From Utricularia gibba (lineage: Eukaryota > Streptophyta > Magnoliopsida > Lamiales > Lentibulariaceae), in assembly GCA_002189035.1 (NCBI GenBank), contig NEEC01000004.1, forward strand, positions 3,534,001 to 3,598,000: a DNA stretch of 64,000 nucleotides. Direction: 5' to 3'. Below, piece after piece: positions 1 through 64,000 of the stretch (position 1 is its first letter; each line of letters opens with the position of its first letter). Both the position numbers and the translations under genes were made by a program. The notes beneath the pieces were generated by a model. The model was not told where the DNA came from. It saw only the letters and a list, made by a program, of their open reading frames with translations, and searched no databases.

Positions 1-330
1 AATGCTTTGGTGTGTGCAGCCGAATCTACACCACGTGTTGAGGAATTTAACCGTGTGATGGAGACAGTACATTGCACACATCCAGGAGCATATCAGTACT
101 TTATGGATATACCGTTGGAAATGTAGACATTATTGCATGATAGAGGTAAAAGATACACACTTTTTATTATTTTTAAACCATATCATCAATTAATTTTCAA
201 CTTTACTTTCATACATGACTTCTAATTCTTGATATTCAGATTTGGTATTATGACTACAAACCATGTCGAAGCGATCAATGTGGTTTTTCGAAGAGAGCAT
301 CGTCTGCCACCTACATCTATTGCCAAGGTA
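1..330 (+). pseudogene. MULE (MuDR-like) transposase fragment
   Basis: Two conceptual pieces resemble the C-terminal half of plant Mutator-like transposases. Bases 1-126 read as an open stretch with EEFNRVMETV and AYQYFMDIP, like the family's 'EEF..M..I....A..YL..IP' region. Bases 240-330 read FGIMTTNHVEAINVVFR followed by RLPPTSIAK, matching the hallmark 'MTTN.AE..N......R.LPI..' block. A stop at 124-126 and about 110 bp of AT-rich sequence separate them; that gap could be an intron or decay. The 5' part lies outside the window. No terminal inverted repeats are visible, so the element cannot be delimited. I treat it as a remnant, though a domesticated gene reaching in from the left is possible. 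Confidence 0.6.
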
Positions 331-761
331 TGACATTCACATATCTCAATTCTTCTAAGACTTCTCAATCCTATGATCTTATAAAATTCATGTAAAAAGA
401 TTTGCACAATATCCTATACTTGATGATTTTTTCAATGAATTTACAAATTTGTTATATATATTCGAGGGCAACAATCATACTCATAATACCAAATGTTACT
501 TATGCGGATGTAGATGATTAATTTCCGAATGAACCGCTATTAGAAAAAGATGAACAATATTTTCTATTATTAGATAAAGATAATACAGAGATTGAATATT
601 GTTTTAATTATGTCAATTACTCATGCTCTCAAATTAACTATTATCATGGAAATCATCAAGAACTAAAAGTTGGAATGTATTTCATGTAGAGGCAGTAAGT
701 CACCAACACTATAATGCACTAGAATATCATAATTGATCAAAAGTAATATTATATGATGTAT
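331..761. other. AT-rich stretch, nothing recognised
   Basis: The sequence following the transposase fragment is AT-rich and has no open frame or repeat that I recognise. It may be decayed 3' sequence of the same element. Confidence 0.5.
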
Positions 762-1270
762 TGATAAACAAAAACTTTAGCAATTTTGTTTAAATTGTAA
801 ATTTACATATCAAATAAATTTATATCTTAATTCACAATAAATCATATGATGATCGGTTGAACACAAGAAGGTATGTGCTTGTTGTGCAAAGGTTGATGCA
901 TATTTTTTTTTTCTCACAGTTTAGAAATTTAGTCAAAGATAAGAATAAGGTAATTCGACGATAACATGTAAAAAAACAGTAAACAAGTAAAAGTAAGTAT
1001 TTATCTAAAATTAATCAAGATGATATCCTGTGACTTCTAGCTCTATTCAAACTCTTGTTTTTTTTATAATTTTTTATCTACCTCTAATTATGATTGTTTA
1101 ACTGTGTGTCATTACCTCTATCCTAGTTTGTTAAAGAATTGATGTAATTTATGACTAACAAGATTAAAATGATGACTTGTACATTAGCCTTTTTGGTATC
1201 AAATTACACCTAATTGTTTAACTATTTATACTAATAGTAAATAAAACACTTCCATAATATAATATGAAAA
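762..1270 (-). mobile_element. Truncated, diverged LTR of the Ty3/gypsy family also seen at 28.6 and 52.9 kb
   Basis: The stretch starts with TGATAAACAAAAAC, like the LTR edge at 52885 (TGATAAACGAAAAATTG). It stays recognisably alignable through several shared blocks: ATATCAAATAAATTTATA, a GAACACAAGAAGGTATGTGCTTG block, TCTACCTCTAATTA, a CTTTGTTAA-like block and a final AAAACA-TTCCATA block. Similarity fades after about 1270, and no matching far end (GTGTTATCA) or target duplication is seen, so this copy is truncated. In this orientation the LTR's 3' end is at 762, so it reads on the minus strand. Confidence 0.6.
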
Positions 1271-2448
1271 TTATTTTTATTCCACAACTTAATAGCAAAA
1301 AAAGAAATAATAAAATAAGTAGTAATTGAAATCGTAAAAAGTTATGCAAAAAAACTAAAATTATTTGAGGGTGAAACACATAAAGTTTTCACGTTGATTT
1401 TGTTGATTTTATGATCGATTTATTATTTGGTATCAATTATAAATAATAGTTATTTTTGAAAATTAATTCAATACTTCTAGAATAAATTGTATTCTATTAT
1501 AATTATTTTTAATTTTCAAACTATACTCAATTAGATTTTATATGAAACCATTTTTTTGAATCAATATAATTGTATAGAGGATATTTTTATGAAAATTAAT
1601 TCTAAAATTAAATTTATAATTATACTTATTTTTATTATTAATTTTAATTCATATTATTGCAAATTTTTGAAAATATTTAGCTTTTTAATTTATAATTTCA
1701 ATATAGATCTATTTAAATTAAAATAATAGCATAAAATATAAAATATAAACTTATAATATAATTATTTATACAAATATATTTATTAATTTATAGATTTAAA
1801 AAATATAAATATGAATAAGTATTGATATCTATGCTATTTACTTATAAAATTTATTTATTCAGTTCTATAATATTCACTATTTTAATTATATAATTATCAA
1901 TTTTATAATAGGCATTTCATATATTTTTTGCTGCCCTGGTGTAAAAATCATATACAATAATTCCATAAAAGAGGTCAATAATTCTGTATTTTTTACTATC
2001 CTGGTGTATCTTGAAATCGTTTGGTCAAATGAAGAGTTGAACCATTTAACCAGCACTTGGGACTCGGTCAATTAATCCACCAACTAAATCACAACTTCAT
2101 ATTAATTTATCCAATTATAATAATTTCATTGATTTAATATCCTACTTCAATAATATATCATACTTGAACCCCAAATTTATTAGAGAGTATACTAACATGC
2201 AGTGCTAATTAAACTCGAATTCAAATGAAACATACTAACTTTTAACCGGATTATAGATCCAGCAAGACTTGTGCAGCCAAAACAAAAAAGACATGAATAA
2301 AATACAAAAACCACCAGAACAGACAAAAAGTGCAACCACCGACGCAAACTTAAGCTCCGCCCCAGCGAGGGAAAACCGCCAACGTCCGGATTGAACAGGA
2401 TGAAGAAATAAGCAATGACCACTTTGACGTAGAAGGGAGTAATAATGC
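1271..2448. other. AT-rich intergenic DNA downstream of NAP1
   Basis: Very AT-rich, with no open frame of recognisable content. The last few hundred bases lie just 3' of the NAP1 stop codon at 2449 and probably include its 3' UTR and polyadenylation region. Confidence 0.5.
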
Positions 2449-4685
2449 TTACTGTTGCTTGCATTCAGGAGGCCGCTCCCCTGATTGGCCTTCGGCGGCT
2501 TGCCCGCTCACGTTTTTCTGTCAAAAACACACAGGAAATGAGCAAGCATAACCGGCGTACATCTGGAGTTGAATGTGGCATAATTAGCATACCTTTGTTG
2601 CAGAGGGCTGGAATAGTTTTGACATGTGAAGGACGGACAGACGGACCCAACACAGCTGGTGAGCATGTGACGGAACAAAAAGCAAGTATAACTAGACTAC
2701 TGTTAAACGCTATCACATCTCACCTTCTTCTTGCTCTTGAAGACCTCTTCCTCCTCATCTTCATCCTCGTCCTCATCATCGTCCTCATCGTCCTCTTCAT
2801 CATCATCATCGTCCTCGCCACCCTCATCATCTATGTTGATGTCTTCTCCTTGAACAGCTTCTCCAGTGAACCACGAGACAGCATGAGGGATGATCTTATC
2901 TCGAATTGTTGAGCTGGAAATGATGGATTCTAGTGACGAGCTGACGAGAATGAAAAGATTCCATGTCCCTCGGGAAAAAAGAATGTACTCACCCAATATC
3001 ATAATCTTGTTCCATCAGGTTTTGAAGCTCTTCAGCCTGCCCATATGAATAAAAGAACAAATGCATTTAAACTAAAACCACCGCTAAGGCTGATTTCTCT
3101 TCTTTAATTCACTTCAATGAAGCAGTTAGAAGTTACCTCCTCTTCATCAATGTCATCTTCATCATCAGGGACCTCAGGTGGGCTGAAAAAGTTGAAAAAA
3201 CTTTCACATTTTTCGGTCTTTATTATTGGTTTTGCATTCTTTGAGCCCTTTTTTGGCTTTTTCTTCATGACCTTCTGAGTCAAGCATTTCCCTGGGTTCC
3301 ACTCTATCTGTGTTCTGAGAATACCAACATATTATCATACACTAACTTTTATGCAAAAGAATGAGAAATGCGATCAAACAAACGATCCATAAGAAAGAAT
3401 TACCCAATCGCCTTCTCCAAAATTGGCTCATCTTCATCAATCATATGGTATGTTTTTGAGAGTACAGTGTTCTTAAAGAAAGGATTTGAATCAAAAAAGA
3501 ACTCGAGCTTAAAGCCCTTGGGATTGTCAATCCGAGAAGACCTGATATCCCTAAGATAATTTAGTGCCTCCTCGTCACGCTCTGTAATCTGAAGATACAA
3601 ACAAGAATGTTGAGCATAAAGGACAAAAAAAGCAACTAAAGATATCACGTTCACGGCAGCAAACCTCTTCAGCCAAAACTTCACTGTTCTTCATTGCCGT
3701 CAGCCAAAACTCTGGCACACCTTTAGCTGAAATTAAGCTTTTCCAATATTAGAAAGCTGGAAAGTATGTAAAATGGATAGCCAACAAAAACACACTAGAG
3801 AATACAATGCAATCTAGCCAAAGAGAGCAGCGATAGCCAGTCAACTACCTTCATCTGATTTAGCATCCCCCTGAACCGAGGTATCAGCCACTCCCACTTC
3901 CACAAAACCGTTTACAATTTCATAACGCTACATTGAATTTGCAAAATTGGTCACACCAATAAAGAGGAAAAAAAAAGAGGGAAATAGGCGAGTCCAAAGG
4001 GTCATATAATGTGCCTTTCCACTGAAAACAGTCTTACTTTCGTATATAGGGGTTCGTAAAGTTTCTGGTACTTGGCTTCAAGCACCGCTTTCTCCTCTTG
4101 GAACTTCGCCTCGAGCTCATCATGCTGACCCTGCATATAGCAATACTCCTTACACCGTATGAACCCAATACAACGAATGAACAACGCAAAAATAAACGTG
4201 TGAGAGAAACCTCATAAGTCCTACCCTACTCAAACGATAAACGCGGAAGCTACGTAATAATTCATAATCAGCACAGTTAGTAAGACATCATGAATGAAAA
4301 ATCACCCAGCACCTGAATCTCCCTCAAGAACTCGACTCGTTTCCTAACATTAGGCGACAGAGTCTCCATGACATCCACATGCTGCCGAGAAAAATTTTGT
4401 AACTTATCCTGCAACCCTCGCAAAACAAATATATACTTAAATCACGACATGAAACCAGATAACAAGTAACAAACACAAATGTTTCAAGAAACCTTAAGCG
4501 CATTAACTAATCCAGCACGATCTTCCGCACTTAAAGCTGCGCACGACAAAATCAAGCATAATCACAAACCTACATCATCCGAAAACCAATCGGAGTTTGA
4601 AAAAAGAAACATCACCTGCGGCGGCGGCCGGTAGAGAAGATTCGAGTTCAGACATGTCGAAATTGTTCCTGTCGGGATTGCTCAT
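2449..4685 (-). CDS. NAP1: NAP1-family nucleosome assembly protein (histone H2A/H2B chaperone)
   Basis: Eleven exons can be joined on the minus strand with consistent phases: 4685-4616, 4536-4493, 4408-4313, 4130-4038, 3927-3849, 3726-3665, 3588-3404, 3314-3137, 3036-2993, 2913-2724 and 2517-2449, giving 1110 nt and 369 aa, the usual size for plant NAP1;1-type proteins. The long dimerisation helix is in exons 3-4 ([38 protein letters not shown]). The NAP core has [30 protein letters not shown] and the [11 protein letters not shown] block. A long Asp/Glu tail follows, then a basic KSKKK cluster. The protein ends in CKQQ, a CaaX-type farnesylation signal known in Arabidopsis NAP1;1. The family shuttles H2A-H2B dimers and assembles nucleosomes. 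Start chosen as the first Met of the conserved N terminus; another in-frame Met lies 10 codons on. Confidence 0.93.
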
Positions 4686-6712
4686 GGTGCTCGCAAATGG
4701 AAGGCAGTAAAGAGAGGGGCCAAAAACCTAAAGAAACTATCGGTGGCGGAGGGAATATTCCAATCCAGAGTCATTTATATATGGCTAATGGGCCTCACCA
4801 TTAAACTGGGCTTACAGAATCTGAGCGCGGCCCATTTAATATTATTGGCGCACCCCACACGTCACATGTGCTAAAAGCGGAAACAATATTTTCCCAACTC
4901 AAAAAGCTGCAACAACAAACGCATGACAAAATAAGGAAAGTGTGTGGGACGAGGCCATCATCATCCCAGATAGATAAATAATAGTGTCTCATGTATATCA
5001 ATTTAATCACTAAATGTGTGTTTGGTATTATAGTATAATTAATCATGTGTTTTGAGTTATTTACATTTAGGATGTGTTATGCGATTAACATTAAAATTTG
5101 TTTAATACATAAATTTTGAATATATGTGTTTAAAATAATATTATATTTAATATATATATATATATATATAATAAATATTTAATATTATTGGATTATTTAT
5201 GAAAACTTACTTAAAATATGAGTTTTAAACTAACTGGTTTAGTGTGCTGTACCATAGTTTTGTAAAACATTCATATATTGTTAAATTAATATATCAAACA
5301 TATATTATTATAAATGCACATATGATTAAATAATAAAACCAACCTACCAAACACCCCCTAACATTTGTCTGTATCTTATTCTTTTTTGATGTTATTCTGA
5401 TTAAAATACTTTTTATTTAGATATATGATGCACATTGTGTATCCCTTTCTTTTTTGTAATATTAGATAAATGAACATTTATTTAACCAATTTTGCTTATC
5501 TTTATTTAAATTGAGAAATAATAAACTTTCTCCTTGGACCATTAGCAAACGACCTTGTGATACAATTCATAAGCTCATGCATCATGAATAATCTTCTCAA
5601 TAGTGCAAATTGTTTTTTATTTCTTACATATCATCTTCCATCATTTTTTATTCTTGAATTTGCACTTGTAATGCTTAGGGCATATGGTGCATGGACATGT
5701 TGGAACTTTAACTATGGTGAGATGGCCACTAGATCAATATATGTATTATTCGTTTTAAGTATCCATTTTTTTTATAATTTTAAGTTTTTTTATTTTTTTG
5801 GAAAAAATCTATTACAAAGTTAATAGAATCTTTATATTTCTCTTATCCTGTCTATAACCATATATATTGTATGTATAAATATATACACAACTATGATTAT
5901 ATCACTCTCATTTACAATTATTTAGATTATATGAATATAGATAAATACATTAAAATGATTTTTTTTAAATGGATACAGAATACGAATATCACTTTTGTGT
6001 ACAATGAAAGGCAATTACAACGCATTTATATCAAATGATGATGCATTTCGCTTTGTTGGATTATTTTATGGAATCTACTTATTCATTTAATCATTTTTCG
6101 TTTAACGTTTAATTGGTGCAATCAATTATCTAAATTTTCAAACCATAAATTAAACTGAAACCGATAAATTCATTTTGTAAAACATTTAATTTTCTTTATC
6201 ATATATATATTTGAAGCTAATTTTAATGAGGTATTTCGAAAAACTAAGTATATTTTGTAATAAAAATATTATTTAAAGAATGAATCATGATTATGTGTTT
6301 GATATAAAATTTAATAATTGGATTTATCCAAAATAGCACTAATATTTTGTTGAAAAATTAATAATTAACATATTATATAGAATATGATAAAATATTTATA
6401 ATTTAATTTAAAAAATAAATGTTTCAATATATCTTCATAATTGTGAAAGATTTAAGACAAATAATCAATTAATATCCAAAAAAAAATAATAGTTAAATAG
6501 AAAAAGGCCTTGCCTATTAGGGGTAAAAGTGTAAAATGTTCAAAGCCTGGGGATTGAATCAACAACTACCAAAAATTGGTGTTTCCGAAGAAACCAGTAT
6601 CGCTTGGCGCTCCCTCGGCCATGGAGATTGGCTTCCCTTGAGACTTTTTCATTTGAGTTTTCGGCAAACACCGGAGAAAGAAGTTGCATTTGTGCTCCAA
6701 TTTTAAATATCC
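4686..6712. other. Intergenic region between NAP1 and LSM1
   Basis: NAP1 (-) and LSM1 (+) diverge from this 2 kb region, so it holds both promoters. The NAP1-proximal 120 bp and the LSM1-proximal 170 bp are less AT-rich than the middle. The middle contains the MITE-like element at 5024-5358 and long AT-rich DNA without recognisable coding potential. Confidence 0.5.
5024..5358. mobile_element. Tourist-like MITE candidate
   Basis: The ends form an imperfect terminal inverted repeat: the left end reads ATGTGTGTTTGGTA and the right end ends TACCAAACACCCCC, sharing GTGTTTGGTA. TAA flanks both sides (5021-5023 and 5359-5361), the target duplication expected for PIF/Harbinger-derived MITEs. The interior is AT-rich, includes a (TA)n run around 5150-5171 and has no open frame. 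The inverted repeat is short and imperfect, so the call is moderate. Confidence 0.5.
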
Positions 6713-7871
6713 ATGTCGTGGGCGAGTCCCGAAGACGTTTACCGCTCCACATCTCTCGCCAGTTATCTGGATAGTATGTTTTTTTTTTTTTTGGCTTATT
6801 TTCCCTTGTTTTCATCGCTGAATTTTACAAAATTCGACTGGAGGCATATGGGTTTTGTTGCCTGCCAATATGGTCGCTTACTAGTCGGCCAATTTGTCTT
6901 TCTTTTTTTGTTTGAAATCATGATCGTATCATCTTTTGGACATGATCAAGATACTTGGCCCTAAATGCCTCTAGTATAGCTGAAAGGTTACTACTATAAT
7001 TCGTTTGTGCGTGTGGGGGCTTCTTTGAGTTGGATATGTGTTTTCTTGCAGAGAAACTTCTTGTATTGCTACGGGACGGCAGAAAATTGCTTGGGATACT
7101 TCGTTCTTTCGATCAATTTGGTAACATTTTTGTAGCATTTGTAGTATATATTCCTGTGTTATTGTTCCTGATTTTGTGGATTCTGACGAAAATGGGTATC
7201 TTATTGTAGCTAACGCTGTTCTAGAAGGTTCGTGTGAGCGTATCATAGTTGGGGAACAGTACTGTGACATCCCATTGGGCCTGTATGTAATTCGTGGGGA
7301 AAATGTTGTCTTAATTGGGGAGCTGGTTAGTGATGATCTCAGCTTTTCAAACTAAGATGTTTTTTGTTGCTCAACTTGTTAAACATTCAAAGTTCTGCTG
7401 TCGTTGGATAGGACGTGGACAAAGAGGATCTCCCACAACATATGACTCGTGTTTCCGAGGCCGAGATAAGAAGGGTGAGCTTCTTGCCTTCAAACAGATA
7501 TGCTGCTTCCTATTTTTGAGTACAAGGAGGCTCCCTGAGCGCCCCTGCTTCTGTGGGTTTGAGCTTATTTTGTGGACTTGAACTCAGTTATGGGATGCCT
7601 GTTTTTGTACTCAGTTAAGGACACTTGTATCAAATAAGCTAAGAATTTCATTACACTTATGCTTACTGTGTATTATAGTTTGATAAGGTGTATTGCAGTT
7701 TTGAAGGGTAGTTGTAGTAATAGCAACTGTAATCAAACCTCACCTTCAACGTGTTACTATTTGCTTATACTGATGCTGTTTTTCCATGCGCAGGCACAGA
7801 AGGCTGATAGGGAAGCTTCAGAACTCAAGGGTACAATGAAGAAGAGGATGGACTTCCTTGACATGGATTGA
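6713..7871 (+). CDS. LSM1: LSM1, Sm-like subunit of the LSM1-7 mRNA decapping activator
   Basis: Five exons join in frame: 6713-6773, 7052-7120, 7210-7325, 7412-7474 and 7794-7871, 387 nt and 128 aa, the usual length of plant LSM1. The Sm1 motif is seen as KKLLVLLRDGRKLLGILRSFDQF and the Sm2 motif as YVIRGENVVLIGE. The conserved LSM1 C-terminal extension (TRVSEAEIRRAQKADR) follows. In the cytoplasm LSM1 joins LSM2-7 in a ring that binds 3' ends of deadenylated mRNAs and promotes decapping in P-bodies; this comes from the family. All introns are GT-AG. The start is the first Met and gives the expected N terminus (MSWASPEDVY). Confidence 0.94.
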
Positions 7872-8507
7872 TGTATACACCTGGGTGCGTGCAATTCTCT
7901 TCTTTCTGCATACATTGAGACAAGCAAAGCATGGGCAGAGTCTGGAAGTTGGATGCACCACTTTCTTCATCCTCTTCTTCTTCAGATTTTTGACTTGGAG
8001 ATGAAAAGGGTGAAGGGATGATTAGATGAGACCTGCCCGTGGAATGTTCTCATTGGACGTCCTTCACTCTCAGATTTACTCCATTTTTTTGTCACCCAGG
8101 TTCGGGAAGGTTGCTTGCTTAGTCTCTCTATGTTTGATGCTTGTGTTCCATTCTATTTCAACTCCATCTGCTTCTACATCTTCGATAGTAAGATCCATCC
8201 TTGCTGAATCCAAATTCCCAAAGTCAGCAGAGTTCTCCGGTTGGGTTCATTATACAGCAGTTTCAAAGTCAGCAACGTTTGGACATGCAGTGTACAGAAG
8301 ATGATTTTGTTAACAAATACAGCATGCATTTCCAGTATGAACAAGGCGCCGGAAAATGGCGAAAGAAGCGGAATCCGTAAGCTGACAACGCGGACGAAAC
8401 ATGAGACACCTCGGGCCCATGAGCAGAAGAATCTGATGAATGGTGGGGAGTGTCCTATATTATTCAGCGCGAGTTCCCAAGGAAAGACAAGGAAATGGGT
8501 ATGGCTA
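7872..8507. other. Convergent intergenic region (LSM1 3' end / receptor kinase 3' end)
   Basis: LSM1 and the receptor-like kinase gene converge here. The region should hold both 3' UTRs; I see no further gene. Confidence 0.5.
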
Positions 8508-10658
8508 CTAAATGCTCGGCGCCGGCAAGGAGATGGAGCATAGAGCTAACACATTATGACATCTCGAAGGCGAAACTCTTCCGCCCGGATTGTTCTCCCA
8601 AACTATCATGCCGTCGCCACGATTGCGTTGCCGCCGGCGGAGGTCGATCGCTGTATCCATCTCTAAGCGACGGCTGGATCTCAAAAGTCCTGGATATACC
8701 TTCGCCGCCGCCCCGCCGCTGCTACTGCCGTCAGCCTCGATTAACCTGATAACTTCTTTCAACTCGGGCCGTTGATCGGGGTAGCTCTCCGTGCATGCTG
8801 CGCCAATATGTAGAAATTGCTCCATCTCGCCAACGGATGTAGTTGTGTTCACGACATCCGGATCTAGCAACTCCGTGACTCTACCATCGGCGATGGCGGA
8901 CCTCACCCACTGAATCAGATCCGTTCCACCTTGCCCGCTGTTCATGTATTGTGATGGAAATTTTCCGGTGAGGATTTCGAGGATGATGATTCCTAGACAG
9001 AAAACGTCGCACTTGGGCGAAATCCGATTATGTTGCAATGCCTCCGGGGCTTTGTATGCCGTTAGACATTGAGCTGCTTGCGTTGGATTCATCAACGAGC
9101 ATAGTCCATGGTCTGATAACAATGGTTCATACTCCGGGGACAAAAGAATATTGCTGGATTTCAAATTTCCATGGGGTAAATCCAGAACTGCGAGTTCTTC
9201 GTGTAGATACTCCAATGCACGAGCTGTTCCTTGAATTATCTTCTTTCTCACTGGCCAATTCAGTTCACTGTGAGAAGTGCCACGATCCCCTGACAACAGT
9301 TTCATTCAGTACCGGAAAAGATTAAGGTAGGCAAGTTCTTTTTTTTTTTTTTTTTTTGCAGAATGAATCCTACCGTGGAGTATATACAACAAGCTGCCTT
9401 TTTGTTGGTACTCGTAGATCAAAAGCTTCTCTTCTTTTCTGTAATGATATGCCAGCAATGGAAGAATGTTCCTGTGCTGTAGATTCCCAAGCCTTGCCAT
9501 CTCTGTATCAAAATCATCTCTTCCCATTTTAAGCATTTCTTTAGCTCTTTTAACAACTACTGTTAACCCATTGGTCATCATGGCTTTGTATGAAGGACCC
9601 ATGGCTCCGTTCCCCAGGACTTCTGCGGCTGCTTTCATCAAATCGCTCATTCCAAACTCCCCCTTTTCAGTGTTTGTGATTATGAGATCTCCCACTTTTC
9701 CACGGCTGGATCCTTTTTTGCTGGACCCTGATTTGCTCATTGATCCATCCTGTTTCATGGATCCTTTGTTCGATCTCCCTAATGAATCGATGGGATCGAC
9801 ATTTCTATGCATTTCACCGCTGTAGTTCTCGTTTGCTCTCCTCAATATCACTATTCCAGCAACTGTGAGTAGTAGAACACCACCAAAGGCTCCTAGTAAC
9901 CCAAAGGCAATTACATTCTTTTTGTCTGAACTTGGTTCGCTTTGCAGTGGAAGGGCTTGGGAATTTGCAACTGATGGATGGCAGGGATTACTCAAATTCC
10001 CCCCACAAAGCCCTGGATTTCCCATAAATGAGTCAGCACTGAATCTTGCCAGGCTTGTGGGGATTTCTCCTTCAAGATCATTGTTTGCGAGGTTGAGTGA
10101 TGACAGGGTATTCTGCTCCAGAGAAGGAATATTGCCGGAGAAATGATTGTTATCCAAATGTAAGTCGATCAACTGCGGCAAACCCTTGAGAGAAGATGGA
10201 ATAGGGCCTGAGAAGTTGTTCCTGGAGAAGGAAACTTTCTTCAACCCCATCATTTTGGTGAAGTAATCTGATGGAATTTCACCCGAGAACTTATTACCTG
10301 AGATGTACAAACCCTTCAGAGCCCCAAGTCGATTGAATTCAGGGATGGGGCCGGAGAAGGCGTTGTACATCAAACTTGCACTCCTCAGGCCTGGAAGTAA
10401 AACCAATGCATCAACATCTATCTTTCCTGAGAGACCCATTTTCCCGAGACGGAGCCCTCCAACAACACCGTTTTTGTTGCACAAGACACCAACCCACCGG
10501 GCCTTTTCAGCACAGGGCTCGGTCCCAGGCTTCCAGGAGTCAAGAACATGCGTGGTGATGGTGAATGACTCCTTAAGCTTCAAAAGGGCCTCAGAATCAG
10601 TTGCAGTGGAGACGATTATGAAGCAGAGAAGGGCATAAAGGTGAAGGATAATGGCCAT
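8508..10658 (-). CDS. LRR receptor-like kinase, class III (pollen receptor-like kinase type), probable atypical kinase
   Basis: Two exons, 10658-9374 and 9289-8508, join across an 84 bp intron to give 688 aa. The Met at 10658 is preferred because a hydrophobic signal peptide (MAIILHLYALLCFIIVSTA) begins there; an upstream in-frame Met at 10727 would put 23 residues before it. Next come an LRR N-terminal cap (CAEKARWVGVLC), about five LRRs (SGPIP and SGEIP repeats), a membrane helix (FGLLGAFGGVLLLTVAGIVI), a Ser/Gly/Lys-rich juxtamembrane part and a kinase domain. VVVK supplies the Lys, but the catalytic loop reads HGNLKSSNILL instead of HRD and the Mg loop DHG instead of DFG. Both are typical of the weakly active or inactive class III kinases, including PRKs that act in pollen-tube growth. 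The about 75-residue tail after the kinase is low-complexity and may be unusual. Confidence 0.87.
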
Positions 10659-11183
10659 ATGATCAACATGAAACAACAATTTTGTTATCAAGCGTTGACA
10701 TGCTTGTGAGATGAGGATGCCAAACAAGGGGTTGGTGCGCGGAGAAAGTGAAAATTGTATGTTATCTCATGGTGAATGGAGCGCCACTCGTTCACCAATG
10801 GAGCGCCACTCGTTCACCAGAGGGAGACCGCTGTTTTCTCTGTTCATCTCCTATTCTTCAACAACCTTCAAAATCACCGGTGCCTCCTGATTTCCTCTAA
10901 AAAGAGAAGGGGATGGTATGTTAAGGCGCAAATGGTGAAATTTCATTTTCCATGGACCTCCTAGATGCACTAGTGATTGATTATTTAGACAAAGTGAAGG
11001 GAGTTCCAACGTGGCTGAGAAAAACACTGCTGGTTAAACCCAACTTTCTCCTACTCACTTCACTGATCAATGTCATCTAATCTATACATTCTGGGATGAA
11101 CCCATATGCTCTAGAAACATAGATATATCCATCCCTTGATCACTGAGCTGATACAAGCGACTCTCTCTCCAGGACAGGGCACC
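10659..11183. other. Intergenic region upstream of the receptor kinase gene and downstream of U11/U12-65K
   Basis: Both flanking genes are on the minus strand, so this region holds the kinase promoter and the 3' UTR of the U11/U12-65K gene. It contains the 22 bp tandem duplication at 10775-10818. Confidence 0.5.
10775..10818. repeat. 22 bp perfect tandem duplication in the receptor kinase promoter
   Basis: The unit AATGGAGCGCCACTCGTTCACC occurs at 10775-10796 and again at 10797-10818 without visible mismatch. It lies about 120 bp upstream of the chosen kinase start codon. Confidence 0.85.
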
Positions 11184-13745
11184 TTAGGAGTGGCTGAGTT
11201 TGGTGGTAGCAGGGTTTCGTCCAAATTGGATCACTATAGGCTTCCCCTTGAACACATATCCGTTTACCGCATTCTGCACTCATTTCGACAACATGCATAA
11301 GATCATTGGATGATAGAAGAGCACCAGGTTAAGAATAGGACGCTTACCAGAGCATTTCGTGCAAGTTCAATTGTTGGGAAAGTGATAAAGGCTTGGCCTC
11401 TCATTCTCCCTTCCTGGAAATGAATTCATACAACTGAGTACGGGGTATTACATGGGGATGATGGAAGGAGGAATTGGCCTCTGCAGCTATTCATGCTGGC
11501 AAGGCTCACCTGCATCAATTTGACCCCAAGGTTGGACTTGGCAGCATCAATGCTCCCGAATAATGATCCTGTATCAAGGGAGGAAGATCCAACAATTACA
11601 ATGATTCGTGAACTCATCACCCCAGTGCAGCCATGGAGAACACAATTCACGGATATGGGCACAATGATGATCACTTGAGAAACAATGATGGTGTGCCGTA
11701 CCGAATATGAAGTAGAAGTCATCAATAGCCACATCTTTTGCCAAATTCTTAATGTACAGTACAGGACTCGGGTCACCTGCTGTGTAGTTCTATGGGGAAG
11801 TGAAGATTCAAAAATAATAGCAGACAAGAGAGGAGGTACTGTTTCCTATCACTGCATGCATGGTTTATCTTCCGTACCTTGAACCTAGGAAGTGACAAGA
11901 TTTCCTCAGGAGGCAGTTTTCCAGAATTCAATTCCTCAAGAGTTGCGAATGGTTTTTGATCAGGAGTTTCAGTACTTGGATTTTGGCTTTCCTTCTCAGA
12001 AACGTCATCCTTCCGTGTAGATTGACTCTGCTTTGATGCTATTTTTATCTGAAAGTACGAAAATATCAAATGATCACTAAAAAGCCACCTTTTTACTTGC
12101 AATGGTGGAATGCCAGAGCTAATGCCTGTAGGACAGGGTTCTTCTTCTTGATAATCGGCTTCTCTTTTGAGACAAGAGGAACTGATTTCAGCCCAACAGC
12201 CTCATGATCCACATCTTTGTCCAAAGCAGGACCAACAATCACTTGTCGCTTAATTCGTTTTTTCTCAGGCCCACGAATATCCTAAATTGTACACAATGAG
12301 CCATACATAAAGCAAAGCCTGAAAACAAGCTGAAGAAAGGGAAAAAATACATAATCTCCTTCCCATAAAAGGAATAAACTCATGGAAACTACCATTTCTA
12401 GTTTAAAAGTAGTAGCTCGATTCTAACCAGTAAGAATAAATACAATGATCACCTCATCAGAGGATTCCATTTCTGATTCACCACTAGATAAACCTCCAGG
12501 TTTGGTGGTGAATGATTGGAGAGGAGGTGGAGCAGAACCGGGAACCATGGGAAGTGCCGGTGTAGGAAGCGCTTTGCCAAATGGAGCAGGAATACTCATC
12601 TTGTTCATCAAGTGTAAAACCTACTTCATCAATGCAAGGAAAGAGATACTCAGCAGGAATGTCAGAAAATATGAACAAGTTACAAGATGAAATTTCAAAG
12701 ACGAGGGCATCATATGACAGAAGAAGCCTAGATATGTACAGCATGAAACATATAACATCATTATCTAGCATATAATTTTCATGAGAATGACTGCTTCATT
12801 TGCATAGTTGGTTACTAAGGACTCTGCCTACCGACACTATGATTTTGTAATGAAAAACGAGAAAAAGAATAACAAGACGGGCCAGATAGCTACCTGACCT
12901 GTGTATAGAAGCGAGGAACAGCAATAAGGGCGTTTACAATATTGGTGAGAATGTGACCATCAGGTGGTGGGTAAGCATACTCAAGGTGTGGTGGAAACGG
13001 GTACTCCACACCAAGCTTTTTGGCTATGGGCTCACTAGCATGAAAAGAGAACCCCCGGAACCATCAGGAGCGCCCTTTTCGACTACAGATTCTTTCACAG
13101 TAGGATTGGGCTCCTTCCTAATTTGTTTTCCACTCTCTTGATGGCTACCCTCTAATTTGATGGCCCTCTCGACAGACAAGACCTTACCAAGAAACCGCAG
13201 CCTGTCATCAAGTCATGGCACTCAGAAAATTGGAGCTGCTAATGGATATATTTTTAACCATAAAAGATGCAGGAATTCATAAAGAATACCCATTCAGCTG
13301 CATTTGAGCTCGGGATGCCAAGGCTTCATTGTTAAAATCGATGAAAGCACAATTTTTTACCCTAACCAAAAGCAAATATCATCACCATCAGTAACAAATG
13401 GAGATTGCATTGATAGCGTTAAAAAACAAGGCACGGAAAACATCAGGATGCATCGTGAATTCTAGTAGTTGTAATACAATTTTCCAATTCTTGTGCTGAA
13501 CCAAACAAAACCCATAAGAAACCATATAGTGATCAAGCAAAGCAACATGAAATCCGGCAATGGACACCAGAGCCAGAAAAAATGGAATGAAGGTTGAACC
13601 TTCCGTGAGAGAAGTGGCGAACAGAAGAAGCGCCATAGTGAGAGAAGAGCCTGTTAAGCACATCACTTGGAACCGCCTCAGGGAGATGGCGGACCAACAA
13701 GGTGACCCCTGATTCTCCATTCTGACGCGGCAAGGCCTCCGCCAT
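11184..13745 (-). CDS. U11/U12 snRNP 65 kDa protein (RNPC3), minor spliceosome; one apparent frameshift
   Basis: Ten exons can be drawn: 13745-13600, 13361-13290, 13201-12899, 12620-12453, 12281-12126, 12048-11878, 11789-11702, 11568-11510, 11413-11348 and 11273-11184, about 439 aa, close to the Arabidopsis protein. An N-terminal RRM (VTLLVRHLPEAVPSDVL, CAFIDFNNEALA, RFLGKVLSVERA) and a C-terminal RRM (SPVLYIKNLAKDV, RGQAFITFP) flank a linker with the conserved PFPPHLEYAYPPPD stretch. The family bridges U11 and U12 snRNPs and recognises U12-type introns in the nucleus. In exon 3 the reading frame breaks: the upstream frame reaches a TAG near the YPFPP block, and the frames are offset by one base at a G5 run (C5 on the plus strand, 13052-13056). 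That suggests a homopolymer error or a recent lesion. The intron after 12126 has a GC donor. Confidence 0.85.
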
Positions 13746-14057
13746 CTAGCGGTTAAGCGTCGGAATTTCGGAAAAGAGACGACGACGGAGAATGGGCCAA
13801 CGCCCTCATCTTTAGTAAGGTGGGAAAACCACAACAGTCTACAGCTAAATTTTGTTGCCCAACATTGAGGCCCAGGTTTTTTAGGAAAACCTAGTGCCAA
13901 GACCACCGGCCGTGTTTTAGTAAGGTGGGTCTGGCCGTTGCCACCACCATGTCTTACGGTTAACGGGCAATGTTTCGTGCCAGGCTTACAGGCTGGGTGG
14001 GCGGACCTGTGCCCAGTTGTAGTTCTCCGTCCCTCTCCCGATGATTCTTTTTGAACC
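13746..14057. promoter_or_regulatory. Short divergent promoter region (U11/U12-65K and PPR genes)
   Basis: Only 312 bp separate the start codons of two head-to-head genes, so the promoters and 5' UTRs of both must lie here. The stretch is less AT-rich than other intergenic DNA. I see no clear TATA box on either strand. Confidence 0.5.
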
Positions 14058-15677
14058 GTGTGGCTAATTTACATAATCAGCGTGCGGCAGATGATATGGA
14101 AATGGGGCGTCAAGCTCCTGGCAAAGACTGCTTTCCCAGGTCGTAAGCGGCGGCCGTTGACTGCTGGTCGACATATTAGCAATCCGGCAAGTTTCTTCTC
14201 GCCTCAGGCCACTGTCTTGTCTCATCAGCTTGTACTGACCACTTTGCGCTTTTGCCCGTCTGATTTAGTTGCCCTTTCCTATTTCTTTTGGTGTGCACGG
14301 CAACCCCATTTCTTCCACGACAAACCCACCTACCATCACATGGTAAGCGTTGTTTCAGAACTAACTCGTAAATGTGGAACCATGAAAGGGATCATTTTGG
14401 AGTTGGAAACTGTTGGTTGTGTCACAAAGGCGCAAACCTTTTTGCTTTTGATGAGAATTTACTGGTGTGGGGGTATGTATGATATGGTGTTTCTGGCATT
14501 TGATGAGATGATTAATTATGGTTATGTGCCAAATACTTACGCAAGAAACATTTTGTTGGATGTATTATTTAGGGTTAAGCGAGTGGACATGGCTCTCAAA
14601 TTTTTAGCTGAAACCCCAAATCCCAATTTTTTGAGTTTCAACATTGCTATTTGCAATCTATGCAAACTCAACAATCTCAGAAATATTAAACAAGTGGTTA
14701 GGCGAATGATGAGGGAAGGTTATTATACGACCCCTTACACCTATATAATGATCATGAACAGTTTCCGAAAGTTTTCTAGGTTGAAAGAAGCATTTCAGGT
14801 GGTGGGAATGATGATCACTTTGGGTTTGCCTGTTTCTTTGCATGTTTGGGCCACTCTAATAGATTGCCTCTGTAGGTCTGGCCAGGTGGAATATGCAGCT
14901 TTGCTACTGGGAAAAATGGATGAGGTTGGATTTTCACCTAATATTGTAGCATATACATCAGTGATAAAAAGTTTTTTGGAATGTGGGAATCTTGGAAAAG
15001 CTGTTGGAATTCTTGGAATTCTGGAGTCAAAAGGTTGTATTCCTGATTTGGTTTTGCATAATGTGTTGATTGACCGTCTCTCTAAGATGGGATGCTACAG
15101 CCATGCCTTAGAAGTTTTCTTTGGTTTGAGGAAACATGGGCTGATGCCTGATGTGTATACTTACTCTTCTATCATATCCACTGTTTGTTTATCTAGAGAA
15201 TATGTTCTTCTGCCTTTGATTACGAGTGGATTTGCAATACAACCAGACTTGGTCGTTTGCAACTGCCTTCTTAGTTATTTCTGTAAAGCTGGTATTCCAA
15301 AGGGTGCGGTTGACTTCTTTAATGACATGATACAGAGGGGTTTTGTACCAGATAAATATAGTTTTGCAGCAGTGTTGAGTGCAATTTTCCAATTGGGTAA
15401 GATTAAAGAGGCAGTTGCTTTGTACAATGGTATCATTCTAACCAATGCAAACGTTGATGCTCGAGTGCATAGCATAATGATTAAGGGTCTACTGAAATCC
15501 GGTTGCTTCAATTCTGCCATGAAACTCTACAGACAAGCTGTGGCTAACAATTTTCATGTAGATGTTATTTCATACAATGTTATTGTTGAAGGACTGATGA
15601 GGAATGGTCAGGTAAAAGAGGGATATGACTTAAGTTGTCATATGAGAAAGATGAATATGGCACTGAATCAGCGTTAG
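14058..15677 (+). CDS. P-type pentatricopeptide repeat (PPR) protein, probably 3'-truncated
   Basis: A single-exon frame of 539 aa, intronless like most PPR genes. From about residue 140 it is built of 35-residue PPR motifs with typical ends (GFSPNIVAYTSVIKSFLECG, GCIPDLVLHNVLIDRL, GLMPDVYTYSSIIS, GFVPDKYSFAAVLSA). PPR proteins bind organellar RNA. The basic N terminus after the second Met (14091, MIWKWGVKLLAK) looks like a mitochondrial or plastid presequence, so 14091 is an equally likely start. The frame stops at NQR right after a complete repeat, where the next motif would begin. The last codons lie in a 67 bp segment shared with a MED8 intron, followed by an F-box/kelch gene fragment. 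I infer that the insertion removed the original C terminus. It resembles Arabidopsis At1g16830-type proteins, without certainty. Confidence 0.85.
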   Translation: MWLIYIISVRQMIWKWGVKLLAKTAFPGRKRRPLTAGRHISNPASFFSPQATVLSHQLVLTTLRFCPSDLVALSYFFWCARQPHFFHDKPTYHHMVSVVSELTRKCGTMKGIILELETVGCVTKAQTFLLLMRIYWCGGMYDMVFLAFDEMINYGYVPNTYARNILLDVLFRVKRVDMALKFLAETPNPNFLSFNIAICNLCKLNNLRNIKQVVRRMMREGYYTTPYTYIMIMNSFRKFSRLKEAFQVVGMMITLGLPVSLHVWATLIDCLCRSGQVEYAALLLGKMDEVGFSPNIVAYTSVIKSFLECGNLGKAVGILGILESKGCIPDLVLHNVLIDRLSKMGCYSHALEVFFGLRKHGLMPDVYTYSSIISTVCLSREYVLLPLITSGFAIQPDLVVCNCLLSYFCKAGIPKGAVDFFNDMIQRGFVPDKYSFAAVLSAIFQLGKIKEAVALYNGIILTNANVDARVHSIMIKGLLKSGCFNSAMKLYRQAVANNFHVDVISYNVIVEGLMRNGQVKEGYDLSCHMRKMNMALNQR

Positions 15678-15737
15678 CATCATTGTGGTGATTTCTGCTT
15701 ATTTTATATTTCCTTTTCCAGTAGTCACTTTGAGTTG
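15671..15737 (+). repeat. 67 bp segment shared with a MED8 intron
   Basis: This stretch and 21196-21262 have the same length and align without gaps with about four mismatches, all in the first 30 bases (for example CATCATTGTGG against CATCACTATGG). Both run from GCGTTAGCATCA to CACTTTGAGTTG, and similarity ends abruptly on both sides in both places. Here it supplies the stop codon of the PPR frame and abuts the F-box/kelch fragment. Confidence 0.8.
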
Positions 15738-15746
15738 ATGCCCTGG

Positions 15747-16878
15747 GAAGTGGAAGTCTTTGGCGTATTCCGATTCGCTATGGGAATCGATTTGCACAAG
15801 GGAATGGGGCAGATCGCAAGTTGATGCCCTGGAAAGCTCTAATCATCGTAATTCCACTGTTCCATGGATGAAGCTGTATCAGCAAGTGCAGTACTTGGAC
15901 TCGGCCTTGTGCCGGAGACTCATCCCTTCGGAAGAAATTATTCCCAAACCCAGAGCTTCCCATTCGCTCAATTTGGTCTCTGGGTGTTTGGTTTTGTTCG
16001 GGGGAGGATGCGAGGGAGGTCAGTTTTTTGCTCTAACCCTTCTTCTTCTTCTTCTTCATCTTCTTATTGATCATTGGATTTCAACTTGTGGATGATGATT
16101 TGTGCTGTATCAGGGAGGCATCTTGATGATACATGGGTCGCCTACATCGGGGATGAGTGGAGGAGGAGGATACCATTGCAATGGCGAAGAGCTGCTTCTG
16201 GGATTCCCAGTGGGAGATTTGGCCATTCAAGTGTAGTGACTGGGAGTTGTGTTGTGGTCTTTGGGGGATCAATGATCATGGGATTCGCCAGAACGATACT
16301 TGGATTGGGCAACAGATATTGGATCAAGCATCTCTTGGCTTCACATTCTCCTGAAGGCTCCTTGAAGTTGGTTCCACTGCACCACAGCCAAGGGGGGCGC
16401 ATGCTGGATGCTCCATTGACAACCATACGATGCTGATTCATGGAGGAATCGGACACTCTGGTCTTAGACTGGATGATACATGGGTTCTGCGTCTGTCTGA
16501 GGATCTCCGTTCAGGGACGTGGACAGAACTTGTGACTTGTCGTCCATGCCCCTCATCACGATCAGGGCGCACGCTGACGCACGTTGGGCAGCGCAGTGTA
16601 TTCTGTTTGGTGGGAGAGGCCCGAGGTATCAAGTCCTAGATGATGTCTGGCTGCTTGATCCAGCACAGGGTAGCTGGAAATGGGCTAAGCTGTTATTCGA
16701 AACGGGCGATATTCCCCACGGCTTCTCCCTTCCCAGAGTCGGGCACTCCGCAAATCTGGTAATCGGGCGTAGGCTGTTGATCTATGGGGGTGAAGATTCG
16801 TGTAGGCGCCGGAAGGATGATGCTTGGATTCTTGATGTTAGCTCGGTGCAGGCACAGGATGGAGACATAGGCAGGATG
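15747..16878 (+). pseudogene. Partial inverted duplicate of the F-box/kelch gene at 35.5-37.0 kb
   Basis: The segment is nearly identical to the gene on the opposite strand at 35480-36966, from KSLAYSDSLWES in exon 1, through the intact intron, to DGDIGRM in exon 2. The F-box and the last kelch segment are missing. The copy kept the intron, so it arose at DNA level and not from mRNA. At least two one-base losses in G runs break its frame: TTTGGGGGATC near 16261-16270 has one G fewer than the intact gene, and GTTGGGCAGCG near 16583 also has one fewer. An ARTSRS-type substitution (R for H in SGHTLTH) is also visible. It is very unlikely to encode a working protein. Confidence 0.9.
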
Positions 16879-17040
16879 AAGATCATATTGAAAATGTTCG
16901 ATATTAATAGCAAATCCATCATTTCCGATTCTTTCGGGAGCTAAATCTGTGATATCTTCACCATCAATTTTATCCACTAAAACATACTCTTCCGAAACAC
17001 AATAACGTATATGAATCTTCTCCTTAATATTCATCTAAAA
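16879..17040. other. Unrecognised right flank of the captured F-box fragment
   Basis: Similarity to the intact gene stops after GGCAGGATG. The next 160 bp are open on the minus strand (for example DKIDGEDITDLAPERIGNDG), in a frame running into the F-box fragment. I do not recognise the peptide. It could be a third captured piece or the edge of a carrier transposon. Confidence 0.35.
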
Positions 17041-17699
17041 AATAAATAGAAATTAATATATAAAACATTAGTAAAGAAATTATAAACTTGTAAAAAAATT
17101 AAATGAAATTTTTAAAAAATAAATTAAACTTTTTACAATGTTAATCAAAAAAATAATACATAACTATAAAAAAGTATTACATATCAACTAAATTGTAAAA
17201 ACATTTTATTTTCAAAAAATGTGAATAAACTAAATTTATAAATAAATAAATTCGGATTTCTAAAATTTAATATAATAAATGAATAAATAAAAATTAAAAA
17301 AATGAAATACTACATATTATCTTGTGAAAAAATAGAAAATGAGTTAACATCAATTGACAAACTAAAACTTATATCTATCAATTACAATGGTAAAAATTGT
17401 GGAAATGAAATTCCTTTTATAATAGAATTTTGGAAGATTTTGAATTCAAAATCCAAACAAATGGAGGAAAACATTAGAAAATTGAAAAGTAAGGTCTTAT
17501 TTATATTATTGGAAATTGTGATTATAATATTATTTTATTATAATATAAGCCATTATTTAAAAAAAGTATTTGTGACCATTTAGTTTTAACAAACATACAT
17601 AAAATTTTCTTTATGATAACTACTGTTTTTTAGAATTAAAATATAATTATTATAAAGAATAAAATTACAAAAAATTGAGACATTATTTTAAATAAAAAA

Positions 17700-18050
17700 A
17701 ATAGAATTCACTCTATGTTCTTCAAACATGTAATGAAATGTTTGGAAGTAATATGTAAAAATCAATTGAAAATTTTTTTAACAATGTCTAGAAGTTTCTA
17801 GGCATTGCAACCATATTAAAAAAATATGGTTGCAATCATATATAACCAAATTAAAAAAATATTTTCAGACAATGCATCATGTGCTAGTAGTGTTTAGAAA
17901 TTTTCAGGCACTGCAATCACATGATACAGTGCTTGGAAATAATATGTAACCAAATTAAAATTTTTTTTCAAATACTACAATCATGTCATCTAGTAATGTC
18001 TGGAATTTTCAAACAATAATAATAAATGAAGCAGTGTCTAGAATGATTTT
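17700..18050. repeat. Degenerate tandem repeat, period 106 bp, about three units
   Basis: Equivalent blocks recur at exact spacing: TGTCTAGAAGTTTC at 17785, TGTTTAGAAATTTTC at 17891 and TGTCTGGAATTTTC at 17997. The accompanying TAACCAAATTAAA blocks and the CAATCA/CATG motifs repeat in step. The units are diverged, which argues for an old array. Confidence 0.7.
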
Positions 18051-18279
18051 TTTTTGTTTTATTTTTTGTATAGTTATCATAATTTATAATAAAATATATT
18101 TTTTATCTATAAAACAATGTTAAGGTTTATAGAAGTTATAAAAATTATTATTAAATTGTTTGGTTTATTTAAAAAAAATCTATACAAATAATGAAAAGAT
18201 TTAATGATGCATAAGATACTCTAGACTTTATTGTTTCAGTGAGTTGAAAGAATAGTTTTCAAACACTTCAGGTTAGCTT

Positions 18280-19070
18280 TTTGTTAAGTGCCATTTCTAG
18301 TTATTTATTAGGTATTATTAAGTGATAATCTAGTATTAAATCGCCCAAATTAGGAATCTTATTATTAAGTATTTGATTTTTATTACAAAATTCTTATTTT
18401 CCTATTTTGTATTTATTTTCTATCTTTTTTCTCATACTTTGACTGAGACATGTCAGGAGACTGTCGCGACTTGGAACAATTGTGGGCGGAAGACTGACAC
18501 TGGTTAAGGCCCCTGACTTACGGCATTTCAGAGTCTGCAACAATGATTGGGCATTAACTTGCATACAAAGGAAAGTTGCTGGCACATGCAAGACATAAAG
18601 AATGATGGGAAGGAGATCCAAAGGAGTTAGTGCACGTGGGGAATGATATAAAAGCCACTTGTAGCACTTAGTTTCGGACTTTTGAACCTTGTTTTCTAGA
18701 CTTAGAACTTTTGAGTTGTTCCTCCCCCCTTCAATGAGGAAGAACACTTAGCTTTCTTTTTGTTTCTATTTTTTATGGCCCTTTCGGGCTAAAACCCTTT
18801 AATTTCTGGGAGAAGATGAAATTTCCTTCCAAATCTTGAGCAATACACTCGATTTTTCGTCGAATTCAATTCGGATTTCGCATACTTCCACGCATCTTGT
18901 TGCAGTCTTTCTGCAACGATTCCTAGTCAAGGTCTATGAGTAGCAGACCACTCCTGGCGGATTTTGATGAAGATCAAGGTGAAGAGCACCAACTCCAACT
19001 CTACCGGTTCGAGGGAAGTAGCGGATTATTTGTGGCCTAGGTACCGCGACAGTGGATAGGTTGGCAACAG
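18280..19070 (+). mobile_element. LTR-like promoter block, possible retroelement LTR remnant
   Basis: The stretch looks like an LTR: an AT-rich upstream part with TTATTAGGTATTATTAAG, a TATA box (TATAAAAG at 18647-18654), a hairpin CCTTTCGGGCTAAAACCC near 18780 and a GC-richer downstream part up to GGTACCGCGACAGTGG. I find no second copy, no primer-binding site and no target duplication, so boundaries and family are uncertain. Confidence 0.35.
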
Positions 19071-20509
19071 TTGGGCACACGCATGCAATTCGATTTTAAA
19101 AGCAATCAAAGGCAATACTCTTGTCTTCCTAATCGTCCAAGGGGGAATTACATGAGGCTATTTCCGTGCCTCCTTGTCAATCAGAGTGTAAGGGAGAGTA
19201 GACTATTCCTTGCTCCTATAACCAGCTATTCGGAAGAAATCAGTGAAAATCGAGGCAAGGATAAACAAAGGAAGGAGACGGAATCTTATTCCCAAAAACT
19301 ACGCCCCGTAGTCAAGACACATCACTTATGTTATAACTTTTATTTCTACTCTCAAAAACCCTTTTTTACAAAACTGTGACATTTTTTAGAATTTTGTTAC
19401 AAAACACTTTTCATGAAAAACAATTCTCTGAAATCGATACTGGTACTACACATTTTGTGTTTTATGTTTTAAATATTTAAAATTTGTTGAGGAAACGACA
19501 CGCAACACTTCTTGTCTTGAAGATTTAATGAATACCTACATTGAGTCATCATTGGCGTGAAATTTCTAGTTATATATAGTGTTGTATTGTTATGGATCTG
19601 AGTTCTCAATCTAGTGATTGATTCTGTTAATGGGGAGGAAGTGCTTCAAAGTGAAGAGAAAGTTACAAAAGAGTACTTCTTGCAAGACCTTATGACTAAT
19701 TCTCATGAAGAATACAAAGCACACTCAATAGAAACAAATTCAAAGATTAAATATTATATCTATTTTCTCTATTATATGATCTTCCCTAACATAAGGTACT
19801 AGACACTCTCTTAGGTCTGTCATAGTTGTCATATGCTGATACATTATATTCTTAATAGGTGCATTTTTTGATTTTTAAGTCTGGTGCATTTTTCCTATGT
19901 CTTGGTCAATTTTATCAGCAAACTCATTTGAATTGTTAGGAATACTAACAAATCCAAGTGAGAATATTAGATATTAGTACTAGATATAATTAATATAATT
20001 GGATAAATCTAGTTTTATATATTTCACACATGTAGAATTAGAAAAAATAATTTAAAATTTATTAATACATTTATTAATTGTGAAGGTGGAGAAGTACTAC
20101 AAAAATTTATATTTTGTTTGATATGGTTTCTCCAGAAAATTAAAAGTTGAAATTTTTAAATTTTCAAAATATAAATTACCCATGATAAGAAAGCTTCATT
20201 CAATTTTTCTAAATTATTCCAAACACAGTCTTAATTTAGATTTCAATAAAGTTAGTGATAAAAAAGCTAGAAAAATGCATTGGATGAATATTAATAAATA
20301 TATGATATTATTAATGTATTTAAAGAATGATGGAGCCAATAGTAGCGATCGGGAGGTCCTTCGAAAAAGTTGGCGAAGAGAAGGGGGTTTAGAGAGACGA
20401 GCATCTGCGGGTGACTGGCTAACATGAGCAGTTTTCTCTAAAGATGTTGTTGCTAAGAGTGACGACACAAGATCATCCACATTCTAAAGATGCAACCAAC
20501 AAAAGATCT

Positions 20510-23500
20510 TCACTGTTGGTTCCGTGGTCTTTGCTGCTGGAAGTTGGGATGATTCTGAACCGCTGCGTTTTGTTGCATGCTGGCTTGTATGTTCTGAGCA
20601 CCCTGTGAGACGAAGGAACCTGGATTACCGTGTTGCGCCACCTGCGGCATCATTCCGCCGGCATTCGATGATCCAATGTTGTAGACTGGGGCAGCAAATA
20701 AAATTTACCTTTAGTACCGAGACTTTGAAAAACTCAGAAGCAAGACATATAAAATAAGAGACCCTACTCTGGTCAGACAGGTTTTGAGAAGGCAGTGTTG
20801 TTCGGTTGACACCCACCATTCCCAACTACAAAGGGGAGGAACAAAACATATAACTCCATGCACGACTTCATAAGTTAAAATGCTCTTATAATCGCTACCA
20901 TAACCATCAGAATTGAAGCATTTAGTTGGAAATTGCAATGACTGTGATGAAGAGTCCTTGTGATCGAATTGAATGGAAAGCCACAGGTAAAAATAGTTTC
21001 GCACTCTGAGTCAGAGAAGCTTAAAAAAAATGGAGCCTGACCTGCATTCTAGGCATGACAGTTTGTGAAGGCATCATGGCTGAAATGTTGGGGATCTGCG
21101 TAGACATGTGTTTAGTAAACAAGGCGTGACATTCTTCAGTGAGCAGGAAATGTTTACAAAGACTCAGAAATTAAACAAAAGTTACACCATCTCTGGCGTT
21201 AGCATCACTATGGTGTTTTCTGCTTATTTTATATTTCCTTTTCCAGTAGTCACTTTGAGTTGTTCCTTGGTAAGGTTATTTGCGCATACTCTAGCTACAA
21301 CTTTAAAAACATCTAACTATCATACTCCTCCATTAATGGCATCCTTTCGCCTTATTTCCTATCCTTAGGACTTAGTTCACTCCAATTTTTAAGCGTGTTA
21401 TGACCTTATGGAATTTGAGCTATCCTCCACTTTCTCACCAACATTTCTATTGAGCTGAATCCTAACACTGAAAATAAGTAAACAAAAAGCATTGTGAATA
21501 GAAGGCTAATCAGAGGAGTTTGGGTATATCTGACCATCTGTGACCCCGGAGTGGTCTGTGCAGCATTATAGAGTGCATTATTTGCTGCGCTAGAAAACTG
21601 GTTCAGTTGGCGGTTCAGCTGGCTTCCTTGTGTAAGCTGGGTTTGGCCCATATGCATCGGAGCTGACACAAGTTGACGACCCTGCTGAGCTGCTAACGAT
21701 TGAGAATACTGCATATGCTGCTGACCGTGCATCTGCTTTGCAACAGAAATCCATAGTGTAAAAGAAAATTCTGAAATCATGATAACACGGGCGGCCATGA
21801 AAGATGATATCTAAAGCTGCCATAAAAAAGTATGTACTGTCTTGCAAGGGTGCAGAAGTTACAAATTACTTGGTTTCATTAAAACAACCTCCACGAAAAG
21901 GCTAAAGCTGAAAGTAACATTCCTATTGAGAACTTTAAAAATGCGTTACCTGCTGAAATTTTTGTTGTGCCTGGGTTGAAATGTCGGGTAGCTGAGACAA
22001 CTGGTTCTGAAAACATACACGTTTAACCCGACACATTTATGTTGTTTTACTGTTCATCATATGATAAAAATACAAGCATAGAAAGTGAGTTCAGGGTATA
22101 ATACAGTAAAAGAATATCCTGGTTTTCCAGGACAAGATACGTACACTTTGAATGTCGAATCTAAACAGCTATAGCATATATAAAATGAACCATCTCCATG
22201 GTTGAATACACTATCTAATCTTATTGTCATACCATTCATTTGACATCGAAAGACAAAAAATCCAGCAACACTCTAGATAAGCGATAGGAAAGCACAGTAT
22301 CTGGTGCAATTTCATAAGGAATACTGCTTACTTGCCCCAGTAGAGGTACTGATGATGGCCTCAACTGTGGATTATTCAGAAGTTGCTGCTGATGTAGAGG
22401 TAGTTGCATGATTTTCTTCTGCTGCAACTGCCTCTGTAACTGCTGATTGGACTGCTGTTGAGGAGATGGGATGTTCACGATGTTTGAACCAGATTTAGGT
22501 GAAATAGCATATTGCATGGAAGATGCTGTTGTATTATCAAAATTGTTGCCAAGAGCAGTAGATGGGGAAGCTGCTGCTCTTCCAATAACTTGGGCTCCAG
22601 GAGCCTATTACACAGTAGAGATATGAAGTATACGCATCAAAAGTATTAAAGAACTGTTTCTGAGAAGCCTGCTCATGATAATAATTCAAATGAATAGAAA
22701 AGGCGACATGCTGATCAGCAATCAGTAGTTCAAAGCTGAAAGAACACGCAAACAATATTTTGAGGGAACGAAAACCTTTGCCATAGCAGCATTCACGAGG
22801 GCAAACAAATCAAACCACACTAACAGAAAAATAAATTCGTAGCAAGTGAACCCATAACACTATATGGATTGGTTATTAATGATATTGTTTTCATGATGAA
22901 TGACCCACCTGCAACTGAGGAGTGTTACTATTGCCATTAAGGGGTGTGCTCTTTTGGTACAGGCCTGAATAGAAAGAAAGAATGATCACTAAATGCTCAA
23001 TCAAAGAACCAATCACAGAAGCTGACGACATTTTGAATCCATAATTAAACACACACACACACCAGATGGTTCTGTGAAGGAGTACACTCCTCCATCACCA
23101 GAACTGAGTATATCTGCCAAATGAGCTGGAAGTGTCGATGTCATATGCCTTTGCTCGCTGGGCAATCTTAAACCTACATAGATTTTTATGGAAAACATAA
23201 GGAAAATAAACAAAGAATCTTGGAATGCTGACATGTTTATGTAGCAGAAAATAGGTCTACAGAGAAGAGAAACGCCAATCCAATATATGAGGGAATAAAT
23301 AAATCTGTACCTCATGCTTCTCTGGTGCAAAATTTCAATATTCAGGATACCGTAAAACTATGAAAATTACAATCCTAAAACAACGACAACTCTTGGAGAA
23401 AAGTTACAGAATATAATAGGGATTCCGTTGGCCAAATCACATATTGGAGATAGTCACATCTATAGAGCCCATTTTTTGCAAAATGCAGGAAGTAAATAAG

Positions 23501-24609
23501 GAGAGTTCTATTAGAAGAAAATTTACACCTTCTCCATGATTAACAGCACTTCGAAGTGAAGTTTCCTGTTCTTGTATTTTTGCTGCCTGAGCCTTATCGA
23601 CAGCTGGAAGAAGATTTGGCCCCTGTCGAGTACCAAAATATGTTTTGCGTGTGTCAGCTATAATCTTCTCAGCACTTTCACATGCTGCTGCAATGGCATC
23701 AACCCTACCCTGTACCAAATTAGACAACAACCGTTTTATAATGAATGCAAGTTGAATCATATATTTTTTTTTAACAAAAAACTACCAACCTTTAGCTTGT
23801 CGATTTGTGATGCTATTGGCAAGCCCTGCATACCAAGTAATAACTGCTCTCTTTTAGAGTTATCGTCCATCTCCATTTCAGGCAAAAGCTTGGATGAAAG
23901 CATGACAGGCAGAACTGTAAAATAGATAGTGGTTGGTATAACAACGAATGTCAAGAACGGACAGCACTCTATGCCTTGAGAGCTATGCTTTCTGTTAAGT
24001 AGAATATTGCACAAAGCCAAGTGACAACATAATGTAAATGTCTTCTTATCAGTTTGACATTGTTGCATTCCAAAACTTGGTTCACTGCTGTACACCAATT
24101 TTGAAAAACAAAATAAAGATCTTTATTTCCAACACATTATTCAAAATGAGAAACCATTCCACTTTCAGCAGATTAAAGGCAGTGAAGAGACATACTTGAC
24201 GCATTCTCCGCATTAACATTCTTTGGGTGCACAATAAAAGCCTTTGAAACGTTCTTAATATCTTCAACAATATTGAAAAGCTCCAAATTCACCATCGAAA
24301 ACTGCCCCAATATATCATGCCTATAAAATGAGGAACCAAACAAGGAAGTTACTAAATGTATTTCATCATCTTTTCAGTAGCTGTATGTATATACAAAAAA
24401 AAAAGTTTGTTAAAGCTTGGGAATCACCACTTGGGAGCAGAATTTGTACGAGCTATGGCATCGAAATCTTCAAGGATGCGAGAAATAGCCTTGAAGAGGC
24501 TGATAGCTCGCGTCTTAACCGAATCAAGGTTAAGTTGCTGCTGAACTGCCGGATTAAGTCGCTCCACCACTTTGGGCTGCTGCTGCTGCTGTTCTTGAAT
24601 TCCAATCAT
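20510..24609 (-). CDS. MED8: Mediator of RNA polymerase II transcription subunit 8
   Basis: Twelve exons join with consistent phases: 24609-24428, 24320-24196, 23914-23790, 23709-23529, 23173-23063, 22964-22909, 22604-22332, 22006-21950, 21732-21535, 21095-21042, 20825-20768 and 20685-20510, giving 531 aa, close to Arabidopsis MED8. The conserved N-terminal helices read LDSVKTRAISLFKAISRIL, QFSMVNLELFNIVEDIKN and LPVMLSSKLLPEMEMDD; the FGTRQGPNLLPAVDKAQAAK region follows. The C-terminal half is Gln-rich and low-complexity. MED8 belongs to the Mediator head module; in Arabidopsis it affects flowering time, cell expansion and jasmonate-linked defence. An upstream in-frame ATG at 24678 exists, but MIGIQEQQQQQPK at 24609 gives the expected N terminus. 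The intron between 21535 and 21095 carries the 67 bp segment shared with the PPR gene end. Confidence 0.92.
21196..21262 (+). repeat. 67 bp segment shared with the end of the PPR frame
   Basis: It lies in the ninth MED8 intron (21534-21096), antisense to MED8, and matches 15671-15737 without gaps and with about four mismatches. Which copy is the donor cannot be told from the window. Confidence 0.8.
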
Positions 24610-25941
24610 TGTTTTCAGCGGATGATGGAGCAGCGAAGATCCGGAAAGTCTCAACTCACGGAAAAGAACGCCGCACAACCTCTGTTCACTCCAGGAGAAG
24701 CAACCGTCGATCGGATTGTGAAAAAGACCTTATCGTCCTTGGGCCCCAACAATCAAGACTGCTGGCCCAAGATGCAACATCAGAAGCCCAACCCATGCAC
24801 GCAGCCCTGGTAATCCCGCATTGCACACAAGACAGATGAATAGAAGGACTACTCTACCGACTGAAGACAACGGTCCTATTCTAGCCCTGACATGATCCCA
24901 ACGGGCAACTCATCTCCGCTATATAAGATCCTGTCTAATCTATGTAACATATATACTTGTTTTTCGATCCAAAATAATAGTCAACATTCAACAAAGCTCT
25001 GCAACATTTTCTCAATGTTCAACAGAGTTTCAACAAGCCAAGACGACCAAAAAACACTTTTAATTATCACTGCCCCAGGATGAAATCTTAACCACAGACC
25101 ACAAAAAACGAGATTCATTCGAAATTTTTAATTCCACCTTTTCAAATCTTTATAATTCCACAACTCAAACGTTGCTATTGTAGTGGGCTGCTCTGTGGAT
25201 CAAATAAACAGGCCCACGACCAGCTGGTCTCACTCCAAGAAGCCCACCAAAAATAACGGTTACCGTTATGAACCCCTGAAGCTGAAGCCGTGAAGATAAG
25301 CAAGGGAGCTTAACAAGAAGCACAGCGCATTCTCTTTTTTCACAGTAGAAACGAAAGGCTGCAAGGAGCCTTCTCTCTACAGACTGATCAAGAAAGGAGA
25401 GGGAAATTTCAGTCGTTGTTATCAGTCTTGTTTTGCGATTACCCTGGTATGGGAATGGGACAGGCTGCTGACTGTTGTGTTTAGGTTCTTGAACCTGATT
25501 GGAACTGTGATTGTTCCTATAATTCCGAAAGGTGATAGTGAAGCTGTTCAGCCTGGTATGGAGCACCCGAGGTTTTTCCCGAAAGGGTTTTCCTCGTTAA
25601 AATCGTGGAGTTCTTTTTATTCTTTCGGCTGCTATTTGGTTACTCGTTGCAGGCGCAAATTCACTGATACGCCTGAGAGTGTTCTTATAGATTTGTCTCT
25701 TATTGTTAATATCCTCACAGCTATAAAACCAAGCCCACAGTATCTTTTGTTGCTGTAGAAAACCTAGTGGAGAACATAAACCAAACTCCAATGGCATCAA
25801 ATCATGGAATGCCGCCGATTCTAGGACTTAGATACAACGGGAAGACGATTGGAGCTTTATGGTTTAAACGCTTAATTTCTAATTTCTTAATAAAATTGGG
25901 TGGCTTTGAAAATTTGTTTTGAATTGTGATCACATTTGTAA
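24610..25941. other. Region upstream of MED8, no gene recognised
   Basis: The first few hundred bases form the MED8 promoter. A 93-codon frame on the plus strand (25477-25758, MFRFLNLIGTVIVPIIPK) and shorter overlapping frames on both strands exist. None has a motif I recognise, and they are not clearly coding. Base composition between 25160 and 25800 is less AT-rich than the surroundings, so an unrecognised gene or pseudogene fragment is possible. Confidence 0.4.
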
Positions 25942-26933
25942 GAGTATCTTTATTTATTTTTCAAAATACATAAGCTCACATCACATTACTAACTTTCCAT
26001 AAACTTAATAAATGACTTATTACTTTTATTAATATCTCATTTCGAAAAAAAGTTAATTATAAATATGAAAAAAATTAAAAATTGAAACATTATATATAAC
26101 ATAAATTGAAAGAACTAGAAATAATCAATATAAAAAATATTAATTGAACTTTGCTCAAATATATTTGATAAAATATTTTTAAATGGTAATAAATATTAAC
26201 ATTATGTGACTTGATTACTTTGTTCAAACAATTTTACATATTCAATCCAACATTTCTATAAATTTATGGCGGTTGAACTATTGAAAATTTATCATATTCA
26301 TCTTTAATATTGATTTTATAAACAACATGGAATTTGTCTTCTAGAATCATATTGTACAAAATAACACATGTATATAAGATATCTCTAATTGTTTTTCAAT
26401 CACAAGCTCTTTTAGGTGTTGTGGGTATTGAAAATTGGCATTACAAGTGTTTTTGATATATGTTATGAGTATTGCTAATAGGTATCCTTAGTTACAATAA
26501 AACACATCATTAAAACATATTTAAAATTTAGGAATCAGTGAAATATATCAGAAAAATCTGAAGCATTTAGGAATAAATTTGTTACGTAAGTCTAAAACAA
26601 CAACTCGACAAACAAGAAATACATTCAAAAAAGAGATGAAAAAAATAAAATGAAATAGCAACTAGTTGGAAACAAACGTGATCACATCTAGTGCATAATC
26701 TTGAATGAATATGAAGAAATTAAAAGAAATTTACCTATTATATGTGTAACCTAGAAGAAGCAAATTTGAATAGAGAATAAATGAAAAAAAAACTACACTT
26801 GATGTTATTGAGTTTATAGGCGTAAACTCGATTTTCTTCAAAAATTCAAAATGGTGCATTTATTGATGTTGAAAATGTTAATAACTAAAAATATACTACC
26901 AGTAAGCATTTTTAAAAATGAATAAAGATGTTC
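25942..26933 (-). mobile_element. PIF/Harbinger DNA transposon, decayed
   Basis: Terminal inverted repeats are visible: GAGTATCTTTATTTAT at the left, and the right end is the complement of GAACATCTTTATTCAT (13 of 16 match). TAA flanks both ends (25939-25941 and 26934-26936), the target duplication of this superfamily. On the minus strand near 26480-26270 a frame-broken stretch resembles the C-terminal end of Harbinger nucleases, the 'I...C..LHNMI.ED' region, with MILEDKFHVV visible. At 992 bp with several stops it is non-autonomous. Confidence 0.7.
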
Positions 26934-26936
26934 TAA

Positions 26937-27789
26937 TAACTAATAACTAACGTCATTCGGTTTATAATATTAATTTTATTATGCTATTGTGGGCCAAGTA
27001 TTGGGTTAAAAGAATTAAATGTCATCCCATGATCCATTACATGAAGATGGCCGACGCCTTTTCAAAATTACAGTGAATTAAGTAGGATTTAATCTGTCCT
27101 TTTCTGCCTTCATGGATTTATTGATCCCTGTGATTATGTTCTCCCATTTATTTTACCTCGATCAGCCTGTGTTTTATAAATGTTTTCCCTTGGTTTCGTA
27201 TTAGGAGTATAATAATTGCATTTTTACTCTTCTAATAAATTCGAGTAGATCTAGATTAAATGGTGGTTGGGATTGGTTGATTGCTAGCTTGATTCATCAA
27301 AGAGCCCACACGCGTACTTGATCATTAAGAACAAGCTTGGTCTTTAATGGAAAATGTGATTAGTAGAAGATGGATGCAGTCCATAAATGTGTCAACCATC
27401 AAGAGCTCATCATATATAATTAGATAAGGATAACTTCATTTGCTTTCATCATATTACCTATAAAGCCAATAAAAGAGACTTTTGATATAATCCTCAATAC
27501 AAAGTCTGTTAAAGATAATATGATCACTCTCATTGGTTTATTGAACTATAATATTGTTGTTATAAATCAGATAAGAGGGGATTTGTTGATTTCTTGAGGG
27601 CAAATCAATAATTAGAATCCAATTTTCCAAAATTTAATTCCAGTTTTAGTTATTGAGAAAACGAGAAAATGACATGGAATTTTTTTACGTGAAAATTACT
27701 GTGATGAAAAACCACAGAACTAGGGGATACAAGGATTGCAATGAATGCAAAATGCTCTTCCTCAGATCTGGGCTCCTGTTGACATATAA
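26937..27789. other. AT-rich intergenic DNA
   Basis: No gene or clear repeat is recognised. The last 150 bp may include the decayed left end of the adjacent Copia remnant, whose left LTR I could not identify. Confidence 0.4.
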
Positions 27790-30700
27790 TCATCAAATGC
27801 ATAAAGCAAGCTTACTCTTAAGATAGAACTTGCATCTTTCAAGTATAGGGAAGGAACACCAATGAGAGACTATCTTTCCAAGTTCAAAGATCTAGACGAT
27901 CAATTGGAAGCTGTTGGAATAAAGATGGATGATGAATCATGAGCTATTCATTTGTTTCAATTGCTATTTAAAAGTAGGGAGTATCTTGTTATTGCAATTA
28001 ATACCACTGCTTTGCAATTTTGAATAGATCTGAAGTTGGGCACAGTGATAGAATCATTGTTGTAAGAAGATTAAAGAAGCAAGAAGATAGGTAACAATAA
28101 GGCTACTCTTTCTTTAAGTGAATCCTCTAAGGATCAGAATAAATAGAAGTACAAAAATAAAAAGCAATAAGGAAAACCATTGAAAAGGATAAAGATAATG
28201 TTCAAAGGCAAGAGTAGAAAACTTACAAAGAAACTAAGTCTTGTTTTAACTGTAGAAAGAAGTGAAACCTGAAAAAGAACTACAATTTTCCTCTAAGAGC
28301 AAACAGTAAAGAATGGAAGGAAAAGCAAGATAGTGAAGAAGCATCGTGAGAATCAAACTCAGTTCATTTCACTGCAAATCACAACACTACTACCTCAAAG
28401 TATGATATTTTGATGTTGTTAGCTGCTAAGCATGAGAATGACATAAATGACAAACTATGGAATGTTGACTTGTCTATATCTTTTCATGCAGTTCCTCACA
28501 AAGTCAGTATAATCAACTATAAAGAGTTGGAATCAGGTGCTAGAAAAATGAATATGGGGAACCAATCCTCATCTAGGGTTATAGGAATTGGTGACTTAAC
28601 AATTACTGATAACACACATTTTTCCTAAAATTCATAACACAAAATAGCTATATTTTATCATGATTTAGGTTAGATAAATGTGGTTTTTCATGCTTTAGTG
28701 GTGTTTATGTTAATCCTATGTGATTATGTTGAAAAGTGGACTAAATCCTTTGATTTAGTCCACAACTCTTTTTACTAATGTTTCAGTAAGTTCAGCAGGG
28801 AGATGAGCCAAAAATCAGACTTGCAAACATGTAAAACAAGTAAAAAAGGGGCGCAAAATCCGGAGAAGGACAAAGAGCACTGTTCCGCCGCCACCGCAGT
28901 CTGCAAGTTCAAGCCGGGAACAGTGCTGGCAGTCGGGAACAGTACTGGCGGACAGCAACAGTGCAATGGAGTGAAGGAAAAGGGAAATTGATTTTTTGAA
29001 AAAAGAGGACAAGGCGCGAGGAGGAATGCAAGGGGTCTTCTTCCCCAACGCGAAAAACCAACCAGGAGGGGGAAGAAACGCCTTCATCACCTAGAAAAGC
29101 ACCGGAGCCCAGTCCAGCGCTACTGTTCCGGGCTGTGAACAGTAGCTAACGGCGCGGAAGAACAATCTTTATTTACTTTCTAGTTTTCTGAATATTTCGA
29201 CTTTCTGCACTTTACTTGTTTACAATGTTTCTGCCATTTTGGCCAACTTATATAAATGAAATCGTGTTTTATTTCCAAAGCATGAGTGGCTAGAGTCTTA
29301 GGGATGCCTTAAGGAGAAGTGGGTGGTATGTGCTTAGATTGATGATGAAATTTAGTTGTTTTCCTTAACTCTTGTTTCTAACAAACCATGGGTAGACCTA
29401 AGGAGGGAAGCAAATAGTTTCACAACTTAGATGTTTGGTTTAGAAGTAGACCAACAAACCAAGATAGGATCAGTCGGTGTTAGTCCAAGGTAGAACCAGT
29501 AGAACCGGGTAGACCTAGTTCTATATGTGTTGCATGCGGGTAGACCTAATTGCAATGTTGGTTATGATTTGGGGGACTAGCTTAAGCCAAAAATATGATG
29601 AATGATCTGGGTAGACTTAGGTTATTCAAAGTTGTGAGTGTAGGAAGATAGCAAATTAAGTTAGGAACCTTAGTATGACACCACCCACAGATCCTTAAGG
29701 CGTCCTCGTATTAGTCTGAGTCAAAACCAGTACCTGTTACCTTAGCGTCAATACGTGATATTGCTTACCTACTTTTTTTTACTGAACTTGTTTACCACTA
29801 TTAGTCCGAGCTTAGACTAAGACCTAATGTTATCCAAAATTATGCATGTACTAAAACACTTAAAAAGCACAAGCTCTTCGTGATCGACCCCGATATCCAC
29901 TATACAAGTTTTCCAAATTTGTATTTTTGTGTAGATTAGGGCCTATAAATTTATTTTATACGAATTTTCTATTTTTATTTGCAACGATATTAGAAAATTC
30001 CCGTTTATCAATTACCACAAACCGAGATTTCGAGATTATGTTAAACGATGTGAGGCATGTTCCGACACTTGGAATGAATCTATTGTCTATAGGGGTCTAG
30101 GATACAGAAGGGTATGCTAGCAACTTTAGAACTAGAATTTGAAGCTTAATCAAGGGAACTTCATGGCACACTTAATAGAAAAAATGTGGAAATTCAGAAT
30201 CTTCATGTTTTAGAATAGTCAAAGAAAGCATAACTCTAGCAATATAGGTTGGGACACCTATGCGAAATTGGAATGTAGCATTTGATTCGAAATAAGTTCT
30301 TGAATGATTGTGAGTATGAGAAGCTGGGAATATGCAATAGATGCATGTTTGGAAAACAACACCGAGTCAGTTTTCAAAGCTCTTTTACTAAAAGCAAGGA
30401 TAATCTTAAAATTGTCTTCTCTGATGTTAGAGGATCGATGAACATACTCACACTAGGTGGAAAGAGCTTCTGCTTGATCTTTATTAATAATGTTATGAGA
30501 AAATCTTTGGTATATCTTGTAGAAAGAAAATCAAAAGTCTTTAAATATTTCAAGGAATTCATGAGAACAGTAGAAAGAGAAATCAATTGTAAATTTAAAT
30601 GTCTTTGGATAGATAACAGAGGAGAGTACACTAGTGATGAGTTCAAAACTTTGTATAGAGGAATTGAGGTCAAGAAGATTCAAATGGATCAAGAAACCCC

Positions 30701-32600
30701 ACAATACAACCCTATTGCTAAATGATTTAACAAAACTCTCTTTGACAAAGTGAGAAGCGTGACAAAGACCTCTAGACTAGCAAGAGAGTTCTATGGTGAT
30801 GCAATATAGATAGCAAACTATCTATCCAATAGATCATCAAAGACTATACTCAACTTTGATGTATTAGATCACTTACAAATAGAGAAGTTGCTTGCGTGCA
30901 CCCTAGAAACAATAGCTTCATCTTCTAGGCAATTTGAAATGGATAAACACATTGGTGCTAAAGAGTCTTAACCACTTGAGTTATCTGAGCTAGAACAAAT
31001 TCAAAATGAGAAACATCAATAGAAACCAACATAGGGAAGTGTCTTTGATGACAGTATACTTTTCTATCACTTTTTACAGATTATATTATGATCATTGAGG
31101 ATGAGAAACTTAAAACAATTGCTTAATTCATGAAATTTACTGATAAAGAGTTTTGGATGGTAGCTAGGACCGATGAAGTAAAATCATTGATACAAAATCA
31201 GATATATTAACTAGTAGAACTATCAAAATATAGAAAAACACTATCAAACATATGGATTTTTAATCAAAAGATAAATGCAGATGGTTCAAGGCTAGAATTG
31301 TGATAAAGTCTTATAGTAAGAAACTAGGATGAAATTCTCAACCATCATATTTTATGTTCTTGGTAGCTCACTTGGATCTAGAACTAGAGCCACTAGATGC
31401 CAAGACAACTTTTTTTCATGAAGATTTATTCAAGGAGTTATGCACAAATCAAGTGCCTGGATTTGAAGAGAAGGGGTGAGAGTAAAAAATGTGTAGGTTA
31501 AAAAAGAGTCTATATGATCTAAAATAGGCATTAAAAATATGGAATGAAAAATTCAATTCATTCATATTGACAATCGACTTCAAAGTATTAGTTTCAGACC
31601 CATGCGCTTACTAGAAAATTTGACCAATTTGTGATATTAGTGATATACGTTGATGACCGTTGCTTGCAAGTCAACGGTTGAGTTTGCTAGATCAGAAAAA
31701 AGCAAAGATGAGCAATATATTTTGACATAAAGGATCTTGATCCTACAAATAAAATTTTAAGAATGAAGATAAAAAAGAACAAATAATAGAAGGTGCTAAC
31801 TCTCTTGCAAATTGCTTATATTTTTCAGATATTAGACATGTTTAAAATGCCAGAAGCAAAGCTGATAACTACTCATCTTGAAAATCATGAACTGTCCATA
31901 GATTAATGCTCAAAAATAGATTCGAAAAGGTTTGATATGGATAGAGTGCCTTTTGATTCAGCTGTTGGATGGTTAGCATCAAACTAGTCATTGCATTTGC
32001 TGTGAGCAAAGTGAGCAAATTTTTAACAAATCCAAGTAGAGCTCACTAGGAAGCAATTAAATGGCTAATGAGGTACTTGAGGGTACTAAGAATTTTGGTT
32101 TATGTTACAGGTCAAGATCAATGACATCATTGGTTTTTGTTGATTCAAATATGAATCAACATTCGAGATATAGAAACAAAAAAAAAGAGTGATCACCCTA
32201 TTGGGAGGCATAGGTGTAGGTTGGAGCTCAAGGTTTTAGAAAAGTGACATGTTCTCTACAATGGAGGCTAAGTACGTTACACTAGCTAGAGCAATAAAAG
32301 ATGACATTTAGATTAAAATGCTGATGCAAGAGTTTGGCTTCAAGGGATACAAGCCACAAGCAAATTGTGACAGTTAAAGTGGTATTGCTTTGAGCAAAAA
32401 TGCAATATTTCACTCAAGGACAAAGCATATCGATATAAGAATGCATTGGATCAAGGATATCATTGGTAAAATCTTGTTTAAGAAAGTTAGCATTGAGAGC
32501 AAAGTTGCTGATATACTAACTAAACCTCTATCAAGTGAAAAACATTAATTCTGTTTTAAGGAAGCATGACTGATTTCACTACTATGATCAGTATTACTTA
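27790..32600 (+). mobile_element. Decayed Ty1/Copia retrotransposon, split by a solo LTR
   Basis: Fragments appear in Copia order on the plus strand. Gag-like sequence is at 27850-28060 (TPMRDYLSKFKDLDDQLEAV). A protease-like stretch is at 28440-28600 (LWNVDLSISFHAVPHK, where the catalytic DSG has become DLS). The frame resumes after the insertion at 30016 (FEIMLNDVRHVPTLGMNLLSI). Integrase follows at 30282-30725 (GICNRCMFGKQHR, KCLWIDNRGEYTS), then remnants of reverse transcriptase (31370-31700) and RNase H (32255-32545, MEAKYVTLARA and SRTKHIDIR, VADILTKPL). Many stops and frameshifts show it is dead. A right LTR may begin near 32610 but was not confirmed. Confidence 0.8.
28607..30010 (+). 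mobile_element. Solo LTR of a Ty3/gypsy family, nested in the Copia remnant
   Basis: The 1404 bp insert begins TGATAACAC, ends CGTTTATCA and is flanked by a perfect 5 bp duplication ATTAC (28602-28606 and 30011-30015). It separates the Copia protease block from the sequence that normally follows it. Its termini match those of the LTR at 52885-54039 read on the minus strand (TGATAACACATTTTTTAG start, TCGTTTATCA end), so both belong to one family. No internal retroviral coding region is present. Confidence 0.8.
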
Positions 32601-34263
32601 GCTTGGAAGGAATAATATTAGATATGTTTAATATTTAATTTGGACCAATTGAATATGTCTGACCCAACTTATGTGCAAGCTAAGTGTATCTAGCCCATGG
32701 ACTTCTTTTGGGTTGTATAAAGGAGTCAATAAGAACTTGCTTTGCGCACCTTCAACTTTCTAAGAAAGGAAACCTAACAAATTTGTCGTGAGTAATATGA
32801 TGTTCTACGAATCATGAGTAATAAATTATAAAATTAGATTTGTTTTTTCTTTTATCGTAATTGACTTGCTGAGTGCAGCCAATTTGATGTACTGCTATTG
32901 ATATTACACTAGTGGATCAGTTTACCTAGTGTGGTGAAACAACCCAAGTTTTTTCCTTCAAGTTTTTTAATTAGTCTCATTCATATATATCATAGTAGTA
33001 TGAAATATGTATTTATTTCCACCATCCTCAAGTGTATAATGAAATCTAGAAAACAATCTCATGCAAAAACTTCAGTTCAGTATCCTATTTTGCAAGTTAT
33101 GGAATTTGACCTATTATTTCCAATACTAGTGTTAGAAATCAAGTTTTCTATCTTATTGGTTTGCTTATTATGTACAGCACATTGATATTTTTATTAGGGG
33201 GTGCTTACTACATTATAGTTTTTCTCTATTATTGATAAATTGAGACTTCTATCTTCCACCCATTCTATGGTTTACTCTTATTGGAGACAATTCAAATTCA
33301 ACTGCTTGTGAAACAAGCTATAAAAGACAATGCATGACTTTAGTTTTGGACATGTTCATATGTTTTTTGCTTGTAGTAAAATAGAGATTGGAGATTTTTT
33401 TTCCAACTTCACCTCTAACATTTGCTTTTCTCTCTTTCTCTTTAATCAATATAAACACTTCAACTCAAAGAAAATAAAAACATCGCTATAGAATAACTAA
33501 AACAATATGCATAATATCTTCTTGTTAGGATATCTTTATCAATTGACAAAATGATAACGTGGTTAAAGATTATTATTTATTAAATATATACATATATGAA
33601 TACAATGATAATTGTATATTTTTTAAAATCAAATCAAGAAAAATAGGTGTTTTTATCTGGAAAATCATTAAATTGGATGCTTATTTTCTTTCTTTTCATT
33701 CCTTTCACTTTCTTCTCTGATTCTATTAGGAAGTGGGAGCCAAAGGAGAGGAGGGCTTTCGATTTTCTTTTCTAGCCATTTTTTTTGAATATGTTGCTGC
33801 AATTAGGTTCTATTTTATAGCTGCTTTTGTTTTTGATTTTTTAAATGTCAACTCTATTTTTTTTTGTGATGCAATTTAATGATTTTGTTATAATTTTTGT
33901 TTTAATATTGTATTGTAAATTACTTTTTCCTTTATTTGATATCTTTTATGATGTTGCTTAGAGATTATATTATTAATTTCTGTTGTTTTTAATTCATTTG
34001 TTTTTTTTTGAAAAAATTGACAACTTGATAATGTCGTGATAATGCCAGTTTTTGTAATATAAAATTATATATTACTATCATTTTAGTTTTTTTCATTTAA
34101 TTTTGCATGTCCAGTGCTCTATTTTGAGATTAAAACAGTCAACTACAGTGATTATACGTTTGAATTTTCCAACGCCCCAAAAGGGGGTTTCGGATTCCGA
34201 TTCAGATTCGTTTGAATTTCTTGTTGAAAAGAGGAAATCGAAATCGGTAGGAGGTGAAGAAAG
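32601..34263. other. AT-rich intergenic DNA
   Basis: The first 330 bp may be a right LTR of the Copia remnant: there is a possible TATA region (TTGTATAAAGG near 32714) and the stretch closes with TATTACA near 32910. The rest is AT-rich with no recognised gene; the last 100-150 bp are the promoter and 5' UTR of the small gene at 34264. Confidence 0.4.
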
Positions 34264-34530
34264 ATGGCGATGAGGGCCTTCTACAACGGGATAAAAGCTT
34301 TGAAGGTCAGGGATTTACCGGCGCACCTAAAGCCTATGTTCACAATTGACTACCTGAAGAACGCTGGGAAACGTGGGCTTGATGCGTATCACGCAAAGTA
34401 CATAGAAACCAACTCCGCTGATCCTCTTTATCACATCTGCTTTGGTGGGATGGCGTTATCTTATCTCGTCGCCCTCCCTGAGGAGCGCCGACATCTCGAG
34501 CATCAGCAGAAGCATGGTGGTGGTCATTGA
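34264..34530 (+). CDS. Small mitochondrial protein, plant ATP synthase subunit ATP17 / fiber protein Fb15-like
   Basis: The 88-residue single-exon frame starts MAMRAFYNGIKALKVRDLPA and has the conserved block DPLYHICFGGMALSYLVALP followed by EERRHLEHQQKH and a His/Gly tail. This pattern matches a plant-specific family first named fiber protein Fb15 and, in Arabidopsis (At4g30010), reported as the plant-specific subunit ATP17 of mitochondrial ATP synthase; some databases label it wrongly as an RNA helicase. The FGGMALSYLVALP part could form a short membrane helix, fitting an Fo-associated subunit. The family link rests on memory of the motif, so the exact role is less sure than the gene itself. 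Confidence 0.8.
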   Translation: MAMRAFYNGIKALKVRDLPAHLKPMFTIDYLKNAGKRGLDAYHAKYIETNSADPLYHICFGGMALSYLVALPEERRHLEHQQKHGGGH

Positions 34531-35479
34531 TTCTGCTTGGGCACCGTCAAGGTGTCGCCTTTTCTTTCCCTCGACTGTTTTGGGCTGTGTTACATATTTT
34601 TTTTGCGTGCTGTCTTTGTTTCGTTGTTTTAAAACAGCGAAATCGATTATTTTTAGAGATCTAAGCTTGGGGAACTTGTTTAGGTCTTGCCGTGGTAGTC
34701 ATTAGTTGCCATAGAATAGTTCATTTTGGAGGTGTTTTCACATGGATATAGATTCCCTTGTGTAACTTGGAAAGAACCTCAAAATGGTTATAACATATTG
34801 ACACTGCTGTGCTTATCATAAAATGGCGCTGTGATGTATTGCTGATTATCGTCATACTCTAGCGTGGTTTTGGATTGATCGCTCTGGGGATTCTTTACCT
34901 GCACCTTAATAATGTTGGTCATCACGTCTTAGGGGGGTGATGTTAGCATCTGTGGATCTTTGATGGTGGCTGATTTTTCACTATGACGATTTTATGATTC
35001 TCTTTTTTCGCCTACATTTTATGATTACATTGCACTCTTATGTAAAGCAATGTAATCAATTCCCATGTTCACTCTGCTTATCCCAATTTATATCTGCCTA
35101 CTTTGTCGTGAGCCATTGGGAATCAAATTCTACTGCTAGTCTGCGATGAATTCTAATTTTTCTCACCGGGTGCCTTAATTCAGATCCATTTGTTTTCAAG
35201 TGCACTTGGGGGCACCTGATTCCATTTCTGTTCCTGCAGCTGGGTCCTAATGCGCTGGTCATTCGTCCCTTTGGTGGCTCCTCTGACACATTACTGCTTT
35301 CTTTTGTTTTGTTTGCATCTGGAGTCTAGGCTTCCGAATAAGAAGTATGCGCTGTGGGTGCTACCTAAACCATGCTGTTGTGAATCAGAGTTCTTTTTCT
35401 CATGATAAGTGGCTTTGCGTATCGTAAACTGAACTAGAAAGAAGGTGCACCCTTTTGGTGAAATGAATAAAAGAAAGCA
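34531..35479. other. Convergent intergenic region (ATP17-like 3' end / F-box gene 3' end)
   Basis: The region is of mixed composition with no recognised coding sequence. It probably holds the long 3' UTR of the small gene and the 3' UTR of the minus-strand F-box gene. Confidence 0.5.
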
Positions 35480-36966
35480 TTACAACAAGCGCGTATGTTG
35501 CAAGAGATCCAGCATGAAACATTCTCCATCGAACCTCAGGCAATAGGAATCAGCCGGCTTCACCACTCCATCCACCATCCCGCAACAGAGGTACAAGAAA
35601 CGCCCCGATGGATCGGCGCAAGCACCATGAAAGGATCTGGAGACAGGTATCTCCCCCTTCAACTCAAGCCTTCTCCACATCCTGCCTATGTCTCCATCCT
35701 GTGCCTGCACCGAGCTAACATCAAGAATCCAAGCATCATCCTTCCGGCGCCTACACGAATCTTCACCCCCATAGATCAACAGCCTACGCCCGATTACCAG
35801 ATTTGCGGAGTGCCCGACTCTGGGAAGGGAGAAGCCGTGGGGAATATCGCCCGTTTCGAATAACAGCTTAGCCCATTTCCAGCTACCCTGTGCTGGATCA
35901 AGCAGCCAGACATCATCTAGGACTTGATACCTCGGGCCTCTCCCACCAAACAGAATACACTGCGCTGCCCCAACGTGCGTCAGCGTGTGCCCTGATCGTG
36001 ACGAGGGGCATGGACGACAAGTCACAAGTTCTGTCCACGTCCCTGAACGGAGATCCTCAGACAGACGCAGAACCCATGTATCATCCAGTCTAAGACCAGA
36101 GTGTCCGATTCCTCCATGAATCAGCATCGTATGGTTGTCAATGGAGCATCCAGCATGCGCCCCCCTTGGCTGTGGTGCAGTGGAACCAACTTCAAGGAGC
36201 CTCCAGGAGAATGTGAAGCCAAGAGATGCTTGATCCAATATCTGTTGCCCAATCCAAGTATCGTTCTGGCGAATCCCATGATCATTGATCCCCCCAAAGA
36301 CCACAACACAACTCCCAGTCACTACACTTGAATGGCCAAATCTCCCACTGGGAATCCCAGAAGCAGCTCTTCGCCATTGCAATGGTATCCTCCTCCTCCA
36401 CTCATCCCCGATGTAGGCGACCCATGTATCATCAAGATGCCTCCCTGATACAGCACAAATCATCATCCACAAGTTGAAATCCAATGATCAATAAGAAGAT
36501 GAAGAAGAAGAAGAAGAAGGGTTAGAGCAAAAAACTGACCTCCCTCGCATCCTCCCCCGAACAAAACCAAACACCCAGAGACCAAATTGAGCGAATGGGA
36601 AGCTCTGGGTTTGGGAATTATTTCTTCCGAAGGGATGAGTCTCCGGCACAAGGCCGAGTCCAAGTACTGCACTTGCTGATACAGCTTCATCCATGGAACA
36701 GTGGAATTACGATGATTAGAGCTTTCAAGGGCATCAACTTGCGATCTACCCCATTCCCTTGTGCAAATCGATTCCCATAGCGAATCGGAATACGCTAAAG
36801 ACTTCAACTTCTTGCAGGTCATGCCCACACAGAGGATGGATTCAATGGGTAAGCGGAGCAGGATGGAGAAGAGATGATCTTGTGGGATGTTGGTAATCGT
36901 TGATTCGGTGGTCACCGCCATGGATGGGCGCCGCGATTTTGCTCCGCTCCCGATTTCAAAGTCCAC
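35480..36966 (-). CDS. F-box/kelch-repeat protein (intact copy)
   Basis: Two exons, 36966-36540 and 36444-35480, give 463 aa. The F-box lies at about residues 25-70 (ITNIPQDHLFSILLRLPIES, CVGMTCKKLKSLAYSDSLW), and five to six kelch motifs follow (ASHSLNLVSGCLVLFGGG, GRFGHSSVVTGSCVVVFGG, GAHAGCSIDNHTMLIHGG, SGHTLTHVGAAQCILFGG, VGHSANLVIGRRLLIYGG). The layout and length fit the plant F-box/kelch group of At1g51550 type. Such proteins act as substrate receptors of SCF ubiquitin ligases: the F-box binds the SKP1-like adaptor and the kelch propeller binds the target. The target is unknown. A second in-frame Met (MAVTTES) 15 codons downstream is an alternative start. A partial inverted copy is at 15747-16878. 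Confidence 0.92.
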
Positions 36967-37891
36967 GTCTGTTACCCTCTCTACCTTCTTGAATCTCTTT
37001 TACCGCTGCGCCGGAGAGCAGCGCTTTTCCCTTGTATTTTTCAAATAAAAAAAACCCAACAAAACGCGATTATCCAAAACGTGGATTTTTTAGATCAGGC
37101 CCGTAGCGCCATTGTCATTACAGCGTCGATGGGATTTCCTTGTCATTCCACATCCAGACAAAGCGATGAACACATCACCTTTTGCCTTGTCAAATGAAAC
37201 TAACATCAAATTTTCCACTTGCCCCAATCCAGCTTCCTCATTTTAATATTATTTTAATAAATATCGGATCTTTTTCTGGGGGGAAGTGCAGCCAAGCATA
37301 TCCTGAGATCGCCAACGTGGACTAGGGGGCGTTGATCAAATCATCATAAATGATGATGAGAGAAGACCAGCAAATGCAACTTTTCCTTTTCCTGAGTGTC
37401 TGTTTTTCCAAAACGGTGGCTTTGGAATGCAGTTCCAGATAATCAGGTGCCGCAATTTGCCTCTCATTTGACAAAAATTTATGATGAGTTTGCTGTCAAG
37501 CGTTTAGTGCATTCCCAGCTGTATTCTAGCGTTGAAACTAAGAACTAGATTCTAGTTATAAGCAACTGTTCAAAAGCTAAAGTCTTTGCGATCATGAATA
37601 CGTTCTTCCAGTGATAAAGATGCACGGCGTCGGGCTGTCGCCATTTTGACTTTGTGGGCTTCTTCTTCACCTCACCATCCATTGAAAAAATAGAATGGAC
37701 CATCCATTCCAACCGCTTTTGTAGTTGTTTCAGGGACGTTTCCCCGGACAGTTTCTTATTGTCTCTAGCTTGTGCATATTGGCTTACATCTATCCTTCTC
37801 CAGCTGCTCCTTATCAGGGTGTTTGGTGTAATTTTAGTAGCTTCTAGAGTGCCTTCTTGGCCTCCTCCAGTGTTTGGACGCTCTGTCTGTA

Positions 37892-38236
37892 TTAAAAGGG
37901 ATTCTCTGACAGAGAAATGGGATTTGTTGTGAACGTATCTATGCGCCTTGGAGACACAAATATAGTGTCGATCGATATTATGCCTCTGACTCCTTGGATA
38001 AAAGGCCGCTTGGAAAGCATCACGTTTACTTCCTGCACCCAGTAAAGTGGATTGGGAATACCAAGGAAATTTAATGCAAGGGGATACACAAACTTATTGA
38101 AGAGGAAGGGAGAATGTTGGTTATTTTCAACAATCTCAACATCGGTCAAATCGGGCTGAAGGGTTTTGTACTCTCTAACATTGACCCAAGCTACACTTCT
38201 AAAGCCTCCAACGAAGTATATGTCGCTGCCATGCAT
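37892..38236 (-). CDS. Unrecognised 114-codon open frame
   Basis: The frame begins MHGSDIYFVGGFRSVAW, which faintly recalls a kelch strand ('IY.VGG'), and continues with PLALNFLGIPNPLYWVQEV. I recognise no family, and there is no clear promoter or paralogue in the window. It may be a gene fragment or a chance frame. Confidence 0.2.
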   Translation of the reverse strand: MHGSDIYFVGGFRSVAWVNVREYKTLQPDLTDVEIVENNQHSPFLFNKFVYPLALNFLGIPNPLYWVQEVNVMLSKRPFIQGVRGIISIDTIFVSPRRIDTFTTNPISLSENPF

Positions 38237-38820
38237 GCAATACAGAAAAAAAAATGTTTAAAATCTCTCCAATCCCCACTCATAGGCAGCTTTTTGGGGT
38301 CACGTGGCATTGTAGTTCCTCTGAATTTAATTTGGAGATTTTTTTTGTCTTCATTTCAAATTTGGTATTAATTTTATCTTTTTTGAGGTAGGGGTATTTT
38401 TATAAATTCATCTATTGACTGCCCATTTGAGAACCCACCTCCAATTGTTTTTCCCACGAAAGTATCAAGAACTGGAATGGACACCATGTAATCTCAATCT
38501 TGAATTCAGTCTCGACAAAAACAAGTAATGGGGTGGAAGACCATCCTTGAGAGGCATGGTGGATATATACCTAATGATAGTCCACTACGTTATCAAGGGA
38601 TTTTGCTTGAGAGATATCGTGATGGGAAGGCGTTTGATTTTACTACGTTAACAAGCAAGATATGGGGTTATATGTCTAGTTTTTGAATCATAATTTATTT
38701 GATGTTTTTTTTCAGAAAAAGAAAGGTAGCGGAATCAAGAGGAAGCACACGAGGGCATGACCTTGACCATGTTTTAGGTGTTGTAGTTTTTATTTTAAAT
38801 AGGTGATGTTGTTTTTACTC

Positions 38821-38910
38821 CTTTTGTACCATGGTGATACAATGCAGTGTTGGTATACTCTTTTTGTACCATGGTGATACAATGCAATGTTGGTATACTC
38901 ATTTTGTAAC
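38821..38910. repeat. 40 bp tandem repeat, 2.25 units
   Basis: Units at 38821-38860 and 38861-38900 share TTTTGTACCATGGTGATACA followed by ATGCA(G/A)TGTTGGTATACTC, with two or so mismatches. A partial third unit (ATTTTGTAAC) follows. Confidence 0.8.
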
Positions 38911-40744
38911 AATCTATTTTGGTATTGTAAACTATGTCATGGTTTTTTGTAAGATTACCTCTCATTACTACTGTAATATTAATGTTTAGCTTTATCACAT
39001 TGTCATTTACATTGCTTTTGAAACACCAAATCTGAATCACTTGAATTGAAAATGGCATTGTCGATTACAGTTACAGTAATAAGGATAATGACAACAACAA
39101 TTGATTGAAATGATAATCAACATGGTCTTTAACAATGCAAACATAACAATACACTTAACTCTAATTCGCAACACAGCAGCATACTTCTTCTTCAATCATC
39201 GACACTCCTACCAAGCTTATCTTCCAAACTAACATGAAATTATAATGCAAAAATGAACACAAAAAAATCTTTAAGTTATACAACAACACATACAAGCATC
39301 TTACAATGAAATCAATACACAAACACATGCTTCGGATATCTTCAATTCAATCTCGCATATCTTGTCAATTAGACTAAGATTCTCTTTCTGCAAAGCCTTT
39401 ATCTATGTGTATAACAATATATAAATCAGAAACCCAATTTATAAGGGCAAATGAGCCAACATGAACCAACCTTAGGTTTAGCTTTTGCAACCGACGGGAT
39501 GCTGATGCTTCGTCTGATCATTTCATGCTTTAGATCTTCCATCACTTAAATCAAACTATCCGGTACATTATCAAGTGTATACTCCTTATTCAAACTCTCA
39601 TCCTGACCCAATTATGATGATTCCTCCACTTCAACAACCAACTCTTCTACCATTGTTGTCTTATGCTTATGCCTAGGTCCATATGGCTGTTGGAATCAGA
39701 ATGTACACCTTCTCCAGTTGTATGATTTCATCATTTTGCACTAAAAGTAGGGTTAGGGTTCTTGTGAATTTGAGGGAAAAGGAATTAGCCGGCGTCAACT
39801 GCCTGAACATGAGATTTTATACTGTTGCATTGGGTCGACCTGGTTTAATCGAGTACTTCCATTTGTTCAATTAGTTTTTGGATGGAAAAGATTAAGGTTT
39901 TTCGAAATTGCTCAATAAAAGATTAAATTGTTACCAAAATGAAAATGTGAACTAAAAAACTACATGTATCAATAAGGGATTAAATAAGAGATTTCTCTGT
40001 TTTTTTTTTTTTTACATACTATTAGAATCTACAATCTTGAATTCCTTGAAAATCCACCTAGATCAATGTTCAAACTCTCAACTATTCTTATTCATAACTA
40101 TTGGCACTACATCTTGAGCAGCATATTCAATCTTTTAAGATTCTAATGATGATGACAACAATTCATTATGATCGTGAAATTAAAACTAGAAAGAGGCCTG
40201 ACCATGGCTACGGTTGGTGTTAGGACATGCAATTTCAGCAATATATAGAGACCAACATGATATAACTTGCTCCTCTACTTAGATTAGGAAAAATAGTATT
40301 TTATAAGGCAGTAGAAGTTCCCTCACTATTGGGAGGAGGTGTTGTCATGGTGTTTTGATGTATATTGATGATGAGCTCATTCCTAGAATTGAAAATTGCA
40401 AGTTAAATGATAGTTTTGTTATATGGCATACAAGATGAACATGGAAAGTACAGATAAAAATGATCATACTACATTAGTGTCTAGACCAAATGTTGCAAAG
40501 AAGTCTCTACCGAAAACTCTTGCTTCTAAGAGACCAACAAAAGAACACATGCTGATTCTAAGACTACACAATTGGAGTTCATTGTCCTTTTGCAGGGTAC
40601 AAGGTGTTGGATGATAATGCTGAAATCAAGACGAATCAAAAATTACAGAAGTTTGAGATAGAACAACATGAGTCAAGGGAAGAAGACGTGAGGGAGGAAG
40701 ACATGTACGAAAAACCCTCTATAGGGAATGTGGAAAAATACATA

Positions 40745-41154
40745 TGTTAGGCTCATCATTATAGGCCCAATCAATAATATACTACATTATTTAGATAAGC
40801 AAAAATATATTGGATCTAGTGAAGACCCAAGTACAATTCAATAGAAGTTACTTTTACAAAAAGAGCTGATTATTGAACTTGCAAAAGAAGAACCAACTTG
40901 AAATCTGTAATCAAAAGACAAAACATCTCAAGATATTCAATCTTTATTTGTACTCTTATAAATACCATTTCAATATAGAAGAACAACAAGCTGTAGTTTT
41001 GCGATTCTCAATACAATACCCAAGTTCTCCAATATTAACATCTTGTTAACAATAACATCCTTCTATCAACAACAACTACAATGTTTTTTCTCAATATATA
41101 TTACCATGTTCAAAGTTATTCATTCAGTTATTCACCTTGTTCAAACTTCTAACA
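40745..41154 (+). mobile_element. LTR-like element (solo LTR candidate)
   Basis: The 410 bp stretch starts TGTTAG and ends CTAACA, a 6 bp perfect inverted end pair of LTR type, with an internal TATA box (TATAAATA at 40957-40964). The flanking 5-mers (ACATA and CAGGG) do not match, so either the target duplication has decayed or this is the remaining LTR of a rearranged element. No matching second LTR is seen in the window. Confidence 0.45.
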
Positions 41155-41809
41155 CAGGGGATCCTAAATATAAATAAAAGGTAATTATATCCTTGTTCCT
41201 CTTGGTTTAGTTGGACGCAGATTCCATGCAGAATACCCTTGACAATATCATGTTTTCATCCTCAACTCTCAAACACTTCAGGTAAAAAAATGTAATCTTA
41301 GAGCTAAATAAAATTTTTTTGGATGATGGCCTTCTACCATCTACATCAATCCTCACAAAGGGAGAACATTCTATGCTACTATGACTTTTGAAATCATGCG
41401 GGATACGTCGTTAACATTCTCTCTTTGAGAAGCAGTGTTTTTGTCCCTTGAGTGCATAAAACTTCAGATAGTTTTAATGATCAGAGACAAAAATGCAACT
41501 TTTATAAATACTTGCTCAAACTCTAGATATGAGGAGAACGAGCACTAAAATACTACAGGCAAGTTTAAAATGCTTTTTCTTCTTCCCATTTTTGTAGTAA
41601 ATAAGTGATATTCAATGCATTTATACTGGGACATGTAGGAGATGTGAAAATTTGTAGCATACTAATTGAGAGACTAAGTACTTCAAGAGCTTTTGAATCT
41701 ATATAAAGTGTTTTTTCACTTGTATTCATGATTTTTCATTTACATGTCTTTCTTCTATTTATAGACAAATGTTTCATGACTGTTGGTTGTAGATACAGAG
41801 ATTCATTAG
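41155..41809. other. AT-rich spacer, nothing recognised
   Basis: No coding sequence or repeat is recognised between the LTR-like element and the Ty3/gypsy remnant. Confidence 0.4.
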
Positions 41810-44382
41810 TGTAACATTACGCTAATGGCTTGCTCCATGGACAGTGATAGAAGTAAGAAGTTTCTTGGATTAGCGGTATACTACAGGAAGTTTGTGGAGG
41901 GATTCTCCAATTTGGCCAAGCCCCTTACACTAATCACCAGAAAAGAAACTACATTTATATGGAGCCAGGAATGCGAGGAAAGTTTTCAAAAGCTCAAGGA
42001 GAAGCTTACTTCTTCTCTGATACTTGTGCTTCCAAAATCAAACAAAAATTTTTCAATATACACAGACACGTCCAAGGAGGGTTTGGGGTGTGTTCTTATG
42101 CAAGAGGGGAGAGTCATAGCCTACACATCTAGGCAGCTCCGAAAACATGAGATGAACTACCCAACTCACTGTGGAATAAAACGCACTAACACTTTTATTC
42201 TCAGGCTAGAAGTGTGGAGAGTGGTGTCTTCCATGTTGTGCAAGTGGAGCAGTTATGCTATGTGGGTGCTGGAGGAAGTGGGAGGCGCATGCACTAGTTT
42301 TTTGGCTGTCATAACTCTGTCTGTTTTGGTGTGATGCGGTGTGAGTTTCAGGGGTTGGAGGATTGGGTTCCAACTGATGTGATGTGTCTGCGTGTGTTGT
42401 AAAGCTGCTGTCTTTTGTAAGATGTAATCAAAGCATAGTGAATTGATCTCACCATGAGGTGTCCCACATTGGGTTTTACCTGGTTAATTCTGGTGTTTTG
42501 TGTTTGTTTTACTTTGTTTTGAAACCAGCGCTCAAGTTAAGCTAATCATAATCAACACTGACTCATCAAGCCTCAGAGTCTCACGAAGACAGCAGACTGG
42601 GCATCAACCTATTAGAGCCAACACTCACGACATGGAACTGGCTGTAGTGGTCAGAAACTTCTTATAAGGACGGTGTTACGACCTTTTCACCGATCATCGG
42701 AGTCTAAGGTACCTGTTCACTCAAAAAGAGCTGAATCTAAGACAACGCAGGTGGATGGAGTTGCTTAAAGATTATGACGTAGAGATTAAATATCAACCGG
42801 GACACGCAAATGTGGTAGCTGATGCGCTCAGTAGAAGGAGGCACGAGTAGATGCATCATCACTGAGAAGAGGAGCTAGAAAGATCTGAACACAAACCATC
42901 GGCAAGAAAGGAAAGATTAAACTATTTGCGACTCGAACCGGATCTGATGGGAGCCATAAAAGAGCTCCAAAGCTACCCAGATGCCGTAAGGTGGAGGACA
43001 TTAGCAAGGGATGAAAGATTGACCTTCAAGGTGGATGAGGAAGGTGTTGTTAGGTTGAATGGTTAGATTTGTGTGCCACGAGACTACACCTTTCGACAGA
43101 AGCTATTAACAGAAGCCCACTGTTCCAGGCTCACCATTCACCCTGGGGAGAACAAAATGTACCGAGATTTGAAGGCCTCATTCTGGTGGCCAAAGATGAA
43201 CAAGGAGATCGCAGCGATGACAGCCAAGTGCCTAACCTACCCTACCAGAAGGTCAAAACCGAATATCAAAGGCCTGGGGGATTATTACAACACATGGAGA
43301 TCTCTACTTGGAAGTGGGAACACATCACCATGGATTTTGTGATTGGGTTCCCTTTGACACCATGGAGACATGACGGAGCATGGGTGGTAGTGGACCGACT
43401 CATGAAAAGTGCGCACTTCCTTCTGATTCACACGAATTGGGGGATGGAGAAGCTCGCCCAGATGTACATCAATGGGATTATCCGACTCCATGGAGTACCG
43501 AATAACATAGTATTAGACACGGATGGGAAGTTTCAGTCTCAATTCTGGCAGACGCTGCAACGAGTGCTGGGAACTAAGTTGAACATGAGCACCACTCACC
43601 ACCCCAAACCAACGGCCAGTTAGAGATAACAATACAAATACTGGAAGACATGTTGAGAGCATGCCTGTTGGATTTTCTGGCCGATTGGGAGAGGTATCTG
43701 TCCTTGGCAGAATTTGCCTACAATAATAGCTACCACTCTAGCATTGGAATGACCCCGTATGAAGCTCTCAATGGTAGGAGATGCATGACCCCCTTCTACT
43801 GGAACGATGTGGGTGAACGGAAGTTGGTTGGATCAGAGCTGGTAAATGATGCCGAGGCTAAGGTAAAGATCATAAGGCAGCAATTGAAGGAGGTTTAGGA
43901 CCGGTACAAGAGCTGGGCAGACAAGAGAAGGAGACCCTTAGAATTTGAAATTGGCGGAGACCCTTAGAATTCAAAATCATCGACAAGGTGTTCCTCAAAA
44001 TATCCCCAACGAAGGGGTGGTGAGAGTCCCGAGGAGTAAGAAATTGGGACCAATGTTCGTGGGACCGTATGAGATTCTCATTAAGTATGGAAGGACAGCA
44101 TACAAACTTCAACTACCACCTCAGCTGAGCCCTCTCCATGATGTATTCCACGTGTTGCACCTCAGAAAATACATTTCGTACCCGTCCCACATCCTACACC
44201 CGGAGCCACTGGAGATCGCTAAGAATTTGACGCTGCCGGAGGAACCACAACGGGTAATATACAGCAAAATCATTAAGCGTAAGCTTTGAGAGGTGCCCAT
44301 GGTGAAAGTACAGTGGACACGGCAAACTGAAGGAGAGTCAACGTGGGAAAATGCCAGGGAACTTAAAATATGAGGGGTAGAG
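41810..44382 (+). mobile_element. Decayed Ty3/gypsy retrotransposon (Del/Tekay-like), left part deleted
   Basis: The left edge is only 11 bp of LTR start (TGTAACATTAC, repeated at the right LTR, 44383), fused directly to the end of the reverse transcriptase ([22 protein letters not shown]). RNase H follows ([37 protein letters not shown]) and is interrupted at 42170. It resumes at 42629 and runs to [17 protein letters not shown]. Integrase spans 43070-43880 with frameshifts: the zinc finger has lost a Cys (AKCLTYP), and the catalytic region shows TMDFVIGFP, DTDGKFQSQFW and AEFAYNNSYHSSIGMTPYEA. The end near 44300-44370 resembles a chromo-like tail (VKVQWTRQTEGESTWE). Gag, protease and most of RT are missing, so it cannot move alone. 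Confidence 0.85.
42170..42623 (+). mobile_element. 454 bp LTR-like insertion inside the gypsy RNase H
   Basis: The RNase H block YPTH/DMELAVVV is split by a 454 bp insert that starts TGTGG, ends CCAACA (TG...CA ends) and is flanked by a perfect 5 bp duplication CTCAC (42165-42169 and 42624-42628). Ends, size and duplication fit a solo LTR or a small TRIM-type element. It has no coding region that I recognise. Confidence 0.7.
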
Positions 44383-46263
44383 TGTAACATTACAGGCTCC
44401 TTCGGGCCTTGGAAAGATGTGAGGAGGCGAATTAGGAAAAGATTTGGGTGATACTATTAAGAGGAAGTAGTTAGTGACATAAAGGAAATTGCGAATCTGT
44501 AGGATTCGAGGGGATTTTGGCGGTGGGAGACCCCATATGCTATAAAAGGAGAGGCGGTGAAGGGAGTAATGGGGATCCGATAGTGGAAGAGGAGCAGGAT
44601 CGAGGAGCTGTGACGGTAAGGTCGAAATGTGATAAGAGCTTTAGGAGTTTTATTGATGGTGGAATTCTGTGTAGGGAGATCAAGTTTATACGTGAAGGGT
44701 AAGGAAGTTCAGCATAAACCCACTTGCTCCACTGCACTAGAGGTGGGTTCGGTTCAGAACCATATGGTTTCGGTTTGGAACCAAACGGTTCCAACGAAAC
44801 GTTGGTTCAAAAACCGCGGTTTGCTGTGGGCAACAGTTCCGGTTTCGGTTCGGAACCGTATCCCGAAACCTTGAACTGAACTAAAACTGGAACTGTACGG
44901 ACGGTTTCGGTTCAAAACCGGAACCGAAATTTGCGAACCGAACCATAACTGAAACTGATCAATTACTATTTATAAGTGTTTTCTAGGCACCCATATGAAT
45001 CATTGTGGGTGTTTGGTAGTGAAGTTTTAAATATTTATTAATTTTTTATGTTTTGATACTATCAAACAATATATTTGATAATATTAATTTTGTATTTAAC
45101 TAGATATATTATGTAATATACTATGTTAATTTATAAAAGATCTTAATTTAAATTACTTGATAAAATATCTAATAAAATATAATTTAAATTAATATAATTT
45201 GTGATTTAAATAAATTAAATAAATGACTAAATTATTAATATTTGAATGTACATTTGATAAAATTAAATTTTTTGAAATAAATACAACAAGATTACAAATT
45301 ATATAAAACGAATAGAATTATTATTTATATATTATTTCTTGAAAGTATTGTGTATTTTTCAAATTAAAATCAAAATATAATCTATTTCATGAATTTTTTT
45401 CAAACTTCATATATTTTGAAAACAAAAAAAAAAACAAATTAAATTTACAAAATTAACATAACATATTTCATGTTTGTTGTGCGGAATAGGTTCCAGACAC
45501 CCTAAATATCTAGAGAAGATCCCAAGCACCCTCATTAATGGATCAGAGTGCCTGGACCACCTATAACCACAACCCTAACCACAAACTTAAAGCACACGCT
45601 GTCTACGCACACTTAACATTTTTGGAAATAAATACAAAAATATTACAAATCATATAAAACCAATAAAGTTATTTTTTTATATTTTAATAGCAAGCTTTTA
45701 TATAATCTTTTGTAAATATTATGTATTTTTCAAATTAAAATCAAAATATTATTTATTTTCATAAATAGCGGGAACATTTTTCTAGACACCCACAAGCCAC
45801 GGAAGAACATTTGAGACCATTCCCCGACCACCCACATATGCTCATGTAAGTGTGTCGTGAGAGCGTCTGAGACCATTTTCCAAGCACCCACATCCCTCGT
45901 GAGTGTGTGTCTGGGAAGGGGTGTTTGAAAAGATTTTTCAAGTACTCACTTTCGTCATATGGGTGTCTAAAACAAGTATATGAAATCATATATATTTATT
46001 TAATTTTTTTTAATTTTTTAATCTAAACTGTACAGTTCACGAGTCGAAACCATTGGTTCCACGGTTCCAATTATATCGAATTGAACCGAAACCGTACGGA
46101 CGTCGATCTACTGGAATCAAACCGGAACTAGAACCGACAGTTTCGGTTCGAATCGCGGTTCTGGTTCGAACCGAACCCACCTCTACACTGCATTCACAAT
46201 CATGGTCAGGTTTTATTCTCAGAATTGAGACCAAGGACTGCCTTTGGTTCGGGTCTAGGCTTC
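44383..46263 (+). mobile_element. Right LTR of the gypsy element, interrupted by an hAT element
   Basis: The LTR starts TGTAACATTACAGGCTCC right after a purine-rich tract (TATGAGGGGTAGAG). It has a TATA box near 44541 (TATAAAAGG) and continues past the hAT-like insert (44738-46185) to at least 46263, where the Copia element starts. The far end cannot be recognised, because the left LTR is reduced to 11 bp and gives no guide. Confidence 0.65.
44738..46185. mobile_element. hAT-like non-autonomous DNA transposon (1.45 kb)
   Basis: The ends are inverted repeats: TAGAGGTGGGTTCGGTTC at the left and GAACCGAACCCACCTCTA at the right, perfect over 18 bp. Flanking 8-mers CACTGCAC (44730-44737) and CACTGCAT (46186-46193) match in 7 of 8 bases, as expected for an hAT target duplication. 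Subterminal GGTTCGG/CCGAACC motifs are repeated many times, as is usual for hAT binding sites. The interior is AT-rich with no transposase frame. Confidence 0.8.
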
Positions 46264-46499
46264 TGTTGGATGAAGTTGATGATCAAATTGAAGGCACTTT
46301 GACAATTTCTATCACTTCTGTACCTGAAAATAAGGATTCGGTCGAAGAGAGTCTCAACGAGAAGAAGATGAAAATCTACTCTCTTCGGAAGCTGGGTCTG
46401 ATTGTATTGGGTTGCAGCCAAATGAAGTGTAAGTCAACTAATGGATCTGATGTTGAGCCTAGTCCTCCAAGCCCATTGACCCAATGAAGACTGAAACAT
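46264..46499 (+). repeat. Left LTR of the Copia element, 3' part deleted
   Basis: It starts TGTTGGATGAAGTTGATG and matches 50815-51049 with few substitutions and one 3 bp indel near the start. The match ends at CTGAAACAT, after which gag-proximal sequence follows directly; the TATA and downstream parts present in the right LTR are absent. Confidence 0.85.
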
Positions 46500-49400
46500 G
46501 GACTACTCTTGCTGAAGCCTATGGAAAAAATCAACAAACCTTAGTTCTGGAGAAGGCAATGAAATAGCAGCTATTTGAGAATATAAAAATGCTTCCTGTT
46601 CAAAGCATAGCAACCTTCTCGGACTCCTTGAATAAAGTGGTACATAATATGAAGCAACTCGGCGAAGTAGTGGATGACAACCGGATTCGCATAAAGATTA
46701 TAAGCATTGTTCCTCCTCAATATGCCTCTACCATAAATGCCTCTATCTTTGATGGCAACATTCATACCATGACACCTAAACAAGTGGTGAAAGGTCTCAA
46801 AGGAGTAGAAATGCGCCGGCAAAACTACGAGCAACAGCACTCTCATGAAGCAACATTCAAAGCTCAAGTCACACCTACCTCCCCTGCAGTGCAAAAAAAA
46901 CGACTCACCACAAGCTAGGCTTGCACCTGTCAGCACAGAGAGTTTCAATCCTTAGATTCAATGCCCGTTCTGTAAACAGAGAAATCATCTACCCTCTACA
47001 TGCTGGTGGCACCCTGAAGCAGTGTGCGCTTGCTGTAAGCTGCCGGGTCACATGGAGAAAGTATGCCCCCTAAAGAAGTATCACCTGCTAGGTGGGAAAT
47101 CTAAAAGCATAGAAAAAATCACAGGGAAATTATCAGATGTAACCCTTTCAGAAGCTTCTAATAAAAGTGCTGTGGAACTGGAACTTTACTCTATGTGTCG
47201 AAGCACTCTACTCACATCCTTTACAGATCTAGGAAAACAAGGAGCCTGGCTGGTTGATAGTGGGTGCAGCCACCATCTCACTAATGATCTCTCTCTGTTC
47301 AACACCTTCTCATTCTCATAAGGTAAATACGTTCAAGTTGCTGATGGAAAGAGTATACCAGTCAAGGGACAATGAATCGTGTGCATCGAGACACCACAGA
47401 AACTTCTAAAACTCAACGATGTCTACTATGTGCCGGATGCTTCACACAATCTATTGAGCTCCGGACAACTAGTAGAGAAACAATTCAAAGTGCATCTACA
47501 AGACAATCAGTACATAATAAGAGATATCGACAACAACATTGTACTCACCTCACCTATGGTAGAACACATCTTTCCTCTCCTCAGCTCAAACAAAGTCGAA
47601 AACCTTCAATCTCAAGTTTGTTACTCAGCAGCTAAAGACTCAGCACTATGGCACAGTAGGCTAGGCCACCATTATTATGGCTCTATAACCACACTTTGGA
47701 GCAAGGGTCTAGCCACAGGTATTCCTCACCTTATACACCAAGAGAAAACCTGCAGTGTTTGCCTTCAATGCAAACAAAGTCGAAAACCTTTTCCCAAAAC
47801 TGGTACAACAGCATCTCATAAGCTTGATATTGTCCTTTCAGATGTCTGTGGACTGATGAGAATGGTCTCCAATGGTGGAAACAGATATTACGTTTTTTTC
47901 ATAGATGCCTACACTAAGTATACTTGGCTCTACCTTCTCAAGAAAAAATCAAAGGTGCTGCAACATTTTTTGGTCTTCAAAGCTATGGCAGAAGCACAAA
48001 GCAGAAGAAAGATTCTTACCTTAAGATCTAACAATGGAGGCGAATACGTCTCAAATGAGTTGAAAAATATCTGTGAAGTAAATGGAATTGTACATCAGTT
48101 TGCCGCTCCTTACACCCCACAGCAAAATGGGATATGCGAGAGAAAGAACCGTACTATTATGAATATGGCCAGATGTCTCCTACACGAAAAGAAGTTACCT
48201 CTACAATTCTGGGGAGAGGCTGTTAACACAACTTTCTACATCCTCAACCGTCTTCCCACCAAAGGAACGCAAGGGAATAAATCACCATATGAACTTTGGT
48301 TCAATAGAAGACCAGATTTAGAGCACCAGCGAATTTTCGGATCAGTATGCTACATCCTTAAGCCAAAAGAACTGAGAGCCAAGCTAGATACAAAATCTGA
48401 TATGAGTATATTTATAGGCTATTCAAACACAAGTGAGGCGTAGCGGGTGTTAAATCTCACCTCCCACAAGGTTGAAATTAGTTGAGATGTTCAAGTATAT
48501 GAGTTTAAAATTTTTGATTGGAAGAAACTATCAGCCATCTTCAAAACAGACACTTCTACATCTCATGTGCTCAATCTATTTCCTGAAAATGAAGACAGGA
48601 ACTATATTACCTCAGAAATTCCGGGGAGCTTCAACCTCTCTAGTTTCTCTACAGCGACGCGGGTAGATACTGATGTATCCAACACCAACTCTCTCCTGAC
48701 TGTTAATGATGATTCTATACAATCCAGTGCTAGTCGGGAGGACCCTACTGTTTTTCTTTATGAATAGAATCAATGCAGTGCAGAACTCAATACTTCTGAC
48801 AACATTGAAGCTCCTGTTCCCCCAGATGACAACATAGAAATACCCAATCACTCTAAACAATATTTGCCTGAAACGTATGGCACTGCTTCCGATATCCCTG
48901 GAACACACCTCCTGCTGAATGAAGAACTCGACAGAGTATCTCCTCATCTCCAGACTGTACCTGAAAATATTACTGAATTAGCAGAGGATTCTGATGCAGG
49001 AGGAAACGAAACTAGTGATGCAAATACACCACAAGGAATCATTCCCAGAAAACTAATTGAAGTGACAAATGAATATTTGGAGAATATAGTTCACGATTAT
49101 GAATCTGATGACAACTTAACTCATCACTTCCAAAGCTGCAACTCAAGTGACAATGAAGACTATCTAAGCGACTCGGATAAGCCTCTAGTCCGAAAATACA
49201 AACTACTCAAGGACATAATTGGCTGTACTCATCTCATGATTGAAGATCGAGATATTGCAGCACGAATGAGATGTCCAAAATGGAAAAAAATCAATGGATG
49301 AAGAACTCAACTCAATCCAAGAACATGGTATGTAGGAGATGGTCGACAGACCTGCTAGTGCCAAAATCCTAAACTTGAAATGGGTGCACAAGGAGAAATT

Positions 49401-50814
49401 AAATCCGGACGGCACCCACAACCGCTTCAAATCTCGGATAGTGGCAAAAGGCTATCTTCAACAAGCCGGGATTGATTACTGCGAGACATTTGCTCCTGTT
49501 GCCCGTCTTGATACCGTCAAGCTTATCATCGCCTTGGTAGCCTGCAACAACTGGAAATTGCACCATTTAAATATCAAGTGTGCCTTTCTAAATGGAGAAT
49601 TACATGAAAACATATATGTCCACCCGCCTCCAGGTTACCAACTTAAGAATGGGAAAGACAAAGTTTTGAAGCTCAAGAAAGCACTCTATGGACTAAAGCA
49701 GGCGCCTAAAGAATGGTATTCTACCATTGATTCTTATTTTATTGAGCAGGGGTATAATAGGAGCAAGAATGATACTACCCTCTATGCGCTTGAGACCGAA
49801 GCAGGGAAAGTTATAATATCTCTCTATGTAGACGATATTTTGATTACGGGAAGCGATACTAACCTTATTGAGGAACAAAAAACCAGACTGAAAAGCCGTT
49901 TTGAACTGGTGGATCTTGGTCTAACTCGGTACTTTCTAGGCCTAGAGATCCTGCAAAGCGAAGATTACATATTTGTGAATCAAAAAGGTATATTGAAGAT
50001 TTACTGATCACATATGGTCTTCACGATGCTAAGGGATGCAAGTTTCCATTCCCACCAGAAGCCAAACATAAACTCAGAAATTGTGAAGATGAATATCACA
50101 GCCCGCAAGACTATCAACGTCTCATTGGAGCCCTTCTCTATCTAACCGCTACTAGGCCTGATATTACTTTCGCAGTAGCCTACCTATCAAGATTTATGCA
50201 TAAATCGTATACTACCCACATGGAAGTAGCAAGGAAAATCCTCAAGTATTTAAAGTCATCCTCTGACCTCGGTCTATACTTTATAATAAGCACTAACCCT
50301 TCATTGAAAGGTTTTGTGGATTCCGATTTCGCAGGTGATGAAGATACTTGTAACTCTACCACAGGATATCTATTCACTTTGGGCTCAGCAACCTTTGCAT
50401 GGAACAGCAGAAAACAAAGCACCATCACTCAATCCTCGGCAAAGGCCGAGTATATAACTGGTGCAGCCGCGGCGAATCACACTCAATGGCTGATCAAACT
50501 TTGCGAAGATCTGCACATTCAAATCAACAAGCCAGTCATTCTAAAAATTGACAATAAATCGGCTATCAGCATAACACAAAATCCTGTGATGTTCGGACGC
50601 ACCAAGCACATAAAGATTAAGTATCATATCTTGCAGGAATATGTGAAAGAAGGATCTATCAAGCTTGAGTACCTACCCTTTGAAATGCAGGTCGCAGACA
50701 TTTTAACGAAGTGCCTCTTTTCCTCAAACTTCCATAATTTGCGAGAACTATTAGGGTTGAGGAGGAACCCTTCAGAAACTGATGAAGACCTTCAATTAAA
50801 TCATCAAGGAGGAA

Positions 50815-51156
50815 TGTTGGAAGTTGATGATCAAATTGAAGGCACTTCGACAATTTCTATCACTTCTGTACCTGAAAATAAGGATTCGGTCGAAGAGAGT
50901 CTCAACGAGAAGAAGATGAACATCTACTCTCTTTGGAAGCTGGGTCTGATTGTATTGGGTTGCAGCCAAATGAAGTGTAAGTCAGCTAATGGGTTTGATG
51001 TTGAGCCCAATCCTCCAAGCCCATTGACCCAATGAAGACTGAAACATAACGACAGGACAACGGCTCACTCTGACAGAACAATGGCTATTTTCTCTTATAT
51101 AAATAAGCCATGTAACATCCAAGAATTGACTTGCTTTCTAAGCCCTTCATACAACA
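50815..51156 (+). repeat. Right LTR of the Copia element
   Basis: It begins TGTTGGAAGTTGATG after the purine tract AAGGAGGAA, contains a TATA box (TATATAAAT near 51096) and probably ends CAACA at 51156, giving TGTTG...CAACA ends. The 5-mers outside (GCTTC left, GCTCT right) match imperfectly, so the right boundary is provisional. Confidence 0.7.
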
Positions 51157-51816
51157 GCTCTCAAAGTTTTCTTTAGCAATATCAAATCCTTGCATCTGTG
51201 GCCATATAACACCCCAGAGGCAACGTGGCTTGCCGCGGAATGCAATTCCCTAGGACATCAGGGCGCCAACCCCATGAATTCACAAATCCTTTTATTTAAG
51301 GCTTAAGTGCCTTCTTTTCCGATTTGCTTAATCGCAATGAATGTGACAGTCTAAGTCCTTACTTTGCACGCAGGGTAGGAGCACCTGGAGGGGGCATTCG
51401 ACGCTGAGAACCTCTGATCCATCGGGTTGAGGAAATGAGCATGCCCCTATGCCACTCATCTTGAGTGTGAAATTTTCATTGACATACTTTTATTTAAATA
51501 AAATGTTAAGACCTTCTTCCCTTAATGTCTCGATGAAAACGTTTTTATTTTTGTTGTGATTTTATTGCCTCTCGTGCGATGTTGCTGTTTCTTGCTATTA
51601 GTCAGGCTGTTAGCCGCCTTGCGGCGAGTGGGTGAAACAGACGTGGTAAATTTATGATGAAAAAGGCGTGACAATAGCAATCAATCCATTGTAAGTCCCA
51701 CCATTGCACCACTGCTCAACCTCACCCATTTCTCCCATAAAGATGAATGAGTGCAACCCCTTGTCTAGTCAGTGGGTTATTTTCTTGAAATGCTCCATTA
51801 TTCACAATTCTACATC
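51157..51816. other. Spacer between the Copia element and the deleted gypsy element
   Basis: Moderately GC-balanced sequence without a recognisable frame. It may include the remaining part of the older gypsy LTR in which the Copia element inserted. Confidence 0.4.
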
Positions 51817-51821
51817 CAATG

Positions 51822-54039
51822 TGATAAACGAAAAATAGGCTCCAAATATCCCATTGCCTTCACATGTTCTTCCTCCATCAATTCGGGACATTTATCAACG
51901 ATGTGTCCCATTCTGTGGTAGTTCCCGCAGGGCATATTCTTAGCTTGGAATAAAAAGAGTTCCTTCATCATCTCAGACATGGCTGCCACATTTTTCGTCA
52001 GCTCATTTTCTGATGACTTTGGCTTGTATTCCAGCTCATATACTCTTCTATTCAAGGCCTGTTTTCTGATTATGTGCCTGGAATGCTCAGCCAACTCCTC
52101 AAGTAGCGCAAGAGCTTCTGTGGAAGTTTTTTTTCTCAAAAATCCACCTGTTGCAGAGTCCACCAAGGCCCTATCTATGTATAGAAGACCATCATAAAAA
52201 TACTTGATCAATGCATTGGTCTGAAATCCATGGTGTGGACAGGAGCCTAGCAGGTTTTTAAAGCGTTCCCAATATTCATGTAGAGATTCTCCACTTGTTT
52301 GCTCAATGTCACTGATCTCCTTCCTTATTCCTCCAGCTTTTGAAGCAGGGAATTATTTGCTGAGAAATACATTCTTCATCCCACTCCAATCTGTGATACT
52401 TCCCGGCTTCAAAGAGTTAAACCATGTTTTTGCACTCCCTTCCAGTGTAAATTGGAATGCCCTCAAACAGATGGCATCCTCAGTCATACCAGCACTCTTA
52501 AAAGAGGTGCAAACAGCAGTCACGTTGTCAAGATGTTCATGGGTTCTCACCCACTTTTCCATAATACTTGGGCAGAAAATTAATCATAGCTGGCTTCAAT
52601 TCGTTGGCTGTGTCATCAGAGAACCTAATACACAGCCCTCTGTACGTATGGTCAGCTGCATCAAGCTCATTCAGGGTCTTCTCCTATTCTGCCATATTGA
52701 AATTAGTTTGAGCAACAGCAGCGAGTCTGCTCAACCTTGCTGCTTCTCTCACTCTTGTGCGGTTCTTGCTGATAGTTCTCTCGATTTCTGGATGGAAAAC
52801 AAGATCACCTACACTAGAAGAACGCAAATGCATCAACCGAATCACAAAACAATTAAACACCGCTCCCCGGAAACGGCGCCAATTTGATAAACGAAAAATT
52901 GTACAAGTCGTTAATTGCAAATTTTCCTATCAAATAAATTTATAACCTAACCCACATTCAAGTATAAAACAATTATGAGCATAGTGATTAGGGTCGAACA
53001 CGAAGAGCAGGTGCTTGTCAAGTGATTAGCCAAAGCATGAAATCAGTGTCATGTTGGTAAAATTGGTCTTAACTAGGACTAACTCAGGACTACAACGAAA
53101 TACAGTAAAGAAAAGTAACAAGTTTGGATTCGATAGTTTCTGGAATGGAATGGGTGATACCTTGGAACTCTTAAGGGATGTATGCATATCACTAAACAAG
53201 CTCACATAAATCAAAAATCATTCAACTAACTCACAAGATCTAGGTCTACCCAGATTCTTGTTTTTCCCCCTAATCTTTGGTCTACCTCTAATTAGGGTTG
53301 TTAGTTGGGTTTCACTACTTCCCCCTCCTGGATCTATCCTGCTTTGTTAAGGAAGTAGTGTGACTTATGATTTATTAGGTCTAAGGATGGATTAGCATAT
53401 TTCTCCTCTTCTCACCCCAAGGCATCCCCTGTAAGTGCTTAGCTACTCATGGTAATGGAAAGTAAAACATCTTCATAGCAGATACTGAGCAATATCTTGG
53501 CTACAAATGCTAAACAACAACGAGCAATATGAAGCAAAAGTAGGACAAACACTTCGTTCACATAGGAAATCCAAATCTAGTCTTAGCTAGGAATAGTAAA
53601 CATGAAGAACGAAAATAATTTTTCAAGAGAAGCTGTGTTCTTCTAGTTCGTCGTCCCCTCCTTCTTCTTCTCTTAGAAAAATCTCCAGAAACTTCTCTTG
53701 AAATCTCCAAAGGGAGATCTCCTTCTCTCTCCAACTTTCCTCCATTTTTGTTCAAAATCTTCCTTTTTCACCTCCTTGGACTTTGTGTGTACTCTTCTTC
53801 AAACTTCTGTCACCTTTCCTGCCACCACACTATTCATACTCGGCTCCCTTGGATTTGTGCGACCCATGCTGCACTACTCGAAAGGAACTGTTAGAATTGC
53901 GATTTAGTCCCAACTAAGACTAAAAGTGCACTCCTACAATACTTATGTGCAAAAATATAGAAACAGGCAATTAAGCTTACTTTTTGTAGCATAAAATGAG
54001 TAAATTCCATGCATTGAGCCACTAAAAAATGTGTTATCA
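51822..54039 (-). mobile_element. Internally deleted Ty3/gypsy element (complete insertion with TSD CAATG)
   Basis: On the minus strand a 1155 bp 5' LTR (54039-52885) is followed by a primer-binding site (52881-52861, TGGCGCCGTTTCCGGGGAGC) and a gag frame (about 52810-51840). Visible gag motifs include TWFNSLKPGSITDW, the basic STEALALLEELAEHSR helix region and a degenerate zinc knuckle (CGNYHRMGHIVDKCPE). The gag end is fused to only about 14 bp of 3' LTR (TTTTTCGTTTATCA), so protease, pol and nearly all of the 3' LTR are gone. CAATG flanks both sides (51817-51821 and 54040-54044). The primer site type and gag fit the Athila/Tat lineage. Gag itself is interrupted by stops and frame changes. 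Confidence 0.85.
52861..52881 (-). other. Primer-binding site of the deleted gypsy element
   Basis: Read on the minus strand it is TGGCGCCGTTTCCGGGGAGC, three bases past the LTR edge. This is the TGGCGCCGTT-type site common to Athila/Tat elements. The same site recurs in the two downstream units (around 57324-57344 and 61790-61810). Confidence 0.8.
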
Positions 54040-54044
54040 CAATG

Positions 54045-55100
54045 CTATCGGGATTTTGTCATTTTCCATTTCAACTACTTTTTCATTTTTCTTGGACACT
54101 TCTTTTTATTGCTTCAGGTTGGTTTGGGCAATATTAAACATAATATGAGTTGATGCTGTGACACGGATTATAATAATTAGAAAACAAATTAAGTTTATAA
54201 ACAATCAAAATTTGACTTATCAAAAAATAATAAACAACCAACGTTTAATTTTTTCAATGTTTGACATTCATTTTTATTTTTATAATTTTATGTAATTTTT
54301 ACATTTAACTTCTTTATAGGTTAAAGTGAGCAATATATTTGAAAATATTTGATTAAGAGAATCAATAATAATAATAAGTTAATTTTATAAACGAATTGTG
54401 TATGAAATTGTTTTTTATAATTTTTTCTAAACACAAAGATATTTTACATATTTTTAAAGAGGGGTAGACTTAAAACTTATTTGCCGAAATTTAAAAATAT
54501 ATATATTATCAATGAAGAATTAATATAAATAAGAATAAAGTGTAAAATTATCTTTTTATTAATTGGAATTAAACTATCTATTCTAAATATGCATGCTATT
54601 TTAAATATATATTGGTAAATATATATATTTTCATTATATACTACCTATTATTTAAATACAAAAAATTAAATATTTAAAATACTCTTTCAAACGCAAACTG
54701 TTTATTTTAAAAAAACTCAGGTAAAATAATCGAGTGTGCCTTAATTGCTGTCTGGAAATTTAAACAATTTTATGAATTAGAAAAAAAAAAAAACGGAGAT
54801 GCTTCTTCTTCTTCTTTTTTTGTTTTGTTTTGTTTTAACATGGATTGTGCATGAGACGGCAGGGGCACCCCGCAGATTTGGGGAATGCTGTTTGAACCGT
54901 TCGTCATTCCATTTTTCTCTCGACCGATGCTCTTCACTTCTTCTCTCGTTTCTCTGCAATGCATTCCTCATTTCTTCTCCATCACCTCGACGCTGAACCT
55001 TGTTTCTACCACATTTTCACCTAGAACAAAACCCATTTCTCCAACGGAGTGGTTGCTCTGTTGATCGGGGGTGCCATCACTCTCGTCTGTGGCCGGCGAT
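54045..55100 (+). promoter_or_regulatory. Upstream region and 5' leader of the Ca2+-ATPase gene fragment (unit 1)
   Basis: About 1.06 kb lies between the gypsy LTR and the start codon. The distal 700 bp are AT-rich. From about 54780 the strand turns to an A13 run, a CTTCTTCTTCTTTTTTTG pyrimidine tract and a GC-richer leader, which looks like the transcribed 5' end. Copies are at 58512-59566 and from 62978 to the window end. Confidence 0.5.
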
Positions 55101-56356
55101 ATGGCTTCCGTTAACAACCATGCAATGGACGGCGACCACCCAGATATCGAGAATGGCGCAGATGACTGGCCCATCGACCCGGATTTCTCCGATCCCTTCG
55201 ACATTGCCAACACCAAGAAGGCGTCGCGAGAATCGCTCAAGCGTTGGAGGGTAAGATTTCGAGCATCCTGGTTTTTATTGCAGGAACTCGTGTTTTTCTA
55301 CCACCCGAACTCCTCTCATGTTTTTATAACAGCAAGCTGCGCTTGTGCTCAATGCTACCCGCCGGTTTCGATACACGTTAGATTTGAGAAAAGATGAAGA
55401 GCAAGATAAGAGGAGGCGTATGATTAGAGCGCATGCTCAAGTCATTCGGGTGATGAAGTCTAAATGCCATCAACTACCATTTCATTCCTTTTTAACTTCT
55501 TGATGTTAAACTTGCAATTCCATCGTAGGCTGCTTTGCTCTTCAAATTGGCTGGGCAGAGAGCGATAGGTGCTTCTGTATTCTCTATCTTCTGCTTTTGT
55601 GATAATTCGAAAATCATCATCTTTAAATAGGGTTTCATTCAGTTCTAGGTACTTCAGTTTCTCCTCCCTCTCCAAGTGGGGAGTATGGCATTGCACTTGA
55701 GCAGCTTGCTTCAATGAATAAGGACCAGAATGTTTCTGCACTGGAGCAGTATGGAGGGGCAAGATGACTGCATCCTTTATACCACTTTCATGTTTTTCTT
55801 GCAATGCGTGTACCCCACAAACTAATATCAACACAACTTCAGGTTAAAGGTCTATCAGAGATGCTGAAGACAAACTCTGAGACAGGGATTGATGGAGATG
55901 ATGTATTGGAAAGAAGGAAGGCCTATGGGTCAAATACGTATCCTGTGAAAAAAGGAAGAAGTTTCTTGGTAATGATTCATTTGTATTCTATGGCAATAAG
56001 TCTTTTGTCTCTTCTATTGTATTTTGGAGCTTTTGTTCACATCTTTTTTTTTTGAACATTCCGTTTCTGCTCCTTACCCAGTTATTTTTGTGCAGATGTT
56101 CCTATGGGACGCTTGGCAAGATTTGACTCTCATTATCTTAATCTTTGCTGCTGTAATATCATTGGTTCTTGGAATAAAAACTGAGGTTATTTTGCCTTCT
56201 CGGAGATTCGACACACTGTTGTCTAGATCATGATGAACCTGAGCTGCAGTCATGCCTAATTTGAGTAATTTCTGTTGCGTTTATAGGGCATCCAACAAGG
56301 ATGGTATGATGGGGGAAGCATTGCCTTTGCAGTTTTTCTGGTTATTTTTGTCACAG
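55101..56356 (+). pseudogene. 5' end (exons 1-7) of an autoinhibited plasma-membrane Ca2+-ATPase, unit 1
   Basis: Seven exons join in frame: 55101-55250, 55333-55449, 55529-55568, 55649-55758, 55843-55968, 56096-56185 and 56287-56356, 234 codons plus one base. The start MASVNNHAMDGDHPD is used because frames upstream of it change with an indel between copies. The N terminus has the plant calmodulin-binding autoinhibitory pattern (RWRQAALVLNATRRFRYTLD), then EYGIALEQLASMNKD and GSNTYPVKKGRSFL. Membrane helix 1 (LTLIILIFAAVISLVLGI) and helix 2 (SIAFAVFLVIFVT) follow. These match the type IIB pumps ACA8/9/10, which are about 1080 residues long. Everything after helix 2, including the phosphorylated Asp domain, is missing because the unit ends in intron 7. 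Intron 4 has a GC donor (GGG/GCAAGA). Confidence 0.88.
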
Positions 56357-56600
56357 GTGATTCCAATTTATTCTCCATCAAAGTTGCAAACATTCTGTTC
56401 TCCAATTTATATTTTCTTTTGACACCGAGGAAGTATTAACTATGAACTGTAATTTTTTAAAAGTGAGGCTCTTTTCTCAAATTTTTTCAGCCTAATGATT
56501 TTTCTGATTGGTGTGTTTGATTCATAAGTGATTTATTTGATTCTATTTTGATTGCATTCATTAATTTAAAATTGATCTGTTAGTGATGATGCACATTCAT

Positions 56601-58506
56601 AAAAATCCACCTGTTGCAGAGTCCACCAAGGCCCTATCTATGTATAGAAGACCATCATAAAAATACTTGATCAATGCATTGGTCTGAAATCCATGGTGTG
56701 GACAGGAGCCTAGCAGGTTTTTAAAGCGTTCCCAATATTCATGTAGAGATTCTCCACTTGTTTGCTCAATGTCACTGATCTCCTTCCTTATTCCTCCAGC
56801 TTTTGAAGCAGGGAATTATTTGCTGAGAAATACATTCTTCATCCCACTCCAATCTGTGATACTTCCCGGCTTCAAAGAGTTAAACCATGTTTTTGCACTC
56901 CCTTCCAGTGTAAATTGGAATGCCCTCAAACAGATGGCATCCTCAGTCATACCAGCACTCTTAAAAGAGGTGCAAACAGCAGTCACGTTGTCAAGATGTT
57001 CATGGGTTCTCACCCACTTTTCCATAATACTTGGGCAGAAAATTAATCATAGCTGGCTTCAATTCGTTGGCTGTGTCATCAGAGAACCTAATACACAGCC
57101 CTCTGTACGTATGGTCAGCTGCATCAAGCTCATTCAGGGTCTTCTCCTATTCTGCCATATTGAAATTAGTTTGAGCAACAGCAGCGAGTCTGCTCAACCT
57201 TGCTGCTTCTCTCACTCTTGTGCGGTTCTTGCTGATAGTTCTCTCGATTTCTGGATGGAAAACAAGATCACCTACACTAGAAGAACGCAAATGCATCAAC
57301 CGAATCACAAAACAATTAAACACCGCTCCCCGGAAACGGCGCCAATTTGATAAACGAAAAATTGTACAAGTCGTTAATTGCAAATTTTCCTATCAAATAA
57401 ATTTATAACCTAACCCACATTCAAGTATAAAACAATTATGAGCATAGTGATTAGGGTCGAACACGAAGAGCAGGTGCTTGTCAAGTGATTAGCCAAAGCA
57501 TGAAATCAGTGTCATGTTGGTAAAATTGGTCTTAACTAGGACTAACTCAGGACTACAACGAAATACAGTAAAGAAAAGTAACAAGTTTGGATTCGATAGT
57601 TTCTGGAATGGAATGGGTGATACCTTGGAACTCTTAAGGGATGTATGCATATCACTAAACAAGCTCACATAAATCAAAAATCATTCAACTAACTCACAAG
57701 ATCTAGGTCTACCCAGATTCTTGTTTTTCCCCCTAATCTTTGGTCTACCTCTAATTAGGGTTGTTAGTTGGGTTTCACTACTTCCCCCTCCTGGATCTAT
57801 CCTGCTTTGTTAAGGAAGTAGTGTGACTTATGATTTATTAGGTCTAAGGATGGATTAGCATATTTCTCCTCTTCTCACCCCAAGGCATCCCCCTGTAAGT
57901 GCTTAGCTACTCATGGTAATGGAAAGTAAAACATCTTCATAGCAGATACTGAGCAATATCTTGGCTACAAATGCTAAACAACAACGAGCAATATGAAGCA
58001 AAAGTAGGACAAACACTTCGTTCACATAGGAAATCCAAATCTAGTCTTAGCTAGGAATAGTAAACATGAAGAACGAAAATAATTTTTCAAGAGAAGCTGT
58101 GTTCTTCTAGTTCGTCGTCCCCTCCTTCTTCTTCTCTTAGAAAAATCTCCAGAAACTTCTCTTGAAATCTCCAAAGGGAGATCTCCTTCTCTCTCCAACT
58201 TTCCTCCATTTTTGTTCAAAATCTTCCTTTTTCACCTCCTTGGACTTTGTGTGTACTCTTCTTCAAACTTCTGTCACCTTTCCTGCCACCACACTATTCA
58301 TACTCGGCTCCCTTGGATTTGTGTTGCGACCCATGCTGCACTACTCGAAAGGAACTGTTAGAATTGCGATTTAGTCCCAACTAAGACTAAAAGTGCACTC
58401 CTACAATACTTATGTGCAAAAATATAGAAACAGGCAATTAAGCTTACTTTTTGTAGCATAAAATGAGTAAATTCCATGCATTGAGCCACTAAAAAATGTG
58501 TTATCA
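56601..58506 (-). mobile_element. Second copy of the gypsy gag fragment and LTR (unit 2)
   Basis: The stretch equals 52138-54039 of unit 1: a gag fragment (56601-57320), the primer-binding site, and an LTR at 57348-58506. It was duplicated passively as part of the tandem unit, so it has no left LTR end and no target duplication of its own on the left. Confidence 0.93.
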
Positions 58507-58511
58507 CAATG

Positions 58512-59566
58512 CTATCGGGATTTTGTCATTTTCCATTTCAACTACTTTTTCATTTTTCTTGGACACTTCTTTTTATTGCTTCAGGTTGGTTTGGGCAATA
58601 TTAAACATAATATGAGTTGATGCTGTGACACGGATTATAATAATTAGAAAACAAATTAAGTTTATAAACAATCAAAATTTGACTTATCAAAAAATAATAA
58701 ACAACCAACGTTTAATTTTTTCAATGTTTGACATTCATTTTTATTTTTATAATTTTATGTAATTTTTACATTTAACTTCTTTATAGGTTAAAGTGAGCAA
58801 TATATTTGAAAATATTTGATTAAGAGAATCAATAATAATAATAAGTTAATTTTATAAACGAATTGTGTATGAAATTGTTTTTTATAATTTTTTCTAAACA
58901 CAAAGATATTTTACATATTTTTAAAGAGGGGTAGACTTAAAACTTATTTGCCGAAATTTAAAAATATATATATTATCAATGAAGAATTAATATAAATAAG
59001 AATAAAGTGTAAAATTATCTTTTTATTAATTGGAATTAAACTATCTATTCTAAATATGCATGCTATTTTAAATATATATTGGTAAATATATATATTTTCA
59101 TTATATACTACCTATTATTTAAATACAAAAAATTAAATATTTAAAATACTCTTTCAAACGCAAACTGTTTATTTTAAAAAAACTCAGGTAAAATAATCGA
59201 GTGTGCCTTAATTGCTGTCTGGAAATTTAAACAATTTTATGAATTAGAAAAAAAAAAAAACGGAGATGCTTCTTCTTCTTCTTTTTTTGTTTTGTTTTGT
59301 TTTAACATGGATTGTGCATGAGACGGCAGGGGCACCCCGCAGATTTGGGGAATGCTGTTTGAACCGTTCGTCATTCCATTTTTCTCTCGACCGATGCTCT
59401 TCACTTCTTCTCTCGTTTCTCTGCAATGCATTCCTCATTTCTTCTCCATCACCTCGACGCTGAACCTTGTTTCTACCACATTTTCACCTAGAACAAAACC
59501 CATTTCTCCAACGGAGTGGTTGCTCTGTTGATCGGGGTGCCATCACTCTCGTCTGTGGCCGGCGAT
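58512..59566 (+). promoter_or_regulatory. Duplicated upstream region of the Ca2+-ATPase fragment (unit 2)
   Basis: It is equivalent to 54045-55100 and retains the A-run, CT tract and leader. One G is missing from the GATCGGGG run near 59531-59537 compared with unit 1. Confidence 0.6.
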
Positions 59567-60822
59567 ATGGCTTCCGTTAACAACCATGCAATGGACGGCG
59601 ACCACCCAGATATCGAGAATGGCGCAGATGACTGGCCCATCGACCCGGATTTCTCCGATCCCTTCGACATTGCCAACACCAAGAAGGCGTCGCGAGAATC
59701 GCTCAAGCGTTGGAGGGTAAGATTTCGAGCATCCTGGTTTTTATTGCAGGAACTCGTGTTTTTCTACCACCCGAACTCCTCTCATGTTTTTATAACAGCA
59801 AGCTGCGCTTGTGCTCAATGCTACCCGCCGGTTTCGATACACGTTAGATTTGAGAAAAGATGAAGAGCAAGATAAGAGGAGGCGTATGATTAGAGCGCAT
59901 GCTCAAGTCATTCGGGTGATGAAGTCTAAATGCCATCAACTACCATTTCATTCCTTTTTAACTTCTTGATGTTAAACTTGCAATTCCATCGTAGGCTGCT
60001 TTGCTCTTCAAATTGGCTGGGCAGAGAGCGATAGGTGCTTCTGTATTCTCTATCTTCTGCTTTTGTGATAATTCGAAAATCATCATCTTTAAATAGGGTT
60101 TCATTCAGTTCTAGGTACTTCAGTTTCTCCTCCCTCTCCAAGTGGGGAGTATGGCATTGCACTTGAGCAGCTTGCTTCAATGAATAAGGACCAGAATGTT
60201 TCTGCACTGGAGCAGTATGGAGGGGCAAGATGACTGCATCCTTTATACCACTTTCATGTTTTTCTTGCAATGCGTGTACCCCACAAACTAATATCAACAC
60301 AACTTCAGGTTAAAGGTCTATCAGAGATGCTGAAGACAAACTCTGAGACAGGGATTGATGGAGATGATGTATTGGAAAGAAGGAAGGCCTATGGGTCAAA
60401 TACGTATCCTGTGAAAAAAGGAAGAAGTTTCTTGGTAATGATTCATTTGTATTCTATGGCAATAAGTCTTTTGTCTCTTCTATTGTATTTTGGAGCTTTT
60501 GTTCACATCTTTTTTTTTTGAACATTCCGTTTCTGCTCCTTACCCAGTTATTTTTGTGCAGATGTTCCTATGGGACGCTTGGCAAGATTTGACTCTCATT
60601 ATCTTAATCTTTGCTGCTGTAATATCATTGGTTCTTGGAATAAAAACTGAGGTTATTTTGCCTTCTCGGAGATTCGACACACTGTTGTCTAGATCATGAT
60701 GAACCTGAGCTGCAGTCATGCCTAATTTGAGTAATTTCTGTTGCGTTTATAGGGCATCCAACAAGGATGGTATGATGGGGGAAGCATTGCCTTTGCAGTT
60801 TTTCTGGTTATTTTTGTCACAG
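59567..60822 (+). pseudogene. 5' end (exons 1-7) of the Ca2+-ATPase gene, unit 2
   Basis: It has the same seven exons as unit 1, shifted by 4466 bp: 59567-59716, 59799-59915, 59995-60034, 60115-60224, 60309-60434, 60562-60651 and 60753-60822. All splice sites, including the GC donor after 60224, are kept and I see no coding difference. The fragment again ends in intron 7, which runs into the gag sequence of unit 3 at 61067. Because it carries the same upstream DNA as unit 1, it may be transcribed. A complete gene, if one exists, should lie to the right of the window. Confidence 0.88.
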
Positions 60823-61066
60823 GTGATTCCAATTTATTCTCCATCAAAGTTGCAAACATTCTGTTCTCCAATTTATATTTTCTTTTGACACCGAGGAAGT
60901 ATTAACTATGAACTGTAATTTTTTAAAAGTGAGGCTCTTTTCTCAAATTTTTTCAGCCTAATGATTTTTCTGATTGGTGTGTTTGATTCATAAGTGATTT
61001 ATTTGATTCTATTTTGATTGCATTCATTAATTTAAAATTGATCTGTTAGTGATGATGCACATTCAT

Positions 61067-62972
61067 AAAAATCCACCTGTTGCAGAGTCCACCAAGGCCC
61101 TATCTATGTATAGAAGACCATCATAAAAATACTTGATCAATGCATTGGTCTGAAATCCATGGTGTGGACAGGAGCCTAGCAGGTTTTTAAAGCGTTCCCA
61201 ATATTCATGTAGAGATTCTCCACTTGTTTGCTCAATGTCACTGATCTCCTTCCTTATTCCTCCAGCTTTTGAAGCAGGGAATTATTTGCTGAGAAATACA
61301 TTCTTCATCCCACTCCAATCTGTGATACTTCCCGGCTTCAAAGAGTTAAACCATGTTTTTGCACTCCCTTCCAGTGTAAATTGGAATGCCCTCAAACAGA
61401 TGGCATCCTCAGTCATACCAGCACTCTTAAAAGAGGTGCAAACAGCAGTCACGTTGTCAAGATGTTCATGGGTTCTCACCCACTTTTCCATAATACTTGG
61501 GCAGAAAATTAATCATAGCTGGCTTCAATTCGTTGGCTGTGTCATCAGAGAACCTAATACACAGCCCTCTGTACGTATGGTCAGCTGCATCAAGCTCATT
61601 CAGGGTCTTCTCCTATTCTGCCATATTGAAATTAGTTTGAGCAACAGCAGCGAGTCTGCTCAACCTTGCTGCTTCTCTCACTCTTGTGCGGTTCTTGCTG
61701 ATAGTTCTCTCGATTTCTGGATGGAAAACAAGATCACCTACACTAGAAGAACGCAAATGCATCAACCGAATCACAAAACAATTAAACACCGCTCCCCGGA
61801 AACGGCGCCAATTTGATAAACGAAAAATTGTACAAGTCGTTAATTGCAAATTTTCCTATCAAATAAATTTATAACCTAACCCACATTCAAGTATAAAACA
61901 ATTATGAGCATAGTGATTAGGGTCGAACACGAAGAGCAGGTGCTTGTCAAGTGATTAGCCAAAGCATGAAATCAGTGTCATGTTGGTAAAATTGGTCTTA
62001 ACTAGGACTAACTCAGGACTACAACGAAATACAGTAAAGAAAAGTAACAAGTTTGGATTCGATAGTTTCTGGAATGGAATGGGTGATACCTTGGAACTCT
62101 TAAGGGATGTATGCATATCACTAAACAAGCTCACATAAATCAAAAATCATTCAACTAACTCACAAGATCTAGGTCTACCCAGATTCTTGTTTTTCCCCCT
62201 AATCTTTGGTCTACCTCTAATTAGGGTTGTTAGTTGGGTTTCACTACTTCCCCCTCCTGGATCTATCCTGCTTTGTTAAGGAAGTAGTGTGACTTATGAT
62301 TTATTAGGTCTAAGGATGGATTAGCATATTTCTCCTCTTCTCACCCCAAGGCATCCCCCTGTAAGTGCTTAGCTACTCATGGTAATGGAAAGTAAAACAT
62401 CTTCATAGCAGATACTGAGCAATATCTTGGCTACAAATGCTAAACAACAACGAGCAATATGAAGCAAAAGTAGGACAAACACTTCGTTCACATAGGAAAT
62501 CCAAATCTAGTCTTAGCTAGGAATAGTAAACATGAAGAACGAAAATAATTTTTCAAGAGAAGCTGTGTTCTTCTAGTTCGTCGTCCCCTCCTTCTTCTTC
62601 TCTTAGAAAAATCTCCAGAAACTTCTCTTGAAATCTCCAAAGGGAGATCTCCTTCTCTCTCCAACTTTCCTCCATTTTTGTTCAAAATCTTCCTTTTTCA
62701 CCTCCTTGGACTTTGTGTGTACTCTTCTTCAAACTTCTGTCACCTTTCCTGCCACCACACTATTCATACTCGGCTCCCTTGGATTTGTGTTGCGACCCAT
62801 GCTGCACTACTCGAAAGGAACTGTTAGAATTGCGATTTAGTCCCAACTAAGACTAAAAGTGCACTCCTACAATACTTATGTGCAAAAATATAGAAACAGG
62901 CAATTAAGCTTACTTTTTGTAGCATAAAATGAGTAAATTCCATGCATTGAGCCACTAAAAAATGTGTTATCA
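61067..62972 (-). mobile_element. Third copy of the gypsy gag fragment and LTR (unit 3)
   Basis: It is equivalent to the unit 2 copy, with the LTR at 61814-62972. The junction with the Ca2+-ATPase intron is identical to the unit 1/unit 2 junction. Confidence 0.93.
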
Positions 62973-62977
62973 CAATG

Positions 62978-64000
62978 CTATCGGGATTTTGTCATTTTCC
63001 ATTTCAACTACTTTTTCATTTTTCTTGGACACTTCTTTTATTGCTTCAGGTTGGTTTGGGCAATATTAAACATAATATGAGTTGATGCTGTGACACGGAT
63101 TATAATAATTAGAAAACAAATTAAGTTTATAAACAATCAAAATTTGACTTATCAAAAAAATAATAAACAACCAACGTTTAATTTTTTCAATGTTTGACAT
63201 TCATTTTTATTTTATAATTTTATGTAATTTTTACATTTAACTTCTTTATAGGTTAAAGTGAGCAATATATTTGAAAATATTTGATTAAGAGAATCAATAA
63301 TAATAATAAGTTAATTTTATAAACGAATTGTGTATGAAATTGTTTTTTATAATTTTTCTAAACACAAAGATATTTTACATATTTTTAAAGAGGGGTAGAC
63401 TTAAAACTTATTTGCCGAAATTTAAAAATATATATATTATCAATGAAGAATTAATATAAATAAGAATAAAGTGTAAAATTATCTTTTATTAATTGGAATT
63501 AAACTATCTATTCTAAATATGCATGCTATTTTAAATATATATTGGTAAATATATATATTTTCATTATATACTACCTATTATTTAAATACAAAAAATTAAA
63601 TATTTAAAATACTCTTTCAAACGCAAACTGTTTATTTTAAAAAAACTCAGGTAAAATAATCGAGTGTGCCTTAATTGCTGTCTGGAAATTTAAACAATTT
63701 TATGAATTAGAAAAAAAAAAAAACGGAGATGCTTCTTCTTCTTCTTTTTTTGTTTTGTTTTGTTTTAACATGGATTGTGCATGAGACGGCAGGGCACCCC
63801 GCAGATTTGGGGAATGCTGTTTGAACCGTTCGTCATTCCATTTTTCTCTCGACCGATGCTCTTCACTTCTTCTCTCGTTTCTCTGCAATGCATTCCTCAT
63901 TTCTTCTCCATCACCTCGACGCTGAACCTTGTTTCTACCACATTTTCACCTAGAACAAAACCCATTTCTCCAACGGAGTGGTTGCTCTGTTGATCGGGGG
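62978..64000 (+). promoter_or_regulatory. Upstream region of the Ca2+-ATPase gene, unit 3, cut by the window edge
   Basis: It is equivalent to 54045 to about 55070. It carries more homopolymer-length differences than the other units (shortened T runs near 63037, 63211, 63356 and 63486, an A run gained near 63155, and one G lost near 63790). The start codon would lie about 30 bp beyond the window. Confidence 0.7.

Follow-up and report, generated by a model that had tools for sequence, protein, structure and literature searches.

A young partial tandem duplication of an ACA8/10-type Ca2+-ATPase gene, with a retrotransposon LTR in every unit, in Utricularia gibba

Structure and copy number of the array

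The right end of the window, by which we mean the whole 64,000-nucleotide stretch of Utricularia gibba DNA that was analysed, raises the question of how the 5' part of a calcium pump gene came to be repeated head to tail together with a retrotransposon LTR, and whether the copies have any effect on the pump. Self-comparison identified three copies in the window at a spacing of 4,462-4,467 bp, with ~99.8-99.9% identity. These are U1 (52138..56600, plus strand, 4,463 bp), U2 (56601..61066, plus strand, 4,466 bp) and the opening 2.9 kb of U3 (61067..64000, plus strand, 2,934 bp in the window, end at 65529), which together fill window 52138-64000. The original prediction of a 4.46 kb head-to-tail unit, present as two full copies and a partial one, was therefore confirmed for the window, and the array is larger beyond it.

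To describe the remainder of the locus we use extended coordinates (positions >64000), for which the window was carried on into the same contig (C413). Past the window the contig contains the rest of U3, U4 (65530-69996), U5 (69997-74463), a partial unit U6 (74464-76378), 7.7 kb of gypsy interior and U7 (84114-88577), which continues unbroken into exon 8 and later exons of a full-length ACA8/10-type Ca2+-ATPase gene. The rightward extension that had been proposed as a check thus found five complete 4.46-kb units, the partial U6 and, after U7, the full-length gene; the array spans 24.5 kb, and the count, coming from the assembly only, is an estimate. In the assembled contig, the layout named beforehand as evidence against an array, in which the left flank would lead via a single unit to the full gene, is absent.

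When the whole assembly was searched, the ACA 5' region was found six times, all at the array locus, with just short or weak matches elsewhere, and the intron/gag joint was found exactly five times, again all at this locus. The joint between units is recurrent and non-allelic, and the flank left of the array is single copy. Chance is excluded as the source of the repeats, and the locus is a young partial tandem gene duplication in which incomplete head-to-tail copies, with their introns kept, lie beside the full gene. A short direct repeat at window 46272-46499, with a spacing of 4,548 bp, is apparently unrelated to the array.

From left to right each unit consists of minus-strand gag, a probable primer-binding site, a 1,155-bp LTR, the motif CAATG and, from the pump gene, ~1.06 kb of upstream sequence followed by exons 1-7. 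The parts are as originally described, namely a minus-strand gypsy gag-LTR piece (with similarity to Retrotrans_gag) joined to the upstream region and N-terminal exons of an ACA8-type pump, and the claim that the promoter region and first seven exons were multiplied with an LTR in every unit is supported.

The calcium pump gene

In U1 the gene part, all on the plus strand, comprises an upstream region presumed to hold the promoter and 5' UTR (54045..55100), the coding part of exon 1 (55101..55250), exon 2 (55333..55449), exon 3 (55529..55568), exon 4 (55649..55758, followed by a GC donor), exon 5 (55843..55968), exon 6 (56096..56185) and exon 7 (56287..56356), whose phase-1 donor leads into a truncated intron 7. 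These exons total 703 coding bases (234 codons), encode the N-terminal autoinhibitory domain plus the first part of the pump, and are open and identical across U1-U5. Intron 4 is a GC-AG intron (GC at window 55759), on which the copies agree.

We assigned the gene to the type IIB autoinhibited Ca2+-ATPases (ACA8/9/10 group) based on its N-terminal autoinhibitory domain and a P-type ATPase sequence like that of A. thaliana ACA8. We pieced together the protein of the full gene by eye from open frames, and residues 30 to 1042 of this query align with A. thaliana ACA8 (8qmp). As assembled, the full gene has two homopolymer frameshifts, one in exon 7 of U7, which is one G short in a run of five (extended 88291; C413:3622291), and one in a C run near extended 93005 (C413:~3627005). 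Sequencing error is a likelier source of these frameshifts than a truly broken full gene, given the open exon 7 of U1-U5 and the youth of the array. Such errors do not pervade the assembly, since a pump-like gene on contig C1 gives a single uninterrupted match of ~970 residues. Two further ACA8-like genes, on contigs C3 and C414, have single-copy 5' ends. Judged from its sequence, the full gene at the array locus probably still works because this last copy retains its own promoter region and all exons, although the two frameshifts as assembled keep this from being certain.

The retrotransposon and the origin of the array

The element associated with the array is a Ty3/gypsy retrotransposon, as indicated by TG..CA LTR ends, a target-site duplication, a primer-binding site, gag, RT-RNaseH and integrase. 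In U1 it is represented, on the minus strand, by part of gag (Retrotrans_gag, with a broken frame) and the leader (52138..52863), by TGGCGCCGTTTCCGGGGA (52864..52881), which we take to be the primer-binding site, and by the 1,155-bp LTR (52885..54039, TGATAA...TTATCA); the LTRs of U2 and U3 lie at 57348..58506 and 61814..62972, also on the minus strand. RNase H, integrase and a protease-like piece are encoded on the minus strand of the gypsy interior after U6.

The target-site duplication CAATG marks the left end of the original retrotransposon at 51817..51821 and recurs after every gene-linked LTR (54040-54044 in U1). Its presence both left of the array and after each of these LTRs shows that a single retrotransposon insertion came first. 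The LTR is a passenger that was upstream of the gene already before amplification, since the target-site duplication places the element there at that stage. Having gag and an LTR beside gene sequence in each unit could also be expected if a retrotransposon had captured a gene fragment and the two were then amplified together. However, the introns are kept, which indicates copying via DNA, and the gene fragment occurs nowhere else in the genome. We rejected such a capture, which we regard as extremely improbable, on the basis that CAATG marks the end of the element outside the gene part and so separates element from gene. No LTR-gene fusions with target-site duplications of their own were found elsewhere when the whole assembly was searched.

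Directly after the leftmost CAATG is a 15-bp remnant of the left LTR (51822..51836, minus strand), followed by a 1-bp filler; the rest of the left LTR and most of the interior are deleted. The next stretch, left of U1, is 300 bp of minus-strand gag (51838..52137) that is collinear with the gag before U7 (extended 83814-84113), and the array therefore starts inside the original element. A Ty1-copia-like pol reading is found a short way left of the array (window 50000-51020), and the one piece of it that was tried gave no Pfam match.

The intron 7/gag joint (56589..56610) reads ...CATTC, AT and AAAAATCC... in succession, and the motif TTCTCA is present at the break in both parent sequences. At the other end of the array, U6 is cut off at the end of its LTR and is followed by the 7.7 kb gypsy interior, which is nearly whole. 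Alignments to other copies of the family in the genome cross this point, so it is the natural boundary between LTR and interior.

We think it likely that part of the gene was amplified at its own locus very recently, by the following steps. First, the Ty3/gypsy element inserted in opposite orientation ~1.06 kb upstream of the ACA8/10-type gene, as the target-site duplication shows. Second, as the joint suggests, end joining with short homology and a 2-bp filler would have linked a break in intron 7 to gag, giving a tandem duplication of gag, LTR, promoter and exons 1-7. Third, the unit was presumably multiplied to about five by unequal exchange. Fourth, an unamplified chromatid or homologue would have exchanged at its left LTR with the LTR of a unit, so that the full gene and a nearly whole element came to lie right of the array; we propose this LTR-LTR exchange as the cause of the truncation of U6. 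Fifth, a deletion took out most of the leftmost element, an event visible in the structure described above. We infer the order of the second to fifth steps. The probable source of the copies is a recent DNA repair accident.

Identical head-to-tail units with a single recurrent joint, and recombination at an LTR, would also be expected if the intron/gag joint had first closed a 4.46-kb extrachromosomal circle that formed a concatemer and then recombined into the locus via the LTR. Insertion at the left LTR, however, predicts an LTR next to the gene part at the start of the array, but 300 bp of original gag precede U1, which fits duplication in place and not insertion of a circle. As a circle also requires one more event, we view it as quite improbable.

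Age of the units and quality of the assembly

Over ~28.7 kb of aligned sequence there are 0 substitutions between units; the differences are just single-base indels in homopolymers and one 3-bp indel in U1, which is outside any homopolymer run. At a substitution rate of 7e-9 per site per year, the absence of substitutions sets an upper bound of ~15,000 years on the age of the last common copy, unless exchange keeps the units alike.

The single-base indels are not evenly spread. Eight of the 11 in U1-U6 are >10,385 bp, the mean subread length reported (PMC5793159) for the U. gibba PacBio assembly, probably the one used here, from both unique edges, a zone that makes up 15% of the array (binomial P ~3e-5, although neighbouring indels are maybe non-independent). 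Six of the 11, all in homopolymers, fall within 760 bp mid-array (U3, extended 63037-63797). Such clustering suggests that few anchored reads were available to polish the middle of the array, which was probably bridged by unanchored ones. The exact copy number is insecure because the indels cluster beyond the mean read length from unique DNA.

These features bear on a partial assembly artefact, in which the joint is real but the assembler misset the copy number, or else the connection of U6 via its LTR to the interior, for example by amplified and unamplified haplotypes having been joined at the identical 1.155-kb LTR. Such an artefact is consistent with a 24.5 kb array that exceeds the mean subread, with consensus indels clustered mid-array and with units that have no distinguishing substitutions. 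However, the outer joints are within 2-5 kb of unique DNA and ordinary reads would therefore span them, U1 is set apart by its non-homopolymer 3-bp indel, and the ACA 5' region is on no alternative haplotype contig. Also against it is the tendency of assemblers to collapse such arrays more often than they expand them. We accordingly rate a partial artefact as unlikely, with an appreciable chance nevertheless, and retain stepwise amplification in place as our reading of the locus.

Possible effects on the pump

In all likelihood the upstream copies arose as by-products and have little function, if any. The original prediction had suggested several promoters, truncated products or RNA silencing of the parent gene, any of which may result from the arrangement. 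Exon 7 ends in phase 1, which matches the phase of exon 8 in the full gene, so an upstream promoter could in principle yield the normal protein across an intron of >14 kb. Joining exon 7 to exon 2 in the following unit is predicted to meet a stop after 19 codons, splicing of exon 7 to exon 4 is predicted to keep the frame open, and read-through into intron 7 would add 27 residues. The LTR in each unit, on the minus strand, is directed towards the exons of the preceding, left-hand unit, so converging transcription may also occur.

Based on these features, we weighed whether the array might be functional, with upstream promoters adding full-length transcripts, by splicing of exon 7 to exon 8 or of exon 1 to exon 2 as in PEP1 of Arabis alpina, or with antisense LTR transcripts silencing the pump. 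The intact, identical exons 1-7 of U1-U5, the phase-1 end of exon 7, which suits exon 8 in the full gene, the possible sense/antisense convergence and the precedents of PEP1, rice IPA1 and maize b1 would all agree with such a role. Conversely, the nearer acceptor, exon 2 of the next unit, leads to the early stop, the needed intron is >14 kb, and any constraint would not yet show in so young an array. Additionally, U. gibba has a truncated DCL3 and few 24-nt siRNAs (PMC8333044), and strong RNA-directed silencing would be less likely given this reduced 24-nt siRNA pathway. We judge a functional array to be improbable. The specific expectation that the array acts on the pump, through ~five extra promoters feeding full-length transcripts by splicing or through convergent sense and LTR-antisense transcription that sets the pump level, appears more doubtful still. 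Should the copies be expressed, the locus would offer a natural experiment on how a calcium pump responds to extra copies of its promoter and first exons.

Comparison with known systems

A literature search for the same arrangement identified precedents and no array of the same make-up. This kind of rearrangement is already known, and the U. gibba locus adds a new and unusually clear case, in which there are several copies and the history can be read: it retains recognisable traces of insertion, joint, multiplication, LTR exchange and deletion, and provides a readable example of a transposon beside a gene taking part in the amplification of just the 5' part of that gene.

Among the plant precedents found, PEP1 of Arabis alpina comes closest; there, a promoter and 5' exon region is likewise tandemly duplicated upstream of a full plant gene. 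PEP1 has two copies, of exon 1 only and with diverged upstream sequences, and transcripts from both have been demonstrated, with splicing to one shared exon 2 (PMC3527215). In contrast, the U. gibba locus has about five identical extra copies that include exons 1-7 and an LTR in each. In rice, the IPA1 allele ipa1-2D has three distal non-coding repeats with a demonstrated effect on expression (PMC5364388); as in U. gibba, these are natural head-to-tail repeats upstream of a gene with transposons near, but only in U. gibba are exons inside the repeats. Maize b1 has seven non-coding repeats of 853 bp ~100 kb away, for which siRNAs and paramutation have been demonstrated (PMC3798267), and it resembles the U. 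gibba locus, to judge by sequence, in having a multi-copy tandem repeat upstream of a gene.

Cassandra forms LTR-containing tandem arrays in plants, in which the unit is the retroelement itself (PMC7215508) and has no host gene part, unlike the units described here. In nematodes and flies, young gene duplicates are often partial; such partial duplicates have been studied mostly as pairs (PMC3449122), whereas the U. gibba locus carries about five extra ones arranged head to tail.
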